A DNA stretch of 64,000 nt from Phaeobacter sp. CECT 5382 (GTDB lineage Bacteria > Pseudomonadota > Alphaproteobacteria > Rhodobacterales > Rhodobacteraceae): NCBI RefSeq assembly GCF_001457775.1, contig NZ_CYSG01000002.1:248001-312000 (forward strand). The letters are read 5' to 3'. Positions within the stretch are counted from its first letter, which is position 1; each line of letters opens with the position of its first letter. The position numbers and the translations under genes were made by a program. The notes below the pieces were generated by a model. It made no database searches and was not told where the DNA came from. It was given only the letters and a program-made list of their open reading frames with translations. Shown one piece after another: positions 1 to 64,000 of this stretch.

Positions 1-757
1 GGAAAGGGATCGACTGCGTTGCCAGCAGATCAAACGCTTCTGGATCCTGGGCGCGCAGATCAGCGGCAATGGCGTATCCGTCACAGAACAGCGATCCGCC
101 CCCGTCGGCCTCGTTCGCAAGGCAGTGCAGGAACTGGAACCCGGGCGGCAGTTCCTGATTGGTCAGATCCGTGTGTAGGGGCAGGGCAACCGGGGTATAG
201 GCCAGATTGTTCGGGTTTGGTTTGGACTGCACCTCGAAGGTGACGCCAAAATTTGTCTCGCGCAGAAATCCGATGCGTTGCGCAACCTCCATGCCGGCCT
301 TTGTGCTGTCAGCCAGACCCTCGACGATGGATAGGCCGAAAACCTGCGTTTCAACCATCCAGTCGCTCAGGGACTGGTCGGAGGCCAGTACCTTATCGGC
401 ATTGGCGCGCGGAATGCCTGCCGCGCCAAGATCGCGCCGCCAGAACTCAAACCCGGTGCGGGCGGGATCCTGCGCAGGCCGACCGGGGCAATGGGCCTGG
501 AGCCATGACAGATCAAAGGTAGAAACTGTGTCATCGCCCTGCCACCAAATCGTGAGTGCTTGTGCGGCGACCTCGACCTTGCGGGCGGCAACATCAAGCG
601 GAATGGTAGTCAGGTCGGTCATCCGCTCCTGGGTCTGTGGGTGAAACCCGGCCGGGTCATTGTCGCGCAGCCAGATATAGGGGTAGTTGGCAGATGTACC
701 GTCGGGAAAAACGACGTGAACAAAGGCATCTGCAGCACGCAGAGATGCATTGGCCAT
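1..757 (-). CDS. TauD/TfdA-family dioxygenase, gamma-butyrobetaine hydroxylase-like (C-terminus outside window)
   Basis: Read on the minus strand from the ATG at 757 (GGAGG about 9 nt upstream), the frame stays open to base 1, giving about 252 residues. The N-terminal ~90 residues look like the small DUF971-type domain found in gamma-butyrobetaine and trimethyllysine hydroxylases (FPDGTSANYPYIWLRDND). The TauD fold follows, with the Fe-binding His-x-Asp in PLHTDLTN. The family uses Fe(II) and 2-oxoglutarate and hydroxylates quaternary-amine substrates during carnitine metabolism; the substrate here is inferred only. The second metal His and the 2-oxoglutarate-binding Arg lie beyond the window edge. 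Confidence 0.82.
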   Translation of the reverse strand, partial: MANASLRAADAFVHVVFPDGTSANYPYIWLRDNDPAGFHPQTQERMTDLTTIPLDVAARKVEVAAQALTIWWQGDDTVSTFDLSWLQAHCPGRPAQDPARTGFEFWRRDLGAAGIPRANADKVLASDQSLSDWMVETQVFGLSIVEGLADSTKAGMEVAQRIGFLRETNFGVTFEVQSKPNPNNLAYTPVALPLHTDLTNQELPPGFQFLHCLANEADGGGSLFCDGYAIAADLRAQDPEAFDLLATQSIPF

Positions 758-1112
758 GGGAAAGCCTCCATGAAATCATGCCTTAGGCATGTGGTAGATT
801 GAATGTGATATGGTTTGGGGCGCGCGCTCAGCGCCGCGACACCCGCCCGGGGGGCGGCCACCAATCATAGGCTTTCTTGTAGGGGTGCCCGGGGCGTTGT
901 CCCAGAACGGAGGCAAGTGGCACGGGCGGCAGGCCTTTTATTCGTCGAATGATCTGGAGCATTTGAGAAGATTTGGCAAAAATGACAAGGGAATTTTCGT
1001 TCCGACGAGTGTCGGTTGCCAAGAAATGAATTTCTCATAGATATTCTTGCTAGTGGTTCTCCTTCTGTTCATGCAGTATCTGGCCAAACTTACCCTGCAA
1101 AAGAGACATGTC
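758..1112. other. Gene-free interval between divergent genes, with a possible xthA promoter
   Basis: These 355 bases separate two divergently transcribed genes. No ORF here resembles a protein. The part nearest xthA is AT-richer. It contains TTGCCA (1016-1021) and TAGATA (1038-1043) 16 nt apart, with an AGAAAT/ATTTCT inverted repeat in the spacer. This could be a sigma70-type promoter, but the assignment rests on sequence likeness alone. Confidence 0.4.
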
Positions 1113-1901
1113 ATGGCCTTTACCCTTGCCACCTGGAACATCAATTCAGTCCGCCTGCGCGAAGGGCTGGTGCAAAAGCTGTTGCAGGAAGAAGCGCCGG
1201 ATGTGCTGTGCCTGCAGGAGTGCAAAAGCCCGGTCGACAAGATCCCGATGGAAGGGTTCGCAGCCCTTGGCTACAGCCACATGGTGGCACGCGGTCAGAA
1301 GGGCTACAACGGCGTCGCGATCCTGTCCCGGCTGCCGATCAAGGAAGTCGGTGCCGAAGATTTTGCCAGCCTGGGCCATGCCCGCCACGTGGCAGGGCAG
1401 CTGGAAAACGGCGTCACCATTCATAATTTCTATGTCCCTGCTGGCGGCGATAAGCCTGACCGCGAGGTGAACGAAAAGTTCGGCCAGAAACTCGACTATC
1501 TGACCGAGATGCGCGATTTTTTCCACAGTGCCCGTCCGGAGAAGGCGATCCTGGTGGGGGATCTTAATATTGCCCCGCGCGAAGATGATGTCTGGGATCA
1601 CAAGAAGATGCTCAAGATCGTCAGCCATACGCCGATCGAGATTGATCACCTTGCGGCGGTTCAGGAGGCTGGCGGCTGGGCCGATGTGACACGAGCCGAT
1701 ATACCCGAAGGTTTGCTCTATAGCTGGTGGAGCTATCGCGCCAAGGATTGGGATGCCGCAGACAAGGGGCGCCGTCTGGACCATGTTTGGGCAACTAGGG
1801 ATATTTCGCAGGCGGCGCATTCCAGCCGGGTTCTGCGGGCCGCACGCGGTTGGGAAAAGCCCAGCGACCACGCACCGGTTTTTGCAAGCTTTGATCTGTA
1901 A
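1113..1901 (+). CDS. xthA: Exodeoxyribonuclease III (AP endonuclease)
   Basis: This 262-residue protein has the full exonuclease III / EEP fold. It begins MAFTLATWNINSVR (the Asn metal ligand motif), then CLQECKSP (catalytic Glu), GDLNIAPREDD (Asp/Asn), LDHVWAT and the final SDHAPV (Asp-His pair). It cuts DNA at abasic sites and degrades 3' ends in base-excision repair in the cytoplasm. The ATG at 1113 is preferred over upstream in-frame starts because the family begins at this point and the extra upstream residues are not conserved-looking. It stands alone as a transcription unit and is followed by a hairpin repeat. Confidence 0.95.
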   Translation: MAFTLATWNINSVRLREGLVQKLLQEEAPDVLCLQECKSPVDKIPMEGFAALGYSHMVARGQKGYNGVAILSRLPIKEVGAEDFASLGHARHVAGQLENGVTIHNFYVPAGGDKPDREVNEKFGQKLDYLTEMRDFFHSARPEKAILVGDLNIAPREDDVWDHKKMLKIVSHTPIEIDHLAAVQEAGGWADVTRADIPEGLLYSWWSYRAKDWDAADKGRRLDHVWATRDISQAAHSSRVLRAARGWEKPSDHAPVFASFDL

Positions 1902-1920
1902 GCCGGTCAGTCGGCAATGA

Positions 1921-2010
1921 GGTGGCGGGGGCTCCCGCCCGTCTTGTTGCCTTTGAAAAAGGCAACGCGCCCGTTGGGCCGGGCGCCGCGCTGACGCGCG
2001 GCGCAGTTCC
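1921..2010. repeat. Three-hairpin intergenic repeat, copy A
   Basis: It starts 20 nt after the xthA stop and holds three successive inverted repeats: a GGCGGG/CCCGCC hairpin, GTTGCCTTT/AAAGGCAAC, and GCGCCGCGC/GCGCGGCGC preceded by GTTGGGCCGGG. The same layout, with a GGGAGC-type first stem and TTGGGCC before the third stem, recurs at 15169-15255 and 36200-36292. Loop and stem bases differ between copies while pairing is kept. It is probably a REP-like element or transcript-end structure. Confidence 0.6.
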
Positions 2011-2165
2011 GCTATACTGCAGTGATACCGTGCTGAAGGCCCCTTGGCACAGACTGACCTTTTGGCACAGGCTGGCTTTGATTTTGCGCTTTCGCGAAGT
2101 CCTCTCTTGGTTTCTGGTCTGCGAGAATCCATATAGGGGCCAAGCTTCAAACGGAGAACATTGAG

Positions 2166-3101
2166 ATGATGGATATTCTTGGCGGTGCGGGCACAGCTGC
2201 CCCCGCAGGTGATCTGATCAAGGACGTCGATGAGGCGACCTTTATGCAGGATGTGGTCGAGGCCTCGATGCAGGCGCCAGTGATTGTTGATTTCTGGGCA
2301 CCTTGGTGTGGCCCCTGTAAAACACTGGGCCCGGCGCTGGAGGCTGCGGTGACCAAGGCCAAAGGTGCTGTCACCATGGCAAAGGTCAATGTTGATGAAA
2401 ACCAGCGGCTTGCACAGGCTCTGGCGCAACAAGGCTTGCCGTTGCAGTCGATCCCGACCGTGGTTGCCTTTGTCGAAGGCCGTCCTGTCGACATGTTCCA
2501 GGGCGCACTGCCCCCCAGCGAAATCGACGCCTTTGTGAAGAAGACAGTCGAAGCTGCAGGTGGCACCGCCGATGGTGGCCTGGCTGAGGCGCTGGAAGTC
2601 GCAGAACAGATGCTGACCGATGGCGATGTAGCTGATGCGGCGCAGACTTTTGCCGCCATTCTGGGCGAAGACGACAAGAGTGCGGCTGCCTATGGTGGCC
2701 TGGCGCGGGCACATATTGCGCTTGGCGACCTGGAGCAAGCCGAAGCCGTTCTGAACGGTGCTCCGGCCGAGATTTCCGACGCCGCCGAGATCGAAGCGGC
2801 GCGGGCACAGATCGAACTGGCCCGTCAGGCGGAAAATGCCGGACCAGTTGCCGAGCTGGCGGCAAAGGTCGAGGCCAACCCGGAAGACCTGGACGCACGG
2901 TTCGAGCTGGCGCAGGCCCTGCATGCCGCCGACGATGCCGAGGCTGCGGTGAGTGAACTGCTGGAACTGTTCCGGCGTGATCGTGAATGGAACGACGGCG
3001 CGGCCAAGGCGCAGCTCTTTACGATTTTTGATGCACTGGCGGCCAATGATCCGATTGTTCTGAACGGGCGCCGTAAATTGAGCTCGATGATATTTGCCTA
3101 A
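2166..3101 (+). CDS. Thioredoxin-domain protein with TPR tail (CnoX/YbbN-like co-chaperone)
   Basis: This is a 311-residue cytoplasmic protein. Residues ~20-125 form a thioredoxin domain with the intact redox site W47-CGPC. The rest (~135-300) is alpha-helical with TPR-like repeats rich in Ala and Glu (ALEVAEQMLTDGDVADAAQTFAAILGEDD). This architecture is that of E. coli YbbN/CnoX, a holdase that hands clients to DnaK and GroEL. E. coli YbbN has a degenerate SxxC site, whereas both cysteines are present here, as in Caulobacter-type members. It is followed 27 nt later by the LON-domain gene and may be co-transcribed. Confidence 0.88.
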   Translation: MMDILGGAGTAAPAGDLIKDVDEATFMQDVVEASMQAPVIVDFWAPWCGPCKTLGPALEAAVTKAKGAVTMAKVNVDENQRLAQALAQQGLPLQSIPTVVAFVEGRPVDMFQGALPPSEIDAFVKKTVEAAGGTADGGLAEALEVAEQMLTDGDVADAAQTFAAILGEDDKSAAAYGGLARAHIALGDLEQAEAVLNGAPAEISDAAEIEAARAQIELARQAENAGPVAELAAKVEANPEDLDARFELAQALHAADDAEAAVSELLELFRRDREWNDGAAKAQLFTIFDALAANDPIVLNGRRKLSSMIFA

Positions 3102-3128
3102 TCGGGCTGGCGCTCTACAGTCATAAAC

Positions 3129-3767
3129 ATGTTCCAGTTTGCCAATTTGCCGGACACGATTGCTGTATTTCCATTGCCCGGGGCAGTTTTGCTGCCCCGG
3201 TCGCGGCTGCCGCTGCATATTTTCGAGCCGCGTTACCTGCAGATGCTTGAAGATGCCCTGAAAACCCCACAGCGCCTGATCGGTATGGTGCAGCCCTGTC
3301 CGGGTCATGATAGCGAGCTGCTTCATAGCATTGGCTGTGCGGGTCGGGTGACACAGTTTTCGGAAACCGAAGATGGGCGCTATCTGGTCACCCTGTCAGG
3401 GATCTCGCGGTTTCGCATACTTGGTGAGATTTCCGGGTTCAGCCCTTATCGGCGCTGCGAAGTGAACTGGCAGGGGTTTGAACGTGATCTGGGGCGCGGC
3501 GAAGCCGACAACAATTTCGATCGCGCCGCTTTTCTGGACCTGCTGGGGCGATTCTTTGCCGCGCGCAGCCTGTCTACCGATTGGGAAGCCCTGCAGGAGG
3601 CCGATGACGAGTTGCTGATCAACTCGCTGTCGATGTTGTTGGAGTTTGAACCCGAGGACAAACAGGCCTTGCTAGAGGCGCCCTGTCTTGTCACAAGACG
3701 CGAAACCCTGGTTACATTGATCGAGTTCGCTCTGCGGGGCGGATCACATGAGGAAATCCTGCAATGA
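3129..3767 (+). CDS. LON peptidase N-terminal (substrate-binding) domain protein
   Basis: The 212-residue protein consists of a stand-alone Lon N-terminal domain. Typical features are the opening [27 protein letters not shown] and the core [24 protein letters not shown]. No AAA+ or protease domain follows, so it cannot itself degrade proteins; a role in substrate recognition is inferred. Its stop overlaps the start of the Trm112 gene (ATGA), so the two are very likely translated from one mRNA. Confidence 0.9.
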
Positions 3768-3964
3768 CTGAGGCCACAACCGAGACCAAAACAGTCGCCT
3801 TTGACCGGCGCATGCTGGAGGCGCTGGTGTGCCCAAAGACGCAGACTGTTCTGGAATATGACGCCGACGCTCAGGAGCTGATTTCCAAGGCTGCCAATCT
3901 GGCCTTTCCGATCCGCAATGGCATTCCTGTCATGCTGGTTGATGAGGCCCGCGTACTTGAGTGA
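3764..3964 (+). CDS. Trm112 family protein
   Basis: This is a 66-residue Trm112-like domain containing [38 protein letters not shown]. The YcaR/Trm112 family includes small partners of methyltransferases, often zinc-binding. Only one Cys is visible here (VCPKTQ), so a zinc site is not expected. It overlaps the LON-domain gene by four bases. Its partner enzyme is not evident from the neighbourhood. Confidence 0.88.
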
Positions 3965-4001
3965 TCGAATCGCTTACTGATCTTGTGTCAGAGCGGGGAG
4001 C

Positions 4002-5228
4002 CTAGAGTGCTTCGCCTTTCAACAGGCGCGGCATATCACCGGTAAGGCCCGCTGCTTCGCGCATGAAGCTGCGTCTGAGCCCCGGAAGACCGTTTACCAC
4101 CCCCATACCTATGTCACGCCCAAGGCGGAGCAATGGGTTGTCGTTGGAAAACAGCTTGTTGACCATGTCGGTCGTCGCGGCCAGCGTTGCTGTGTCAAAC
4201 CTGCGCCACTGCTGGTAGCGCTCCAGCACCAGCTGGGATCCGATGTCCTCGCCCCGTCGCGTCGCGTGGGTCACCACCTCGGCCAGTGCGCCGACATCGC
4301 GCAGCCCGGCGTTAAGGCCTTGGCCCGCAATGGGGTGCATGCCATGTGCTGCGTCCCCAACCAGTGCCAGACGATCTGCGACGAAACTATTGGCGATGGT
4401 CAGGTTCAACGGATAGGTGAAGCGCTTGCCGACGAGGGAGATCTCACCCAGAAAATCGCCAAATCGCGGCTTGAGGGCAGCAATATAGTCGGCATCATTC
4501 AATGCATGGATCGCAGTCGCCATTTTGGTCTTCTCACTCCAGACGATCGAGGAGCGGTTGCCGGGCAGCGGCAGGATCGCCAGCGGTCCCGCCGACATAA
4601 AGAACTGATGTGCGATGCCATGGTGGGGTTTTTCATGATCGATGGCGCAGACCAGTGCGGTCTGCCCGTAGTCCCAGCCGCTGCGCTTGATCCCGGCGCG
4701 TTCTGCGGTGCCGCTTTTGCGCCCGTCAGATCCGACCAGCATGCGGCCACGCAGTTCTTCACCAGTGTCCAGCGTCAGGGTGACGCCAGTCTGATCCGGG
4801 GCTTGTGCCACAACACGGCGCTGATTGATCATTGTGATAAGTGGTTCGTCTTCCATGGCCTGCAAAAAGGCGCGGCGCAGATAACGATCCTCGAGCATAT
4901 AGCCCATTGGGCCTTCTTCGATCTCGCGGTGGTCAAAATGCACAAAGAAGGGGGCAGCCCCTTCGCCGACATGGCCATCACTCGCCTTGATCTCCAGCAT
5001 CGGTTGCGCGTGATCCGCGACCCGTGCCCAGACTCCGATCTGCGACAACAGCCGTTTCGAGGCCAGCGCCAAGGCGTAGCCACGTCCGTCAAAGGCATCA
5101 TCCTCGAAATCTCCCTTGGGCAAGGCGTCAACCACGGTGACGCTGTGGCCGGTCTGTGCAAGGGCCAAGGCCAGGGCAGGGCCATTGAGGCCGCCGCCGA
5201 CGATCAGGATATCGGATGTGTTTTTCAT
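4002..5228 (-). CDS. UbiH/UbiF/COQ6-family FAD-dependent ubiquinone hydroxylase
   Basis: This is a 408-residue class A flavin monooxygenase. The N-terminal dinucleotide motif is ILIVGGGLNGPALALALA, the mid-protein DG motif is GRMLVGSDGRKSGTAERAG, and the C-terminal FAD motif is LALVGDAAHGMHPIAGQGLNAGLRD. The family hydroxylates the ubiquinone ring at the inner membrane; which position (C5, C6 or C1) cannot be told from sequence. The Met at 5228 is chosen because the Rossmann strand starts five residues later. An alternative in-frame Met lies 36 bases upstream. It is convergent with Trm112. Confidence 0.9.
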   Translation of the reverse strand: MKNTSDILIVGGGLNGPALALALAQTGHSVTVVDALPKGDFEDDAFDGRGYALALASKRLLSQIGVWARVADHAQPMLEIKASDGHVGEGAAPFFVHFDHREIEEGPMGYMLEDRYLRRAFLQAMEDEPLITMINQRRVVAQAPDQTGVTLTLDTGEELRGRMLVGSDGRKSGTAERAGIKRSGWDYGQTALVCAIDHEKPHHGIAHQFFMSAGPLAILPLPGNRSSIVWSEKTKMATAIHALNDADYIAALKPRFGDFLGEISLVGKRFTYPLNLTIANSFVADRLALVGDAAHGMHPIAGQGLNAGLRDVGALAEVVTHATRRGEDIGSQLVLERYQQWRRFDTATLAATTDMVNKLFSNDNPLLRLGRDIGMGVVNGLPGLRRSFMREAAGLTGDMPRLLKGEAL

Positions 5229-5407
5229 ACCCCGCAATATGCGCTGATTGCTGGAATTGTCCATGGCTGGGCTACTCACTTTCGTCCGCAGGTTCTCAGG
5301 CAATGAGGTTCCGTGCGCTTCGGGATTGTGCCCTCGCAGCGGGGGCGCTACCGTCGCTTGAAAATCCACAAGAAATTCCACAAGAAAATCCATGGGAGTG
5401 ATGGCAT

Positions 5408-6742
5408 ATGCAGGCTTGGCTGAAGATGAGCGCCGCAGATCTGGGACGCGGCATTGGGGCAGGTGAGATCGATCCGGTTGCTCTGACGCGCTGTTATCTC
5501 GCGGCGATCGACGCTCATCCGCACCGAGACCGGATCTATACGGTTGTGACCCATGACCGTGCCCTGGCCGAGGCCGAGGCGGCATCCGAACGCGCCCGTC
5601 TTGGTCTGCGGCGCTCGCTCCTGGACGGGGTGCCGATCAGCTGGAAAGACCTGTTTGATTCTGCGGGCACCCTAACCGAATCGGGATCAGACCTACTCAA
5701 AGGCCGGGTGCCGGATCAGGATGCGCTGGTGTTGGAGACGGCCACGGCCATGGGTACGGTGTGCCTTGGTAAAACTCATATGAGCGAGCTGGCATTTTCC
5801 GGGTTGGGCCTGAACCCGGTGAAGGAAACCCCGCCTTGTATCAACGACGAGTCGGCCGTGCCGGGCGGATCTTCGTCCGGAGCCGCGACCTCTGTGGCCT
5901 TTGGTCTGGCGGCCTGTGGTATCGGCTCTGATACAGGGGGGTCGGTGCGTATTCCGTCTGCCTGGAACGATCTGGTGGGGCTGAAAACCACCGCTGGACG
6001 CATCAGTCTCGAAGGGGCGGTGCCGCTCTGTCTGAAGTTCGACACTGTCGGCCCCTTGGCACGTACGGTTGAAGATGCAGCGCTGTTTTTAGGCCTGCTG
6101 GAGGGCACCGAAGGCCCAGACCTGCGCAATCCCGGTCCCCTTGCAGGGCGGCGTTTTGCTGATCTGCGTGGCATCGCACAGGAGGATCTGGACCCCGAAG
6201 TGGCGAAGTCTTACGCCGGTGCACTGGAGAAAATGCGCGCCGATGGTGCCGAAATTATTCCTCTGGAAGTGCCCGAGCTGGCAGAGGCCATGGCGCTGAG
6301 CGCCATTCTCTTCACCACCGAGGCCTATGGGCTGTGGAAGGATGTCATCGAGGCGAGCCCGGAGGTCATGTTCGCTGAAATTCTTGAACGGTTCCGGTCC
6401 GGCGCGCAGTTCTCCGGGTCCGACTATGTTGCGGCCTGGGCCAAGCTGGAGCAGGTCCGTATGGCTTGGGATCAGGCGGTGGCAGGGTTTGATGGTGTTT
6501 TGTTGCCCACCAGCCCGATCGTGCCGCCGAATCTGGCCCGCCTTCAGAGCGACCATGACTACTACGTCAAATCCAACCTTCTGGCTCTGCGCAACACCCG
6601 GATCGGCAATTTGATGGGGCTGTGCGCCCTGTCGCTTCCGACTGGCGTGCCGAGTTGTGGTCTGCAAGTCCTGGGTCAGCCGGATTGCGAGGAAGCCTTG
6701 CTGCGGGTCGGAGCCTCTGCCGAGGTGGCGCTCGCCAGCTGA
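5408..6742 (+). CDS. Amidase (amidase signature family)
   Basis: The 444-residue enzyme carries the Ser-cisSer-Lys triad of the family: Lys80 in SWKDLFD, the cis-Ser in GGSSSG (about 156-157) and the nucleophile Ser179 in GSDTGGSVR. It hydrolyses a C-N amide bond, but the substrate is unknown. GatA is the family's best-known member, but no gatB or gatC is nearby and the length is somewhat short for GatA, so a free-standing amidase is more likely. A GGGAG site lies nine bases before the ATG. Confidence 0.88.
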   Translation: MQAWLKMSAADLGRGIGAGEIDPVALTRCYLAAIDAHPHRDRIYTVVTHDRALAEAEAASERARLGLRRSLLDGVPISWKDLFDSAGTLTESGSDLLKGRVPDQDALVLETATAMGTVCLGKTHMSELAFSGLGLNPVKETPPCINDESAVPGGSSSGAATSVAFGLAACGIGSDTGGSVRIPSAWNDLVGLKTTAGRISLEGAVPLCLKFDTVGPLARTVEDAALFLGLLEGTEGPDLRNPGPLAGRRFADLRGIAQEDLDPEVAKSYAGALEKMRADGAEIIPLEVPELAEAMALSAILFTTEAYGLWKDVIEASPEVMFAEILERFRSGAQFSGSDYVAAWAKLEQVRMAWDQAVAGFDGVLLPTSPIVPPNLARLQSDHDYYVKSNLLALRNTRIGNLMGLCALSLPTGVPSCGLQVLGQPDCEEALLRVGASAEVALAS

Positions 6743-6892
6743 GCGGCAAGGTGAGCAGAACACGCGGTGCGTAGTCTGACCTGAAAGCCACAAATTCCCG
6801 TCGGCCCTGTGCGAGCGACTGGACGCATGGGGCCCGGCTCTGTAATTTGTCACTAAACGGGGCGCCAATGATCCCGAACTTGAGGCCACATT

Positions 6893-8074
6893 ATGAACTT
6901 CCCTGAGCGGTTTGCGAATCTGCCAGCCTATGCGTTCCCGCGTTTGCGGGCTCTATTGGATCATCACAAGCCCGGTGGCGATGTGGTGCATATGACCATT
7001 GGTGAGCCGAAACAGAAGTTTCCTCAGTGGGTGACCGATGTGATCGTGGAAAATGCCGCAGGGTTTAACAGCTATCCACCCAATGATGGATCGGATGAGT
7101 TGCGCGCAGCAATCAGCGGATGGATTTCCCGCCGCTATGGCGTTGAAATGGATCCCGCCACCCAGATCATGGCGCTGAACGGCACCCGCGAGGGGCTGTA
7201 TAATGCAGCCATGGCGCTCTGTCCTGAGCAGAAGAATGGCCAAAAACCGGCGATCCTGATCCCGAATCCCTTTTATCAGGTCTATATGGTTGCCAGCCTG
7301 TCGGTTGGCGCAGAACCGGTGTTTGTGTCGGCTACGGCTGAGACGGGGCATTTGCCGGATTATGAGAATCTGCCGCCAGATGTGCTGGACCGCACGTCGA
7401 TTGCCTATATCTGCTCTCCTGCCAACCCGCAGGGCGCGGTCGCGAGCCGGGACTATTGGCAGCGCCTGATCCGGTTGGCTGAAAAGCACGATTTCCGGAT
7501 CTTTGCTGACGAATGTTACAGCGAGATCTACCGCGAGACTGCCCCGGTCGGGGCCCTCACCGTGGCACAGGAGATGGGCGCGAACCCAGAGCGGGTGGTG
7601 CTGTTCAATTCGCTGTCGAAACGTTCGAACCTGCCCGGTCTGCGCTCTGGCCTGATTGCAACGGGGCCGGAGAACATGAAACGACTCAAACAGCTGCGGG
7701 CCTATTCCGGCGCGCCCTTGCCGGGGCCCTTGCAGGCGGCCGCCGCGCGGGTCTGGGCGGATGAGGCGCATGTGGTAGAGAACCGTGCGCTGTATCAGGA
7801 AAAATACCAGGTGGCCGATGCGGTGTTTGCGGGGCTGGAAGGCTATATGCCGCCCGAAGCTGGCTTCTTTTTGTGGCTGCCCGTCGCCGATGGCGAAGCG
7901 GCCGCGTTGAAGCTGTGGCAGGAGACCGGCGTGCGCGTGTTGCCCGGGGCCTATCTGGCGCAGGGCGCGGCAGGCGAAAACCCCGGAACAGGCTACATTC
8001 GGGTGGCGCTTGTGACCTCGGCCGAGGAAACCCGCGTGGCCCTGACGGCGCTGCGGCGCTGTCTGTATGACTAA
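6893..8074 (+). CDS. Class I/II aminotransferase, DapC-like
   Basis: The 393-residue fold-type I PLP enzyme has the Schiff-base Lys243 in SLSKRSNLPGLRSG, the GEPK segment near the N-terminus and the substrate Arg region GTGYIRVAL at the end. Alphaproteobacterial members with the SKRSNLPGLR signature are usually annotated as N-succinyldiaminopimelate aminotransferase of lysine biosynthesis. dapB lies elsewhere in this window (51.7 kb). The DapC assignment is family-based inference; another amino-acid substrate is possible. Confidence 0.85.
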   Translation: MNFPERFANLPAYAFPRLRALLDHHKPGGDVVHMTIGEPKQKFPQWVTDVIVENAAGFNSYPPNDGSDELRAAISGWISRRYGVEMDPATQIMALNGTREGLYNAAMALCPEQKNGQKPAILIPNPFYQVYMVASLSVGAEPVFVSATAETGHLPDYENLPPDVLDRTSIAYICSPANPQGAVASRDYWQRLIRLAEKHDFRIFADECYSEIYRETAPVGALTVAQEMGANPERVVLFNSLSKRSNLPGLRSGLIATGPENMKRLKQLRAYSGAPLPGPLQAAAARVWADEAHVVENRALYQEKYQVADAVFAGLEGYMPPEAGFFLWLPVADGEAAALKLWQETGVRVLPGAYLAQGAAGENPGTGYIRVALVTSAEETRVALTALRRCLYD

Positions 8075-8233
8075 GTAAGAAGACTTGGCTGTGCGTTGGC
8101 ACTGTCTGGACGATGACAAAATGACTGCGCTGCGGCACTGGAAACGGGGTTGCAGCGCCAAGACTAAAAACGGTGGATGAGCAGAACCTGCGGCAACAGC
8201 AGGACAAATCCGCAAAAAGGAACTGAGGTAGGC

Positions 8234-11200
8234 ATGGCATTTCAAACCCGCGGCAGGGATCCCCTGCTTGACAGCTCGATGCAGGCGGCGATCGAAAAGC
8301 GTGGCAAAGAGCTGATCGGGATCTTCCTGATTGGCCTCGCCGTGATCATGGGTGCCATGGTCGGCTCCTATACGCCGGATGACCCCAATTGGATGGTCTC
8401 GACCGATGCGCCGGTGCAGAACTGGCTGGGCCGTCCCGGTGCCTCGATCGCGGCTCCGCTGTTCATGATTGTGGGTTGGGCTGCCTGGAGTCTGGTGTTG
8501 ACACCGCTGGCCTGGGGTATTCGTTTTCTCAGCCACAATGGCGAAGATCGGGTGCTTGGCCGTATGATTTTTGCGCCAGTTCTGTTGGCAGTGGCCTCGA
8601 TCTATGCGGCGACCTTGGTGCCGGGTGGTGAATGGAAAGAAACCCATAGCTTTGGTTTGGGCGGGCTGTTTGGCGATACCGTAATGGGGGCTTTGCTGAC
8701 GCTGCTGCCGGTGAGTTCGCATTTCGCGGTCAAGCTGATGTCGCTGCTGATGGCGGCAGGCATGCTGACCCTTGGGGTCTTTGTAGCCGGCTTTAGCCGC
8801 GTGGAAATGGCGCGTGCTGGACGTTATCTGATGCTGGGCTTTGTGTTGATCTATGGCGCGATTGCCAGCCTGTTGGGCCGCGGGGCCGCAAGTGGTTTTC
8901 AGGCTGCACTGACCTATCGCAGCGATCGCCGGGCGGCAAAACTGCAGGCCGAACAGGATGCCTGGGCCAGCCAAGACGATGGCGCACAGGTGTTTGAAAG
9001 CTATAGCGAAGATCAGGATCTGGACGCGCACGCCGATACAGACGAGGTCGCCAAACCGGAAAAACCGGGGCTGTTCTCCCGCGTGCCGGGCCTTATGCGG
9101 CGCGCCGAAAATGAACCGATGCCGGAACCGGAACTGGTAGACATCGACGCAGGCGCAGAGTCGAATTTGACTGGTGACGAGCGGATATCGGAAAAGATCG
9201 CCAGTGCCGTGCGCATTCGGCGTGCGGCTGAAAACGCGCCGGACCATGACCCGGCCCTGCCGTTGACCAAAGGCCGTGGGCGTCGCCCGGAGCCACTGCT
9301 GTTCACGCCCAATGTTTCCCAAGCGGAACTGGCACCAGAGCCACCTCTGACGGCTGCGCAAGCCATGCCCACGGCACCAGCTGTGGGCGCTGTCACTTCG
9401 TTTGTGCCTGCTGCACCTTCGGATGTTATCCCGACCATCCAGCCCGCCGCCATTTCGGTTGGCGAAGAGTTTGGCGGGCCCGATCAAGAGGCGCGTGCCG
9501 CTGAGTATGGTCAGAACTTTGAAGCAGATCCTGCCCCCATGGCGGATCCTCATTCTGATCCTGAAACGGGGCAGTCTGCCGGACTTACGCCAGACCGCGT
9601 GGCCTCTGAAGACCTGCCAGGCCAACGGATTGCACGGCGAGACATGGATCCGCGCCCAGTTTCGGCGTCGCCTGTTACTGCCGCCAGATCTGCGGCCCCA
9701 GCACCGGTTTCTCCATCGGCTCCTGCAGCGGCAAGCATGGCGCTGCCCGTGGCGGAACCGCGCAAAGCCGTTGTGGAACAGCCACCGCGCAAACCCCTGC
9801 AGCCTTCGACACGTGCCAAAGCCGAGGCTCAGCCGAATCTGGTGTTTGAAGAAAGTGACAGCGATTTTGAACTGCCCCCCCTGTCGCTGCTGAGCCATCC
9901 AAACGGCGTGGAACGCCATCATCTGAGCGATGAGGCTCTGGAAGAAAACGCCCGGATGCTAGAAGCGGTCCTGGATGACTATGGCGTCAAGGGTGAGATC
10001 GTCTCTGTGCGTCCCGGCCCGGTTGTCACCATGTACGAGCTGGAGCCTGCGCCGGGTCTTAAGGCGTCGCGCGTTATTGGCTTGTCGGATGATATTGCCC
10101 GCTCGATGTCGGCGCTGTCTGCGCGGGTTTCTACCGTGCCGGGCCGTACCGTCATCGGCATCGAGCTGCCAAATGAAAAACGCGAGATGGTTAGCTTCCG
10201 CGAGATCCTGTCGTCGCGCGATTATGGAGATGGCACCCAGAACCTGCCGCTGGCATTGGGCAAGGACATTGGCGGATCATCGATGGTTGCCGATCTGGCC
10301 AAGATGCCTCACCTTTTGATTGCGGGTACCACCGGGTCCGGTAAATCGGTGGCGATCAACACCATGATCCTGTCGCTGCTTTACAAGCTGTCGCCGGATG
10401 AATGCCGACTGATCATGATCGACCCCAAGATGCTGGAGCTTTCTGTCTATGACGGCATCCCGCATCTGCTGTCGCCTGTTGTGACCGATCCGAAAAAGGC
10501 GGTTGTCGCCCTGAAATGGGTCGTCGGTGAGATGGAAGACCGCTATCGCAAGATGTCCAAGATGGGCGTGCGCAACATTGCCGGCTACAATGGCCGAGTC
10601 AAAGAAGCACTGGCCAAGGGCGAGATGTTCAGTCGCACGGTGCAGACCGGTTTTGACGATGACACTGGTGAGCCGGTGTTTGAGAGCGAAGAGTTCGCCC
10701 CAGAGGTGCTGCCCTATATCGTGGTGATCGTGGATGAGATGGCCGACCTGATGATGGTGGCAGGCAAGGAAATCGAGGCCTGCATCCAGCGTCTGGCGCA
10801 GATGGCGCGGGCCTCTGGCATTCACCTCATCATGGCCACGCAGCGTCCCTCGGTTGACGTGATCACCGGTACCATCAAGGCCAACTTCCCAACCCGGATT
10901 TCCTTCCAGGTGACCTCGAAAATCGACAGCCGGACGATCTTGGGGGAAATGGGGGCGGAGCAGCTTTTGGGCATGGGCGACATGCTTTATATGGCGGGTG
11001 GCGCCAAAATCACCCGCTGCCACGGACCCTTTGTGTCGGATGAAGAGGTCGAGGAGGTGGTGAACCACCTGAAACAGTTCGGCCCACCTGAATACATGGG
11101 CGGTGTGGTCGAAGGTCCAGATGATGAGAAAGCGGACAATATCGACGCTGTTTTGGGGCTCTCGACCGGCGGCAATACCAATGGCGAAGACGCGCTCTAT

Positions 11201-11377
11201 GATTCAGCGGTGCAGATCGTGATCAAGGACCGCAAGTGCTCGACTTCTTATATCCAGCGCAAACTGGCGATCGGCTATAACAAGGCCGCGCGTTTGGTGG
11301 AGCAGATGGAGGACGAAGGTCTGGTGTCGCCTGCAAACCATGTTGGTAAGCGGGAAATTCTGGTGCCAGAGCAATAG
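8234..11377 (+). CDS. ftsK: DNA translocase FtsK
   Basis: This is a 1047-residue cell-division DNA pump. The N-terminal ~220 residues hold about four membrane helices that anchor it at the septum. Residues ~230-560 are a long Pro/Ala/Glu-rich, low-complexity linker. The motor follows, with Walker [14 protein letters not shown] near residue 697 and Walker [12 protein letters not shown] near 829. The C-terminal ~60 residues are the winged-helix gamma domain that reads KOPS sites and activates XerCD. GAGGT lies 4 nt before the ATG at 8234; an upstream in-frame start at 8177 has no comparable site. A strong terminator follows. Confidence 0.95.
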
Positions 11378-11399
11378 CAAGATCTGAGCAAAAAATCGC

Positions 11400-11436
11400 A
11401 GAGGCCGGTCGCTACGCGTCCCGGCCTCTTTTCTTT
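11400..11436 (+). terminator. Rho-independent terminator after ftsK
   Basis: A 9-bp perfect stem AGAGGCCGG/CCGGCCTCT (11400-11408 and 11421-11429) is followed by a T-rich run. It separates ftsK from lolA. It also argues that lolA starts at 11463 rather than at the upstream in-frame ATG at 11436, which abuts the T-run. Confidence 0.88.
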
Positions 11437-11462
11437 TGGGCAGCAAGGTTTATCTAAACCTC

Positions 11463-12053
11463 ATGAAAAAACTGATCGTTATCCTGGCGCTGTCGCTCTG
11501 CGCCCCTGGTGCCTGGGCCGCTGAAAAGCTGAGCCTGGGAGAGATATCCGGCTATCTGAACGGGATGAAGACGGCGACTGCCAGCTTTACCCAAATCAAC
11601 GATGATGGCAGCCTGTCGACGGGAACGCTATTCTTGCATCGTCCTGGACGGATGCGGTTTGAATATGACGGGCGGGATGGCGGAACCGTGGTGGCCGGGG
11701 CGGGGGCTGTGCGTATCCATGACCCCAAATCGAACCAGCCCCCCGAGACCTTTCCGCTGCGCCGCACGCCGCTGTCGATCATCCTGGCCAAGACGGTTAA
11801 TCTAGGTCAGGCCAATATGGTCATGGGCCACGGCTTTGACGGCACCTCAACCGTGGTGCAGGCCCAGGACCCCAAGAATCCGGATTATGGCAGCCTGGAG
11901 CTGATGTTCACCGGGGAGCCAGTCGCCCTGCGTAAATGGGTGGTGCATGACGGGGCTGGGGGCAAGACCACCGTGATCCTCGGAGCCTTGGAAACAGGCA
12001 TGCGCCTGCCTTCGACCCTGTTCAGCGCAGGCGGTGGGGGCAGTTCGCCATAG
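11463..12053 (+). CDS. lolA: Outer-membrane lipoprotein carrier protein LolA
   Basis: This is a 196-residue periplasmic protein. A signal peptide (MKKLIVILALSLCAPGAWA, cleavage expected after Ala19) precedes a LolA beta-barrel, recognisable from TASFTQINDDGSLSTGTLFLHRPGRMRFEYD. LolA ferries lipoproteins from the LolCDE complex to the outer membrane. Its position directly behind ftsK is the usual one in Rhodobacteraceae. It ends in a Gly/Ser tail. Confidence 0.9.
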   Translation: MKKLIVILALSLCAPGAWAAEKLSLGEISGYLNGMKTATASFTQINDDGSLSTGTLFLHRPGRMRFEYDGRDGGTVVAGAGAVRIHDPKSNQPPETFPLRRTPLSIILAKTVNLGQANMVMGHGFDGTSTVVQAQDPKNPDYGSLELMFTGEPVALRKWVVHDGAGGKTTVILGALETGMRLPSTLFSAGGGGSSP

Positions 12054-12276
12054 CGGCCAAGGTTTGCTTTGCGGACCTTGCTATCATCCATGGTCAGGGC
12101 ACCGACAACTGTAACCTGTGCAATGCCTCCTTTGGGCCGCCCGTGTGGATTCGCGGGTACATTATGAACTCAGCGGAGCGCCTGCCCCGTGACCGGATGT
12201 TGGAACAGACTGCTCGAATGCCGGTTGCGAGTTTGAGGCAACTATCATTTAACACTCGTCATTTCATAAGAATACT
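12054..12276. other. Gene-free AT-richer interval
   Basis: It follows lolA and leads into an orphan ORF. Base composition is clearly more AT-rich than the flanking genes. I see no recognisable gene, RNA or convincing terminator. A weak CAAGGT/ACCTTG hairpin lies just after the lolA stop. Confidence 0.4.
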
Positions 12277-12837
12277 GTGAGATTGAAAGCGGGGCATAGT
12301 TCAGCCCCGATGATGTTCAAAGGCAGGCAAAAACATTCACAAATGACCTTTTCATTAGTTGAAGCGTACAACGAGGGTCTCAGTGACCTTGCAGGGACTT
12401 TACCCATCGGGCGTATGCAGCGCTTGTTTCTAAAGCACAGGCTTGGCGTTTCAACGACAAAACCCTGGGCGTTGTTACCCCTGTCCGTCATTGCGGCCCG
12501 CGCGAGAACCCAGAGCCCTGAACAAGTCGTCGGTGTCCCCTACGACATGCTTTATTCTGGTGAACAAACGGCAATGAAGTTCTTATACGATGTGCTCGAG
12601 AAGGGATCCGACTATCTATTTAGTATCGTTGACAGAAACGACACGAACATTGGTCTGTTTGAAGTGAGTATCGTTTTCCTTACGTATTCGAACACCAAGC
12701 TTCGTCGCGATAAGTTGCCGTCGTTGACAACGACAATGGCAGAAGATCGTTCAAACGCGATTCCGGCGGGCGCGGATATTGTCACCCGATTCATGCGAGC
12801 CAGCCCCAATTCACCGATAAAGCCAATCCGCCCATAA
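12277..12837 (+). CDS. Orphan hypothetical protein
   Basis: An open frame of 186 codons lies in an AT-rich patch. The predicted product is soluble, with no signal peptide, no membrane helix and no motif I recognise. The stretch GKFLYDVLEKG-like to FSIVDRNDTNIGLFEVSIVF (roughly residues 100-130) has plausible secondary structure. The start at 12277 has no clear ribosome-binding site. Base use differs from the neighbours, which suggests either foreign origin or a decayed gene. It may be non-coding. Confidence 0.3.
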   Translation: MRLKAGHSSAPMMFKGRQKHSQMTFSLVEAYNEGLSDLAGTLPIGRMQRLFLKHRLGVSTTKPWALLPLSVIAARARTQSPEQVVGVPYDMLYSGEQTAMKFLYDVLEKGSDYLFSIVDRNDTNIGLFEVSIVFLTYSNTKLRRDKLPSLTTTMAEDRSNAIPAGADIVTRFMRASPNSPIKPIRP

Positions 12838-13022
12838 CGACGTCGTCGGTGTTCCGAGACCTGTTTGAAGAGGCCATAGTACCCCGCTATCTGACCTCGG
12901 AAGAATGCACGACAAATGCTTGGTCGCCTTCCTTACAGTCGAATTCTTGGCCTTTCGCGCAGGCGATGTCGCATTCGCGGCCAAGGCCCGGAAAGTCGGC
13001 AAACTACCTGTGCGTCCCAACC

Positions 13023-13049
13023 GCAGCATTCTGTAGTTTGGGCTCAAAG
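13023..13049 (-). repeat. 27-bp degenerate motif, copy 1
   Basis: On the minus strand this reads CTTTGAGCCCAAA, eight variable bases, then ATGCTGC. The same motif on the plus strand at 38897-38923 matches at 22 of 27 positions. Both copies lie in AT-richer, gene-poor DNA. They look like relics of a common dispersed element. Confidence 0.5.
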
Positions 13050-13099
13050 TCGCCATTTTCCGCAGTGTGGAAAACGGCAGCTTCACTGTGTTTGCTGGA

Positions 13100-13687
13100 T
13101 CAACGGGCGCGACGGCAGGTAGCGAGCTGCGCTTGATACATCTGCGAACGGGCTTCGACCTTGCTGGCGACCCGGAGTAGCCAGGACTTGGACTTGTAGG
13201 TGCCGCGGGCATAGCCAGTGTGACCGTCGTGATAGGCCAGATATTGGTTGCGCGCATCATAGAGCGGGATGCCATTCTTTTCCAAACTGGTGGTCATGTA
13301 CCAGCCCATGAAATCGGTGGCGTCCTCGATCCGGTCTCGCTTGGCGCGCCGCCGTCCGGTGTCACGCTTGTAGTCCTCCCATGTGCCGTCCAGAGCCTGG
13401 CCATAGCCGTAGGCGCTGGATTGCCGTCCCATGGGGATCACGCCCAGCAGGTATTTATGTGGCGTGCGGGCATTGCCGCGAAATTTGCTTTCCTGATGGA
13501 TGGTCGCCATCTGTACATGGATGGGCACGCCCCAGCGTCGCTCGGTGGCGCGAAAGGCTTTCAGATATTTGGGCCGCTCCTTGATGATGCTGCATGCATT
13601 GTCCAAATTGCGCGGCGGCGTATTGGTGCCACCGCCGCAGGACGCAACGACCAGAAGGAGGGTCAGTACGGCGATTAGTCTGCTCAT
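13100..13687 (-). CDS. SLT-domain lipoprotein (putative lytic transglycosylase)
   Basis: The 195-residue protein has a lipoprotein signal peptide with lipobox LVVASC (Cys17), so it should be lipid-anchored in the envelope. The body has lysozyme-like SLT features: WGVPIHVQMATIHQESKF contains the candidate catalytic Glu in HQES, followed by SSAYGYGQALDGTW and a helical C-terminal half with NQYLAYHDGHTGYARG. Enzymes of this fold cleave the MurNAc-GlcNAc bond of peptidoglycan. It stands alone, convergent with the preceding patch. Confidence 0.82.
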   Translation of the reverse strand: MSRLIAVLTLLLVVASCGGGTNTPPRNLDNACSIIKERPKYLKAFRATERRWGVPIHVQMATIHQESKFRGNARTPHKYLLGVIPMGRQSSAYGYGQALDGTWEDYKRDTGRRRAKRDRIEDATDFMGWYMTTSLEKNGIPLYDARNQYLAYHDGHTGYARGTYKSKSWLLRVASKVEARSQMYQAQLATCRRAR

Positions 13688-13765
13688 TGCCTGTGCCTAA
13701 GCCTGAATTTGTTCTAATTTGCTCTGCTTTTTTGGCATCCTAGCGAATTTCGCCGAAAGTGAAAA

Positions 13766-14653
13766 TCACAATTCAATCAAAACTGACAACAGCAGTGGCA
13801 GCGCGCCGATCGCCATCAGGGTCGAGATCATCACAAAGCCGGCAACGGCTTCGGAATCGGCGCCAAATTTCTCAGCCAGAAGGTAAGACGTAACTGCGAC
13901 CGGCGTGGCCAGTTGCAGCACAAGAACGCCAAAGGCGATCTCATCCAGACCAAAGGCAAGCCCGAGCCCCCAGCCGATTGCCACGCTAATGCAGAGCTTT
14001 GTCAAAGACAGCAGCACCGCTAGCCCGGTTTTACCCGGTGTCAGCCGCGCAATGGCAACGCCTAGGGTGATCAGCATGATAGGAATCGCCATCTGTCCAA
14101 CCAGATCCAGCGCATTGGTCAAAAACACAGGCGTTTGCCAATCCTGCCACAAAAACAATGCGCCCAGCAGTGTGGCCCAGACCATGGGTTCACGCAGCGC
14201 CTTGGCACCGCCGCCCTTGCCGGCCACCAGAGTCAGGCCAAGGGTGAAGGACAAGACCGCAGAAACCGCCAACATCACCACCGCATAGCCAAGACCGGCC
14301 TCTCCAAAGGCAAACAGTGCAAGCGGAATACCCAGATTGCCGGTATTGCCAAAAATGAAGGGGGCAAGATAGGTCTGCCGGTTCAGCCGCCCAGCCTTGA
14401 TCAACAGGGCTCCGGCCAGGGCAAGCAGGATATGTCCTAGCAGGGCGGCAATTACAAAGACGCCCAAAGCTGTTTTGTCGAGGTCGGTTTTCATCAGCGC
14501 CGTAAAGATCAGCGCTGGCACGGCAAGGGTCATTGCCAGGCGGGTGACAAATTCGATTCTGTACTCAAAGCCAAGTTTGACCCAAGTGAAACCAATGCCT
14601 GCAAGGAGGAACACGGGGGCGGTAATTTCAAGCACTGTTAAGGCTAGGTTCAC
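13766..14653 (-). CDS. AEC-family transporter (auxin efflux carrier-like permease)
   Basis: This is a 295-residue integral membrane protein with about ten hydrophobic helices and the typical AEC layout (MNLALTVLEITAPVFLLAGIGFTWVKLGF; APFIFGNTGNLGIPLALFAFG, which holds the family's conserved N-x-G-N-x-G-xP region). Such carriers export small carboxylates or related solutes across the inner membrane. The substrate cannot be predicted. It is divergent from hspQ. Confidence 0.88.
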   Translation of the reverse strand: MNLALTVLEITAPVFLLAGIGFTWVKLGFEYRIEFVTRLAMTLAVPALIFTALMKTDLDKTALGVFVIAALLGHILLALAGALLIKAGRLNRQTYLAPFIFGNTGNLGIPLALFAFGEAGLGYAVVMLAVSAVLSFTLGLTLVAGKGGGAKALREPMVWATLLGALFLWQDWQTPVFLTNALDLVGQMAIPIMLITLGVAIARLTPGKTGLAVLLSLTKLCISVAIGWGLGLAFGLDEIAFGVLVLQLATPVAVTSYLLAEKFGADSEAVAGFVMISTLMAIGALPLLLSVLIEL

Positions 14654-14738
14654 AGTCTGTTTCCTCGAAAATTTGCCTCAAGAGTTGGACATTTGACAGT
14701 GTTTCACGCTAGTAACAAGGCACGGGAGCGGACTGAAA

Positions 14739-15065
14739 ATGCTAAGAACACGTGCGAAATACAATTTGGGACAGGTTGTCCGGCACCGGAAACACCCCTT
14801 TCGTGGCGTGGTTTTTGATGTCGATCCCAAATTCGACAATACCGACGAGTGGTACGAGGCGATTCCGGAAGAAAGCCGCCCGGTAAAGAACCAGCCATTT
14901 TATCATCTGCTGGCTGAAAATGATCAGACCTACTATGTGGCCTATGTCTCGGAGCAGAATTTGGTTGCAGACTATTCTGGCGAACCGATCAGCCATCCGG
15001 ACCTGCCGGAGATGTTCGACCAGTTCGATGGCGCCGCCTACTCGCTGCAGTATCAGCTGAACTAA
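14739..15065 (+). CDS. hspQ: Heat shock protein HspQ
   Basis: This is a 108-residue member of the HspQ/YccV family, recognised from KYNLGQVVRHRKHPFRGVVFDVDPKFDNTDEWYEAIP and the conserved QPFYHLLAEN-Y-AYVSEQNLV. In enterobacteria HspQ is a heat-induced hemimethylated-DNA-binding protein that also enhances Lon specificity. A stand-alone Lon N-domain protein is encoded at 3.1 kb, but no link can be shown. It is monocistronic and followed by hairpin repeat copy B. Confidence 0.93.
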   Translation: MLRTRAKYNLGQVVRHRKHPFRGVVFDVDPKFDNTDEWYEAIPEESRPVKNQPFYHLLAENDQTYYVAYVSEQNLVADYSGEPISHPDLPEMFDQFDGAAYSLQYQLN

Positions 15066-15168
15066 TTCTGCGCAGCGTAGCTGTCCCGATCTGATAGATG
15101 CCTTACTTTAAAACGAAGACGTGCAGAGTATCCTGAAACTTCTTGGTGATGTGACCAGGCAAGGAGAG

Positions 15169-15255
15169 AGGGAGCGCTCCCGCCCCCTATTGCAGATCTG
15201 GCGAAGCCAGCCTGACAGGCGTTGGGCCGGGCGCCGAACCTGGCGGTTCGGCGCG
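15169..15255. repeat. Three-hairpin intergenic repeat, copy B
   Basis: It lies between the convergent hspQ and ggt genes. Three stems occur in order: GGGAGCGCTCCC, then CTGGC/GCCAG, then GCGCCGAACC/GGTTCGGCGC preceded by GTTGGGCCGG. It shares the order of stems, the GTTGGGCCGGGCGCCG core and the spacing with copy A (1921). The third stem uses different bases from copies A and C but still pairs, which indicates selection on structure. Confidence 0.6.
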
Positions 15256-15308
15256 GTTGTGCTTTGGAGCGCAGGTTTGGGATCCCAACTTTGGTTTAGT
15301 ACCCCGGA

Positions 15309-16886
15309 CTAGTAGCCAAGGGCACAGCCGTCCTTGCGCGGATCACTCGCACCTTCAAGGATGCCACTGGCATGCAGCTTGATGGATTGGGCGCCGCCGA
15401 TTGCGGTCTCCGGAACCTCAACCTGGTGTCCCATGTCGCTGAGCGTTTGCCGGACGGTGTCACTATAGCCGCGCTCAACCTTTAGGATGCCCGCGTCGGA
15501 AAAGCAGCGTGGCGCATCAATGGCCGATTGTGGATCCATGCCGAAATCCTGCAGATTAGAGACAAAGCGAGCATGACCAGCAGGTTGATACGCGCCTCCC
15601 ATAACCCCAAAGGGCATCAGCACGCGCCCCTCTTGGCGCAGCATGCCGGGAATAATGGTGTGCATTGGGCGTTTGCCACCGGCCAGTTCGTTTGCGTGAC
15701 CTTCTTGGAGGGTGAAACCAGCGCCGCGGTTCTGCATCAGAATGCCGAATTTTTCAGAGGCAATGCCGGATCCAAAACCGTGAAAGATCGAATAGATCAG
15801 TGAAACTGCCATGCGGTCCTTATCTACCACGGTGATATAGATCGTATCTTTGTGCACGGCTTCGCTGAGAGGCGCTGCCGCAGGCATGGCGCGCGTAGGA
15901 TCGATCAGAGACGCCAATTGCGTTGCGGTCTCGGGGGCCAGCATATGGTCCAGACGTGTCATGTGATCGGGATCGGCAAGGAAGCGATTGCGCGCATCAT
16001 AGGCCAGTTTGCTGGCCTCGGCCTCGATATGGGCGCGTTCAGCGCCAAGAGGGTCCATGGCAGCGATGTCGAAATGTTTGAGGATATTCAACATCAGCAA
16101 TGCGGTTGCGCCCTGACCGTTGGGCGGATGCTCCACCAGATCCACCCCTTTGTAGGACGCGGCAACGGGCGTTGTTCGGTCGCAGGCAGCGGCGGCAAAA
16201 TCGGCGCTGTCATGGGTGCCGCCTGCGGTCACGAGTGCAGCGATCATATCATCGGCAATTTCGCCTTTGTAAAAGGCATCCCTGCCGTCTTTGGCGATGC
16301 GCCGCAGGACTTCGGCCTGACCGGGCGCGCGAAAGATCTCACCAACACGAGGGGCCTGGCCGTCAAAGAGATAGGCCTTGCGCGCTGATCCCTGCAGGGT
16401 GGCCGCGTCATTTTTCCAATCAAAGGCCACGCGAGGGGCAACGGGAACCCCTGTCTCGGCATAGTGGATAGCAGGGGCAAGCAACGCGTCCAGCCCCAGC
16501 TTCCCTTCAGTTTCAGAGAGATGGCAAAAAGCATCGATCGCACCAGGAATGGTCACGGCATGGGCGCTACCCAGCGGGATGGATGTCAGCCCTTGATCCC
16601 GCAAAAGACCGGAAGTCAGGGCGGCGGGCGCGCGACCGGATCCGTTCAAAGCATGGATGTCATCACTGCCGGGGCGGGAAAAAAGGACAAAGCAATCGCC
16701 ACCAATTCCGGTCATCTGCGGCTCGCATATTCCTAGCAGAACGGCGCCGGCGATGGCAGCATCCATGGCATTGCCACCTCGTTTCAGCACGTCAATCGCA
16801 GCATTGGCAGCCAGGGGGTGTGATGTTGCGCAAACGCCGTTTTGTGCAAAGACGGCTGAGCGTCCGGGGTGTTGAAAATCGCGCAT
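15309..16886 (-). CDS. Gamma-glutamyltransferase family protein (Ntn hydrolase)
   Basis: This is a 525-residue GGT-fold enzyme. It opens with the usual VCATSHPLAANAAIDVLKRGGNAMDAAIAGA. The autoprocessing site is a Thr in VHKDTIYITVVDKDRMAVSL, so cleavage before that Thr would create the small subunit. The substrate-pocket motif GGAYQPAGHARFV lies near the end. Family members act on glutathione or other gamma-glutamyl amides, or on cephalosporin-type amides. No secretion signal is visible, so it may be cytoplasmic. AGGAGGG sits just before the ATG at 16886, which fixes the start. Confidence 0.9.
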   Translation of the reverse strand: MRDFQHPGRSAVFAQNGVCATSHPLAANAAIDVLKRGGNAMDAAIAGAVLLGICEPQMTGIGGDCFVLFSRPGSDDIHALNGSGRAPAALTSGLLRDQGLTSIPLGSAHAVTIPGAIDAFCHLSETEGKLGLDALLAPAIHYAETGVPVAPRVAFDWKNDAATLQGSARKAYLFDGQAPRVGEIFRAPGQAEVLRRIAKDGRDAFYKGEIADDMIAALVTAGGTHDSADFAAAACDRTTPVAASYKGVDLVEHPPNGQGATALLMLNILKHFDIAAMDPLGAERAHIEAEASKLAYDARNRFLADPDHMTRLDHMLAPETATQLASLIDPTRAMPAAAPLSEAVHKDTIYITVVDKDRMAVSLIYSIFHGFGSGIASEKFGILMQNRGAGFTLQEGHANELAGGKRPMHTIIPGMLRQEGRVLMPFGVMGGAYQPAGHARFVSNLQDFGMDPQSAIDAPRCFSDAGILKVERGYSDTVRQTLSDMGHQVEVPETAIGGAQSIKLHASGILEGASDPRKDGCALGY

Positions 16887-17237
16887 TGGTCCCTCCTGTT
16901 TTGACCTTTTGCAGGTTAGGGCTTTGGCAGGCAAAGACAATGCAAAACCATGCGTAACGGACGGCAGGAGTGGGTATCCCGGATCTGCCGTCGAAGGCAT
17001 ATTGTGAGGGAGGGCTATAGTGACACCAGCGTACAGCCTAGCAGGGCCTGAAAGGCTGGATATCCCTGGCGATGCACAATCGGTGGGGGCTTGGATGTCC
17101 AGCGCCAGGGGAAGCTATATTAGCTACGCCTTAATTCATTGCAGAGATTTTTGGCGTATTTGGGTCTCTATTGTGGCGTTTGTGTGGCGCGGCTTTGTGC
17201 AGGTGCGTCTCAGGCCAACGCTTTTTATATTTATGAG
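16887..17237. other. Gene-free interval between ggt and rsbW
   Basis: This 351-base stretch lies upstream of ggt and downstream of rsbW. Small plus-strand frames here (for example 17139-17363) are not supported: they lack a ribosome-binding site and run into rsbW on the opposite strand. The part nearest ggt presumably holds its promoter. I see no RNA gene. Confidence 0.4.
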
Positions 17238-17678
17238 CTAACTGCCCTTGAGGGTGGAGAGTTCAAAACAGAGGGACAACTGATTGTTGCCATTCTGCCG
17301 CTCGTAGTGGATCCGGTTGGTCAATTCACGAATGAGGAACCAGCCAAAACCGCCTTCGGGTAGATCCTCCAGTGGGCCGCTCACGTCAGCACGTTCCCCT
17401 GCGGGCAATTGATCGTCAGGAAAGGGAGGGCCGGCGTCGCTGATTCTAATCCACAGCTGTTCCCGTTCCAGGTCGCAACGAATGCGAACATCGCCTGTTG
17501 CCTGACCGGAATAGGCATGTTCCACAACATTGTTGACCGCCTCAGCCAAGGCGATCTGCACGTCTCCGACGCGTTCTTCGGGTAGATTGAAGTCTCGCAG
17601 TCGCTTCACAACCAACGAGATGCCTGAACGGGCATCCAGTTCGGTAGCTGTGAACGAACATGCAAAAGTATCAGCCAT
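17238..17678 (-). CDS. RsbW-like anti-sigma factor / serine kinase (HATPase_c)
   Basis: This is a 146-residue GHKL-fold ATPase. The N box is ALAEAVNNVVEHAYSG, the G1 box is IRISDAGPPFP, and the G2 segment is EGGFGWFLIRELTNRI. Such proteins bind a sigma factor or other partner and phosphorylate a STAS-domain antagonist. The antagonist gene lies immediately upstream (41-base gap, same strand), so the two form a partner-switching pair. No sigma factor or PP2C phosphatase is present within the window. Confidence 0.88.
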   Translation of the reverse strand: MADTFACSFTATELDARSGISLVVKRLRDFNLPEERVGDVQIALAEAVNNVVEHAYSGQATGDVRIRCDLEREQLWIRISDAGPPFPDDQLPAGERADVSGPLEDLPEGGFGWFLIRELTNRIHYERQNGNNQLSLCFELSTLKGS

Positions 17679-17719
17679 TCAGGTCTCGCTTCCCGCTGGC
17701 AGCGGTTCGTGGGGCAAGG

Positions 17720-18058
17720 TCACGTCTTGGTCGCGGCGACCGCTTCATTGAGCGAGCCATAAAGGTTGAAAATCGTATCCATCCGGGTCAGGCGGAAAAC
17801 CTTTTCGACCATTGGTGTCGGCCCTGCCAGGTCCAGGCGGCGACCGCCGCCCAATTGTTTCATCGCGGCGACGATGGCACCAAGGCCACTCGAATCAATG
17901 AATTGCACAGCAGATAGGTCGAGGATGACACGATGGGGACCGCTTTCGGTCTCGGAGCGCATGTCTTCCTTGAATTGAATTGCAATGGCGGCATCAATGC
18001 GTTCCGCATTTACCGTCACAATCTGTGCGCCATCTGCCTTGGTACTTGTCAGGCTCAT
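17720..18058 (-). CDS. STAS-domain anti-sigma factor antagonist (RsbV-like)
   Basis: This is a 112-residue STAS-domain protein. The phosphorylatable serine lies in VQFIDSSGLGAIVAA (Ser56/57), as in SpoIIAA and RsbV. In the unphosphorylated form it would sequester the RsbW-like kinase encoded downstream. It is divergent from the thiolase gene, and its promoter should lie in 18059-18156. Confidence 0.9.
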   Translation of the reverse strand: MSLTSTKADGAQIVTVNAERIDAAIAIQFKEDMRSETESGPHRVILDLSAVQFIDSSGLGAIVAAMKQLGGGRRLDLAGPTPMVEKVFRLTRMDTIFNLYGSLNEAVAATKT

Positions 18059-18156
18059 AGGGATCCCCCGGGGTCAGTCTCAACGTATTTATACCAGTCT
18101 AGACCTTAAACCTTAGCATTCTGTATGCATATTGGCGACGATTGGAGGAAAACCTG

Positions 18157-19329
18157 ATGAAAAATGTTGTGATTGCTGGTGCTGCGCGCACCCCGATGGG
18201 TGGATTTCAGGGGGTTTTTGACAGCCTGCCTGCGGCCGAACTGGGGGGCGTTGCCATCAAGGCAGCACTCGAAGGCGCAGGCGCCAAGACGGTGGATGAA
18301 GTTCTGATGGGCTGCGTGCTGCCCGCCGGCCAAGGCCAGGCCCCGGCGCGCCAGGCTGGTTTTGCCGCTGGCTTGGGCGAAGAAGTCCCGGCGACGACCC
18401 TCAACAAGATGTGCGGCTCTGGCATGAAGGCGGCTATGATTGCCTATGATCAGATTGCCCTCGGCCAAACCGATACCGTGGTGGCGGGTGGGATGGAGAG
18501 CATGACCAATGCCCCTTACCTGTTGCCCAATCAGCGCAGCGGGGCGCGTATCGGTCATGGTCAGGTTATCGATCACATGTTCCTCGACGGGCTGGAAGAC
18601 GCCTATGACAAGGGGCGCCTGATGGGCACCTTTGCCGAGGACTGCGCCGAGCATTACCAGTTCACGCGCGAAGCGCAGGATGAATACGCGTTGAAATCGC
18701 TGTCCAACGCGCTGGCCGCTCAGGAAAGTGGTGCCTTTAAAGGTGAGATCGCTTCGGTCACCATCAAGACCCGCAAAGGCGAAAGTGTTAGTTCCGCAGA
18801 TGAGCAGCCAGGCAATGCCCGTCCCGAAAAAATCCCGACGCTAAAACCCGCCTTCCGCAAGGATGGCACCGTGACTGCGGCCAATGCCTCGTCGATCTCG
18901 GATGGGGCAGCGGCCCTGGTTCTGGCTTCGGAAGAGGCCGCAAAGGCGCAAGGTTTGACGATGCGGGCGCGCATTTTGGGCCATGCCAGTCACGCCCAAG
19001 CGCCGGGTTGGTTCACCACAGCGCCAGTCCCTGCCGCGAAAAAGCTGCTGGATCAGATCGGCTGGAGCGTCGAGGACGTGGATCTCTGGGAGGTAAATGA
19101 GGCCTTTGCCGTGGTGCCCATGGCCTTCATGCACGAGATGGGAATTTCGCGCGACAAGGTGAATGTGAATGGCGGTGCCTGTGCTCTGGGTCACCCCATT
19201 GGTGCCTCGGGTGCCCGGATCATGGTGACACTGCTCAACGCGCTGGAAAAACGTGGCCTCAAACGGGGTGTGGCGGCGATCTGCATTGGCGGCGGCGAAG
19301 GCACTGCCATCGCGATCGAGCGGGTTTGA
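18157..19329 (+). CDS. Acetyl-CoA C-acetyltransferase (thiolase)
   Basis: This is a 390-residue thiolase with all catalytic parts: nucleophile Cys86 in NKMCGSGMKA, NEAF (VNEAFAVVPMA), the His in GGACALGHPIGASGARI, and the second Cys in AICIGGGEG. It condenses two acetyl-CoA to acetoacetyl-CoA or cleaves 3-ketoacyl-CoA. The degradative or biosynthetic role depends on context; there are no pha or fad genes beside it. The start at 18157 is set by GGAGGA eight bases upstream. Confidence 0.92.
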   Translation: MKNVVIAGAARTPMGGFQGVFDSLPAAELGGVAIKAALEGAGAKTVDEVLMGCVLPAGQGQAPARQAGFAAGLGEEVPATTLNKMCGSGMKAAMIAYDQIALGQTDTVVAGGMESMTNAPYLLPNQRSGARIGHGQVIDHMFLDGLEDAYDKGRLMGTFAEDCAEHYQFTREAQDEYALKSLSNALAAQESGAFKGEIASVTIKTRKGESVSSADEQPGNARPEKIPTLKPAFRKDGTVTAANASSISDGAAALVLASEEAAKAQGLTMRARILGHASHAQAPGWFTTAPVPAAKKLLDQIGWSVEDVDLWEVNEAFAVVPMAFMHEMGISRDKVNVNGGACALGHPIGASGARIMVTLLNALEKRGLKRGVAAICIGGGEGTAIAIERV

Positions 19330-19379
19330 TCTTCATCTTGCCGTGACTATCTTCGGCGGTGAATTGACCTCCGGGTCAA

Positions 19380-19400
19380 GAGGGGGCAGACAGCCCCCTC
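19380..19400 (+). terminator. Hairpin downstream of thiolase gene
   Basis: A GAGGGGGC/GCCCCCTC stem of 8 bp with a five-base loop lies 50 bases after the thiolase stop. No T-tract follows, so it may be an mRNA 3' stabiliser rather than a classical terminator. Confidence 0.45.
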
Positions 19401-19430
19401 GCTCCGCCAACCGGCAGAAGGAAGACAAAC

Positions 19431-19883
19431 ATGCGCGCAGACTACGAAACACTGGCCAAGACCATCCTTGCCTTGACCGAAGGTGAAGACGACCAGGTGG
19501 CCCTGATGGCGACCGTAACCTGCGAGCTGCATCACAGTGATGATCGATTTGACTGGACCGGGTTTTACCGCGTGGTCGCGCCTGAACTGTTGAAAATCGG
19601 CCCCTACCAGGGCGGCCATGGCTGCCTGCAAATCCCGTTCTCCCGTGGCGTCTGTGGGGCCGCCGCGCGTACCGGCGAGGTTCAGCTGGTGGCAGATGTC
19701 GATGCCTTCCCCGGTCATATCGCCTGTGCGTCTTCCACACGATCCGAAGTGGTCTTGCCGGTCTGGGACAAGGCCGGGGATTTGATCGCTGTGCTGGATA
19801 TCGACAGCGACCAGCCGGATGCTTTTACCCAGGATGACGCGGATCAGCTGGCAGCTATTCTGGCACAGGTATTTTCTGCCTAG
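19431..19883 (+). CDS. Free methionine-(R)-sulfoxide reductase (GAF domain, fRMsr)
   Basis: This is a 150-residue single GAF domain. The three cysteines of fRMsr enzymes are present at 65 (GCLQIPF), 75 (SRGVCG) and 99 (GHIACAS), with the family signature DWTGFYRV. The enzyme reduces free methionine-R-sulfoxide using thioredoxin in the cytoplasm. Its stop codon overlaps the stop of the convergent DUF1294 gene within a shared CTAG. Confidence 0.9.
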   Translation: MRADYETLAKTILALTEGEDDQVALMATVTCELHHSDDRFDWTGFYRVVAPELLKIGPYQGGHGCLQIPFSRGVCGAAARTGEVQLVADVDAFPGHIACASSTRSEVVLPVWDKAGDLIAVLDIDSDQPDAFTQDDADQLAAILAQVFSA

Positions 19884-20167
19884 GTAAAGCCAAGCATCCA
19901 AACAATGGGCAGCAAGATTTGTGCCACTGCAATTTTATGTAGGCGGCTGCAAAAGGGCTGTTTGCGCGTTTTGTGCCGAAACAGTCGGCGTGCCAGATAG
20001 ATCGCAGGGGTGCCGCCCAGAGCTGCAAGCAGCAGCAACCGCGCTTCGGGTACCCGCCAGTCACCCCGAATGGCCGCAAGTTTATCCAAGCCGAAACTGA
20101 CAAACCCCAGCAGGTTCACCGCAATCAGATAGGGCTGAACCCAGGTCCAGATTTCGGTCGGCATCAT
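19880..20167 (-). CDS. DUF1294 membrane protein
   Basis: This is a 95-residue small membrane protein with two or three hydrophobic segments and the DUF1294 signature LVSFGLDKLAAIRGDWRVPEARLLLLAALGGTPAIYLARRLFRHKTRK. The function is unknown. The start at 20167 (two consecutive ATGs with GAGGA upstream) is preferred over longer frames, which would run through the operator array of the divergent regulator gene. Confidence 0.82.
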   Translation of the reverse strand: MMPTEIWTWVQPYLIAVNLLGFVSFGLDKLAAIRGDWRVPEARLLLLAALGGTPAIYLARRLFRHKTRKQPFCSRLHKIAVAQILLPIVWMLGFT

Positions 20168-20229
20168 GTGTTCCTCTTTGGATTGCATCTGTTCACGTAG
20201 GGGCGGGGTTTCGGCAAGAGAAAAGTTTG

Positions 20230-20293
20230 GTGAAAAAATGCTTGGAAATTTCACCGACTCAGGGCAACGTGAAAAAATAGGTGAATTTTTCAC
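20230..20293. promoter_or_regulatory. Operator array of GTGAAA/TTTCAC half-sites
   Basis: Four half-sites form two inverted repeats: GTGAAAAAAT (20230-20239) with TTTCAC (20249-20254), and GTGAAAAAAT (20269-20278) with TTTTTCAC (20286-20293). They lie just before the XRE-cupin gene and between two divergent genes. The arrangement suits a dimeric HTH repressor, probably autoregulation by the XRE-cupin protein. That identity is inferred from position. Confidence 0.6.
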
Positions 20294-20307
20294 GAACTCT
20301 TTTCCTA

Positions 20308-20892
20308 ATGGAGACATCAGGCGTGACCAGTCAGGCCCCTCAAACCGCGACACTCGGCGCAGACATACGCGCCCTGCGCAAAACACGCGGCCTCACTCTG
20401 ACAGATATTGCTGGCATGCTGGACAAGTCAGTTGGCTGGCTCAGTCAGGTGGAGCGGGACCTGTCGGAGCCGTCGATTTCTGATCTGCGACAACTGGCAA
20501 ATTGTCTGGGGGTGCCGATGTCGATGCTGTTTGCCCATTCAGGTGCGCCAGCAGACGAACATGGCTATATCGTGCGGGCGGGATCGCGCCGTCCTATGGG
20601 GTCGGGCGAAGAGGGGCTGATCGAAGAGCTGCTCTCGCCGGATCTGACTGATGATTTTGAGATGGTGCACTCCACCTTTCGGCCGCAGTCCAAAATGCAA
20701 GACCCCGCGGACCGGCCAACACAGGAGGTCGGCTACATGATCTCCGGTCGTCTGGACCTGCTGATAGACGGGCGGGCCTTTACCGTGGGCCCGGGCGACA
20801 GTTTCCGCATCAAGCACCAACCCTATCAATGGGCCAACCCCTATGATGAACCTGCCGTTGCGGTCTGGGTCATCGCACCACCGGTGTACTGA
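20308..20892 (+). CDS. XRE-family transcriptional regulator with cupin domain
   Basis: This is a 194-residue protein with an N-terminal HTH of the XRE type (LGADIRALRKTRGLTLTDIAGMLDKSVGWLSQVERDLSEPSISDLRQLANCLGVP; the recognition helix lies about residues 35-60) and a C-terminal cupin beta-barrel (GYMISGRLDLLIDGRAFTVGPGDSFRI). Such regulators sense small polar ligands. It heads a tightly packed operon with a LysE exporter, a GFA protein and an FAD/GcvT demethylase. An upstream GTG at 20281 is rejected because it sits inside the operator array. Confidence 0.88.
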   Translation: METSGVTSQAPQTATLGADIRALRKTRGLTLTDIAGMLDKSVGWLSQVERDLSEPSISDLRQLANCLGVPMSMLFAHSGAPADEHGYIVRAGSRRPMGSGEEGLIEELLSPDLTDDFEMVHSTFRPQSKMQDPADRPTQEVGYMISGRLDLLIDGRAFTVGPGDSFRIKHQPYQWANPYDEPAVAVWVIAPPVY

Positions 20893-20895
20893 GCC

Positions 20896-21525
20896 GTGTC
20901 GTTCGAGGCCTGGACCATATTTGCCCTGTTTTGGGTGGTCTTTGTCACCACGCCGGGGCCCAATGCGGTGAACTGCATCAGCAATGGCATGTCGCTGAGT
21001 TTTCCCAAGGCGATGTTGGGCGTGCTGGCGATCCTGACCCAGGCGAGCCTGTTTTTGCTGCTGTCGGCGCTGGGGGTTACGGCGCTGATTGCCGCCTCCC
21101 CGACTGGGTTCTTCATTGCAAAACTGGCCGGTGCCGGGTTTTTGATCTTTCTCGGGTTGCGGGCCTGGCGCAACGCAACGCGGCCTGCCCCGGCGGCGGA
21201 ACGCCCGGCGCGACATGTCTATCTGCACGCGCTTGCGGTGGCTGTGATCAACCCCAAAAGCGTCGCGGGCTACCTCGCGGCCTTTTCGCAGTTCGTGCAG
21301 CCTGACGTGCCGATTTGGCAGCAGATGGGGGTGATCATGCCCACGGCGTTGGTTCTGACTACCCTCAGCTATACCGGCTTTACCCTGCTGGGCGCGCTGA
21401 TGGGCAAGGCGGCACTTAAGGCGGTGTTCAATGTCTGGATCCGCCGAGTGCTGGCAATCTGTTTCATTGTCTATGGCGTCTTGCTTGGCACCAGCAGCAC
21501 GCCGCAACTGGAGGGCGTGAAATGA
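20896..21525 (+). CDS. LysE/RhtB-family amino-acid exporter
   Basis: This is a 209-residue inner-membrane protein with about six hydrophobic helices. The N-terminal family signature is FVTTPGPNAVNCISNGMSLSFPKAMLGVLAILTQ, and the NPKS motif lies mid-protein (AVINPKSVAGYLAAF). It probably exports an amino acid or methylated amine. The start is a GTG three bases after the regulator stop, and its own stop overlaps the next gene by four bases, so translation is probably coupled. Confidence 0.9.
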   Translation: MSFEAWTIFALFWVVFVTTPGPNAVNCISNGMSLSFPKAMLGVLAILTQASLFLLLSALGVTALIAASPTGFFIAKLAGAGFLIFLGLRAWRNATRPAPAAERPARHVYLHALAVAVINPKSVAGYLAAFSQFVQPDVPIWQQMGVIMPTALVLTTLSYTGFTLLGALMGKAALKAVFNVWIRRVLAICFIVYGVLLGTSSTPQLEGVK

Positions 21526-21893
21526 TCACTGGATCCTGTCTCTGTGGCGATATCCGCTTTGAAACCGATGCCGAACCACTGGGGCCGTCGATGTGCCATT
21601 GCGGCCAGTGCCGCAAGCAATCGGGTGGCATCTGGTCCTCGGCTTATGTGCGTGATGCGGATCTCAGCATCACGGGCCCGGTCAGCTGGTTTGAGGCAAG
21701 CCCCCAGGCCAAACGCGGCTTTTGTGCCCGCTGCGGATCCTACCTGTTCTGGAAGGCTCACGACGAAGACACCACAAGTTTTGCCCTCGGCGCTGTCACA
21801 GCACCCACAGGGCTGAAAGTCGAAAAACACATCTTTGTACGCGACAAGGGCGATTTCTACGAGATCGCCGATGGCGTGCCGCAAAAGGACTAA
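21522..21893 (+). CDS. GFA-family (Mss4-like fold) protein
   Basis: This is a 123-residue zinc-binding protein of the glutathione-dependent formaldehyde-activating family. Cysteine motifs are CLCGDIRF, CHCGQCRKQSGG and CARCGSYLF. The family was named after an enzyme thought to form S-hydroxymethylglutathione from formaldehyde, which would fit next to demethylases that can release formaldehyde. Most GFA proteins, however, have no proven role. It overlaps the exporter gene (ATGA) and precedes the demethylase by 15 bases. Confidence 0.85.
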   Translation: MITGSCLCGDIRFETDAEPLGPSMCHCGQCRKQSGGIWSSAYVRDADLSITGPVSWFEASPQAKRGFCARCGSYLFWKAHDEDTTSFALGAVTAPTGLKVEKHIFVRDKGDFYEIADGVPQKD

Positions 21894-21908
21894 GACTAGG
21901 GAGCAAAC

Positions 21909-24356
21909 ATGTCTGATTTTCCAACCAAGGCCCGCGTGGTCATCATCGGCGGCGGTGTTATCGGTGCCTCGTCGCTATATCATCTGGCAAAGAAGGGCTG
22001 GACCGATTGTGTGCTCTTGGAGAAGAACGAGCTGACAGCTGGTTCGACCTGGCATGCGGCGGGCAATGTGCCGACCTTCTCCACCTCCTGGTCGATCATG
22101 AACATGCAGCGCTATTCGACCGAACTCTATGCCCGCCTTGGTGAAGAGGTCGACTACCCGATGAACTATCACCAGACCGGCTCGATCCGACTGGCCCATA
22201 CCAAAGAGCGAATGCAGGAGTTCGAGCGCGCCTGCTCTATGGGGCGCTACCAAGGTATCGAGATGGAGATCTGGACGCCGGAACAGGCCAAGGAGCACTA
22301 TCCGTTCTTGGAGACCCATGATCTAGAGGGTGTACTGTGGGATCCATCAGACGGCGACATTGATCCGGCGCAGGTAACCCAGGCGCTGGCCAAGGGGGCC
22401 CGCGATATGGGGGCAAAGATCATTCGCTTTTGCCCTGCGACTGGTGTCACCCAAAAGGAAGATAAAACCTGGATCGTGCATACTGAAAAAGGCGATATCG
22501 CATGTGATTATGTGGTCAACGCGGCTGGTTACTACGCCCAGCGCGTCGGTGAGTACTTCAAACCCTATGGTGGTCGTACCGTTCCCATGATGGTGATGAG
22601 CCACCAGTATCTGCTGACCGAGCAAATCGATGAGATCGAGGCCCATGTCAAAGAGAGTGGTAAAAAACTGCCGCTGATCCGCGACGTGGATGTGTCCTAC
22701 TACCTGCGACAGGAAAAGAACGGCTACAACCTAGGCCCCTACGAGCCCAACTGCCGCGGTCACTGGATGAGTGAAGACGACCAGATGCCAGATGATTTCT
22801 CCTTCCAGCTTTGGCAGGATGATCTGGACCGGATCGAGGATATTGTTACCGATGCGATGGAGCGTGTGCCGCTGATGGCGACATCTGGAGTGTCCAGCGT
22901 ATTCAACGGGCCGTGAAAATAGGAGAAGGAGGGAAGGAAGAGGAGAGGAAAGAGGCCGGGTGTCGACAATGCCTTCGAGGCCTGCGTCTTTACCTTTGGC
23001 ATCGCCCAAGGTGGCGGTGCGGGCAAGGTGTTGGCGGAATGGATCGTTGATGGCCAAACCGAGTGGGACATGTGGTCGGTCGATCCGCGTCGCTACACCG
23101 ATTACACCGATCAGGACTATTGCGACCAGAAAGGCATGGAAGTCTATGGCAATGAATATGCCATGCATTTCCCCCATCATGAATGGCCCGCCGCGCGCGA
23201 CAAGAAGGTCAGTCAGGTCCATGCTCAGATCAAGGAAATGGGCGGTCAGATGGGGGCCTACAACGGCTGGGAACGGGCCAACTGGTTCGCCAAAGACGGC
23301 GATGACACCTCCGAGGAAGCCACCCATACTTGGGGGCGTTCAGGTCCTTGGCAGCAGCGCATCCAGGAAGAGTGCGAAGCGGTGCGCGATGGGGTAGGCA
23401 TCCTTGATTTGCCCGGCTTCTCGCGCTTTAACCTGACAGGTGAGGGCGCTGCCGAGTTCCTGCGCGGCATTGTCACTGGCGGTTTGCCCAAAGTGGGCCG
23501 GATGAATCTGGTCTATTTCTCGGACACTCGCGGCCGCATCCTGACCGAGATGTCCTGCGTGCGTCACGGCGAAGACCACTTCACCATGATCACCGCAGGC
23601 TCGGCTCAGTGGCATGATTTTGAGATCCTGAAAAAGGCGCTGCCCGCAGGTCTTTCCCTGACCGATCACACCACCGAGTTCGCAACCATGATCGTCAGCG
23701 GTCCCAAATCGCGCGAGCTCTTTGTCGGCCTGTCCGACGCTGATCTCTCCCTTGGCTGGCTGACCCATCAAAGCGCCACAGTGGCGGGCAAGCCCGCCTT
23801 CCTCGCGCGGGTGTCTTACGCCGGTGAGCTAGGCTGGGAAGTCCATTGTGCCAACGCCGATCAGGCCGAGATCTACGCGGCCCTGATCCAAGGTGGCGCC
23901 AAACCCTTTGGCATGTATGCGCTGAATTCTCTGCGGATCGAGAAGGGGTATCGCACCTGGAAGGGCGACCTTTCGACCGATTTCACCATGCTCGAAGGTG
24001 GTCTTGGCCGTTTCATCAAACTCGACAAGCCACAGGATTTTCCCGGCAAAGCCGCGATTCAGAATGAGTTGCAGCAGGGGTCAAGGAAAACCTTCGCCAC
24101 GATGATCGTTGACGCCGGTGATGCGGATGCGCCCTATATGTCCTGTATCTGGAAAGATGGTGAAATCGTCGGTGAGACCACATCGGGCGACTGGGGGTAT
24201 CGGGTTAATGCTTCGATCGCGCTGGGCACCCTGCGCACAGATTTGGCGGTGTCGGGTACCGAGGTTGAAATCGAGATCTACGGCAAAAAATGTCGCGCTG
24301 TGGTACAAGAAAACAAACCACTGTGGGATCCTGCCAACGAGCGTCTGCGCGCCTAA
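21909..24356 (+). pseudogene. FAD/GcvT dimethylglycine or sarcosine dehydrogenase-like gene, interrupted by a 42-base anomalous block
   Basis: One continuous frame of 816 codons carries two in-frame stops (TGA 22914, TAG 22920). The N-terminal half is a DAO-type FAD domain with VVIIGGGVIGASSLYHLA and TWHAAG. His49 is the residue that carries covalent FAD in dimethylglycine dehydrogenase. The C-terminal half holds the FAO_M linker and the folate-binding GcvT domain (AGELGWEVHC, LRIEKGYRTWKGDL). The family oxidatively removes N-methyl groups and passes them to tetrahydrofolate. Both stops fall in a 42-base, nearly all-purine block that replaces exactly 14 codons without shifting frame, so the gene may be intact in the real genome. 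Confidence 0.85.
22914..22955 (+). other. 42-base purine-only block inside the demethylase gene
   Basis: Apart from T at 22914 and 22920, every base is A or G. The flanks encode SSVFNGP before and PGVDNAFEACVF after, in the same frame. If each A may stand for C and each G for T, the block reads xPYAPDGLPLIGPM, which is the expected family sequence. The paralogue at 27478 has the same 17-residue spacing between NGP and DN. The likely cause is base-calling or consensus failure, not evolution. Confidence 0.75.
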
Positions 24357-24398
24357 TCTAGCGATGATGGCCTGCCACTGAACTGAGAGGAGAGACCA

Positions 24399-25451
24399 AT
24401 GAAAGACCATATGCAGGGTGTTTACCTCACGGGACATGGCGGGCCTGAAAAGCTGGAGTTTCGCACAGACATTCCTGTTCCGTCTCCTGGGCCGGGACAG
24501 GTACTGGTTCGGGTGAAGGCGGCCGGGATCAACAATACCGATATCAATACCCGTGTGGGTTGGTACTCTTCTGAGGTGACAGGCGGCACAGACGCGGTGG
24601 ATCAGGAAGTCGAGGCGGGTGGCTGGGGTGGCGCGCTGCACTTTCCGCGTATTCAGGGCGCTGATCTGTGCGGTGTGGTCGAAACTCTTGGCGCTGGCGT
24701 GAGCAGTTTCAAGGTAGGCAGTCGGGTGACCTGCCCGGTGAACCTGCCCCGTGTGCGCCCCGGAGCGCCGATGGGTTTCATCGTCATAGGCTCTGAAATC
24801 GACGGCGCCTTTGCGCAATACTGCGTAGTGGATGCAGATGATCTCTATGATGTGACGGCCTCGCCGCTGACAGATGTCGAGGTTGCGGCCATCCCCTGCG
24901 CCTTTGGCACTGCCGAAGGCTTGCTGACGCGGGCCGGTGTCACGGCAGGACAGGAGGTTCTGATCACCGGGGCTTCGGGCGGTGTCGGGTTGGCGGCGGT
25001 CGAGCTTGCAGCCCTTCGGGGGGCTAGGGTGACTGCGCTCACCAGCGCGGCCAAGGCTAAGGCTGTGCATGGGCAAGGGGCTGCGGTCACGCTGGATCGC
25101 AATGCAAGCCTGCCAAAGGATCAGTTCGATGTGGTGATCGATGTTGTCGGTGGATCAGGCTGGGGTGATTTGATCCTGGCGCTGAAATCCGGCGGGCACT
25201 ATGCGATGGCTGGCGCCATCGCAGGCCCCATGGTGCAGGCCGATCTGCGCGACATTTATCTGCGCGACATCACCATCCATGGCTGCACCTATCAGTCGCC
25301 CGAGATCTTTGGCCGTCTTGTGGCGTTGATGAATGCGGGGCGCATCAAACCATTGGTTTCAAAAACCTACCCACTTCAGGATATCGCCAAGGCGCAGGAG
25401 GAATTTCAGTCGAAATCCCTGCCCGGTAAGCTGGTCCTGATCCCTGAATGA
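24399..25451 (+). CDS. Alcohol dehydrogenase-family (MDR) oxidoreductase
   Basis: This is a 350-residue medium-chain dehydrogenase/reductase. The GroES-like N-terminal domain includes VKAAGINNTDINTRVGWY and IQGADLCGVVETLGAGV, and the Rossmann motif is GASGGVGLAAVELAALRGARVTAL. The region lacks the Cys/His cluster of the structural zinc site, and the catalytic zinc ligands are not evident, so it resembles quinone-oxidoreductase or zinc-independent members. The substrate is unknown. It lies 42 bases after the demethylase and should be in the same operon. Confidence 0.85.
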   Translation: MKDHMQGVYLTGHGGPEKLEFRTDIPVPSPGPGQVLVRVKAAGINNTDINTRVGWYSSEVTGGTDAVDQEVEAGGWGGALHFPRIQGADLCGVVETLGAGVSSFKVGSRVTCPVNLPRVRPGAPMGFIVIGSEIDGAFAQYCVVDADDLYDVTASPLTDVEVAAIPCAFGTAEGLLTRAGVTAGQEVLITGASGGVGLAAVELAALRGARVTALTSAAKAKAVHGQGAAVTLDRNASLPKDQFDVVIDVVGGSGWGDLILALKSGGHYAMAGAIAGPMVQADLRDIYLRDITIHGCTYQSPEIFGRLVALMNAGRIKPLVSKTYPLQDIAKAQEEFQSKSLPGKLVLIPE

Positions 25452-25461
25452 GAAAACGCAG

Positions 25462-26355
25462 ATGCAGATAACCCTGTTGGACGGCTCGATTGGCCAGGAA
25501 ATCGTCAAACGCTCCGGAGACCGGCCGACGCCGCTCTGGTCGACCTCGGTGATGATGGATCAGCCGGATGTGGTCGGTGCTGTGCATGCAGAGTATTTTT
25601 CCGCCGGCGCGACCGTTGCCAGCACCAATACCTACGCGGTGCATCGTGACCGTCTGGTTCGCGCGGGACTGGAAGACCAGTTCGAAGACTTGTTGAGCAT
25701 CGCGATGGCACAGGCCGAAGCAGCACGAGATGCCCATGGCGCGGGGCGCATTGCGGCAGTTCTGGGCCCGCTTGGTGCCTCTTATCGCCCGGATCTGCAG
25801 ATCCCCCTGGACGAGGCGCAGCGGTTGTTTTCCGAGCTGGTGCATTTGATGGAGCCCAAAGCAGATCTGTTTTTGATCGAGACAGCTTCTTCGCTGGATC
25901 ACGCGCGCGGTGCACTTAAAGGCTGTGCCGCGACCAGCAAACCAGTGTGGCTTGCTGTGACGGTCATGGATGAGGATGGCACCCGATTGCGCTCTGGTGA
26001 AGCTTTGCGGGACCTTGCTCCGCTGATCGACGAGTTCCAGCCCGAGGCCGTTCTGATCAACTGTTCACGCCCCGAGGTGATCGCCGAAGGGTTGGAGATT
26101 GTCAGGACATTCGGCAAGCCTTTTGGTGCTTTTGCCAATGGCTTCACCGGTATCACCGAAGGTTTTTTGCAGGATGCGCCCACCGTGGACGCGCTGGAAC
26201 AGCGTCGCGATCTGGGGCCAGTGGAATACGCCAAGTTTGCCATGGGTTGGGTGGCGCAGGGTGCCACAATTGTTGGCGGCTGCTGCGAAATCGGCCCCGC
26301 CCATATCGCCGAACTGGCACGGCAATTACGCGCGGCGGGGCATCAAATCATCTGA
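25462..26355 (+). CDS. Homocysteine S-methyltransferase family protein
   Basis: This is a 297-residue TIM-barrel methyltransferase. The zinc ligands are the Cys in ILINCSRPEV and the Cys pair in VGGCCEIGPAHI near the C-terminus, as in betaine-homocysteine methyltransferase and MmuM. It transfers a methyl group from a betaine or S-methylmethionine-type donor to homocysteine, giving methionine. Next to dimethylglycine/sarcosine-type demethylases, a betaine-like donor is the natural inference, but the donor is not proven. Confidence 0.9.
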   Translation: MQITLLDGSIGQEIVKRSGDRPTPLWSTSVMMDQPDVVGAVHAEYFSAGATVASTNTYAVHRDRLVRAGLEDQFEDLLSIAMAQAEAARDAHGAGRIAAVLGPLGASYRPDLQIPLDEAQRLFSELVHLMEPKADLFLIETASSLDHARGALKGCAATSKPVWLAVTVMDEDGTRLRSGEALRDLAPLIDEFQPEAVLINCSRPEVIAEGLEIVRTFGKPFGAFANGFTGITEGFLQDAPTVDALEQRRDLGPVEYAKFAMGWVAQGATIVGGCCEIGPAHIAELARQLRAAGHQII

Positions 26356-26384
26356 CAAACCTACCTGACCGGGGAGTGCAGGAC

Positions 26385-27392
26385 ATGACCAAAGACAAGA
26401 ACAGCCATTTGCAGGGCACTCCTCCCCGGGTCTGGACGGTCGACATCATTGCGACCGAGGGGTTCGTGTTGACGGAAATGGCGGCGGTGACGGATACGTT
26501 GCGCATCGCCAACCGGGTGCTGGCGCAACCGCCGTTTCGTGTTGTTATGCGTTCGGCCAAGGGCGGCCAAGTGGGCTGTCGCGCGGGGTTGTCGGTTGAC
26601 ACTGAACCTCTGACGGATCGCCCGGAGGCGGATTTTGCCTTTGTTCTAGGTAATACCGACCCCGACCATCCGGGGCTGAGCCTGGGGCGAGCGGTGAAGC
26701 AATATACCAGTCGTGGCGCGCGAGTCTATTTGCTGGCCGAAGCCGCTGCGCGCTATCTCAAAGATCAGGGCACGCCGGGGGCAACCCATTGGGAAAATTC
26801 CGCCCTGTTGCGCGAACGCCTCGGCATGTTTGAGGCAAGCCATGCGCTGGCCAGTGAAAACGGCCCCGTGGTGACCTGTGCGGGCATGGGAGCCACCACC
26901 GATATCGTGTTGGCGCTGATCGGGCGGCTGACCTCGGCGGCGGCGCAGATGAGTGTTGCCAATATCCTATTGCACGAACAGGTGCGCGATTATTCCTCGC
27001 TGCAGCCCTTTTCCGGCGCCAAGCCGACCATCACGGGAGACCGCGATCTAGACCACAGCATTCGACTGATGCAGGCCAATATCGAAGAGCCACTGCCGAT
27101 TGGTGATATCGTGGCGGAACTGGGCATCTCGACCCGGTCGCTGGAACGCAAATTCAAGAATTTTCTGGCCACCACTCCCAACGGGTTTTACCGCGAAATG
27201 CGCCTGAACAAGGCAAATAACCTTCTGCTGAACACAACGATGAGCGTGCGTGAAATCGGTTTCGCCTGTGGCTTTCAGAACGGGTTTTCCTCGCTCTATA
27301 AATCGGTCTTTGGAATCACACCTTTTGCCCTGCGCAAACGCCGCCGCCTGGGCGAAGATGTCCCTACGGATTTCTTGAAAGCCGGAGAATAG
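26385..27392 (+). CDS. GlxA/GbdR-type AraC-family regulator
   Basis: This is a 335-residue protein. Residues ~10-190 form a DJ-1/PfpI-like (GATase1) ligand domain, and the C-terminal ~100 residues form a double-HTH AraC domain (IGDIVAELGISTRSLERKF; MSVREIGFACGFQNGFSSLYKSVFGITPFALRKRRR). Pseudomonas GbdR has this architecture and activates glycine betaine and dimethylglycine catabolism. Its location between two demethylase genes makes a similar activator role likely. The start at 26385 follows GGGGAGTGCAGGAC. Confidence 0.88.
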   Translation: MTKDKNSHLQGTPPRVWTVDIIATEGFVLTEMAAVTDTLRIANRVLAQPPFRVVMRSAKGGQVGCRAGLSVDTEPLTDRPEADFAFVLGNTDPDHPGLSLGRAVKQYTSRGARVYLLAEAAARYLKDQGTPGATHWENSALLRERLGMFEASHALASENGPVVTCAGMGATTDIVLALIGRLTSAAAQMSVANILLHEQVRDYSSLQPFSGAKPTITGDRDLDHSIRLMQANIEEPLPIGDIVAELGISTRSLERKFKNFLATTPNGFYREMRLNKANNLLLNTTMSVREIGFACGFQNGFSSLYKSVFGITPFALRKRRRLGEDVPTDFLKAGE

Positions 27393-27477
27393 CCGAGGCT
27401 TTCTGACGCTTTTCATGCATTTTGTGCCGCCTTGCAGTGATAATCAGGGGCAGCAAAGGTTCTTTCGGAGTGATGAC

Positions 27478-29928
27478 ATGAGCGAACTTCCTACACAGGC
27501 CCGCGTGGTCATTATCGGTGGCGGCGTTATCGGCTGCTCAGTTGCCTATCATCTGACCAAGCTGGGTTGGAAAGATGTGGTGCTGTTGGAGCGCAAGCAA
27601 CTGACCTCTGGCACCACTTGGCATGCGGCTGGTCTGATTGCGCAGCTGCGCGCCACCGCCAACATGACCAAACTGGCGAAATACTCGCAGGAGCTTTATG
27701 GCGCGCTGGAGGAAGAGACCGGCGTGGCGACGGGCTTCAAACGCTGTGGATCGATCACTGTGGCCCTCACCGAAGAACGCCGTGAAGAGATCTTCCGTCA
27801 GGCCGCCATGGCGCGCGCTTTTGGCGTTGATGTCGAAGAGATCTCGCCCGAGGAAGTCAAAGCCCGCTACGAGCATCTGAACATCGGTGACGTCACTGGC
27901 GGCGTCTGGCTACCCAAGGATGGGCAGGGGGATCCGGCAAATATCGCACTGGCCCTGGCCAAGGGCGCGCGTCAGCGTGGCGCACTGGTCAAGGAGCGCA
28001 TCAAGGTCACTGGCCTGTCAAAAGATGGCCGTCGGGTGAGTGGTGTCGACTGGGTCAGTGATGATGGCACGGCACAGGGCCATATCAAAGCCGACATGGT
28101 GGTGAATTGCGCCGGTATGTGGGGCCACGAGGTAGGCCGCATGGCGGGCGTCAATGTTCCGCTACATGCTTGTGAACACTTCTATATCGTGACCGAGGCA
28201 ATCAAGGGTCTCACCCAGATGCCGGTGCTGCGGGTGCCGGATGAATGCGCCTATTACAAAGAAGACGCCGGCAAAATGCTGCTGGGCGCCTTTGAGCCCA
28301 ACGCAAAACCCTGGGCGATGAAGGGCATTCCCGACACTTTCGAATTCGACCAGCTACCCGAAGATTTCGACCACTTCGAGCCGATTCTGGAAAACGCCTG
28401 CAACCGGATGCCAATGCTGGCCGAGGCCGGTATCCATACCTTCTTCAACGGGCCTGAAAGCTTTACGCCGGATGATGCCTATCATCTGGGTCTAGCGCCT
28501 GAGATGGACAATTTCTGGGTCGCGGCGGGTTTCAACTCCATCGGTATCCAGTCTGCGGGCGGCGCAGGCATGGCGCTGGCGCAGTGGATGGATGAGGGGC
28601 AGAAACCCTTTGATCTGGGCGACGTGGACATCTCGCGGATGCAGCCGTTTCAGGGCAACAAACATTACCTGTTTGAACGTTCCAAGGAAACGCTGGGGCT
28701 GCTCTATGCCGACCATTTCCCCTACCGGCAAAAGGCCACCGCGCGCGGCGTGCGTCGTACGCCGTTTCATCATCACCTTCTGGAGCAGGGCGCGGTTATG
28801 GGGGAGCTGGGGGGCTGGGAACGTGCCAACTGGTTTGCCAATGAGGGCCAGGAGCGTGAATACCAGTACAGCTGGAAGCGTCAGAACTGGTTTGAAAACT
28901 CAGCTGCCGAACACCGTGCAGTGCGCGAAAATGTCGGCATGTATGACATGTCCTCCTTTGGCAAGCTGCGGGTCGAAGGGCCAGATGCAGAGGCCTTTTT
29001 GAACTATGTCTGCGGTGCCAACCTGTCGGTGCCTGCGGGCAAGATCGTCTATACTCAGTTCCTGAATGCGCGTGGCGGCATCGAAGCGGATGTGACAGTA
29101 ACCCGCCTGACGGAAACTGCCTATCTGGTGGTGACCCCGGCGATTACCCGTCTTGCGGATGAAACCTGGATGCGGCGTCATCTGGGAGATCATCGTGTGG
29201 TGATCACCGATGTGACCGCGGGAGAAGGTGTTCTGGCCGTCATGGGCCCCAATGCGCGCAAACTGCTGGAAAAGGTCTCCCCCAATGACTTCTCCAACGC
29301 GGTGAACCCCTTTGGTACTGCGCAGGAGATCGAACTGGGCATGGGGCTGGCAAGGGTGCACCGGGTGACCTACGTGGGCGAGCTTGGCTGGGAAATCTAC
29401 GTTGGCGCGGATATGGCGGGGCACGCCTTTGAAACCCTGCACGCGGCAGGTCAGGACATGGGGCTGAAGCTCTGCGGTATGCATATGATGGACAGCTGCC
29501 GGATCGAAAAAGGGTTCCGCCATTTTGGCCATGACATCACCTGCGAAGATCACGTGATAGATGCGGGTCTTGGCTTTGCGGTCAAAACCGACAAACCCTC
29601 CTTCATTGGCCGCGACGCCGTGCTTGAGCGCAGGGAGACCGGCCCCAAAGCCCGGATGCTGCAATTCAAGCTTACCGATCCGGAACCGCTGCTTTATCAC
29701 AATGAACCGCTCATTCGGGATGGTGAGATCGTCGGCTACATCAGTTCGGGCAGCTACGGCCACACGCTGGGAGCGGCCGTGGGCATGGGCTATGTGCCTT
29801 GCGAGGGGGAAAAGGCAGCAGATGTTCTGGCCTCGACCTATGAGATCGACGTTATGGGCACCAAGGTGCGCGCCGAGGCCTCATTGAAGCCGATGTATGA
29901 TCCTAAATCTGAACGGGTGAAGGTCTGA
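27478..29928 (+). CDS. FAD/GcvT dimethylglycine or sarcosine dehydrogenase-like enzyme
   Basis: This is an 816-residue paralogue of the gene at 21909. The N-terminal DAO FAD domain has ARVVIIGGGVIGCSVAYHLT and TTWHAAG, with His49 expected to bind FAD covalently. The middle FAO_M region follows. The C-terminal GcvT part includes YVGELGWEIYV and the family's DSCRIEKGFRHFGHDITCEDH. It should oxidise an N-methylated amine and pass the methyl as methylene-THF. It lies 86 bases after the AraC-type regulator and has GGAG before its ATG. Divergence from its paralogue around the substrate region suggests a different methylamine substrate. Confidence 0.9.
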   Translation: MSELPTQARVVIIGGGVIGCSVAYHLTKLGWKDVVLLERKQLTSGTTWHAAGLIAQLRATANMTKLAKYSQELYGALEEETGVATGFKRCGSITVALTEERREEIFRQAAMARAFGVDVEEISPEEVKARYEHLNIGDVTGGVWLPKDGQGDPANIALALAKGARQRGALVKERIKVTGLSKDGRRVSGVDWVSDDGTAQGHIKADMVVNCAGMWGHEVGRMAGVNVPLHACEHFYIVTEAIKGLTQMPVLRVPDECAYYKEDAGKMLLGAFEPNAKPWAMKGIPDTFEFDQLPEDFDHFEPILENACNRMPMLAEAGIHTFFNGPESFTPDDAYHLGLAPEMDNFWVAAGFNSIGIQSAGGAGMALAQWMDEGQKPFDLGDVDISRMQPFQGNKHYLFERSKETLGLLYADHFPYRQKATARGVRRTPFHHHLLEQGAVMGELGGWERANWFANEGQEREYQYSWKRQNWFENSAAEHRAVRENVGMYDMSSFGKLRVEGPDAEAFLNYVCGANLSVPAGKIVYTQFLNARGGIEADVTVTRLTETAYLVVTPAITRLADETWMRRHLGDHRVVITDVTAGEGVLAVMGPNARKLLEKVSPNDFSNAVNPFGTAQEIELGMGLARVHRVTYVGELGWEIYVGADMAGHAFETLHAAGQDMGLKLCGMHMMDSCRIEKGFRHFGHDITCEDHVIDAGLGFAVKTDKPSFIGRDAVLERRETGPKARMLQFKLTDPEPLLYHNEPLIRDGEIVGYISSGSYGHTLGAAVGMGYVPCEGEKAADVLASTYEIDVMGTKVRAEASLKPMYDPKSERVKV

Positions 29929-29963
29929 CTTTAGGCCTTTCGACCGACCTGTAACGACATGCC

Positions 29964-30003
29964 GGAACAGGGCGGGGTGCGATGCGCTATCCCGTCCTGT
30001 TCT
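29964..30003 (+). terminator. Long hairpin after the second demethylase gene
   Basis: A 13-bp inverted repeat (29964-29976 with 29991-30003, a few G-U or mismatch positions) starts 36 bases after the stop. No T-run follows. It probably protects or ends the operon transcript. Confidence 0.5.
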
Positions 30004-30102
30004 GGTCTATGACAGTTTGACGAGGCTGCCGCAGGCAGGCTTGCCTCCGCTGCAAATGACCTGTTTGACTGCAAAAAAACAGATGCCACAGGACACCCGA
30101 TC

Positions 30103-30456
30103 ATGAGCAACCCCGAATACATCTTTGCAGCCAGCTCCAAACCTTCACTGCCTTGGCACGAGGTGCCGCTGATCCGGGCGACGGATGAAACGGTCAAAGG
30201 TTATGGCCAGTTGGTGGATGACCCGGAAGGGTTTGAGATCGAAATCGCGCGTTGGCCGCAACAGGGCTGGCGCCCCATTGATCAGGGCCCCGGGGACGAG
30301 GGCGGCTGGGTTGAAGGCATCTTTCCTGTGCAGGACAACCAGCGCTTTCTTGATCGGCAGGGGGCAGTGCACGCACGGGTCAGCGCCGATATCGGGCAGG
30401 AGTTCGGAGTCTATCTGTCCTGCCCGCTGGATGAGCCCAAAATCAAGGACCTCTGA
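30103..30456 (+). CDS. Short AllA-like (ureidoglycolate lyase family) protein, probably internally deleted
   Basis: This 117-residue frame starts MSNPEYIFAASSKPSLPWHEVPLIRATDE, as I recall for longer Roseobacter proteins annotated as ureidoglycolate lyase-like. It ends with FPVQDNQRFLDRQGAVHARVS, which resembles the C-terminal WHxxxFP...FLxxDRxG part of AllA. The central beta-barrel is missing. The junction reads GGWVEGIFPVQD, where an EGIF and an EGVFP-type segment could have recombined in frame. Enzyme activity is unlikely. The family link is from memory of the motif, not a search. Confidence 0.5.
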   Translation: MSNPEYIFAASSKPSLPWHEVPLIRATDETVKGYGQLVDDPEGFEIEIARWPQQGWRPIDQGPGDEGGWVEGIFPVQDNQRFLDRQGAVHARVSADIGQEFGVYLSCPLDEPKIKDL

Positions 30457-30467
30457 ACGGGATAGCT

Positions 30468-30782
30468 TTAGCGTTCATGTGGCGGGATATCTTTGATCCG
30501 GGCCACATGGGCGGCGATATCTTCGGCGCTGAATTTGGAGGCGCGGCGTTTGGTGCTAGGGGGGTGATGGGCAAGGCCCAGGTTCAGCGCAGGGCGAAAG
30601 GCGGTCTGAGGCCGGATTGGACGAGGGGCAAAGCCACCACCACATGTGGGACAGACATTCATCAGCCGGGTCTCGACGCAACCCGCGCAATAGGTGCATT
30701 CATAGGAACAGATTCGGGCATCGGTAGCCGCAGGTGGCAGATCCCGGTCGCAGAGTTCACAGTTTGGGCGGAGTTCCAGCAT
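30468..30782 (-). CDS. DUF1272 domain-containing zinc-ribbon protein
   Basis: This is a 104-residue protein beginning MLELRPNCELCDRDLPP. It carries three CxxC or CxxxC groups (CELC, CSYECTYCAGC, CPTC) typical of DUF1272, likely binding one or two zinc ions. The basic, Pro-rich C-terminal tail is not part of the domain. The function is unknown. The start at 30782 matches the family; longer in-frame starts add an unrelated leader. It is convergent with the AllA-like remnant. Confidence 0.82.
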   Translation of the reverse strand: MLELRPNCELCDRDLPPAATDARICSYECTYCAGCVETRLMNVCPTCGGGFAPRPIRPQTAFRPALNLGLAHHPPSTKRRASKFSAEDIAAHVARIKDIPPHER

Positions 30783-31083
30783 CAGCGGATCCTGTCGTTC
30801 TGAGGTTTCGTGTTCATACAGGCTCTCTGAATTGGTGCAGGCTGTCACCTGTGGAAATTGAACAGGCTGCGATGCTGTCGCAGGTCACTTCAGACATTCA
30901 TCAGTGTTGGTGATGTCCATGGTCACAGAAACTGTGCTTTTTCTTTGAACCTGAGCTGCGATAAAGGGGAGTTCTGCGTGCTATACGGAAGCCTGAAATT
31001 GGTCCTTTGGCTTTTTTTGAAAACCGGCGAAAAGACCCGACGAGATCCGAGGAGAGCAATCTTCTTGCTGCCAGGAGTGCACT

Positions 31084-31989
31084 ATGAGCCAGCCGATCCG
31101 TGAAAACACAGATACGCCGCAGGGGCTGGCCTTTGCCGTCACGGCTTATGTTCTGTGGGGGTTTTTGCCGCTCTATATGAAATTGGTGGCGCATATTCCA
31201 GCCGCTGAGGTGGTGGCGCACCGGGTGCTTTGGTCGGTCCCAGTTGCGGGCCTTCTGCTTGTTGTCCTCAAACGGACCAAGGATTTGCGTCTGGCTCTGC
31301 AGAACCCCAAAACCCTGGCGATGGGCTGCGTTACAGCGGCGCTGATTTCGGTGAACTGGGGGATCTACGTCTGGTCAATCGCCAGCGGCCATGCGCTGGA
31401 TGCAGCTCTTGGTTACTACATCAACCCGCTGTTCAGTATTGCGCTCGGGGCCATCCTTTTGCGCGAGCGGCTGATGCCCTCACAGTTTGCAGCCATTGCG
31501 CTGGCGGCGGCAGCGGTTCTTGTGCTGACATTAGAAGCCGGGCGTCTGCCTTGGGCGGCTGTTGGCCTGACATTGAGTTGGGGGTTCTACGCTTTCTTCA
31601 AGAAGATGCTGCCTGTTGGCCCCAATCAGGGGTTCATGCTTGAAGTCTTGATCCTCACGCCGCCGGCGCTTGGCTATTCGCTTTATCTGGCTGCGAACGG
31701 GGCTGCGAATTTTGCCGGGTTTGACATGGCCCTCCTGATGGGCTGTGGCGTGGTGACGGCGGTGCCGCTGATTATCTACGCCAATGGGGCCAAGCTGTTG
31801 CGGCTGTCGACCATTGGCATCCTGCAATATATTGCACCGACAATGATCTTTCTGGTGGCGGTCTTTGTCTTTGGCGAAGAATTCGGGCGCGCCCGGATGA
31901 TTGCTTTCCCGATGATCTGGCTGGCGCTTGTGGTCTATTCGATCCCGCTGATCCGCCAGATGAGAACCCAGCCCAAACCCGCACCCTGA
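31084..31989 (+). CDS. rarD: EamA-family transporter RarD
   Basis: This is a 301-residue membrane protein with ten predicted helices in two EamA repeats. The RarD signature is clear at the start (GLAFAVTAYVLWGFLPLYMKLV-AEVVAHRVLWSVP) and in the middle (VNWGIYVWSIASGHALDAALGYYINPLF). RarD was named for a chloramphenicol-related phenotype, but the physiological substrate is unknown. It is a single-gene unit flanked by genes on the opposite strand. Confidence 0.9.
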   Translation: MSQPIRENTDTPQGLAFAVTAYVLWGFLPLYMKLVAHIPAAEVVAHRVLWSVPVAGLLLVVLKRTKDLRLALQNPKTLAMGCVTAALISVNWGIYVWSIASGHALDAALGYYINPLFSIALGAILLRERLMPSQFAAIALAAAAVLVLTLEAGRLPWAAVGLTLSWGFYAFFKKMLPVGPNQGFMLEVLILTPPALGYSLYLAANGAANFAGFDMALLMGCGVVTAVPLIIYANGAKLLRLSTIGILQYIAPTMIFLVAVFVFGEEFGRARMIAFPMIWLALVVYSIPLIRQMRTQPKPAP

Positions 31990-32015
31990 CCTCTGAACCT
32001 GCCCCGTTTTCTGGC

Positions 32016-32735
32016 CTATCTGCTGGAGTGATAGCGGTCGCGGATCTTTTCGGCCAGAACCCCGGCCCATAGCGCATAGGCGCGCGCACTGGGATGGTAG
32101 CCATCTTCTGCTGCCAAATCCGGGTCCTGTGGCAATTGAAAGGGGATATGGGCGACATGATCATGGTCTTGATCAAGCCCAGCCAGAATCCCGTCTAGCC
32201 GCGCAGATTGCCGCCCTAACACCCAGGCAAGCGGCTGCGGTAGGGCCGGAAACAACTGCATCTGCGGCACGCCACAGGCGAGGATCAGGCCGGGGGCAAA
32301 GCGGGTGGACAGGAGGTGGATGAGTTCGGATTGCTGGTCAAAAAATGCCCTTCGTGAGGTGCCATGGGTGACGTCATTGACCCCCAGTGCCAGGACGACC
32401 ACGTCAAAATGCTGCTTGGGCAGGGCGGCTAGCCGCGCAAGTGTGTCGCGGGTCTGATGGCCGGTTGTTGCTTCCAGCCGCCATATCAGATCGAAGTGCG
32501 GGCTGAGATGCGCGGCCAACTGACCGCTGAGGCCAACGCTTTGGTCGCTGACCCCCACGCCGGCGGCAGAGCTGTCACCGGCAATGAGAACCCGCAAGAG
32601 CCGCCCCCGACCCTGGCGTCCTTCACGTAGGCCATCAGGCTCTGGCAGGATCATGGCCCTGCGTCGCACGGCCATGCCCTGCGCCACCAGAAGCGGCAGA
32701 AGAGGCAGGCGTAGGATTTGGTCTACAGCTATCAT
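32016..32735 (-). CDS. GDSL/SGNH-family esterase
   Basis: This is a 239-residue SGNH hydrolase. Block I has the nucleophile in VLIAGDSSAAGVG, block III the oxyanion Asn in LGVNDVTHG, and block V the Asp/His pair in DGYHPSARAYALWA. An N-terminal stretch of ~40 residues is hydrophobic and basic and may anchor it to the membrane. Acyl-ester substrates are typical, but the specific substrate is unknown. It follows the SnoaL-like gene on the same strand after 39 bases. Confidence 0.86.
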   Translation of the reverse strand: MIAVDQILRLPLLPLLVAQGMAVRRRAMILPEPDGLREGRQGRGRLLRVLIAGDSSAAGVGVSDQSVGLSGQLAAHLSPHFDLIWRLEATTGHQTRDTLARLAALPKQHFDVVVLALGVNDVTHGTSRRAFFDQQSELIHLLSTRFAPGLILACGVPQMQLFPALPQPLAWVLGRQSARLDGILAGLDQDHDHVAHIPFQLPQDPDLAAEDGYHPSARAYALWAGVLAEKIRDRYHSSR

Positions 32736-32774
32736 CCGACGACTTTCATGCGGGGCGGTGCCTGCGAGCCGACG

Positions 32775-33185
32775 TTAGCTCAGGGCTTTGCGGAACTCTA
32801 GGAAACGGGCATCGGTCATCACTCGCGCATTGATCGCCTCACGCAGGGCGCCAACGGTTTTATAGGGGCGCATCACCACTTCAAACTGCTGGATCAACCC
32901 GTCGTCGTTCAAGGTGAGGAGATCGACCCCGACGGTGTCCAGATCGCCAACCTTGCACTGAAATTCAAGCGCCCAGTCGTTGCCGTCCCCCATGATGCGG
33001 CGATAGCGGAAGTCTTGGAAGATCTGCCCGACATGACCCAGAACCGCCGCGACCGGTGCCCGCCCGGTCCAGGTTTTCCAGTAGGTTGGCGGCATGAAGG
33101 TGACGTCTTCGGCCAGCAAGTCGGCAATCGCTGCCTCATCGCCTTTGGCGACAACCTCCTGAATTTTGGTAATGGTTGAGTGCAT
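32775..33185 (-). CDS. SnoaL-like / NTF2-fold protein
   Basis: This is a 136-residue single-domain alpha+beta-barrel protein. It begins with the N-terminal helix ITKIQEVVAKGDEAAIADLLAEDVTFMPPTYWKTWTGRAPVAAVL, followed by beta strands with DWALEFQCKVGDLDTVGVDLLTLNDDGLIQQFEVVMRPYK. Members range from ketosteroid isomerases to polyketide cyclases, and many have no known reaction. GGGAGAG stands before the ATG at 33185. Confidence 0.84.
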   Translation of the reverse strand: MHSTITKIQEVVAKGDEAAIADLLAEDVTFMPPTYWKTWTGRAPVAAVLGHVGQIFQDFRYRRIMGDGNDWALEFQCKVGDLDTVGVDLLTLNDDGLIQQFEVVMRPYKTVGALREAINARVMTDARFLEFRKALS

Positions 33186-33309
33186 GATTTCTCTCCCTGG
33201 CATTTTGCGTTATTTTGTTGTGCCGGATCCTGCTTTTCGCGGGCCTTTGGGGCAAGCACGACGTTGCGGGAACTTGCCTCGCCTGTGCAGGCGCAGTAGG
33301 CAGGCCGAC

Positions 33310-33966
33310 ATGGCTGTTTCAAGTGATTATACCCCGCCGCAGGACCCGTTGGAGATTCTGCACCATGACGCCCAGATCCTGGTGGTGAACAAACCTGCCG
33401 GCCTTTTGAGCGTGCCGGGGCGTGGTGAACACCTGGCGGATTGCCTGCTGACGCGGGTGCAGGCCGTGTTCCCCGAGGCGCTGTTGGTGCATCGGCTGGA
33501 TCGCGACACCTCAGGTATCTTGGTTTTTGCGCTGACGCCCCATGCGCAGCGGCACCTGTCGATGCAGTTTGAAAAACGCACCGCCAAAAAGGCCTATGTG
33601 GCCCGCCTTGACGGACGTCTTGAGCCACGATCCGGCGAGGTGGATCTGCCGCTGATTGTGGACTGGCCAAATCGGCCCCGTCAGATGGTCTGCCATGAAA
33701 CCGGCAAGCCCGCCGTAACCGAATACCGGGTGATGAAGTATGGCGAGGGCGAAACCCGCGTTCGTCTGACGCCAAAGACCGGCCGCACCCATCAGTTGCG
33801 GGTGCATATGATGGCACTGGGACATGCCATTCTGGGCGATCCGCTTTATGCCACGGGGGTAGCACGGGAAGACCATGACCGCATGATGCTGCATTCAGAA
33901 GAGCTGCGTATCAAACACCCCGATAGTGCAGAATCGATGAAGTTTCGCGCTAAGGCGCCCTTCTAA
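33310..33966 (+). CDS. RluA-family pseudouridine synthase
   Basis: This is a 218-residue enzyme with the RluA motif II HRLDRDTSGILVFAL, catalytic Asp64, and the family's later KTGRTHQLRVHMMALGHAILGDPLYA. It isomerises uridine to pseudouridine in rRNA and/or tRNA. The compact form without an S4 domain resembles RluA itself (23S U746 and tRNA U32), but the target is inferred. The start at 33310 is chosen because the family begins just before ILVVNKPAGLLSVPG. Confidence 0.88.
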   Translation: MAVSSDYTPPQDPLEILHHDAQILVVNKPAGLLSVPGRGEHLADCLLTRVQAVFPEALLVHRLDRDTSGILVFALTPHAQRHLSMQFEKRTAKKAYVARLDGRLEPRSGEVDLPLIVDWPNRPRQMVCHETGKPAVTEYRVMKYGEGETRVRLTPKTGRTHQLRVHMMALGHAILGDPLYATGVAREDHDRMMLHSEELRIKHPDSAESMKFRAKAPF

Positions 33967-34009
33967 GACCAAGCGCCCTGTGCAAGCGTCCTGTGCTGGT
34001 GCAAGGCGA

Positions 34010-34867
34010 TCAGGTTGTAATCTTCAGCCAGTCTGGGGGCAGGATGTCGGGGTTAGTCAGTTTGGCATCGCCAAACCAGTTTGCGGGGCCAGCCACGCGT
34101 TTTTGTGAATTGGCATTCAGCCAGGCCGCCCACCAGGAAAACGAACTGTTGCCGATGATATTGTGCTCACACAGGCTCATTAGGCGCATGTCCTCAAAAT
34201 CGGTCTCGGGACCGTTGAAATCCACAACGACCTTGGTGCAGGGCAGGGGCAGATTGGCCTTGGCCCAATCGGGATCATCGGAAAAAACATAGATGGTCGG
34301 ATCCCGGGGCAGCCTCTGTAAAATTGGCGTCAGGGCGGCCTCGTAGTAGGTCTGATCACACAGCACATGGGCCGAAAGGGCGACGTAGTCTCCGCGTCGC
34401 ACGTGCAGTGAAACCGCGTTGCCCTGCTGGATGCGGGCAGCCATATCGCGGTTCTGGCTGTTGCTGAAATCGGGAAAGGTGAAATCGGCGCGGATCAGGT
34501 CTGAGATCTGCGCAAAATAGCGCGCGCTTTGCCAATATCCATGCAGGTAGCTGCCATCCTGCCAGGTCTCAAACTCTGGATTGTAGCCCAACCCGCGTTC
34601 GCGTTGAAAACGCGGCGACAGGCCCATCGCAGGGCCCAGCCCACGCCAAAGCGCATAGCGCAACGGAGCGTCCTGTTTCAGCGGTGGCAGCTGCACGGGG
34701 TTGGTCAGGGGCAGATCAAAAACCCGTGTCAGCACGCCCTCGCCGCGCCGCTCCGCAAGGCGGCTGTCCACAGCGACGGGCACCTGCAAACGCTGCGCCA
34801 GAGCACGGGCCGCAGCATACTGGAACATTTGATTGCCAAGGCGGCCATGCAGGCGGGCGGTGATCAT
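34010..34867 (-). CDS. Alpha-1,2-fucosyltransferase-like glycosyltransferase (GT11)
   Basis: This is a 285-residue cytoplasmic glycosyltransferase. Characteristic GT11 features are the N-terminal RLHGRLGNQMFQYAAARALAQRL, the nucleotide-sugar motif SLHVRRGDYV and the terminal IIGNSSFSWWAAWLN. Such enzymes add fucose to surface polysaccharide. No fucose-biosynthesis or other polysaccharide genes are adjacent. A GT25 enzyme lies 5 kb away. Confidence 0.9.
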   Translation of the reverse strand: MITARLHGRLGNQMFQYAAARALAQRLQVPVAVDSRLAERRGEGVLTRVFDLPLTNPVQLPPLKQDAPLRYALWRGLGPAMGLSPRFQRERGLGYNPEFETWQDGSYLHGYWQSARYFAQISDLIRADFTFPDFSNSQNRDMAARIQQGNAVSLHVRRGDYVALSAHVLCDQTYYEAALTPILQRLPRDPTIYVFSDDPDWAKANLPLPCTKVVVDFNGPETDFEDMRLMSLCEHNIIGNSSFSWWAAWLNANSQKRVAGPANWFGDAKLTNPDILPPDWLKITT

Positions 34868-34961
34868 TATGGGCTCATCAGCTGTGAGAAGTCTGGCCCT
34901 GCATATAGGGCTTTGGCTTCAGTGACCAGTTGACCTGTTGCCGACAGTCTATCGCTACAGA

Positions 34962-35450
34962 TCAGCTGTGTTGTGCCTGCCAATGGCTATAGGGTTGCTG
35001 ACCAAACTCTAGGTCTGGCTGATCCGGAAGCTTGGCGATGAATTCAACCGAATGGCCATCGGGATCTCTGCAATAGAGCGATAGCGCTGGCATCCAGCCA
35101 ATGACCAGCGGTTCTGTCACCGCTTCGCCGTTAAAGCCGAGCGGTTGCACGCCGAGACTGATCAGGCGGGCGGGCAGTTCCAGAAGGGCGGGGGCAGCCA
35201 TGCGAAACGCAAAATGCAACTGCATCCCCAAGGGGGCGCTCCCGGTCTCCCATAGGCCCAGCATGGCGCTTTCGGGGGAGCCGACCCAAAGAAATGCGAC
35301 CCGGCGTGCGGGCAGGTGGCGGGCGAGAGGCAGCCCCAGAATATCCTGATAAAAGGCCCGCGCCCGTGCAAGGTCCGTCACCGGAAGGTGGGTCTCATAA
35401 AGACCGGTTATCTGGCTGGCGATTAGGGGCGTTGCATCTGTTTCCGACAT
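34962..35450 (-). CDS. VOC-family (glyoxalase/dioxygenase-like) protein
   Basis: This is a 162-residue vicinal-oxygen-chelate domain. Two beta-alpha-beta-beta-beta modules are visible: GLYETHLPVTDLARARAFYQDILGLPLARHLPARRVAFLWVGS and LSLYCRDPDGHSVEFIAKLP. Candidate metal ligands are the His in YETHLP and the Glu in SVEFIAK. The substrate is unknown. The start at 35450 follows AAGG, and the longer frame adds a leader that does not fit the fold. Confidence 0.85.
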   Translation of the reverse strand: MSETDATPLIASQITGLYETHLPVTDLARARAFYQDILGLPLARHLPARRVAFLWVGSPESAMLGLWETGSAPLGMQLHFAFRMAAPALLELPARLISLGVQPLGFNGEAVTEPLVIGWMPALSLYCRDPDGHSVEFIAKLPDQPDLEFGQQPYSHWQAQHS

Positions 35451-35722
35451 TGTAAAACCTTGTTTGAGAATCATCACATAGCACTGTGCTTTCTAAACCC
35501 AGGTTGAGGTCAAACCCGCTTTTCGCAATTGGGGCAGGCTTGACGGAGATGTCTTGTCTGGCGTAAGGGGGCGGCAGGTTTGGGTCTCCTGCCGTCCGCA
35601 GTCCTTATTTGGGGCCATGGTGAAACCCTGACAGTGACAGACATCTATCGCTCATTTTCTGGCGCGCTGGATGGCAATGCGGATCCCATCACTTATTGCG
35701 TGCCCTGAATGGGACGAAACAG

Positions 35723-36166
35723 ATGACAGATCTTTCAAACTTACCTTCGACCGAAGCGTTGAAGGCGCAGGCAAAGCGTTTGCGAAAACAACTGCAAGAC
35801 AGCGGCGTTGTGGTGAGCCACTCCAAATCACTGGAGCTGGTGGCGCAGCAACATGGTGCGCGCGACTGGAACACGGCGCAGGCCCACGCGAGCAACAAGT
35901 TGCAGCTAAAGGTCGGCGATCAGGTGCGTGGACGCTACCTGGGGCAGGCTTTTACCGGCGAAGTGCTTGGGCTCTTTACAATGGGAGACGGAGAAAATCG
36001 GCAAATCACCCTGCATTTCGATGCGCCGGTGGATGTTGTGCGGTTTGAAAGTTTTTCGTCCCTGCGTCAGCGGGTCAAAGGCGTGATCGGGTGGGACGGG
36101 TGTTCGGCGCGCAAGACCTCGGATGGGGTGCCGCAGCTCATCGTCGAGGGGCTTTGTACCGGCTGA
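35723..36166 (+). CDS. Glyoxalase-superfamily-related small protein
   Basis: This is a 147-residue protein. Its N-terminal helix pair STEALKAQAKRLRKQLQDSGVVVSHSKSLELVAQQHGARDWNTAQA is a common element of proteins annotated as glyoxalase superfamily (Glyoxalase_8 type). It is followed by an SH3-like beta region (VGDQVRGRYLGQAFTGEVLGLF). No VOC metal site is visible, so enzymatic activity is doubtful. Hairpin repeat copy C follows its stop. Confidence 0.72.
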   Translation: MTDLSNLPSTEALKAQAKRLRKQLQDSGVVVSHSKSLELVAQQHGARDWNTAQAHASNKLQLKVGDQVRGRYLGQAFTGEVLGLFTMGDGENRQITLHFDAPVDVVRFESFSSLRQRVKGVIGWDGCSARKTSDGVPQLIVEGLCTG

Positions 36167-36199
36167 CCGTTGCAGGTTGGTGACCAAGCATGCCCGGCA

Positions 36200-36292
36200 A
36201 AGGGAGCGCTCCCGCGCGTCGTCCTGCTTTCTGGCGAAAGCCATCCTCCCCTTGGGCCCAGCGCCGCGCAAATGCGCGGCGCTGGGCCCAAG
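36200..36292. repeat. Three-hairpin intergenic repeat, copy C
   Basis: The order of stems is GGGAGCGCTCCC, then a small CTTTC-GGCGAAAG stem, then a perfect 19-bp stem beginning TTGGGCCCAGCGCCGCGCA at 36252. It shares order, size and the GGGAGCGCTCCCGC and TTGGGCC-GCGCCG elements with copies A and B. The third stem is the strongest of the three copies. Confidence 0.65.
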
Positions 36293-36385
36293 TCCCACAG
36301 GTGTTCTGGCATCGCCAGGGCATCTTTGGGGCGCGGGAGCATTTGGGGCCTGTTTGTATTTGCTGTGACAGCAGCAAATGGAATG

Positions 36386-36412
36386 TAAAAAGGGCCGCCC
36401 AAAGGCGACCCA
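36386..36412 (-). terminator. Rho-independent terminator of the ALDH gene
   Basis: On the minus strand an 8-bp GGGTCGCC/GGCGGCCC stem is followed by TTTTT. It lies about 35 bases beyond the ALDH stop. Confidence 0.75.
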
Positions 36413-36446
36413 AGATATCATGGTATAAGCCAGTTGGTTGAGGCGA

Positions 36447-37886
36447 TTATTCTGTTGCCCAGCCGCCAACAGCTTTGACTTCGAGGAAATCCTCGATACC
36501 CCAGCTGCCGCCTTCGCGGCCATTGCCGGACTGCTTCATGCCGCCAAAGGGCGCACCGGCGCTGCGCGATTTGCCATTCATCTCCACCATGCCAGAGCGC
36601 AGGGCGCGTGCCATGCGGTTGGCGCGGGCTCCATCCTGCGTCTGCACATAGTTGGTCAGGCCGTATGGCGTGTCATTGGCGATCTCTATGGCTTCCTCTT
36701 CGGTTTCAAAAGGAATGATCGACAGCACGGGGCCAAAGATCTCTTCGCGCGCAACCACCATTTGGTTGTTCACATCGGCAAAGACCGTGGGTTTGACATA
36801 GAACCCTTTGTTCAGCCCATCGGGACGACCAGTGCCGCCCGCCACCAGCTTGGCGCCCTCATCGATACCTTTCTGGATCAGATCCTGGATCTTGTTCCAC
36901 TGCAGCTCATTGACCACAGGACCGATGTGACGGCCTTCTTGCGAGGCCGGACCAACGGTGACCTTGTCAGCGACTTCGGCAGCAGTGGCGACGGCCTGAT
37001 CGTAGATGCCCTTTTGAACCAGCATCCGGCTTGGTGCATTGCAGCTTTGGCCGGTGTTGTTCATCATGTGCAACACGCCGCGTTTGACGGCCTTGTCGTC
37101 AGCATCGTCAAAGATCACGTTGGCACCTTTGCCGCCGAGCTCCAAGTGCACTTTTTTCAGGGTTTCGGCTGCGGATTTGGAAATCGCGATGCCGGCGCGG
37201 GTCGAGCCGGTGAACGAGACCATATCGACATCAGGATGCGCTGTCAGTTGCGAGCCGACGCCAACACCGTCGCCATTGACCAGATTGAAGACACCGGCAG
37301 GGAAACCGGCCTCATCCATCATTTCGGCAAAGACCATCGCGTTGAGCGGGCTTTGCTCTGAAGGCTTCAGCACCATGGTGCAACCGGCGATTGCGGCGGC
37401 GCCGACCTTCAGGGTCACCTGGTTCATTGGCCAGTTCCAGGGGGTGATCAGGGCTGCGACGCCAACTGCCTCGTGAATGATGCGGTCGTTGGGTGCATGG
37501 TCGCCCAGGGGCGCGTCGAATTTGTAGGCCTTGGCGGCACGGATGAAGTTCTGCAGGTGATAGCTGCCGGCACCGACTTGTTGGCTGCGGGCCATATCGA
37601 TGGGCGCGCCCATCTCAACTGACATCGCCTGCGCCATGTCTTCGCTGCGGCTGTTGTAAACTTCGATCAGCTTTTCGACCATTGCGATGCGGTCTTCGAC
37701 CGGTGTGGCCATCCAGCCGGGCAGGGCTGTCTTGGCGGCGGCAACAGCAGCATCCGTATCGGCCTGATCACCGAGCGAAATGACCGCACAGGCCTCTTCG
37801 GTCGAGGGGTCAATGACCTCGAAATCATGTGCTTTTGAGGGGGCCACCCACTGGCCGTTGATGTAAAAGTCGCGTTTCTCAATCAT
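36447..37886 (-). CDS. NAD(P)-dependent aldehyde dehydrogenase
   Basis: This is a 479-residue ALDH. Catalytic features are the Cys in NNTGQSCNAPSRML, the Glu in LELGGKGANVIF, the Asn in LITPWNWPMNQVTLK, and the cofactor region FTGSTRAGIAISKSA. It oxidises an aldehyde to its acid; the substrate cannot be assigned. Met at 37886 has GGAG upstream and matches the family start IEKRDFYINGQWVAPS. The divergent promoter region toward the peroxiredoxin gene contains a 28-bp perfect palindrome. Confidence 0.92.
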   Translation of the reverse strand: MIEKRDFYINGQWVAPSKAHDFEVIDPSTEEACAVISLGDQADTDAAVAAAKTALPGWMATPVEDRIAMVEKLIEVYNSRSEDMAQAMSVEMGAPIDMARSQQVGAGSYHLQNFIRAAKAYKFDAPLGDHAPNDRIIHEAVGVAALITPWNWPMNQVTLKVGAAAIAGCTMVLKPSEQSPLNAMVFAEMMDEAGFPAGVFNLVNGDGVGVGSQLTAHPDVDMVSFTGSTRAGIAISKSAAETLKKVHLELGGKGANVIFDDADDKAVKRGVLHMMNNTGQSCNAPSRMLVQKGIYDQAVATAAEVADKVTVGPASQEGRHIGPVVNELQWNKIQDLIQKGIDEGAKLVAGGTGRPDGLNKGFYVKPTVFADVNNQMVVAREEIFGPVLSIIPFETEEEAIEIANDTPYGLTNYVQTQDGARANRMARALRSGMVEMNGKSRSAGAPFGGMKQSGNGREGGSWGIEDFLEVKAVGGWATE

Positions 37887-37980
37887 GTCCGGGTCTCCCA
37901 ATTCAGACGCAGAATCCAGCCCAGTGGCCGGATGTCAGGCGATAGTCTGTCACCCCGTTGCCGGAGGGGCAAGAGAGCAG

Positions 37981-38008
37981 ATCGCATAATTTGATCAAAT
38001 TATGCGAT
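37981..38008. promoter_or_regulatory. Perfect 28-bp palindrome, candidate operator
   Basis: The left half ATCGCATAATTTGA is followed at once by its exact reverse complement. It lies 95 bases from the ALDH start and 155 bases from the peroxiredoxin start, in the shared upstream region of these divergent genes. Its length and symmetry suit a dimeric repressor. No regulator gene is adjacent, so the binding protein is unknown. Confidence 0.6.
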
Positions 38009-38163
38009 TGGGAACGGACACTGGCAGAGTTCCGCGACCTTGTGTCCAGTCAGGACTGGGATTGTCTTTTGGGCTGGCCATTCCTAAGTGGGACTGTAAC
38101 GTTGCGGCATAGCAATGACGCCCCAATTGCGGGTGCGGATTTTGACAGGAAAAGGAGACCGTC

Positions 38164-38817
38164 ATGGGTTTGCGTATTAATGATGTTGTTCCAAATTTCA
38201 CCGCCGATACCGACCAGGGAGAGATCAGTTTCCACGACTGGATCGGCGACAGCTGGGCGATTCTGTTTTCTCACCCCAAGGATTTCACCCCGGTCTGCAC
38301 CACCGAGTTTTCGGCTGTGGCGCAGCTGAATGACGAATGGGCTAAGCGCGGCACCAAGGTGATTGGTGTGTCTGTAGATGGCGTCGAAGACCACAAGAAA
38401 TGGAAAGGTGACATCGAGACATACGGCAATGCTGCCGCCGGTTTCCCGATCATCGCTGATGAAGCTCTTGCGGTTTCCAAGGCCTTCGACATGCTGCCCG
38501 CTGAGGCCTATATGCCCGATGGCCGCACCCCTGCCGATAGCGCCACAGTGCGGTCTGTGTTTATCATTGGACCCGACAAACAGCTGAAACTGTCGATGAC
38601 ATATCCGATGTCCGTCGGCCGCAACTTTGCTGAAATCCTGCGTGCGCTGGATGGGCTACAGATGGCGACAGGCAATGGCGTGGCCACCCCGGCGAACTGG
38701 GTTCCCGGCGAAGACGTGATCATCCCGCCAACCGTGTCGAACGAAGACGCGACAGCCAAGTTTGGCGAGTTCGAGACCATCTTTCCTTATCTGCGCAAAA
38801 CCAAAGCGCCCAGCTAA
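38164..38817 (+). CDS. 1-Cys peroxiredoxin (PRDX6 type)
   Basis: This is a 217-residue peroxiredoxin with the peroxidatic Cys45 in PKDFTPVCTTEF. The long C-terminal extension (DGLQMATGNGVATPANWVPGEDVIIPP) is that of the Prx6 group, and there is no clear resolving Cys. It reduces hydrogen peroxide and alkyl peroxides in the cytoplasm. AAGGAGA stands right before the ATG, and a strong terminator follows the gene. Confidence 0.93.
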   Translation: MGLRINDVVPNFTADTDQGEISFHDWIGDSWAILFSHPKDFTPVCTTEFSAVAQLNDEWAKRGTKVIGVSVDGVEDHKKWKGDIETYGNAAAGFPIIADEALAVSKAFDMLPAEAYMPDGRTPADSATVRSVFIIGPDKQLKLSMTYPMSVGRNFAEILRALDGLQMATGNGVATPANWVPGEDVIIPPTVSNEDATAKFGEFETIFPYLRKTKAPS

Positions 38818-38842
38818 GCTGGTAGATCTTCGGTGATACGAG

Positions 38843-38867
38843 AAAAGGGGCCGGTGGCCCCTTTTTT
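38843..38867 (+). terminator. Rho-independent terminator of the peroxiredoxin gene
   Basis: Stem AAGGGGCC/GGCCCCTT with a three-base loop is followed by TTTTTT, 27 bases after the stop. Confidence 0.9.
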
Positions 38868-38896
38868 ATGTGCTCTGGTCAGATTTTGTTGGTCCG

Positions 38897-38923
38897 CTTT
38901 GAGCCCAAAGTAACCGATGCTGC
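38897..38923 (+). repeat. 27-bp degenerate motif, copy 2
   Basis: It reads CTTTGAGCCCAAA, then eight variable bases including TAACCG, then ATGCTGC. Copy 1 is on the minus strand at 13023-13049, with 22 of 27 matches. It lies between the peroxiredoxin terminator and an AT-rich orphan gene. Confidence 0.5.
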
Positions 38924-38962
38924 AAGGTTCGCGAATGTCTGCTTGGGAAAAGGATGGAGCCT

Positions 38963-39445
38963 CTAGAGCCGAATTACATTCGCTTCAGCTGTCGCCAATT
39001 CAACAATGTCTTTCGGCGATGGTTTATAGTCTTCCATACTTCCAGTATACTGATCTGGTGGATGGAAGATCAGGTTGGATGCCCCCGCCATAGGGACGTT
39101 CTTGTCGAACAGTTCCATGTAGTATTCGGCGTCCAAACTTGTCACATCCATTGCCCGCCGGACTATGTCTTCCAACTCTTCCCGACTTAGATCATTAATT
39201 TGCTTCGCACGTGGCAAAGAAGCCATATTGGCAAATTCCTGGACGCTCGAATGTGAATGCAACGAACGAAAGTACTCTTCGTCCAAAGAATGAAGGCCGG
39301 TCAGATCAACGACCTTTTCCAATAACTCTGCGCAGCCCTTACCATGATCGATGTTACGAATTATCTCCTCTGCCAGTCTTTCTAGATTGGCAACGAACTC
39401 TTGATCTGGATGTTTTGCTATCAACTCTGGGCGTAGGCGTGTCAT
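38963..39445 (-). CDS. Orphan AT-rich hypothetical protein (possible immunity-type protein)
   Basis: This is a 160-residue acidic, mostly helical soluble protein with no motif I recognise. The start at 39445 is well supported by GGAGGAG nine bases upstream; the frame remains open further upstream, but without such a site. Its base composition is visibly more AT-rich than the neighbours. Short, acidic, isolated genes with a good Shine-Dalgarno site and foreign composition are often immunity or antitoxin proteins, but no partner toxin is seen, so this is speculation. Confidence 0.6.
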   Translation of the reverse strand: MTRLRPELIAKHPDQEFVANLERLAEEIIRNIDHGKGCAELLEKVVDLTGLHSLDEEYFRSLHSHSSVQEFANMASLPRAKQINDLSREELEDIVRRAMDVTSLDAEYYMELFDKNVPMAGASNLIFHPPDQYTGSMEDYKPSPKDIVELATAEANVIRL

Positions 39446-39581
39446 TTGGATTAACTCCTCCGAAGAGGATCTTACTTGGCAAGGTAAGAAACTACCACAG
39501 CAGCCGTTCGCGCAGCCGTAGCGAACGCTAACTTCGTCCGCAAAGCTGCCCATCATGGCTCTTATCACACCCTATGAAAGA

Positions 39582-40298
39582 TCATGCTTTTTGCGGGCGG
39601 GAGAAAATCTGGGCGCGGTAAAACGCGCGTTTGAATTCGCGGGCCAGCTTGCCTTTCTTCGGCGTCTTTTGCTGGATGGTGGAGCCGCCGATCTCTGCGG
39701 CAACCTCCCGGTTGCCAGTGCCGAGTAGGGCATGCACGGGCTGCTGCGTGATCCAGTGCATCTGTAAAAAGGTATCAACCGGGCGGTCGATTTCTTGGGT
39801 TGCCTGTAGAAGGCGAGCGGCAGCGCGGCGGCCCACCACCTGGCAGATGCACTGCAGGCCGATGACCCGTGGCAGGATCAGTTGTAGGCCGTGTTGTTCT
39901 TCCAGCACCTTTGCCGGGGTTTCACGCTGTTTCACTGGCAGGCGGATGTAGTGGTCCGGCGTGGCATGACGTTTCAGCATCTCAAGCGCTTTGGGAAACA
40001 GGACCGGGTCGATCTGCAGATCGTCTTCGGTGATCAGGGCTAGATCGATCTCTTCATCGACCATCTTTTGCCAGATTCTGCGATGACTTTGAAAAACGCC
40101 GATTTCTGCCGGGCGCAGCGGAAATGGGTATCTGGGGGCATGCAGACCGCCGTTGTGCCATTTGACCTTGCTGATTTGCGCCGGGTCGCGTCCGTTTACA
40201 GCTTCGAACAACTCACCAGAGGGCAGATCGATACACAGGCGTTCGGCATTGGCCCGGCGCGCAGTGCTGGTCGGCATATGAATGATAAAGGAGCGCAT
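39582..40298 (-). CDS. Glycosyltransferase family 25 protein
   Basis: This is a 238-residue protein with GT25 features. It starts SFIIHMPTSTARRANAERLCIDLP and continues with the PAEIGVFQSHRRIWQKMVDEEIDLALITEDDLQID region, whose EDD is the DxD-like metal site. These enzymes typically add galactose to lipooligosaccharide. The C-terminal basic tail may bind the membrane. It lies downstream of pnp on the same strand, beyond the pnp terminator. Confidence 0.86.
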   Translation of the reverse strand: MRSFIIHMPTSTARRANAERLCIDLPSGELFEAVNGRDPAQISKVKWHNGGLHAPRYPFPLRPAEIGVFQSHRRIWQKMVDEEIDLALITEDDLQIDPVLFPKALEMLKRHATPDHYIRLPVKQRETPAKVLEEQHGLQLILPRVIGLQCICQVVGRRAAARLLQATQEIDRPVDTFLQMHWITQQPVHALLGTGNREVAAEIGGSTIQQKTPKKGKLAREFKRAFYRAQIFSRPQKA

Positions 40299-40396
40299 GA
40301 GACTGGCTTAGCTCAGATCTGTTGGCGGGGAAAGATGCGGCTTTGTGGTCTTGAGCAGTGTCTTGTCCGGTGTTTGGCCAGACGCGCAGGCCGACA

Positions 40397-40431
40397 AAAG
40401 AAAAGGCCCCGATGTTGCCACCGGGACCTTC
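40397..40431 (-). terminator. Rho-independent terminator of pnp
   Basis: On the minus strand the stem AAGGTCCCGGTG/CATCGGGGCCTT (a few wobble pairs) is followed by TTTTCTTTT. It lies 22 bases beyond the pnp stop and separates it from the GT25 gene. Confidence 0.85.
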
Positions 40432-40452
40432 TAAATCTGTTCAGACCGAAGA

Positions 40453-42585
40453 TCAGTCTTCTTTTGCTTCAGGAGCCATTTCTTCGCCGGTTTCCTGGTC
40501 GATCATTTTCATCGACAGACGCACCTTGCCGCGATCGTCAAAGCCCAGGAGCTTCACTTTCACTTCCTGACCTTCCTTCAGAACATCCGAAGGGTGGTTC
40601 AAGCGGCGGTTTTCGATCTGGGATACGTGCACCAGGCCGTCGCGCTTTCCAAAGAAGTTCACGAATGCACCGAAGTCGACGATTTTGACCACTTTCCCGG
40701 TGTAGACTTTGCCTTCTTCGGGCTCGGCCACGATGGAATAGATCATGTCGTAGGCTTTTTTGATCGAGTCACCGTTTGGCGACGCAATCTTGATGATGCC
40801 GTCGTCGTTGATGTCGACCTTGGCGCCGGAGACTTCGACGATCTCGCGGATGACCTTACCGCCGGATCCGATAACTTCACGGATCTTGTCGGTGGGCACC
40901 TGCATGGTCTCGATGCGTGGCGCGTGGATCGAGAAGTCCGCAGCGCCGGAGAGCGCTTTGTTCATCTCACCCAGGATGTGGATACGGCCAGCTTTGGCCT
41001 GCTCCAGGGCTTTTTCCATGATCTCGGGCGTGATGCCTGCGATCTTGATGTCCATCTGCAGCGAGGTGATCCCTGCTTCGGTGCCGGCCACTTTGAAATC
41101 CATGTCGCCCAGGTGATCTTCGTCGCCCAGAATGTCGGACAGGATCGCGTAGGAACCGTCGTCTTCCAGGATCAGACCCATGGCAACACCGGCAACCGGT
41201 GCTTTCAGCGGAACGCCCGCATCCATCATCGACAGCGAGCCACCACAGACCGAAGCCATCGAGGAGGAACCGTTCGATTCGGTGATCTCAGAGACCACGC
41301 GGATGGTGTAAGGGAAGTCGGTTGCCGCAGGCAGAACCGCCTGAAGCGCGCGCCATGCCAGCTTACCGTGACCGATTTCGCGACGGCCAGGGCCGCTCAC
41401 ACGGCCAACTTCACCAACCGAATAGGGAGGGAAGTTATAGTGCAGCAGGAAGTTGGATTTGAAGTTGCCGTGCAGCGCGTCGATGAACTGCTCGTCGTCT
41501 CCGGTGCCCAATGTGGTCACAACCAGACCCTGAGTTTCACCGCGGGTGAACAGGGCGGAACCGTGGGTCCGTGGCAGCAGGCCGGTCTCGGACACGATGT
41601 CACGGATCTCGTCTGTTTTACGGCCATCGATACGCTTGCCGGTTTTGACAACGTCGCCACGCAGAATGCCAGCTTCGAGCTTTTTCATGGCGGAGCCAAG
41701 GTTGGCGTCGTCCAGCTGCTCTTCGCTCAGGGCTGCTTTGATAGTATCGCGGGCGGCGGCAACAGCGGCGGTGCGCTCTTGCTTGTCGCTGATCGCGAAG
41801 GCTGCGCGCATCTCTGCATCGCCAGCGGCCTTAACGGCTTCGAACAGATCCGCGTAGTCAGGTGCAGCAAAGTCGAAGGGCTCTTTGGCAGCGTCTTCGG
41901 CCAGCGAGATGATCAGGTCGATCACAGGCTGGAAAGCGTCATGGGCGAATTTGACCGCGCCCAGCATTTCAGCTTCCGACAGCTCATAGGCTTCGGATTC
42001 AACCATCATCACAGCGTCTTTTGTACCGGCAACAACCAGATCCAGGCGCTGTTCGGGGTTCAGACGCAGGTCCTGCATGTCGTCTACGGTTGGGTTCAGA
42101 ACGTATTCGCCACCCTCAAAGCCAACGCGGGCACAAGCGATTGGGCCCATGAACGGCGCGCCAGACAGAGTCAGCGCAGCAGAGGCGGCGATCATTGCAA
42201 CCATATCAGGGTCATTGACCAGATCGTGGCTCAGCACGGTGCACATCACCAGAACTTCGTTTTTGAAGCCAGGTACAAACAGCGGGCGGATCGGGCGGTC
42301 GATCAGGCGCGCAGTCAGTGTTTCTTTTTCGGTTGGGCGCGCTTCGCGCTTGAAGAAGCCACCGGGTACTTTACCCGCAGCATAGTATTTTTCCTGATAG
42401 TGCACGGTCAGGGGAAAGAAGTCCTGGCCAGGCTTTTGCTTGCGGGCGAAGGTCACGTTGGCCATGACCGAAGTTTCACCCAGGGTGGCGATGACCGAGC
42501 CATCAGCCTGACGGGCAACTTTGCCCGTTTCCAGTGTCAGCGTTTCTTCGCCCCACTGCATCGATTTCGTCGTAACGTTGAACAT
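40453..42585 (-). CDS. pnp: Polyribonucleotide nucleotidyltransferase (PNPase)
   Basis: This is a 710-residue enzyme with the standard layout: two RNase PH domains flanking a helical linker (residues ~10-550; the second holds [20 protein letters not shown] with catalytic Asp residues), then a KH domain ([17 protein letters not shown], ~560-620) and an S1 domain ([28 protein letters not shown], ~625-695). It degrades RNA phosphorolytically from the 3' end. In most relatives it adjoins rpsO, but here a 4.4-kb stretch intervenes. Confidence 0.97.
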
Positions 42586-42922
42586 GTCAGCATCCTAAAT
42601 GGGAGCACTCCCAGGCGGATCCCGGGTCTCCCGTTGCATGTAGCGGCCCCATTGCCGCCGGCCCCTGCCATCTTTAATTTCGCGTGCCGGGGCCATCGCA
42701 CGTGTCTCAGATAGGCCGCCCATACAGGAGATTGGCCCGAAAAGAAAGCAAAAGCGCGTGGCGAGCAGTCTTGCAGCCCCTTGAAGCCGAAAGGGCAGGC
42801 GATATAGTGCAAGCACGAGAGGACGACCTCCCCCGATTTCGCGGGACAGCATGCGGGACGGCCCGTTTTGAGCGCTCTGGGATCGGTCATGTGGCCGTTC
42901 ACGGAGCTGTCAGGGGGGTGAT
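42586..42922. other. Gene-free interval upstream of pnp
   Basis: This 337-base divergent region lies between pnp and the PACE gene. Close to pnp a GGGAGCACTCCC palindrome (42601 on) could form an mRNA 5' hairpin. PNPase mRNA in other bacteria is autoregulated through a 5' hairpin cut by RNase III, but that is only suggested here by position. No RNA gene or ORF is supported. Confidence 0.4.
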
Positions 42923-43360
42923 ATGCGCAGTACAGCGGATCGCATACGTCACGCAGTCAGTTTTGAAGTGATCGGTCTTTTGATCGTGACACCGCTCGGG
43001 GCCTGGATCTTTGACTTTGCGATGCATGCAATCGGCATAGTTGCTGTGGTCAGCGCGACGGTGGCGATGATCTGGAACTATCTGTTCAATCTGGGTTTTG
43101 ACCGCGCCATGCTACGCTGGCTGGGACATGCCCGCAAATGGCCTGCGCTGCGTGTTGTTCATGCGGTGTTGTTCGAGCTGGGCTTGCTGGTTGTGCTGCT
43201 GCCCTTTATCGCCTGGTATCTGCAGATTGGCCTTTGGACCGCCTTGCTGATGGATCTCGGCTTTGCCGGATTTTTCCTGGTCTATGCTTTTGTCTACAAC
43301 TGGGCCTATGATGTGATCTTTCCGATCCCGGAGCCTGCTAAACCCGCACAGACAGAATAA
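42923..43360 (+). CDS. PACE-family efflux transporter
   Basis: This is a 145-residue inner-membrane protein with four helices arranged as two bacterial transmembrane-pair repeats. The first is SFEVIGLLIVTPLGAWIFDFAMHAIG; the second is HAVLFELGLLVVLLPFIAWYLQIGLWTALLMDLGF. Conserved Glu residues in helices 1 and 3 (FEV, FELG) match AceI, which exports chlorhexidine and short diamines by proton antiport. The substrate here is unknown. It is convergent with an ArsR gene. Confidence 0.87.
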   Translation: MRSTADRIRHAVSFEVIGLLIVTPLGAWIFDFAMHAIGIVAVVSATVAMIWNYLFNLGFDRAMLRWLGHARKWPALRVVHAVLFELGLLVVLLPFIAWYLQIGLWTALLMDLGFAGFFLVYAFVYNWAYDVIFPIPEPAKPAQTE

Positions 43361-43384
43361 GACCGGGGGCCGAAGCAGAAGTTC

Positions 43385-43705
43385 CTAGCCGGCGGCGGAG
43401 CCAAAGCTCTCTGAAATCTGGCGCAAAGCCTCCCGGTCAGCCTTGTAGAACACCCAGTTCTTGATCTTTTTCGAGGTGACCAGCCCGGCGCTTTCGAGGG
43501 CCTTCATATGGCTGGTGACGGTGGGCTGGCTGAGGCCGGTTTTTTCGGTGATGAAACCGACGCAAACGCCATCCTGAACCAGATCACCATCCCGCTGCGG
43601 CGGGAAATGCGCCTCGGGATTCAGCAGCCACTCCATGATTTGCACCCGGTGTGGATTGGCCATGGCGCGCAGGGCAGGCAAAAGATCTGGTAGCGGCTTG
43701 TTCAT
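43385..43705 (-). CDS. ArsR-family transcriptional regulator
   Basis: This is a 106-residue winged-helix repressor. It begins with MNKPLPDLLPALRAMANPHRVQIMEWLLNPE, with the recognition helix in GLSQPTVTSHMKALESAGLV and the wing in KIKNWVFYKAD. A single Cys (GVCVGF) makes classical metal sensing unlikely, so another signal is probable. It is divergent from the PLP decarboxylase gene, and an AT-rich inverted repeat lies between them. Confidence 0.88.
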   Translation of the reverse strand: MNKPLPDLLPALRAMANPHRVQIMEWLLNPEAHFPPQRDGDLVQDGVCVGFITEKTGLSQPTVTSHMKALESAGLVTSKKIKNWVFYKADREALRQISESFGSAAG

Positions 43706-43740
43706 ATAGGGTATCTTCTATATAGATATTTCACGATATG
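43704..43740. promoter_or_regulatory. Candidate ArsR operator
   Basis: This AT-rich stretch covers TATC-N9-GATA and repeated ATAT steps between the ArsR start and the PLP decarboxylase start. Its position and AT-rich imperfect symmetry are as expected for an ArsR-family site. The regulator-operator pairing is inferred. Confidence 0.45.
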
Positions 43741-43763
43741 GATTCGGGTTGGGAGAGATTGCC

Positions 43764-45134
43764 ATGAATGAGATCGAGTTGCTACAGGATGCTGACAAAC
43801 GGGCAGTTGGTTATGTCGCAGGTGTCGACAGTCGCCGGGTCTTTCCGGCCGCTGACGCCATTGCGGCGCTTACGGGTTTTGACGAACCGCTGCCTGCGCA
43901 GGGTCGGCCATCAGAGGAAACAGTTGCCCTGATGGATGACCTTGGCTCCCCTGCGACGGTGGTCAACAACGGGCCCAACTATTTTGGCTTTGTCATTGGT
44001 GCCTGTCTGCCGGTGGCTGCCGCAGCTGAACGGCTGTCGATTGCCTGGGATCAGTGTGCTTCGACCGAGGACGGCAGCCCGGCGGCCTATGCCATCGAAC
44101 GTCAGGCAGGCAAATGGCTGCTTGAGGTTCTGGATCTCCCCAGAGAAAGCGCGGTGGCCTTTGGTACCTCAGCCACGGCATGCGGGCTCAGCGCGCTGGC
44201 GGCGGCGCGGGCCGAACTTCTGGCGCGGCAGGGCTGGGATGTTGTGGGGGACGGGCTGCATGGCGCGCCCGAGGTGCGGGTGGTGGTTCCGGCCAGCACC
44301 CATGTGACCGTGCGCAAGGCGCTGCAGGTGCTAGGATTTGGCTGGAATCGGGTGATCAAGGCTCCGGTGGATGACAAGGGTCGGATTCTGCCGGATCAAC
44401 TGCCAGAGATGGATGCGAATACGCTGCTGATACTGCAGGCTGGCGAAGTGAACACCGGCGAGTTTGATAGTTTTGCCGAGATCATTCCGCGAGCCAAAGC
44501 GGCAGGGGCTTGGGTGCACGTGGATGGGGCTTTTGGCCTTTGGGCCCGCGCCGCACCTGATCTCAGGGGCCTGACTGCGGGGATCGAAGGCGCGGACAGC
44601 TGGACTACGGATGGCCACAAATGGCTCAACACGCCCTATGATGGGGCGATGGCGATATGTCGTGACCCACAGGCGCTGGCGCGGGTTATGAATAGTGATG
44701 CGGCCTATTCCAGTGCCTCGGCAGAGGCGCAAAAGAACCTGACGCTGGAGTTTTCCCGCCGCGCTCGTGGCATCCCGATCTGGGCGGCGTTGCGCAGTCT
44801 GGGCCGGGTTGGTGTGGCAGAAATGGTCACGCGCCACCACATCCAGGCAGAACGCATTGGCGATGCCCTGCGCGCGGCCGGGTTTGAGGTGCTCAATCGG
44901 GTGGTGCTCAATCAGGTTCTGGTGCGTGGCGCGAATGATACCGCAACGCAGTCGATCCTGAAACAAGTGCAAGAGAGCGGCACCTCATGGTTTGGCGGCA
45001 CCGTTTGGCAGGATCGCCCGGCCTTCCGTATCAGCCTGTCGTCGTTTCGTACCGAAGACAGGCATGTGGACCAGCTGGTCGACCTGCTGCACCGCATCGG
45101 ACCTATGGGCGATGGGGGCGAAGGCATGCGCTAG
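43764..45134 (+). CDS. Group II PLP-dependent decarboxylase
   Basis: This is a 456-residue fold-type I decarboxylase of the glutamate/aromatic-amino-acid type. The PLP Lys is in TDGHKWLNTPYDGAMAI, the Asp pairing with the PLP nitrogen in AWVHVDGAFGLWA, and the substrate Thr/Asn region in VVNNGPNYFGFVIGA. The substrate (amino acid or otherwise) cannot be fixed. It is divergent from the ArsR gene and overlaps tail-to-tail by four bases (CTAG) with a FAD oxidoreductase. Confidence 0.86.
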   Translation: MNEIELLQDADKRAVGYVAGVDSRRVFPAADAIAALTGFDEPLPAQGRPSEETVALMDDLGSPATVVNNGPNYFGFVIGACLPVAAAAERLSIAWDQCASTEDGSPAAYAIERQAGKWLLEVLDLPRESAVAFGTSATACGLSALAAARAELLARQGWDVVGDGLHGAPEVRVVVPASTHVTVRKALQVLGFGWNRVIKAPVDDKGRILPDQLPEMDANTLLILQAGEVNTGEFDSFAEIIPRAKAAGAWVHVDGAFGLWARAAPDLRGLTAGIEGADSWTTDGHKWLNTPYDGAMAICRDPQALARVMNSDAAYSSASAEAQKNLTLEFSRRARGIPIWAALRSLGRVGVAEMVTRHHIQAERIGDALRAAGFEVLNRVVLNQVLVRGANDTATQSILKQVQESGTSWFGGTVWQDRPAFRISLSSFRTEDRHVDQLVDLLHRIGPMGDGGEGMR

Positions 45135-46456
45135 GCGGACATCAGCGTTTCCCCCGCTAGCCCCTTCACACCCTGAGCCTGCAGCTTGGTGATCACGGCA
45201 TTGGTGTCCACCTGCTGCACCGTTGTTTCGTCGTGAATGACCTGGGCTGCCGCCACACCTGTCGCTTGCCCCATGGCCATGCATTGCGGCATGCCGCGCA
45301 CCGAGGCAAAGGCGACGGGATCCGCTGATAGAATGCGGCCGGCAAACATCAGGTTTTCGATCTTTCTGGGCACCAGCGCGCGGAAGGGCAGGGTGTAGTA
45401 GCTACCCGATGCGACAATGGCGTCGTGGCTCATCTCGTCCGAGCTGCGCATGACGTCGTCGATCGGGTTGTCACAACAGACGATGCCATCCGGGAATTTG
45501 GTGCCCTTTGCCAGATCGGTGCCGCTGATTTGGATCATACCTTCCAGTTTGCGAGTTTCTCGCACCCCGACGGTGGGGCCGAGATTGCTCATCCGGGCTG
45601 CTTCGAACCCGGGCACATCGCGGCATAGGAACTGCGCCATCTGCAGGCAGCGTCGGCGGCCTTCCTGCGTGGCGCGACTGACGGCCTGTGGGTCTGTGCC
45701 GTCAATACCGCGGATCACGACCGAATTGCAAAAGACAGTGTCGCGGTGAAACCCCTTCATCAGGTAGAGCTTGGACAGATCCTGGTGCAGGCGACCCTCG
45801 CTGATACCCTTGGCAGCCTGGCGCTGGAAATAAGGGTCTTCCTCAGCAAAGACTTGGTCCCAATTGGCGTTTTCCATGGAAAAGGTGAGGCTTACCCCCA
45901 TCATGTTGCCGCTGTCATCGCCGAGCCGGTAGGGCACTCCTGCCTTGGCAGAAATATCCCCATCGCCGGAACAGTCGATGACGATCTTTGGCGTGATCAC
46001 CTGCAGGCCGTGGCGATCACAGAATTCGATTCCGGCAATGCGACGCCCTTCCATGCGGGGTTTCAATGCCGTGGCATTGAGGCGCAGATCAACATTGGCC
46101 TCTTCCAGCATCTCGAACATCGTCAGGGTGGCAATGTCATGATCATACTGGATTTCCGGACCAAAATTCTCAAGCGCGCAGCTGCGTTTCTCCGCCGCAG
46201 GGGGCGACATGGCAGCCAGCCGGTCCGAAAGTTCCTGCATCAAGCCACCAATGATGGTGTCACAGGGGAAGGCGCCGCCCCAGGGCATGCCGGGACAAAA
46301 AGCCATAACGCCGCCGATCTTGGGGCCGGCCTCCAGCAGGCAGACAGAGAGACCCTGGCGACCGGCAGCAACAGCCGCGCCAAAGCCGGCGGTGCCGCCG
46401 CCAATTACCACGACATCTGTTGCGACATTTGCTGCACTCATTGTCTGTTTCGTCAT
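45131..46456 (-). CDS. FAD-dependent oxidoreductase (FAD_oxidored family)
   Basis: This is a 441-residue flavoprotein. The N-terminal FAD motif is VVVIGGGTAGFGAAVAAGRQGLSVCLLEAGPKIGG. Later segments include PKIVIDCSGDGDISAKAGVPYRLG and the C-terminal NLMFAGRILSADPVAFASVRGMPQCMAMGQATGVAAAQ. The family has few proven reactions. GGAG precedes the ATG at 46456. Convergence with the PLP decarboxylase suggests a shared pathway, but co-regulation is not shown. Confidence 0.86.
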   Translation of the reverse strand: MTKQTMSAANVATDVVVIGGGTAGFGAAVAAGRQGLSVCLLEAGPKIGGVMAFCPGMPWGGAFPCDTIIGGLMQELSDRLAAMSPPAAEKRSCALENFGPEIQYDHDIATLTMFEMLEEANVDLRLNATALKPRMEGRRIAGIEFCDRHGLQVITPKIVIDCSGDGDISAKAGVPYRLGDDSGNMMGVSLTFSMENANWDQVFAEEDPYFQRQAAKGISEGRLHQDLSKLYLMKGFHRDTVFCNSVVIRGIDGTDPQAVSRATQEGRRRCLQMAQFLCRDVPGFEAARMSNLGPTVGVRETRKLEGMIQISGTDLAKGTKFPDGIVCCDNPIDDVMRSSDEMSHDAIVASGSYYTLPFRALVPRKIENLMFAGRILSADPVAFASVRGMPQCMAMGQATGVAAAQVIHDETTVQQVDTNAVITKLQAQGVKGLAGETLMSA

Positions 46457-46609
46457 AGGTGCTCCGCCTGCATTGTGCCCACGCCAAAAGGTTGAATGAG
46501 CATACCATCTTGGTCTGGGCTTAAAGGCAAGCTGGTCGGAGTGCGACAGGCAAAAAGGTATACGCGACCTGCTCTCCTACGTCGTTACTGGTCGTTACTG
46601 GCGTTCGGT

Positions 46610-46861
46610 TCAGCTGTGTTTTGCGACCCGTGCGAGGGTCGCAGCCTCTGCTCTGTCCAGGCTTGCCAGTACCTTGTCCAAATTGTCGCCTCTGGTGCGG
46701 GCCTTACGCCAGACGGCACGGCAGGAGGCCGGGGACCAGGGCAGTTTTGCTGTCTGCATCCAATGACGCAATTCCTTTGGCAGGCTGTCATAGGCCGCCA
46801 TCGGGTCCTGATTTCGTTTGCGCCGTCTGAGAGCTGTCGCGCCAAGATTGCCGTTTGCCAT
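46610..46861 (-). CDS. DUF6525 family protein
   Basis: This is a very basic protein of 83 residues, beginning MANGNLGATALRRRKRNQDPMAAYDSLP and containing LPWSPASCRAVWRKA. It resembles a small family I know mainly from Rhodobacteraceae (DUF6525). The basic charge suggests nucleic acid or ribosome binding, but the role is unknown. It lies downstream of rpsO on the same strand, beyond the rpsO terminator. Confidence 0.75.
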   Translation of the reverse strand: MANGNLGATALRRRKRNQDPMAAYDSLPKELRHWMQTAKLPWSPASCRAVWRKARTRGDNLDKVLASLDRAEAATLARVAKHS

Positions 46862-46960
46862 CTGAGTTAAGCCTGTGAGTGTCAATTTGAATGGAGTACG
46901 TAATAACATTACACATACTTTCAACAAGCAGATTGTCCTCTAGGAACGGCAAGCGGGCAC

Positions 46961-46989
46961 AAAAAAACGTCCGCTCGGATGAGCGGACG
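46961..46989 (-). terminator. Rho-independent terminator of rpsO
   Basis: A perfect 9-bp stem CGTCCGCTC/GAGCGGACG with loop GGAT (46968-46989) is followed, on the minus strand, by seven Ts. It lies 28 bases beyond the rpsO stop. Confidence 0.92.
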
Positions 46990-47016
46990 TTTCTGGATCC
47001 TATTGGATCGAATGTC

Positions 47017-47286
47017 TTAGCGACGGATGCCAAGGCGTTTGATCAGGTCCTGGTAACGGGCCACATCTTTACCTTTGGTGTAGTCCAGCAGCTTACGACG
47101 CAGAGCAACCATTTTCAAAAGACCACGACGACCGTGGTTGTCTTTTTTGTGGGTTTTGAAGTGCTCGGTCAGGGTGTTGATGCGCGAGGTGAGGATAGCA
47201 ACCTGTACTTCGGGCGAACCGGTGTCGCCTTCTTTGGTTGCGAATTCTTTCATCAAGCGTGCTTTTTCTTCAGCTGTAATCGACAT
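47017..47286 (-). CDS. rpsO: 30S ribosomal protein S15
   Basis: This is an 89-residue S15 with the whole family pattern: [36 protein letters not shown], then [19 protein letters not shown] and the C-terminal LVRLR-like [10 protein letters not shown]. It binds 16S rRNA helices 20-22 and nucleates the 30S platform. AAAGGAGA precedes the ATG. Confidence 0.98.
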
Positions 47287-47540
47287 CGGGGTCTCCTTTA
47301 AAAGGTTAAAGTGATGGCACAGGCCGGGATGTCGTCCAGCGCAGGCCCATGGAGTAGTCACTGCCGCGAATCCAAGGCGGATAAGAGGCAGATGCGGGCG
47401 TATAGGCGGTTTGGACAGGAAAGGCAAAGAAGATCTGACAAAGCCCGCCTCGAAAGTAGATTTCGCCTGGGGTCAGTTCGTCTCAGGGTTAGGTCCAGCA
47501 CCAAGCGCAGAGTTGGATCCAGAGTTGGGTTTGGTACGGG

Positions 47541-48641
47541 TTAGCCAACGGGTAGTTTGGCCAAGGCGGCAGATGTCGTATCGATCAGGGCAATGTCGCC
47601 AATGCCAAGATCGGTCGCACCGGTCAGGCGCAATACTTCGCTGCCATTGACCCTGATAATCTGCTGGTCAGGGTCAATGGGGTCAGCCTCAATCGTGATT
47701 TCGGGTTCGTCCTCGTCTTCTGGTATCCAGAATACCACTAGCTGGTCTTCTTCGACGTCAAAATCTATCAGGGTTATCGCGTCTCCGCTCCCGGCCAGAT
47801 CCTCGCTCCAGATCACATCAGCGCCTGCCCCAGCGGTAACAATATCACCTGCTCCGGCCACGAGGGTGTCGTCCCCGTCGCCACCATTGAGATAGTCGGT
47901 TTCGGCGCCACCATCACTTCCCCAGACCAGGTCATTGCCCTCGCCGCCAAACAGGCTGTCCTGCCCCGCGCCGCCTTCAAGAGTGTCACTCCCCTGGTTG
48001 CCATGTAGGGCATCCGCACCTTCTGCCCCGCTCAACCGGTCATTTCCCTGCCCGCCATGGCCGACATCCGCACCAGAGCCACCCTGCAGAGTGTCATCGC
48101 CAAAGTGGCCAAACAGACTGTCGCCTCCTGCCCCACCGTCCAGCCAGTCGTTGCCATCTTCGCCGTGCAGGAGGTCATTACCGGCACCGCCAAGCAGGGT
48201 GTCGTGACCAGCCCCTCCGAAAAGAGTGTCCTGGTCGCCACCGCCATCGAGCAGATCCTCACCACCATAGCCGTTCATCTGGTCATCGCCGCCTGCCGCG
48301 AGGATTTCCTCGCCAAGATCCTGCCCGACCAGAATGTCGGCGGCATCAGTGCCGATCAGACTCTCGCCCTCAAAGCTCGGAAGGGCGCCGGTCTGATCAT
48401 CGACGCCTTCGGTGATGAAGTCGCAGATGCTCAGGCCATCCTCGTGGCCCTCGGCGGTTTCAGTCCTGTCAGAATCCAGGAATTCGTCTGCCGGAATGAT
48501 GTCGGTTCCGGCCTGGGCTGAATCGTCCAAATTGTCCTGGTCGTCGGCCTCATCCGAATCCGTTGCATCGCTGTCGCCGAAATCCAGCAATGCAGCACCA
48601 CCTATTCCCATGAGCCCCAGCAGGCCTGCAAACCACAACAT
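47541..48641 (-). CDS. RTX-type calcium-binding repeat protein
   Basis: This is a 366-residue acidic protein. An N-terminal hydrophobic segment (MLWFAGLLGLMGIGGAALLDF) suggests a membrane anchor or signal. An Asp/Glu-rich spacer follows. Residues ~85-280 hold about twenty nonapeptide GGxGxDxLx units (GGAGHDTLLGGAGNDLLHG) that bind Ca2+ as a parallel beta-roll. The C-terminal ~80 residues are non-repetitive. RTX proteins are usually exported by type I secretion, but no TolC, ABC or HlyD genes are seen here. Its biological role is unknown. Confidence 0.88.
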   Translation of the reverse strand: MLWFAGLLGLMGIGGAALLDFGDSDATDSDEADDQDNLDDSAQAGTDIIPADEFLDSDRTETAEGHEDGLSICDFITEGVDDQTGALPSFEGESLIGTDAADILVGQDLGEEILAAGGDDQMNGYGGEDLLDGGGDQDTLFGGAGHDTLLGGAGNDLLHGEDGNDWLDGGAGGDSLFGHFGDDTLQGGSGADVGHGGQGNDRLSGAEGADALHGNQGSDTLEGGAGQDSLFGGEGNDLVWGSDGGAETDYLNGGDGDDTLVAGAGDIVTAGAGADVIWSEDLAGSGDAITLIDFDVEEDQLVVFWIPEDEDEPEITIEADPIDPDQQIIRVNGSEVLRLTGATDLGIGDIALIDTTSAALAKLPVG

Positions 48642-48803
48642 GGCATACCCTCAAACAAACACAGAGCTAGCCTGCAGGGGCAGGCTAGCTGGTGCACAGT
48701 CTGCCATATGAACCTTTATTGTTTCCAAACAAACCGGGAACATCAGCGGTTGGGTTTTGTCGGGGTGGTTTCAATGGCTTGGGCAGCGCAAGCCGAGACT
48801 ACG

Positions 48804-49325
48804 TCAGTCTGGCGAGCCGCAAACCCATTCTGCGGGGGCCTGGCTGTAGGCGATATAGAGCGGATGTTTCGGGTGGCCCGCCTTGCTCAGCCCGAGGTGA
48901 TGCAAGGGTCTACCACTGCCCCGCAACAGTTTTTCGATCGCCGGACCTTGCTGGCGATGTTCTCCATGGGTGCCCCAGGCGCAGATCACCATATCGGCCC
49001 AGTCGAGACCGGCGAGGATGGCGGCGCGATTATCCGGGCCTTCCGGCTCAGCGGCCGCCCGCATTACCCGTGGGTCCGTTGCGCGGATGGCAAATATATT
49101 GGTTGCCTGAAAGCCGCCAAATCCCAAGGCCCGCGCGCGACGCTCACAGCGTTCGATGGTGGGATCGTTCTGTACCTCGGTTGCTTTGGAGGGGTTCAGC
49201 ATCACAAACATCACCTTTTGCGCATCCGGCTCCCAGACCCGGGTGAGACTATAGCGATAGGTCTCGCAGTCGGAATAGACAGCGGTGGAGGGCGCGTCGC
49301 CCTTGGTATGGCTGCGGGTGATCAT
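48804..49325 (-). CDS. DUF1643 domain-containing protein
   Basis: This is a 173-residue protein recognised from RYSLTRVWEPDAQKVMFVMLNPSKATEVQNDPTIERCERRARALGFGGFQATNIFAIRATDP. The function is unknown, and no catalytic site is established for the family. It lies downstream of truB on the same strand, 74 bases on. Confidence 0.88.
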   Translation of the reverse strand: MITRSHTKGDAPSTAVYSDCETYRYSLTRVWEPDAQKVMFVMLNPSKATEVQNDPTIERCERRARALGFGGFQATNIFAIRATDPRVMRAAAEPEGPDNRAAILAGLDWADMVICAWGTHGEHRQQGPAIEKLLRGSGRPLHHLGLSKAGHPKHPLYIAYSQAPAEWVCGSPD

Positions 49326-49399
49326 GGGCTAGTCCTGCCAGTCCCTGACTTTACTGGCAAGTCCCGCTCAACAGCGGATCTTGCCGAAAAGAGGCGGTA

Positions 49400-50308
49400 T
49401 TATTGCACAAAAACCCGACTGGGGTGCAGCTCGCCAGCCTTATAGATGCCCACGGCAACCGCCTTGCCGTCATAGGAGGCCCAGGCCTCGTCGCCGTATT
49501 CTACCGTTGCGGCCAGCACCATGCCGGGGTTGCCATTGCGCAGGCGCACAGCTCCTTCGGCGGTGCATTTCAGCTCTGGCAGATCGGCCAGCCCTTCTTC
49601 GAGGGGGCGCAGATGGGTGTCCAGTTCGGGGGTGCGCTCCATGCGCAAGACTTCGTCCAGGGTCAGGCCATCGGCGGCATCAAAGGGGCCGGACCAGATC
49701 CGGCGCAGCTCTTTGACGTGGCCAAAGCAGCCAAGCGCCGCGCCGAGATCCCGGGCGATCGAGCGGACATAGCCGCCTTTGCCGCAGGTCATTTCCAGAA
49801 CCACGTGATCTGCGTCGGGGCGATCCACCAGAACCAGCTCCTCGACCCACAAAGGCCGGGCTGCGATCTCGAAATCTTCGTCGCCATCGCGGGCCAGTTT
49901 ATAGGCGCGCTGCCCGTCGATCTTCACCGCCGAGAATTTTGGCGGCACCTGCTGTATGTCGCCAACAAAAGCCGACAGCGCCTCTTTGATTTCGTCATCA
50001 CTGGGGCGCGCATCGCTTTGCGCAATCACTTCGCCTTCGGCATCGTCGGTATTGGTCGCCTGTCCCAGCCGCACCGTAAAGGTATAAGCCTTCAATGCGT
50101 CGGTGATATAAGGAACGGTCTTGGTGGCTTCGCCCAGGGCGATGGCCAGAACGCCGGTCGCTTCGGGGTCAAGTGTGCCTGCATGGCCGGCTTTCTTGGC
50201 TTCAAGCGCCCAACGGACCTTGTTGACGACGGCCGTAGAGGTCAGCCCGGCGGGTTTGTCCACCACCAACCAGCCAGAAATATCGCGGCCTTTGCGTTTG
50301 CGTGCCAT
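49400..50308 (-). CDS. truB: tRNA pseudouridine(55) synthase TruB
   Basis: This is a 302-residue synthase. Motif I is [22 protein letters not shown], the catalytic Asp47 is in [15 protein letters not shown], and [20 protein letters not shown] forms the binding region. A PUA-like C-terminal part completes the protein. It makes Psi55 in the T-loop of all elongator tRNAs. GGGGAA precedes the ATG at 50308. It is one gene of the rbfA-truB-rpsO group, here with a glycosidase gene between truB and rbfA. Confidence 0.95.
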
Positions 50309-50413
50309 GTCGTTCCCCAAATTCAAGTGAGGCGCGCGGCCTAGCCCACGGGGGCAGCCCTGTCAATTCCGCTTGCAGGTTTTACCGCGACTGCGGTCGC
50401 GCGCCGAATTGGA

Positions 50414-51154
50414 TCAGGGTTTGTCTGCGGTGACGCCGACAACCGGCCCCATCATGAAACCGGCATCACTACGACCCAGCTGTGGTGCGTGCAGGCGTGA
50501 AATATTGCCATCAAAATACAGCGCATTGGGCAGTTTCAGGTGGTCACGAAACAGGCTGCCGAACTGGTGAAAGGTCACCGCATTGCGCGAGATGGCAAAG
50601 ACCACCCTGGTGCCATCGGTCGAGGTGCCGACGCCGTTGCGAATATAGTAGGAGGTCGAATCGGGCAAAAACCGAGGATGCAATTCGCCGTCGATTACCA
50701 ACATCGGTCCGGACTGGGTGGCAGAGGTGCAGCGGGTGCCGCTGTCGCGAAAGGCCAGAGTTTCAATCACATCGGCGCGGCTATCCCGCAGGCAGAACAC
50801 CCCATTGGGCAACAGGCCAAAGTTGCCGGGCCCCGCATTGGGGATCAGCCGCATCTCTTCCTGGCCGTCTTCGACATATAATCCGACGGGTGCGCGATTG
50901 GCGTGATACATGCCGGCATTGGTGGCAAAAACCAGCTCTTTGCCTTCAGCTGCAAGGGCGTCCTCGATGTTGAAAAAATGACCGAGGATCTCGCCATTGT
51001 CGTCACGCAAAAACAGGCGCAGCTGTTCTTGTTGGGCGTCCACTTCGCATAGGGTATAGCGATTGCCTTCATAGGCGATATTGCTGCACTCCACCGCCCC
51101 AACCGCTGGGGCCACCCAAAGGGTCGCCAGCAGGATCAGGGCGCTGCGGATCAA
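50414..51154 (-). CDS. Phosphodiester glycosidase (NAGPA-type) domain protein
   Basis: This is a 246-residue exported protein. A signal peptide ([20 protein letters not shown]) precedes the NAGPA fold, visible in [39 protein letters not shown] and [19 protein letters not shown]. The family hydrolyses phosphodiester-linked sugars; mammalian members uncover mannose-6-phosphate. It probably acts in the periplasm. Its start overlaps the rbfA stop by four bases, so it belongs to the rbfA operon. Confidence 0.86.
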
Positions 51155-51546
51155 TCCTCAAGATCGCGGCGCACCGCGTCCTGTTCCAGCATCGCTTTTG
51201 TGGCATCCATCTGGTCATAGGTGAGATCCAGCTGGAAGCGCAGGTCCGGCGCAAATTTCATGCCCAGCTTTTTGCCGGCCAGATGCCGCAGCTCGCCCTT
51301 ATTGCGTGCCAGCAGCTTGAGCAGGTCCTCCTGGCCCTTGCCGCCCAGAGGCAGCACATAGGCGGTTGCGATACGCAAATCAGGAGTTACGCGAACCTCG
51401 CCGACGGTGATCGACATGCGGTTCAGCTCTGGATCGTGCAAATCACCACGGGTGAGCACTTCGGACAGGGTCCGGCGGATCAGCTCGCCGACGCGCAGCT
51501 GCCGTTGGGAGGGGCCGCGCCCCTCAGAGGAATTGTTCTTTGCCAT
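51151..51546 (-). CDS. rbfA: 30S ribosome-binding factor RbfA
   Basis: This is a 131-residue KH-like factor with [55 protein letters not shown] and the C-terminal [12 protein letters not shown]. It assists 16S 5'-end maturation and cold adaptation by binding the 30S subunit. The gene is divergent from dapB and overlaps the phosphodiester glycosidase gene. Confidence 0.95.
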
Positions 51547-51656
51547 AACTTGGATCTATGCCGAAACCAGCCCTTTGCCAAGTCATCGCCAAGCAGGTAG
51601 GACAAATCCAGCAAAAACTTCATAAGCAGGCTTTGAACAGAGGTGAGGATCAGGCG

Positions 51657-52466
51657 ATGAGCGAAACACCGGGTATCGTGATTACAGGGGCATCAGGCCG
51701 CATGGGGCAGATGCTGATCAAAACCGTTCTGGACAGCGACAAAGCACGACTTGTCGGTGCGGTGGAGCGCAGCGGTCATGCCTGGGTCGGGCAGGATCTC
51801 GGGGTTGTGATGGGCGGCAGCGCCATTGGGGTTGTGGTTACGGATGACCCGTTGGAGGCCTTTGCGAAAGCACAGGCGGTGATTGACTTTACCTCGCCCG
51901 AGGCGACGATCGCCTTTTCCAAACTCGCCGCGCAGGCCCGTGCTGTACATGTGATTGGCACCACCGGTATGACAGAGGAACAGATCGCTCAGCTGGAGCC
52001 CGCCGCGCGCCATGCGGTGATCGTGCGGGCCGGCAATATGAGCCTCGGCGTGAACCTCTTGGTGCAGCTGACCAAGAAGGTCGCGGCTGCGCTGGACGAA
52101 GATTTCGACATCGAGGTGATCGAGGCCCATCACAATAAGAAGGTCGATGCCCCCTCCGGCACTGCGCTGATGTTGGGAGAGGCCGCCGCCGAAGGACGTG
52201 GCGTGAAGCTGTCGGAGGTTTCCGATTCGGGGCGCGATGGCATCACAGGCGCGCGCAGGCGTGGTGATATCGGCTTTAGCGCCATTCGTGGCGGCGATAT
52301 TGTTGGCGAACATGATGTGCTGTTTGCCGCCGCTGGAGAGCGTATCGTGCTGCGCCATATGGCGACGGATCGCGCCATCTTTGCCCGTGGGGCGCTCAAG
52401 GCAGCACTGTGGGGACAGGACAAGTCTCCCGGTGAATATGACATGATGGATGTTCTGGGGCTCTAG
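51657..52466 (+). CDS. dapB: 4-Hydroxy-tetrahydrodipicolinate reductase
   Basis: This is a 269-residue reductase of lysine and meso-diaminopimelate biosynthesis. The NAD(P)H loop is [14 protein letters not shown]. The active-site segment [17 protein letters not shown] has the catalytic His-His and Lys. [17 protein letters not shown] closes the domain. The start at 51657 is supported by AGGTGAGGA upstream. The lysine-pathway aminotransferase candidate lies at 6.9 kb. Confidence 0.95.
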
Positions 52467-52541
52467 CGCGCCCACAGGAGCTAGTCTGGACCCAGTCGGG
52501 ACCCTGCCATTTGATCTGCCTGCTGATCTGATAGGTTTGAC

Positions 52542-52874
52542 TTACAGGTCAGCGGTCTCGTTAAACCCTTCGAAGCCTTGGGTGGTCTCGACCACCGAGG
52601 CTTCGAAATGCGCAATCAGTGGCATCACATGGGGTTCGACCTCTTTGGCCCAGACGGGTCCGCTATAAAAGGCCTCTTTGACGCTGTCGCGGTGCTCCAG
52701 GCTATCAAAGGCGCGCATCCAATGTACCTTGTCTGGGTCTTCCAGGTCGCGCATCGGGCCAAAGACCCGCATGCCAGCATCACGCAGGGCGGTGCGGTTG
52801 ACCTCCTCAAAGAACCGGATAAAGGCCTCTCGCTGACCGGGGTGCAGGGTGTAGCGGCGAATTTCAAGAATCAT
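52542..52874 (-). CDS. NIPSNAP family protein
   Basis: This is a 110-residue ferredoxin-like dimeric alpha/beta barrel. It has the NIPSNAP start MILEIRRYTLHPGQREAFIRFFEEVN and DPDKVHWMRAFDSLEHRDSVKEAFYSGPVW. The function in bacteria is not known. It lies 21 bases after the SDHAF4-like gene on the same strand. Confidence 0.85.
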   Translation of the reverse strand: MILEIRRYTLHPGQREAFIRFFEEVNRTALRDAGMRVFGPMRDLEDPDKVHWMRAFDSLEHRDSVKEAFYSGPVWAKEVEPHVMPLIAHFEASVVETTQGFEGFNETADL

Positions 52875-52895
52875 GCGGTCTGGGGCTTTCGTCTG

Positions 52896-53105
52896 TTAGA
52901 AATCGACGGCGATGCCTTTTTTCTCCCAGTCGCCATAGCGGGCCGGATCCAACCCATCACGGCCACCCAACTCAACCGGTGGCTTTGCCTTGGTGGCAGC
53001 TTCCTTGCGGCGGGCTGCGGCTTCGGCCAGGGCGCGCTGGGCGGCGGGCGGCAGATCCTGACTATTCTCTGGTACCGTTTGTGGGCTTTGGCTGTCATCG
53101 CTCAT
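52896..53105 (-). CDS. DUF1674 / SDHAF4-like succinate dehydrogenase assembly factor
   Basis: This is a 69-residue protein. Its C-terminal signature GGRDGLDPARYGDWEKKGIAVDF is that of the mitochondrial assembly factor SDHAF4 (which ends PTRFGDWEKKG-DF). The eukaryotic protein binds flavinylated SdhA and promotes complex II assembly. A bacterial role is inferred. The N-terminal part is low-complexity (Gln, Ala, Lys). The start is at 53105; an upstream extension is not conserved-looking. Confidence 0.8.
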   Translation of the reverse strand: MSDDSQSPQTVPENSQDLPPAAQRALAEAAARRKEAATKAKPPVELGGRDGLDPARYGDWEKKGIAVDF

Positions 53106-53218
53106 GGCGGGTTCCTTTATGTTGCGGCCATGATATACGCCCTCCCTTGGTGGGGGCAAGCCACCCGGGTACCGCAGGTCTGACCAGCCGGGTGCACGTC
53201 ATGTTAAGGAGAGCAGCA

Positions 53219-54481
53219 ATGTCCGATGGACCCCAGGCCCGCCGCACCGTGATCTACCTGCTTGATCAGGTGCTCGGAGAGGGGCGGCTATTGGCGGAAT
53301 GTTATGCGGCTGGCGCGCTGGAGCGGCTGGCGCCTGAAGATCGCGCCCGTACGCAGCGGCTGACATTGCAGACCTTGCGCAGCCTGGAACGGGCCGATCG
53401 TGTCCTGCAAAAACACCTGAAAAAATCGACACCGCTGACTGTGCAGAACGCATTGCGTCTGGGCACGGTAGAACTGTGTCACGGGGCGGCCGCCCACGGG
53501 GTGGTCAACGACATGGTGGCGATTATCTCGAAACACCGTCGTCACGCTCAACTCAAAGGTCTGGTCAATGCGGTGCTGCGCAAGGTGGCCGATCAGGGTC
53601 CGGCGGAATGGGCCAAGCTGCGCGTGCCGCGCCTGCCGAAATGGCTGCGCAGCCCGTTGGCGCAGGCTTGGGGCAACGAGGCGATGCTGTCCATCGAGGC
53701 GGCACATTATGCCGGAGCTCCGCTGGATATCACCGGCAAGCCTGGCGCCGATCTGACTGCACTGGGCGGCACCCTTCTGGAAACCGGATCGCGGCGTCTG
53801 GCAGAGGCCGGTCAGGTTTCTGCATTGCCAGGGTATGAGGTCGGCGACTGGTGGGTGCAGGATGCTGCAGCAGCCCTGCCTGCACAGCTTTTGCAGGCCA
53901 AGACAGGTGAGCGGGTGCTGGATCTATGCGCGGCCCCCGGTGGCAAGACCATGCAGATGGCCGCCAGCGGCGCCAATGTGACGGCCGTCGATACCTCGGC
54001 CACGCGATTGGAGCGCCTGCGCGAAAACCTTACCCGCACTGGCCTTGTGGCGGATTTGATTACAGGCGACGCGCTGGAGCAAACGGGTGAATTTGATGCG
54101 GTGCTGTTGGATGCGCCCTGTTCGGCCACCGGCACTATCCGTCGTCACCCGGATCTGCCCCATGCTAAGGACGGCAGCGCCTTTGGTGAGCTGATCGAAT
54201 TGCAGGCGCGTATGCTGGCCCATGCCTGGAGCCTGGTTAAGCCCGGTGGTCGTATGGTGTTTTGCACCTGTTCGCTCCTACCAGACGAAGGCGAATGCCA
54301 GATCGAAGAGGCGCTGGAGATGTTCCCAGATATGTCGGTGGATCGCACGGTCTTGGATCGCCCCGGCATTGAGCCTGCCTGGATCACTGAAGAAGGCGGG
54401 CTGCGTCTGCGGCCGGATTACTGGCCGGAACAGGGCGGTATGGATGGCTTTTATATGGTGCTCTTGCGCAAAACCGCCTGA
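53219..54481 (+). CDS. rsmB: RsmB/NOP-family rRNA cytosine-C5 methyltransferase
   Basis: This is a 420-residue protein. An N-terminal NusB-like helical domain (ARRTVIYLLDQVLGEGRLLAE-ALRLGTVELCHG) precedes the SAM domain (VLDLCAAPGGKTMQMAASGANVTAVD). The two catalytic Cys lie in LLDAPCSATGTIRRHPDL and MVFCTCSLLPDEGECQ. It methylates C967-type cytosine of 16S rRNA. AAGGAGA precedes the ATG at 53219, and an upstream extension of the frame has no such site. Confidence 0.93.
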   Translation: MSDGPQARRTVIYLLDQVLGEGRLLAECYAAGALERLAPEDRARTQRLTLQTLRSLERADRVLQKHLKKSTPLTVQNALRLGTVELCHGAAAHGVVNDMVAIISKHRRHAQLKGLVNAVLRKVADQGPAEWAKLRVPRLPKWLRSPLAQAWGNEAMLSIEAAHYAGAPLDITGKPGADLTALGGTLLETGSRRLAEAGQVSALPGYEVGDWWVQDAAAALPAQLLQAKTGERVLDLCAAPGGKTMQMAASGANVTAVDTSATRLERLRENLTRTGLVADLITGDALEQTGEFDAVLLDAPCSATGTIRRHPDLPHAKDGSAFGELIELQARMLAHAWSLVKPGGRMVFCTCSLLPDEGECQIEEALEMFPDMSVDRTVLDRPGIEPAWITEEGGLRLRPDYWPEQGGMDGFYMVLLRKTA

Positions 54482-54604
54482 GCCTTTTGCAAAGCGCGCA
54501 TTCTTCGGTGACTTGAGGCACCAAGGCGGCTATCCTTTTGCCAAAACTCCTGATTGGCCTCACGCCCTTGCGGTGTCGGGATCAGAGGGTATGAGGCAGA
54601 GAGC

Positions 54605-56359
54605 ATGTCCAGATACGACCGAGTGGCGAGCCGTGGAACTCGTCTGATGAATAGGTATTACGCCTGGCGTGCCCGAAAGCAGCCAGCCGCGACCGGTTTC
54701 GTGTCGCAGCCTGAACCACGCACCATTGGCAGTTTTGCCCGCGGGCGCCAGCTGGTCGCGGGCAATCTGTTGTTTGCAGGCTATCTGGTCGAATCAGAAA
54801 CCACGGGCCTGTGGGAGGTGAACGCGCCGGATGCCGCCTTTGACGCAGAGCGTCAGGGGTTTGCCTGGCTGGATGATCTGGCCGCCGTCGGCGATATCCG
54901 GGCCCGGGTGAAGGCGCAGAAATGGGTCTGGGGCTGGATCGAGGCGCATGGCACAGGTGTCAATCTCAGCTCGGCACTGGCCTGGTCGCCGGATCTGACC
55001 GGGCGTCGGGTGATCCGCTGGATCAACCATGCTCTGTTTCTGCTCAGCGGCAAAGATCGCGCCGAGACCGAAGTATTCTATCAATCCCTGTCGCAGCAGA
55101 CCTGGTTTTTGTCACAGCGCTGGCAGGGGGCCTCGCCGGGGTTGCCGCGTTTTGAGGCGCTCACGGGGCTGATATACGCTGGTCTGACTCTGCAGGGACG
55201 CGAAGAGCTGGCGGATCCGGCCATTCGCGCCCTGGCCGCCGAATGCGAGAGCCAGATCGACGCCGAAGGTGGCATGCCGACCCGTAATCCCGAAGAGCTG
55301 CTGGAGGTCTTTACTCTGCTAACCTGGGCTGCCGCTGCCCTGCACGAGGCCGGGCGCACAGTGCCCGCGGCGCAAACGGCAGCCATCGAACGGATTGCGC
55401 CTGCCCTGCGGATCCTGCGTCATGCGGATGGCGGGCTGGCCCGATTCCATGGTGGCGGCCGGGGGCTCGAAGGCTGGCTTGACCACGCATTGGCAGCCAG
55501 CCATGTCGCCGCCAGTCAGAATGATGGGCTGGCCATGGGCTATGCCCGGCTGTCGGCCCGGCGCACGACAGTGGTGATCGATGCGGCCCTGCCGCCCAAG
55601 GGTGCGGCCTCCAGCAATGGTCATGCCTCTACTCTGGCGTTTGAACTTACTTCAGGGCGGCGGCCATTGATCGTCAATTGCGGCTCGGGAGAGACCTTTG
55701 GCGTGGAATGGCGCCGCGCGGGTCGGGCCACGCCCTCACATTCGACGCTCTGTCTCGAAGGGCACTCCAGTGCGCGCCTAGCCCCGGCAGATCGCGCTAC
55801 CGGACAGGAGCTACTGATTGACGGCCCAAACGAGGTTCAGGTCGAGCTGAGCGAGATGGTGGACGGGCTGCGGTTTCAGGGCGGGCATGATGGCTATCTG
55901 CGTGACTTTGGCCTGACCCATGCGCGCACGCTGGAACTGTCGGATGATGGGCGCGGGCTGGCCGGAGAGGATTTGTTGGTCGCACTGGATGATCCCGCTC
56001 AACGCCGGTTTTCCAAAGTGTTGGACAAGGCCGGGGTCAAAGGCATTGGATTCGAATTGCGCCTGCATCTGCATCCGGAGGTGGATTCTGCCCTGGATCT
56101 TGGCGGCTCTGCCGTGTCGATGGCGCTCAAAAGTGGCGAAATCTGGGTGTTTCGCCATGATGGCAGCTGTGAATTGACGCTGGAACCCAGTGTTTATCTT
56201 GAAAAAACGCGATTAAAACCGCGTGCGGCAAAGCAGATCGTTTTAACTGGCCGCGCAATCGAGTATGCGACACGCGTCAGGTGGACGCTGAGCAAGGCAC
56301 AAGAAACTGCCGTTGCCGTGCGTGACCTGAATCGGGATGAGCCCGAGATTTTTGACTGA
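54605..56359 (+). CDS. Heparinase II/III family protein
   Basis: This is a 584-residue protein. An (alpha/alpha) toroid covers residues ~60-330, and a heparinase II/III beta-sandwich covers the C-terminal half (LIVNCGSGETFGVEWRRAGRATPSHSTLCLEGHSSARL). In Rhodobacteraceae it sits between rsmB and purH, as here. The substrate is likely an acidic or cell-wall-type glycan, but this is inferred from the fold. Starts at 54605 or at a downstream Met (54647) are both possible. GAGGCAGAGAGC favours the former. Confidence 0.82.
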   Translation: MSRYDRVASRGTRLMNRYYAWRARKQPAATGFVSQPEPRTIGSFARGRQLVAGNLLFAGYLVESETTGLWEVNAPDAAFDAERQGFAWLDDLAAVGDIRARVKAQKWVWGWIEAHGTGVNLSSALAWSPDLTGRRVIRWINHALFLLSGKDRAETEVFYQSLSQQTWFLSQRWQGASPGLPRFEALTGLIYAGLTLQGREELADPAIRALAAECESQIDAEGGMPTRNPEELLEVFTLLTWAAAALHEAGRTVPAAQTAAIERIAPALRILRHADGGLARFHGGGRGLEGWLDHALAASHVAASQNDGLAMGYARLSARRTTVVIDAALPPKGAASSNGHASTLAFELTSGRRPLIVNCGSGETFGVEWRRAGRATPSHSTLCLEGHSSARLAPADRATGQELLIDGPNEVQVELSEMVDGLRFQGGHDGYLRDFGLTHARTLELSDDGRGLAGEDLLVALDDPAQRRFSKVLDKAGVKGIGFELRLHLHPEVDSALDLGGSAVSMALKSGEIWVFRHDGSCELTLEPSVYLEKTRLKPRAAKQIVLTGRAIEYATRVRWTLSKAQETAVAVRDLNRDEPEIFD

Positions 56360-56392
56360 GCCTGTACTGAGCCTGCAAAGGACCGCCCTGCC

Positions 56393-57982
56393 ATGACCGT
56401 AATGACCCCCATCCGCCGCGCCCTGCTTTCTGTATCCGACAAGACCGGCCTGATCGCGCTGGGAAAGGCACTGTCCGAGCGTGGCGTTGAGCTGCTGTCC
56501 ACCGGCGGCTCTGCCAAAGCCCTGCGCGAGGCTGGTCTCACGGTCAAAGACGTGGCCGATATCACTGGCTTTCCTGAAATGATGGATGGCCGGGTCAAGA
56601 CCCTGCACCCGATGGTGCATGGTGGTCTTTTGGCATTGCGCGACAATGCCGATCACGTCAAGGCGATGGAAGAGCACGGCATCGGCCCGATCGATTTGCT
56701 GGTGGTTAACCTCTACCCGTTTGAGGAAACTGTGGCCAAGGGTGCGGACTATGACACCTGCATCGAGAACATCGACATTGGTGGCCCGGCGATGATCCGT
56801 GCGGCGGCCAAGAATCATGGCGATGTGACCGTGGTTGTTGATGTGGCCGACTATGACAAATTGCTGGGCGACATGGATCAGCACAGCGGTGCCACCTGCC
56901 CCAAATTCCGCCGCAAGCTGGCGCAGATCGCCTATGCCCGCACCGCTGCCTATGACGCGGCTGTGTCGACCTGGCTGGCAGGCGCGCTGGAGCTGGAAGC
57001 GCCCCGTCGCCGTGCCTTTGCCGGTGAGCTGAAGCAAACCCTGCGCTATGGTGAGAACAGCCACCAGAAGGCGGCCTTTTATACCGATGGCACGGATCGC
57101 CCTGGTGTCGCCACCGCAGTGCAGCTGCAGGGCAAAGAGCTGTCCTATAACAACATCAACGACACCGACGCAGCCTATGAGCTGGTGGCAGAGTTTGATC
57201 CGGCTGAAACGGCTGCCGTGGCGATCATCAAACACGCCAACCCCTGCGGTGTCGCCAAGGGTGCCACGCTGGTCGAGGCCTATCAGAAAGCATTCGATTG
57301 CGACCGTACCTCGGCCTTTGGCGGCATTGTTGCGCTGAACCAGCCGCTGGACGCTGAAACCGCCAGCAAGATCGTCGAGATCTTCACCGAGGTGGTGATT
57401 GCCCCCGGCGCATCAGATGAGGCCAAGGCGATCTTTGCCGCCAAAAAGAACCTGCGCCTGCTGCTGACCGATGGCCTGCCCGACACTCGCGCTGCCATTA
57501 CCGCCTACAAACAGGTTGGTGGCGGTCTTCTGGTGCAGGACAAAGACGTAGGCTACGTCGGCATGGATGATTTGAAAGTGGTCACCAAGGTCGCACCAAC
57601 AGATGAACAGATGCAGGATCTGCTGTTTGCCTGGAAAGTCGCCAAACACGTGAAATCCAACGCCATTGTCTATGTCAAAGGCAGCGCAACCGTCGGTGTT
57701 GGTGCCGGCCAGATGAGCCGTCTGGATAGTGCCAATGTGGCGGCGTCAAAAGCGCAGCGCATGGCGGATGAGCTGGGGCTGGACGCGAGCCTTGCGAAAG
57801 GCTCTGCTGTGGCCTCGGATGCGTTTTTCCCCTTTGCCGATGGCTTGCTAGAAGCGGCTGCCGCTGGGGCGACCTGCGTCATCCAGCCTGGCGGATCAAT
57901 GCGCGACAACGAGGTAATCGCGGCAGCTGATGAAAAGGGCATCGCCATGGTCTTTACCGGCATGCGCCACTTCCGTCACTAG
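56393..57982 (+). CDS. purH: Bifunctional AICAR formyltransferase / IMP cyclohydrolase
   Basis: This is a 529-residue enzyme for the last two steps of IMP synthesis. The N-terminal cyclohydrolase domain (~1-200) includes [32 protein letters not shown]. The transformylase domain contains [13 protein letters not shown] and the catalytic [11 protein letters not shown], with Lys and His. It uses 10-formyl-THF, the same one-carbon pool as the demethylases at 21.9-29.9 kb. AAAGGA precedes the ATG. Confidence 0.97.
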
Positions 57983-58019
57983 TCGCGCGAGACAGGGAAA
58001 CACGAGACAGGGAAAATAC

Positions 58020-58505
58020 ATGGCTGCAGCACGTTTAATATTCTGGGGCGCCTTCTGGGCCTTTCTGTTGGATCAGGCCAGCAAATACCTGGTCATCCAC
58101 TGGATGGGCCTGTCGCGCCGTCTCAGCATTGACGTGCTGCCGCCCTTGCTGAACTTTCGCTATGGCGAAAACACCGGCATCAATTTCGGCCTGTTTGGCG
58201 GTGGCGATGATGTGGCGCGCTGGGCTTTAATCGGCCTGTCGCTGGTGATTTGTCTGGCGCTGGTGATCTGGGTTGGCCGGGGCAGCGACAAGGGTGTCGC
58301 AATGCAGATCTCGGCCGGGCTGGTGATCGGCGGTGCTTTGGGGAATGTCGCGGATCGGCTGCTTTATGGCTATGTGCTTGATTTTCTCAATATGTCCTGT
58401 TGCGGCATCAATAATCCCTTTGTGTTCAACGTGGCTGATGTGTTCATCTTTGCCGGAGCGGCGGGTTTGATCCTGTTCGAAGGTCGTGTGAAAAAGCCTG
58501 CGTGA
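58020..58505 (+). CDS. lspA: Lipoprotein signal peptidase (signal peptidase II)
   Basis: This is a 161-residue membrane protease with four helices. The catalytic aspartates are Asp112 (GGALGNVADRLLYGYVLDF) and Asp140 (FNVADVFIF). It cleaves the signal peptide of diacylglyceryl-prolipoproteins, such as the DUF3035 lipoprotein encoded next. A duplicated CGAGACAGGGAAA lies just before the ATG (first copy from 57986). The start at 58020 fits the family; an earlier in-frame start overlaps purH. Confidence 0.94.
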   Translation: MAAARLIFWGAFWAFLLDQASKYLVIHWMGLSRRLSIDVLPPLLNFRYGENTGINFGLFGGGDDVARWALIGLSLVICLALVIWVGRGSDKGVAMQISAGLVIGGALGNVADRLLYGYVLDFLNMSCCGINNPFVFNVADVFIFAGAAGLILFEGRVKKPA

Positions 58506-58560
58506 CCTCGTGCAGCAAATAGGCTAAAACCGCGTGGAAACTGGCAGGAGTATTGGGGAA

Positions 58561-59082
58561 ATGAGACTTCCTCTGGTGATTTTAGGTCTGATTGGCGCGG
58601 TGGCCGTTTCTGGCTGTGTGCAAAAAGAGCTGCGTGATATTCGCGCCACCGGGACGGGTCCGGACGAATTTCTGGTCTTGCCACCCAAGCCATTGACCGA
58701 ACCTGCGGATTATTCTGCGCTTCCTGCGCCGACTCCGGGCGGTAGCAATCTCACGGATGCCAACCCGCAGGCCGAGGCTATTGCCGCGCTTGGTGGCAAG
58801 CCTGCAGCTGCGGAGCCGACGGGGGCAATCCCGTCTGGAGATGCCGGTCTTGTGACTGCCTCCAGCCGTTATGGTGTTGCGGCCAATGTGCGCCAGACCC
58901 TTGCGGCCGAGGACGCCAAGTTCCTGAAACGCAAACGGCGCGGTGGCAAGATCAAGATCGCGCCTGTTGACCGCTATGAGCAGATCTATTCCAAACAGAC
59001 CCTGGACCCCTTTGCCGTCAATGCGGCTTTCCGCCGGGCCGGTGTCGCGACACCTTCTGCGCCGCCGCGCAACGAGGATTAG
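58561..59082 (+). CDS. DUF3035 lipoprotein
   Basis: This is a 173-residue envelope protein with a lipoprotein signal peptide and lipobox AVSGC (Cys20). The mature part starts VQKELRDIRATGTGPDEFLVLPPKPLTEP, the DUF3035 signature, and has an Ala/Pro-rich body and a Lys/Arg cluster (KFLKRKRRGGKIKI). The function is unknown. It is regularly found between lspA and the M16 peptidase pair. GGGGAA precedes the ATG. Confidence 0.87.
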   Translation: MRLPLVILGLIGAVAVSGCVQKELRDIRATGTGPDEFLVLPPKPLTEPADYSALPAPTPGGSNLTDANPQAEAIAALGGKPAAAEPTGAIPSGDAGLVTASSRYGVAANVRQTLAAEDAKFLKRKRRGGKIKIAPVDRYEQIYSKQTLDPFAVNAAFRRAGVATPSAPPRNED

Positions 59083-59138
59083 ACACCTGGTTTGAAACAC
59101 AGCTCGTTTGTGGATTTGCACCTGTGTGAAGATTTGCA

Positions 59139-59170
59139 AGAGACGTCCCACGCGGGCGTCTCTTTTGCTT
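59139..59170 (+). terminator. Rho-independent terminator after the lspA-DUF3035 unit
   Basis: An approximately 10-bp stem (AGAGACGTCC / GGGCGTCTCT, one G-U pair) is followed by TTTTGCTTTT. The remaining ~250 bases to the M16 gene hold no gene and presumably include its promoter. Confidence 0.78.
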
Positions 59171-59420
59171 TTAACGTCTGATCTTTCACTTTTGCGCCAG
59201 CGCCGCTTGCACACTGAGAGCAAGAGCGTAGGTTGATCCCAGCCACACCGACCACAAATACAAGTGTCGGATGCAATGACCCCGGGGCGCGACCCTAGGA
59301 TGCTCCAGATCGCAGGAGCAACCAGGCGACGTCAATGAACCGGGAAGATGACAGGTAATCGAGCAGTATTCGCGTCAGACCTCGACACAGGGGCACGCGA
59401 CAGAAAAAGGAGAAAGCCAC

Positions 59421-60800
59421 ATGATCCGAAGGATCGCCTTGGCGACGGCCGTACTGGCCATCAGTCTGACGGCTGTCAGTCTGACAGGGGCCATGGCCAA
59501 GACGCAGCATGGCGCTGCGGGGCCGGATGACCTGGTGACGACATTCACGCTGGACAATGGCATGGAGGTGGTCGTGGTCGAAGATCACCGGGTGCCAGTG
59601 GTGCAGCATATGGTCTGGTATCGTGCCGGATCGGCAGATGAGCCTATCGGGCAGTCCGGCGTGGCGCATTTCCTGGAACACCTGCTGTTCAAAGGGACCG
59701 ATACCCTGGCCCCGGGAGAGCTGTCAGCAACCGTGGCGGCCAACGGCGGCCGTGACAATGCCTTTACCAGCTATGACTACACCGCCTATTTTCAGCGCAT
59801 CGCTTCGGATCGGCTGGAGCTGATGATGCGGATGGAAAGCGACCGCATGGTCAATCTGCGTCTCGCCGAAGAAGACATCGTCACCGAACGCGAAGTGATC
59901 CTGGAGGAGCGCAACCAGCGCACCGATAACAATCCGCGCGCCCTTTTCGGGGAGCAATTGAACGCGGCGCAGTACCTCAACCATCGCTACGGGCAGCCAA
60001 TCATCGGCTGGCGCCACGAGATGGAAGAGCTGGACATGGCGGATGCCTTGTCCTTTTACGGCACCTTTTATGCGCCCAATAATGCCATTCTGGTGGTGTC
60101 GGGCGATGTGGACCCGGTCGAGGTCAAGGCATTGGCCGAGACCTATTACGGGGTGATCCCTGCCAATCCGGACCTGCCCAAGATCCGCCAGCGCAGCAAA
60201 GAGCCACCACAAACCGCCGAACGCCGGGTGATCTACAAAGATCCACGCGTGGCACAGCCCTATGTGCAGCGATCCTACCTGGCACCGGAGCGGGACGCGG
60301 GCGCGCAGGAAAAAGCCGCAGCGCTGTATCTGCTGTCAGAGCTCCTGGGCGGCGGTACAACATCCTACCTGGCCAATGCGCTGCAATTTGACCAGCAGGT
60401 CGCTGTCTATACTGGGGCCTTTTATTCCGGCACCTCGCTGGATGATACCAGCTTTGATTTCCTGATCGTGCCGGCCGATGGTGTGACCATGGAAGAGGCC
60501 GAGGCGGCGCTGGATGCAAGTGTGACGCGGTTCCTCGACGAGGGGGTGAACCCCGATCAGCTCGACCGGATCAAGCTGCAGCTGCGCGCCTCAGAGATCT
60601 ACGCCCGTGACAATGTGGACGGGATCGCCAATCGTTATGGCCGGGCACTGACCACCGGGCTGACGGTGGCGGATGTGCAGGCCTGGCCGCAGGTGCTGCA
60701 ATCGGTCACGGCGGATGAAATCATTGCCGCCGCCCATGAGGTACTGCGGCCCGAGGTCTCGGTCACCGGGTGGATGATGCGACAGGAGGCAGCGGAATGA
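59421..60800 (+). CDS. M16-family zinc peptidase (active subunit type)
   Basis: This is a 459-residue insulinase-type peptidase. A signal peptide (MIRRIALATAVLAISLTAVSLTGAMA) sends it to the periplasm. The inverted zinc motif H83-x-x-E86-H87 is in GVAHFLEHLLFKGT, with a downstream Glu in the EDIVTEREVILEERNQRTDNN helix. It would degrade peptides in the envelope together with the second M16 protein encoded by the overlapping next gene. Confidence 0.92.
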   Translation: MIRRIALATAVLAISLTAVSLTGAMAKTQHGAAGPDDLVTTFTLDNGMEVVVVEDHRVPVVQHMVWYRAGSADEPIGQSGVAHFLEHLLFKGTDTLAPGELSATVAANGGRDNAFTSYDYTAYFQRIASDRLELMMRMESDRMVNLRLAEEDIVTEREVILEERNQRTDNNPRALFGEQLNAAQYLNHRYGQPIIGWRHEMEELDMADALSFYGTFYAPNNAILVVSGDVDPVEVKALAETYYGVIPANPDLPKIRQRSKEPPQTAERRVIYKDPRVAQPYVQRSYLAPERDAGAQEKAAALYLLSELLGGGTTSYLANALQFDQQVAVYTGAFYSGTSLDDTSFDFLIVPADGVTMEEAEAALDASVTRFLDEGVNPDQLDRIKLQLRASEIYARDNVDGIANRYGRALTTGLTVADVQAWPQVLQSVTADEIIAAAHEVLRPEVSVTGWMMRQEAAE

Positions 60801-62125
60801 AACGTCTGACACTGATGATTATTGCGGCGCTGAGCACCTGGGTTTCTCTGTTGGTGCTGCCAGCCCATGCTGAGATCAAGATCGAGGAAATCACCTCTCC
60901 TGGCGGCATCAAGGCCTGGCTGGTCGCGGATCATTCGATCCCTTTCACTGCGCTGGAGTTGCGCTTTCGCGGTGGCACGTCGTTGGATGTTGCAGAAAAA
61001 CGTGGTGCTATCAATCTAATGTCTGGCCTTCTCGAAGAAGGTTCAGGCGAGATGCGGGCGCAAGAATATGCCCGGACCTTGGAAAACCTGGCGGCTTCGT
61101 TCAGCTATGATGCGGATCGCGACAGCCTGTCTATTTCGGCGCGCTTCCTCACGGAAAACCGGGATGAAGCCATGGCGCTGCTACATCAGACCATTCACGC
61201 ACCGCGTTTTGATCAAGATGCGCTGGATCGGGTACGGGCGCAGGTGCTGGCCGGGTTGCGGTCGGATCTTAAAGACCCCAACAAGATCGCCGGTCAGGCT
61301 TTTGCTGAGATGGCCTACAGCGACCATCCCTATGGATCTGCAGGCAAAGGCAGCATAGAGACGGTTTCCGAACTGACCCGTCAGGACATCTTTGCCGCGC
61401 ATGAGGCGGTTTTTGCCCGTGATAGGCTCTATGTAAGTGCGGTTGGGGACATCACACCCGAGGACCTTGGCCTGTTGCTAGACAACCTGTTGGGCGAACT
61501 TGCCCCCACCGGAGTGCCACTGCCGGGCCCGGCAGTGGTCACCATCGAGGGCGGTGTCAGCATCGTTGATTATGACACACCACAGTCCGTGGCCTTGTTT
61601 GGTCATCAGGGGATCGAGCGGGATGATCCGCGCTTCTTTGCTGCCTATATCATGAACCAGATCCTGGGTGGGGGTTCCTTTGACAGCCGCCTCATGGAAG
61701 AGGTGCGCGAAAAACGGGGCCTCACCTATGGGGTCTATTCCTTTATGCTGCCGCAGGATCTGGCGGCGGTCTACATGGGGCAACTCGGATCCGCCAACGC
61801 CAAGATGGCCGAGGCGGTTGAGGTCATACAGGGCGAGTGGCACCGTATGGCCAGCGAGGGCGTGACACAAAAGGAGCTGACGGACGCCAAGACCTATCTG
61901 ACCGGCGCCTACCCGCTGCGTTTTGATGGCAATGGCCGGATCGCGTCCATTCTGGTGGGCATGCAGATGGATGATCTTCCGATCGACTATGTGAAAACCC
62001 GCAATGACAAGATCAACGCGGTCACGTTGGAGGAAATCAACCAAGTGGCCAGCGAGGTTCTGTTGCCCGAACAGCTACATTTTGTGGTGGTTGGCCGCCC
62101 AGAGGGGCTGATCGCTAGCAATTGA
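60797..62125 (+). CDS. M16-family peptidase-like protein (non-catalytic partner)
   Basis: This is a 442-residue paralogue of the upstream peptidase with its own signal peptide (KRLTLMIIAALSTWVSLLVLPAHA). Where HxxEH should be, it reads KRGAINLMSGLLEEGSGEM, with no His pair, so zinc cannot bind as in the active subunit. The C-terminal RxY-type region is kept (VREKRGLTYGVYS). It overlaps the active gene by four bases, as expected for a heterodimer such as mitochondrial processing peptidase or related bacterial pairs. Confidence 0.9.
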   Translation: MKRLTLMIIAALSTWVSLLVLPAHAEIKIEEITSPGGIKAWLVADHSIPFTALELRFRGGTSLDVAEKRGAINLMSGLLEEGSGEMRAQEYARTLENLAASFSYDADRDSLSISARFLTENRDEAMALLHQTIHAPRFDQDALDRVRAQVLAGLRSDLKDPNKIAGQAFAEMAYSDHPYGSAGKGSIETVSELTRQDIFAAHEAVFARDRLYVSAVGDITPEDLGLLLDNLLGELAPTGVPLPGPAVVTIEGGVSIVDYDTPQSVALFGHQGIERDDPRFFAAYIMNQILGGGSFDSRLMEEVREKRGLTYGVYSFMLPQDLAAVYMGQLGSANAKMAEAVEVIQGEWHRMASEGVTQKELTDAKTYLTGAYPLRFDGNGRIASILVGMQMDDLPIDYVKTRNDKINAVTLEEINQVASEVLLPEQLHFVVVGRPEGLIASN

Positions 62126-62156
62126 TATGCAGCGGATCTGTGATTGAGCTACGAAC

Positions 62157-62188
62157 AAAAAGGCCGGGGAAATCCCCCGGCCTTTTTT
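62157..62188. terminator. Bidirectional terminator between convergent M16 and SDR genes
   Basis: The 9-10 bp stem AAGGCCGGGG/CCCCGGCCTT is flanked by A-tracts on one side and T-tracts on the other, so it can end transcripts from both strands. Confidence 0.92.
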
Positions 62189-62209
62189 GTTGCGCGTCGC
62201 TAGACCAGC

Positions 62210-63040
62210 CTAGCCTTTTTTCTGGGCCGAGGCCGCGCGCAGCATATGCCCCATCATCTCGCCGGTGCTGCCAGAACCACGCTGATACAACGCGCCATCC
62301 ACCGCCAGCACCGTGCCGCTGATATAGCTGGCCATGTCGGAGCCCAGAAACAGGCAGGCATTGGCGACATCATCGCAGTCGCCCAGACGGCCCAGCGGTA
62401 TGCTGCGGGTCAGGCCCTTTAGCACCTCGGGGCTTGGGGCCAGACGTTTGGCACCTTCGGTTCCATCGATAAAGCCGGGCACGACGGAATTGATGCGGAT
62501 GCCTTCAAGGCCCCATTCCAGGCTGAGCGTACGGGTGATCTGATCAACACCTGCCTTGGCGGCGCAGACATGCGACTGCCCCTCATAGGGCAGATAGGAC
62601 TGCGGTGCCGAGATACTGATGATGCTGGCCCCGGGACGGGTCAGATAGGGATAGGCCGCCTTCATCACGTGGATGGTACCCATGAGATCAATATCAATGA
62701 CCGTCTTGAAGGCATTGACCGACATATCGGCAGCCAGCGCGGGGAAATTGCCGGCCGCCCCCGAGACCAGTATATCCAAATCGCCAAAACTCTCATGAAT
62801 TTTGGCAAAGCCTTCCGCCACGGCCTCGGGGTCACGCACGTCAAAGGCGATACCCAGTGCCGCGGCCGCACCGCGTGCCTTCAGGGAAGCTACTGTGTCG
62901 TCGACCTTGTCCTGCGAGCGCGAGGCGACGGCAACCTGGGCGCCAGCGGCGGCAAAGCGTTCGGCAATGCCGCGATTGATGCCGCTGGTGCCGCCAATGA
63001 CGGCCACCGTTTTATTGTTGAAATCAAACGTGGTGGCCAT
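62210..63040 (-). CDS. Short-chain dehydrogenase, 2,4-dienoyl-CoA reductase (DECR)-like
   Basis: This is a 276-residue SDR with the cofactor motif GGTSGINRGIAERF. The segment AAGNFPALAADMSVNAFKTVIDIDLMGT is the hallmark of the DECR group. The usual catalytic YxxxK reads SHVCAAK (Lys162, Val at the Tyr position), as in that group. DECR enzymes reduce 2,4-dienoyl-CoA in oxidation of polyunsaturated fatty acids. Two ATGs compete (63043 and 63040), and AGGAG spacing favours 63040. The C-terminal SGEMMGHMLR tail is short. Confidence 0.85.
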   Translation of the reverse strand: MATTFDFNNKTVAVIGGTSGINRGIAERFAAAGAQVAVASRSQDKVDDTVASLKARGAAAALGIAFDVRDPEAVAEGFAKIHESFGDLDILVSGAAGNFPALAADMSVNAFKTVIDIDLMGTIHVMKAAYPYLTRPGASIISISAPQSYLPYEGQSHVCAAKAGVDQITRTLSLEWGLEGIRINSVVPGFIDGTEGAKRLAPSPEVLKGLTRSIPLGRLGDCDDVANACLFLGSDMASYISGTVLAVDGALYQRGSGSTGEMMGHMLRAASAQKKG

Positions 63041-63077
63041 CATTTTCTCCTGTCATTGTCGGGCTGTGTTGATCTGG

Positions 63078-64000
63078 TTATTCGCCGTAGGGCACCCAGA
63101 TGTTCTTCACCTCTGTGGACTCTTGCAGGAACTTTCGGCTGTGATCGACGTTCCAGTCGAGCGACGTGGCATGAGCCACCCAGCTCCGTTTGAGGTTGAG
63201 CGCCGAGGCTTTTTCGATGGTTTCGGCAAGATCGGTCGAAGAAAAGCTCCAGACCGCATCCACATTCATGTGGGACGCCAGCGGCTGCGCCAGATCGCTT
63301 GCATCGCCGGTGAGGATATTGACCACACCTGCCGGCACATCTGAGGTTTCCAGCACCTGATAAAAATCGGTCGCCGCCAGCGGGAAGGCTTCTGACGCTG
63401 CCAGAACCAGACGGTTGCCCATCGCCAGGGCCGGTGCCATCACCGATATCAGCCCCAGAAGGGGGGCCTCGTCGGCACAGAGCGCGCCAATGACGCCAAC
63501 CGGTTCTTTCATCGCCAGTGCCACGGCCCGCATCGGTACGCCGTGGGCTTGGCCGTCAAATTTGTCGGCCCAGGCCGCCGCCGTGAACAGGCGCTGGATC
63601 GAGGTTTCGACCTCTTTCGCGCCGCCCTTCTTTCCGGTCATGGCATTGATCCGATGGGCGAACTCATCCGCCCGTGCCGACAGGTTTTCGCCGATGTAAT
63701 AGAGGATCTGTGCACGCAGATGGCCTGTGGTTTTGGACCAGGCCTTGGCCCCGGCTGCGGCCTCGACTGCGTTGCGCACGTCTTTGCGACTGCCTTGGCC
63801 GACATGACCCAACAAGGCGCCGTGAGTGTTGTAAACTGGTTTGGAATAGCCACTGTCGGGGCGGGTCTGTTTGCCGCCGATATACATCTTGGCCGTGCGA
63901 TCTACCGCGTCGCTGGTATGGCTACCGGTTTTGCCCTCAAAGGCTCTGACCTGCGCCAGCGGCTTGGCCTTACCCTTGGGACGGGTATAGCCGCTTAGGC
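63078..64000 (-). CDS. Aldehyde dehydrogenase, C-terminal part of a probable two-module protein (N-terminus outside window)
   Basis: The frame is open from the window edge (about 307 residues seen). A linker-like LSGYTRPKGKAKPLAQ is followed by an ALDH cofactor-binding module (MYIGGKQTRPDSGYSKPVYN, MKEPVGVIGALCADEAPLLGLISVMAPALAMGNRLVL, AGVVNILTGDASDL). It stops at VKNIWVPYGE without the catalytic Cys module. A first, complete ALDH module presumably lies upstream. The missing catalytic part suggests the second module is structural or regulatory. Confidence 0.78.
   Translation of the reverse strand, partial: LSGYTRPKGKAKPLAQVRAFEGKTGSHTSDAVDRTAKMYIGGKQTRPDSGYSKPVYNTHGALLGHVGQGSRKDVRNAVEAAAGAKAWSKTTGHLRAQILYYIGENLSARADEFAHRINAMTGKKGGAKEVETSIQRLFTAAAWADKFDGQAHGVPMRAVALAMKEPVGVIGALCADEAPLLGLISVMAPALAMGNRLVLAASEAFPLAATDFYQVLETSDVPAGVVNILTGDASDLAQPLASHMNVDAVWSFSSTDLAETIEKASALNLKRSWVAHATSLDWNVDHSRKFLQESTEVKNIWVPYGE

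Follow-up and report, generated by a model that had tools for sequence, protein, structure and literature searches.

Background

Several properties of Illumina sequencing bear on errors that stay within a base class. According to the initial annotation of this locus, a four-colour sequencer uses one laser to excite A and C and another for G and T; such sharing is in print for the HiSeq, for which A/C exchanges (29.2%) and G/T exchanges (26.8%) are given as the commonest substitutions and low-quality tails are described as region-specific and confined to one strand (PMC3334598). The A and C signals, like those of G and T, have also been reported to be correlated, with overlapping emission (PMC3163567). 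An instrument survey reports no clear signature of C/A plus T/G errors (PMC8002175), and in one HiSeq set a miscalled C tended to be read as G (PMC4787001). Two-channel chemistry labels C with one dye and T with one, A with both and G with none (PMC11140927). PhiX is a control often run with Illumina libraries, and it contaminates draft genomes (PMC4511556). Among the literature matches listed, we found no case of a C-to-A/T-to-G assembly artefact or of a purine-only pseudogene, which leaves the absence of such cases unproven.

A dimethylglycine-dehydrogenase-like gene with an interrupted frame

The window (the whole stretch of 64,000 nucleotides that was analysed) corresponds to positions 248001 to 312000 of contig C2, in an assembly of 4,112,935 bases and 56 contigs. 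In this assembly the frame of the gene at 21909-24356 is interrupted by two stop codons, TGA at 22914 and TAG at 22920. Both lie in the block at 22914-22955 which, as first described, consists of A and G throughout apart from a T at 22914 and another at 22920. The coordinates of the gene, its parts and its paralogue are collected in Table 1.

Table 1. Positions in the window of the interrupted gene, its parts and the control paralogue
Feature	Position	Strand	Remarks
Dimethylglycine-dehydrogenase-like gene, 5' half	21909..22913	+	FAD-dependent DAO domain, PF01266 192.6 bits; open until block
Stretch with isolated odd bases, before block	22889..22902	+	Orthologue base comparison at 22889, 22901, 22902
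Purine block	22914..22955	+	14 codons, 2 stops (22914, 22920); collapse complete from 22921
Gene 3' half, frame unchanged	22956..24356	+	Rest of FAD region, FAO_M, folate-binding GCV_T, GCV_T_C
Paralogue without interruption (control)	27415..29928	+	17 residues NGP to DN

When the two halves were scanned, the domains DAO, FAO_M, GCV_T and GCV_T_C were found in the order typical of dimethylglycine-dehydrogenase-like enzymes, each scoring above its Pfam gathering threshold; DAO precedes the block and the other three come after it. For both halves the best solved relatives are the dimethylglycine dehydrogenases 4p9s, 4pab and 5l46, in which the stretches matched by the two halves are separated by 14 residues, equal to the 14 codons of the block. 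The separately scanned halves yielded, among the matches listed, none that reached an NCBIfam cut-off naming the enzyme. Judged by its sequence, the product looks like a dimethylglycine dehydrogenase, an assignment that is putative as regards the substrate. The paralogue spacing given in the initial annotation was recovered when we counted residues on the translation of 27415-29928.

The nearest named orthologues, among the matches listed, are Pseudophaeobacter and related Roseobacter-group records, which makes Pseudophaeobacter the probable genus. Coral isolates of Pseudophaeobacter have been described that were sequenced on the NextSeq 550, with SPAdes as the assembler (PMC10439622). A separate observation concerns JAHVJD010000003.1, titled Nocardioides marinus DP1N28-1: a protein encoded in this record is of Roseobacter type and shares 92% identity with the 5' half of the window gene, and the record is probably a mislabelled assembly.

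The block compared with orthologous DNA

We compared the block with 86 orthologue loci, comprising 11 same-genus genomes and 75 of 80 kept loci drawn from at least 593 relatives; the other five kept loci were left out as copies of contigs already included. The block is 42 bases long in 86/86 orthologues, which bears out the claim that frame and length are kept exactly over 14 codons despite the two stops. At 26 block columns a single base is found across all 86 orthologues, and a map that turns C into A and T into G and leaves A and G unchanged accounts for 24 of these 26 columns (C>A 9/9, T>G 5/6, G>G 7/7, A>A 3/4). This map ranks best among all 256 possible letter maps. When the letters of the block were shuffled 200,000 times, no shuffle attained 24, and the highest score was 23. 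The decoding originally put forward, in which A stands for A or C and G for G or T, thus holds at 24 of the 26 invariant columns and breaks down at 22914, where 86/86 orthologues have A and the block has T, and at 22920, where T is kept.

The fit extends beyond the invariant columns. A compatible base occurs in at least one of the 86 orthologues at 40/42 positions, or at 39/42 if the 11 same-genus genomes alone are used, the extra miss being 22946. Fitted one relative at a time to the 42 positions, the 86 orthologues range from 39 (L004, the best) to 31, with a median of 36. The decoding does not depend on codons picked to suit it: the orthologue DNA itself shows the C-to-A and T-to-G collapse, and the pattern of the block is real and well past chance.

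The composition of the block is also rare. The longest purine run in the window is 35 bases, beginning at 22921, and the runner-up has 15. Apart from this run, purine or pyrimidine runs reach at most 21 bases in 59 stretches of the same genome that cover 1,167,477 of its 4,112,935 bases, and the run-length tail of these stretches predicts about 9e-5 runs of at least 35 per genome. Across 107 loci (486,745 bases, mostly from relatives) there are no runs of at least 18 beyond the two copies of the block locus. An insertion or replacement by purine-rich DNA that arose by chance and has no relation to the lost sequence would agree with the block being the longest purine run seen; against it, the length is exactly kept, and at the invariant columns where the block holds a purine, the orthologue base class predicts which purine in 24/24 cases (0.5 to the 24th, 6e-8). 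We regard such an insert as vanishingly improbable, and the 24/24 class prediction refutes it in practice.

The initial annotation had also proposed a scan for A/G-only islands elsewhere in the genome. No second purine island was found inside contigs in the 1,167,477 of 4,112,935 bases scanned, and so the collapse at the block is a local event. For the part of the genome scanned, the idea of many islands across it is accordingly rejected, with none other in 1,167,477 bases. A hairpin that stalls the sequencer was considered as well and rejected: a 10-bp stem is predicted in L004 and absent from L003, and folding is no better than that of shuffled sequences (z = 0.44 for L004, 1.04 for L003, and -0.45 and -1.25 for the two strands of the window).

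Conservation around the block

We aligned contig C2 to 400,000 bases of G008, the top-scoring same-genus match, and 260,345 of 367,477 bases aligned. Within the block, 21 of the 26 differences from G008 are C>A or T>G; the expectation that every difference from an orthologue would be of these two types was thus borne out for 21 and not for the remaining 5. The next independent place, among 257,680 fully aligned 42-base windows, has 9/20, and the opposite-strand change type reaches a maximum of 9 per 42-base window.

Outside the block, the window protein differs at only 1 of 414 residue columns that are at least 97% conserved, having Phe for Ile at 22902-22904. The numbers of differing near-invariant residues in the same-genus controls are 0, 0, 0, 0, 0, 1, 1, 1, 2, 4 and 13, and hence one change per 414 residues is nothing unusual among these relatives, 9/11 of which have 0 to 2. 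Relaxed selection beyond the block, a criterion for a pseudogene, was not found in this comparison of 1/414 with the same-genus controls. On these residue comparisons the gene outside the block does not look decayed, in keeping with the original proposal that it is probably intact and should not be annotated as a pseudogene.

The single Phe-for-Ile site lies four codons before the block, which is a suspicious place. Within 45 bases either side of the block, the bases unseen in the genus are all upstream, at 22889 (found in 0/86 orthologues), 22901 (3/86) and 22902 (0/86); the last of these gives Phe where Ile is otherwise invariant. These odd bases suggest that the disturbed zone begins before 22914, and their layout fits an uneven onset, a full collapse and a sharp end at 22955.

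The same evidence bears on the reading that the block is a true recent mutation, in which the cell's own DNA carries the purine-only patch and the gene has only just become a pseudogene. The conserved remainder of the gene is compatible with a very recent event. Against this, it would need approximately 22 transversions, all one-way and class-keeping, within 42 consecutive bases and with the length unchanged, and the same assembly contains poor read tails in which these errors are likewise in excess (see below). We know of no process that makes one-way, class-keeping transversions across adjacent bases, and we consider this reading highly improbable. Extremely improbable, in our judgement, is that the block is real DNA made by templated purine-purine copying of a 42-base patch of which one strand is almost all purines. 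Such copying would place A opposite G and G opposite A and so keep amino-to-keto pairing; no description of it is known to us.

State of the assembly

Contig C40 has 5441 bases, of which the first 1500 were tested and found to be identical to the PhiX174 record (1500/1500). From this control contig we infer that the assembly was made from Illumina data, and that it was left in the assembly is a sign of light quality control. The ends of C40 overlap by 55 bases, and the reads were probably assembled through a k = 55 graph.

Errors at contig tips could be read where tips overlap. The start of contig C8 (1-215) is chimeric: 53 bases match C4 from 80659 onward, and are followed by a homopolymer smear and then by true C8 sequence. 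C8:159-393 is the reverse complement of C6:4-238, with 89% identity, and the two represent one locus, since the C6 and C8 parts adjoin in relatives. The 50 central bases of the overlap (C8 214-263) are error-free. We read the tip errors outward, taking as true the contig that lies farther from its own tip. At the C8 tip 10/14 errors are C>A or T>G, and at the C6 tip 7/17 are; pooled, the two tips give 17/31 (p = 1.4e-6 against equal use of the 12 types). The C6-tip errors are mixed, including 5/17 A>C and 3/17 T>C. Relatives cover 12/17 of the C6-tip differences and 0/14 of the C8-tip differences (11 genomes, each entered twice, so that counts are doubled); at positions 334, 352, 394 and 396, where all the relatives share a base found in one of the two tips, that base is the one in C8.

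Not all tips behave in this way. Homopolymer smears occur at the C8 and C19 tips, with 77 and 46 bases per 200 in runs of at least 5, against a background maximum of 30 per 200 in C2 (1,837 windows of that contig); the C36 tip, with 28, falls inside this background. Compared with C4:80659-80762, C8:54-104 is smeared and slipped, and most of the changes are C>G or G>C. The C19 tip shows no C>A/T>G signature against C1:294406-294517, to which it is 87% identical with mixed changes, and this match in C1 may be a paralogue. Both comparisons stand outside the pooled 17/31, and both count against a uniform signature.

Other contig ends have features of their own. The end of C19 (L254:1130-1390) has a homopolymer smear followed by the stretch 87% identical to C1:294406-294517, and the end of C34 is 87.6% identical to the start of C20 over 833 bases. 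Many contigs share a few end sequences (the starts of C4, C9, C20, C21 and C41; the starts of C1, C12, C34, C35 and C37), a pattern that would be expected if the assembly broke at multi-copy elements, which may be insertion sequences.

Origin of the block

We consider it very likely that the block arose as a collapse in base calling that became part of the draft contig, and that the gene is whole in the cell. This is the explanation first offered for the locus, and it has gained from the class-keeping C>A and T>G differences from orthologues, from the conserved remainder of the gene, from the Illumina origin of the data and from the tails with the same excess at two tips. One or a few low-quality Illumina reads in the + direction would have crossed the block and, through some physical fault, would for approximately 41 cycles no longer have distinguished C from A or T from G, so that A was called for all C and G for almost all T. 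The bad call would have won the consensus where good reads were missing. Reads of the reverse strand would have left only T and C in the block, and therefore the collapse would come from reads of the + strand; likewise, the fact that odd bases within 45 bases are upstream only points to a read worsening along that strand. The read would have gone on cleanly past 22955, as the register would otherwise have been lost, and the source of the collapse would be the assembly's own bad read tails. Two-channel chemistry could possibly yield the block as well, only if the second image copied the first.

A software step could give the same letters, if, when the consensus was built or gaps were filled, each A-or-C ambiguity code had been written as A and each G-or-T code as G. 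The two-to-one map would be identical, and the exactly kept register, including the sharp end at 22955, would be accounted for. Such a step, however, still requires prior loss of the distinction between A and C and between G and T, and at the tips of C8 and C6 the collapse is incomplete and mixed with other errors, like raw calls. We consider it very unlikely.

Certain observations count against a base-calling collapse and call for caution. Positions 22914 and 22920 do not obey the rule, there is no second island in 1.17 Mb, and the C6-tip errors are mixed. From 22956 on, the sequence is clean and keeps its register, and recovery after approximately 41 bad cycles is odd for a read tail. Given that the instrument survey describes no clear signature of this kind (PMC8002175) and that miscalls of C went preferentially to G in one HiSeq set (PMC4787001), the collapse would be a rare failure and not the usual error.

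We ascribe the stops at 22914 and 22920 to an artefact, and on present evidence the gene at 21909-24356 should not be called a pseudogene. A likely false pseudogene is thereby removed from a dimethylglycine-dehydrogenase-like locus. The case indicates that a collapse of this kind can lie within a contig even when the draft is rated 100% complete, and that it can be recognised from sequence alone, as a conserved gene broken by stops in which the differences all fall within A/C and G/T; this class test is applicable to public assemblies. The block is almost certainly without biological meaning, and would represent new biology only if the low-probability reading of templated purine-purine copying were true.

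Comparison with known systems

The present assembly resembles the PhiX-contaminated drafts described previously (PMC4511556), contig C40 being such a contaminant; the block differs from these in that PhiX is a matter of contamination and not of miscalling, and marks the platform only. A run with a fault in the illumination by one laser is described in PMC4053729. As in the block, the A/C and G/T channels act as pairs, and error is very high at the read ends; unlike the block, the fault affected a whole run, in a test set, and what is available of that source describes no collapsed block in an assembly. The closest likeness in base classes is with four-colour Illumina errors (PMC3334598, PMC3163567), in which the same classes are confused and errors crowd in one region and on one strand, the cause being ascribed to shared lasers and overlapping emission. 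Those errors are scattered or remain at the level of reads, whereas the block is one-way, complete over approximately 41 bases, lies inside a contig and survived assembly.
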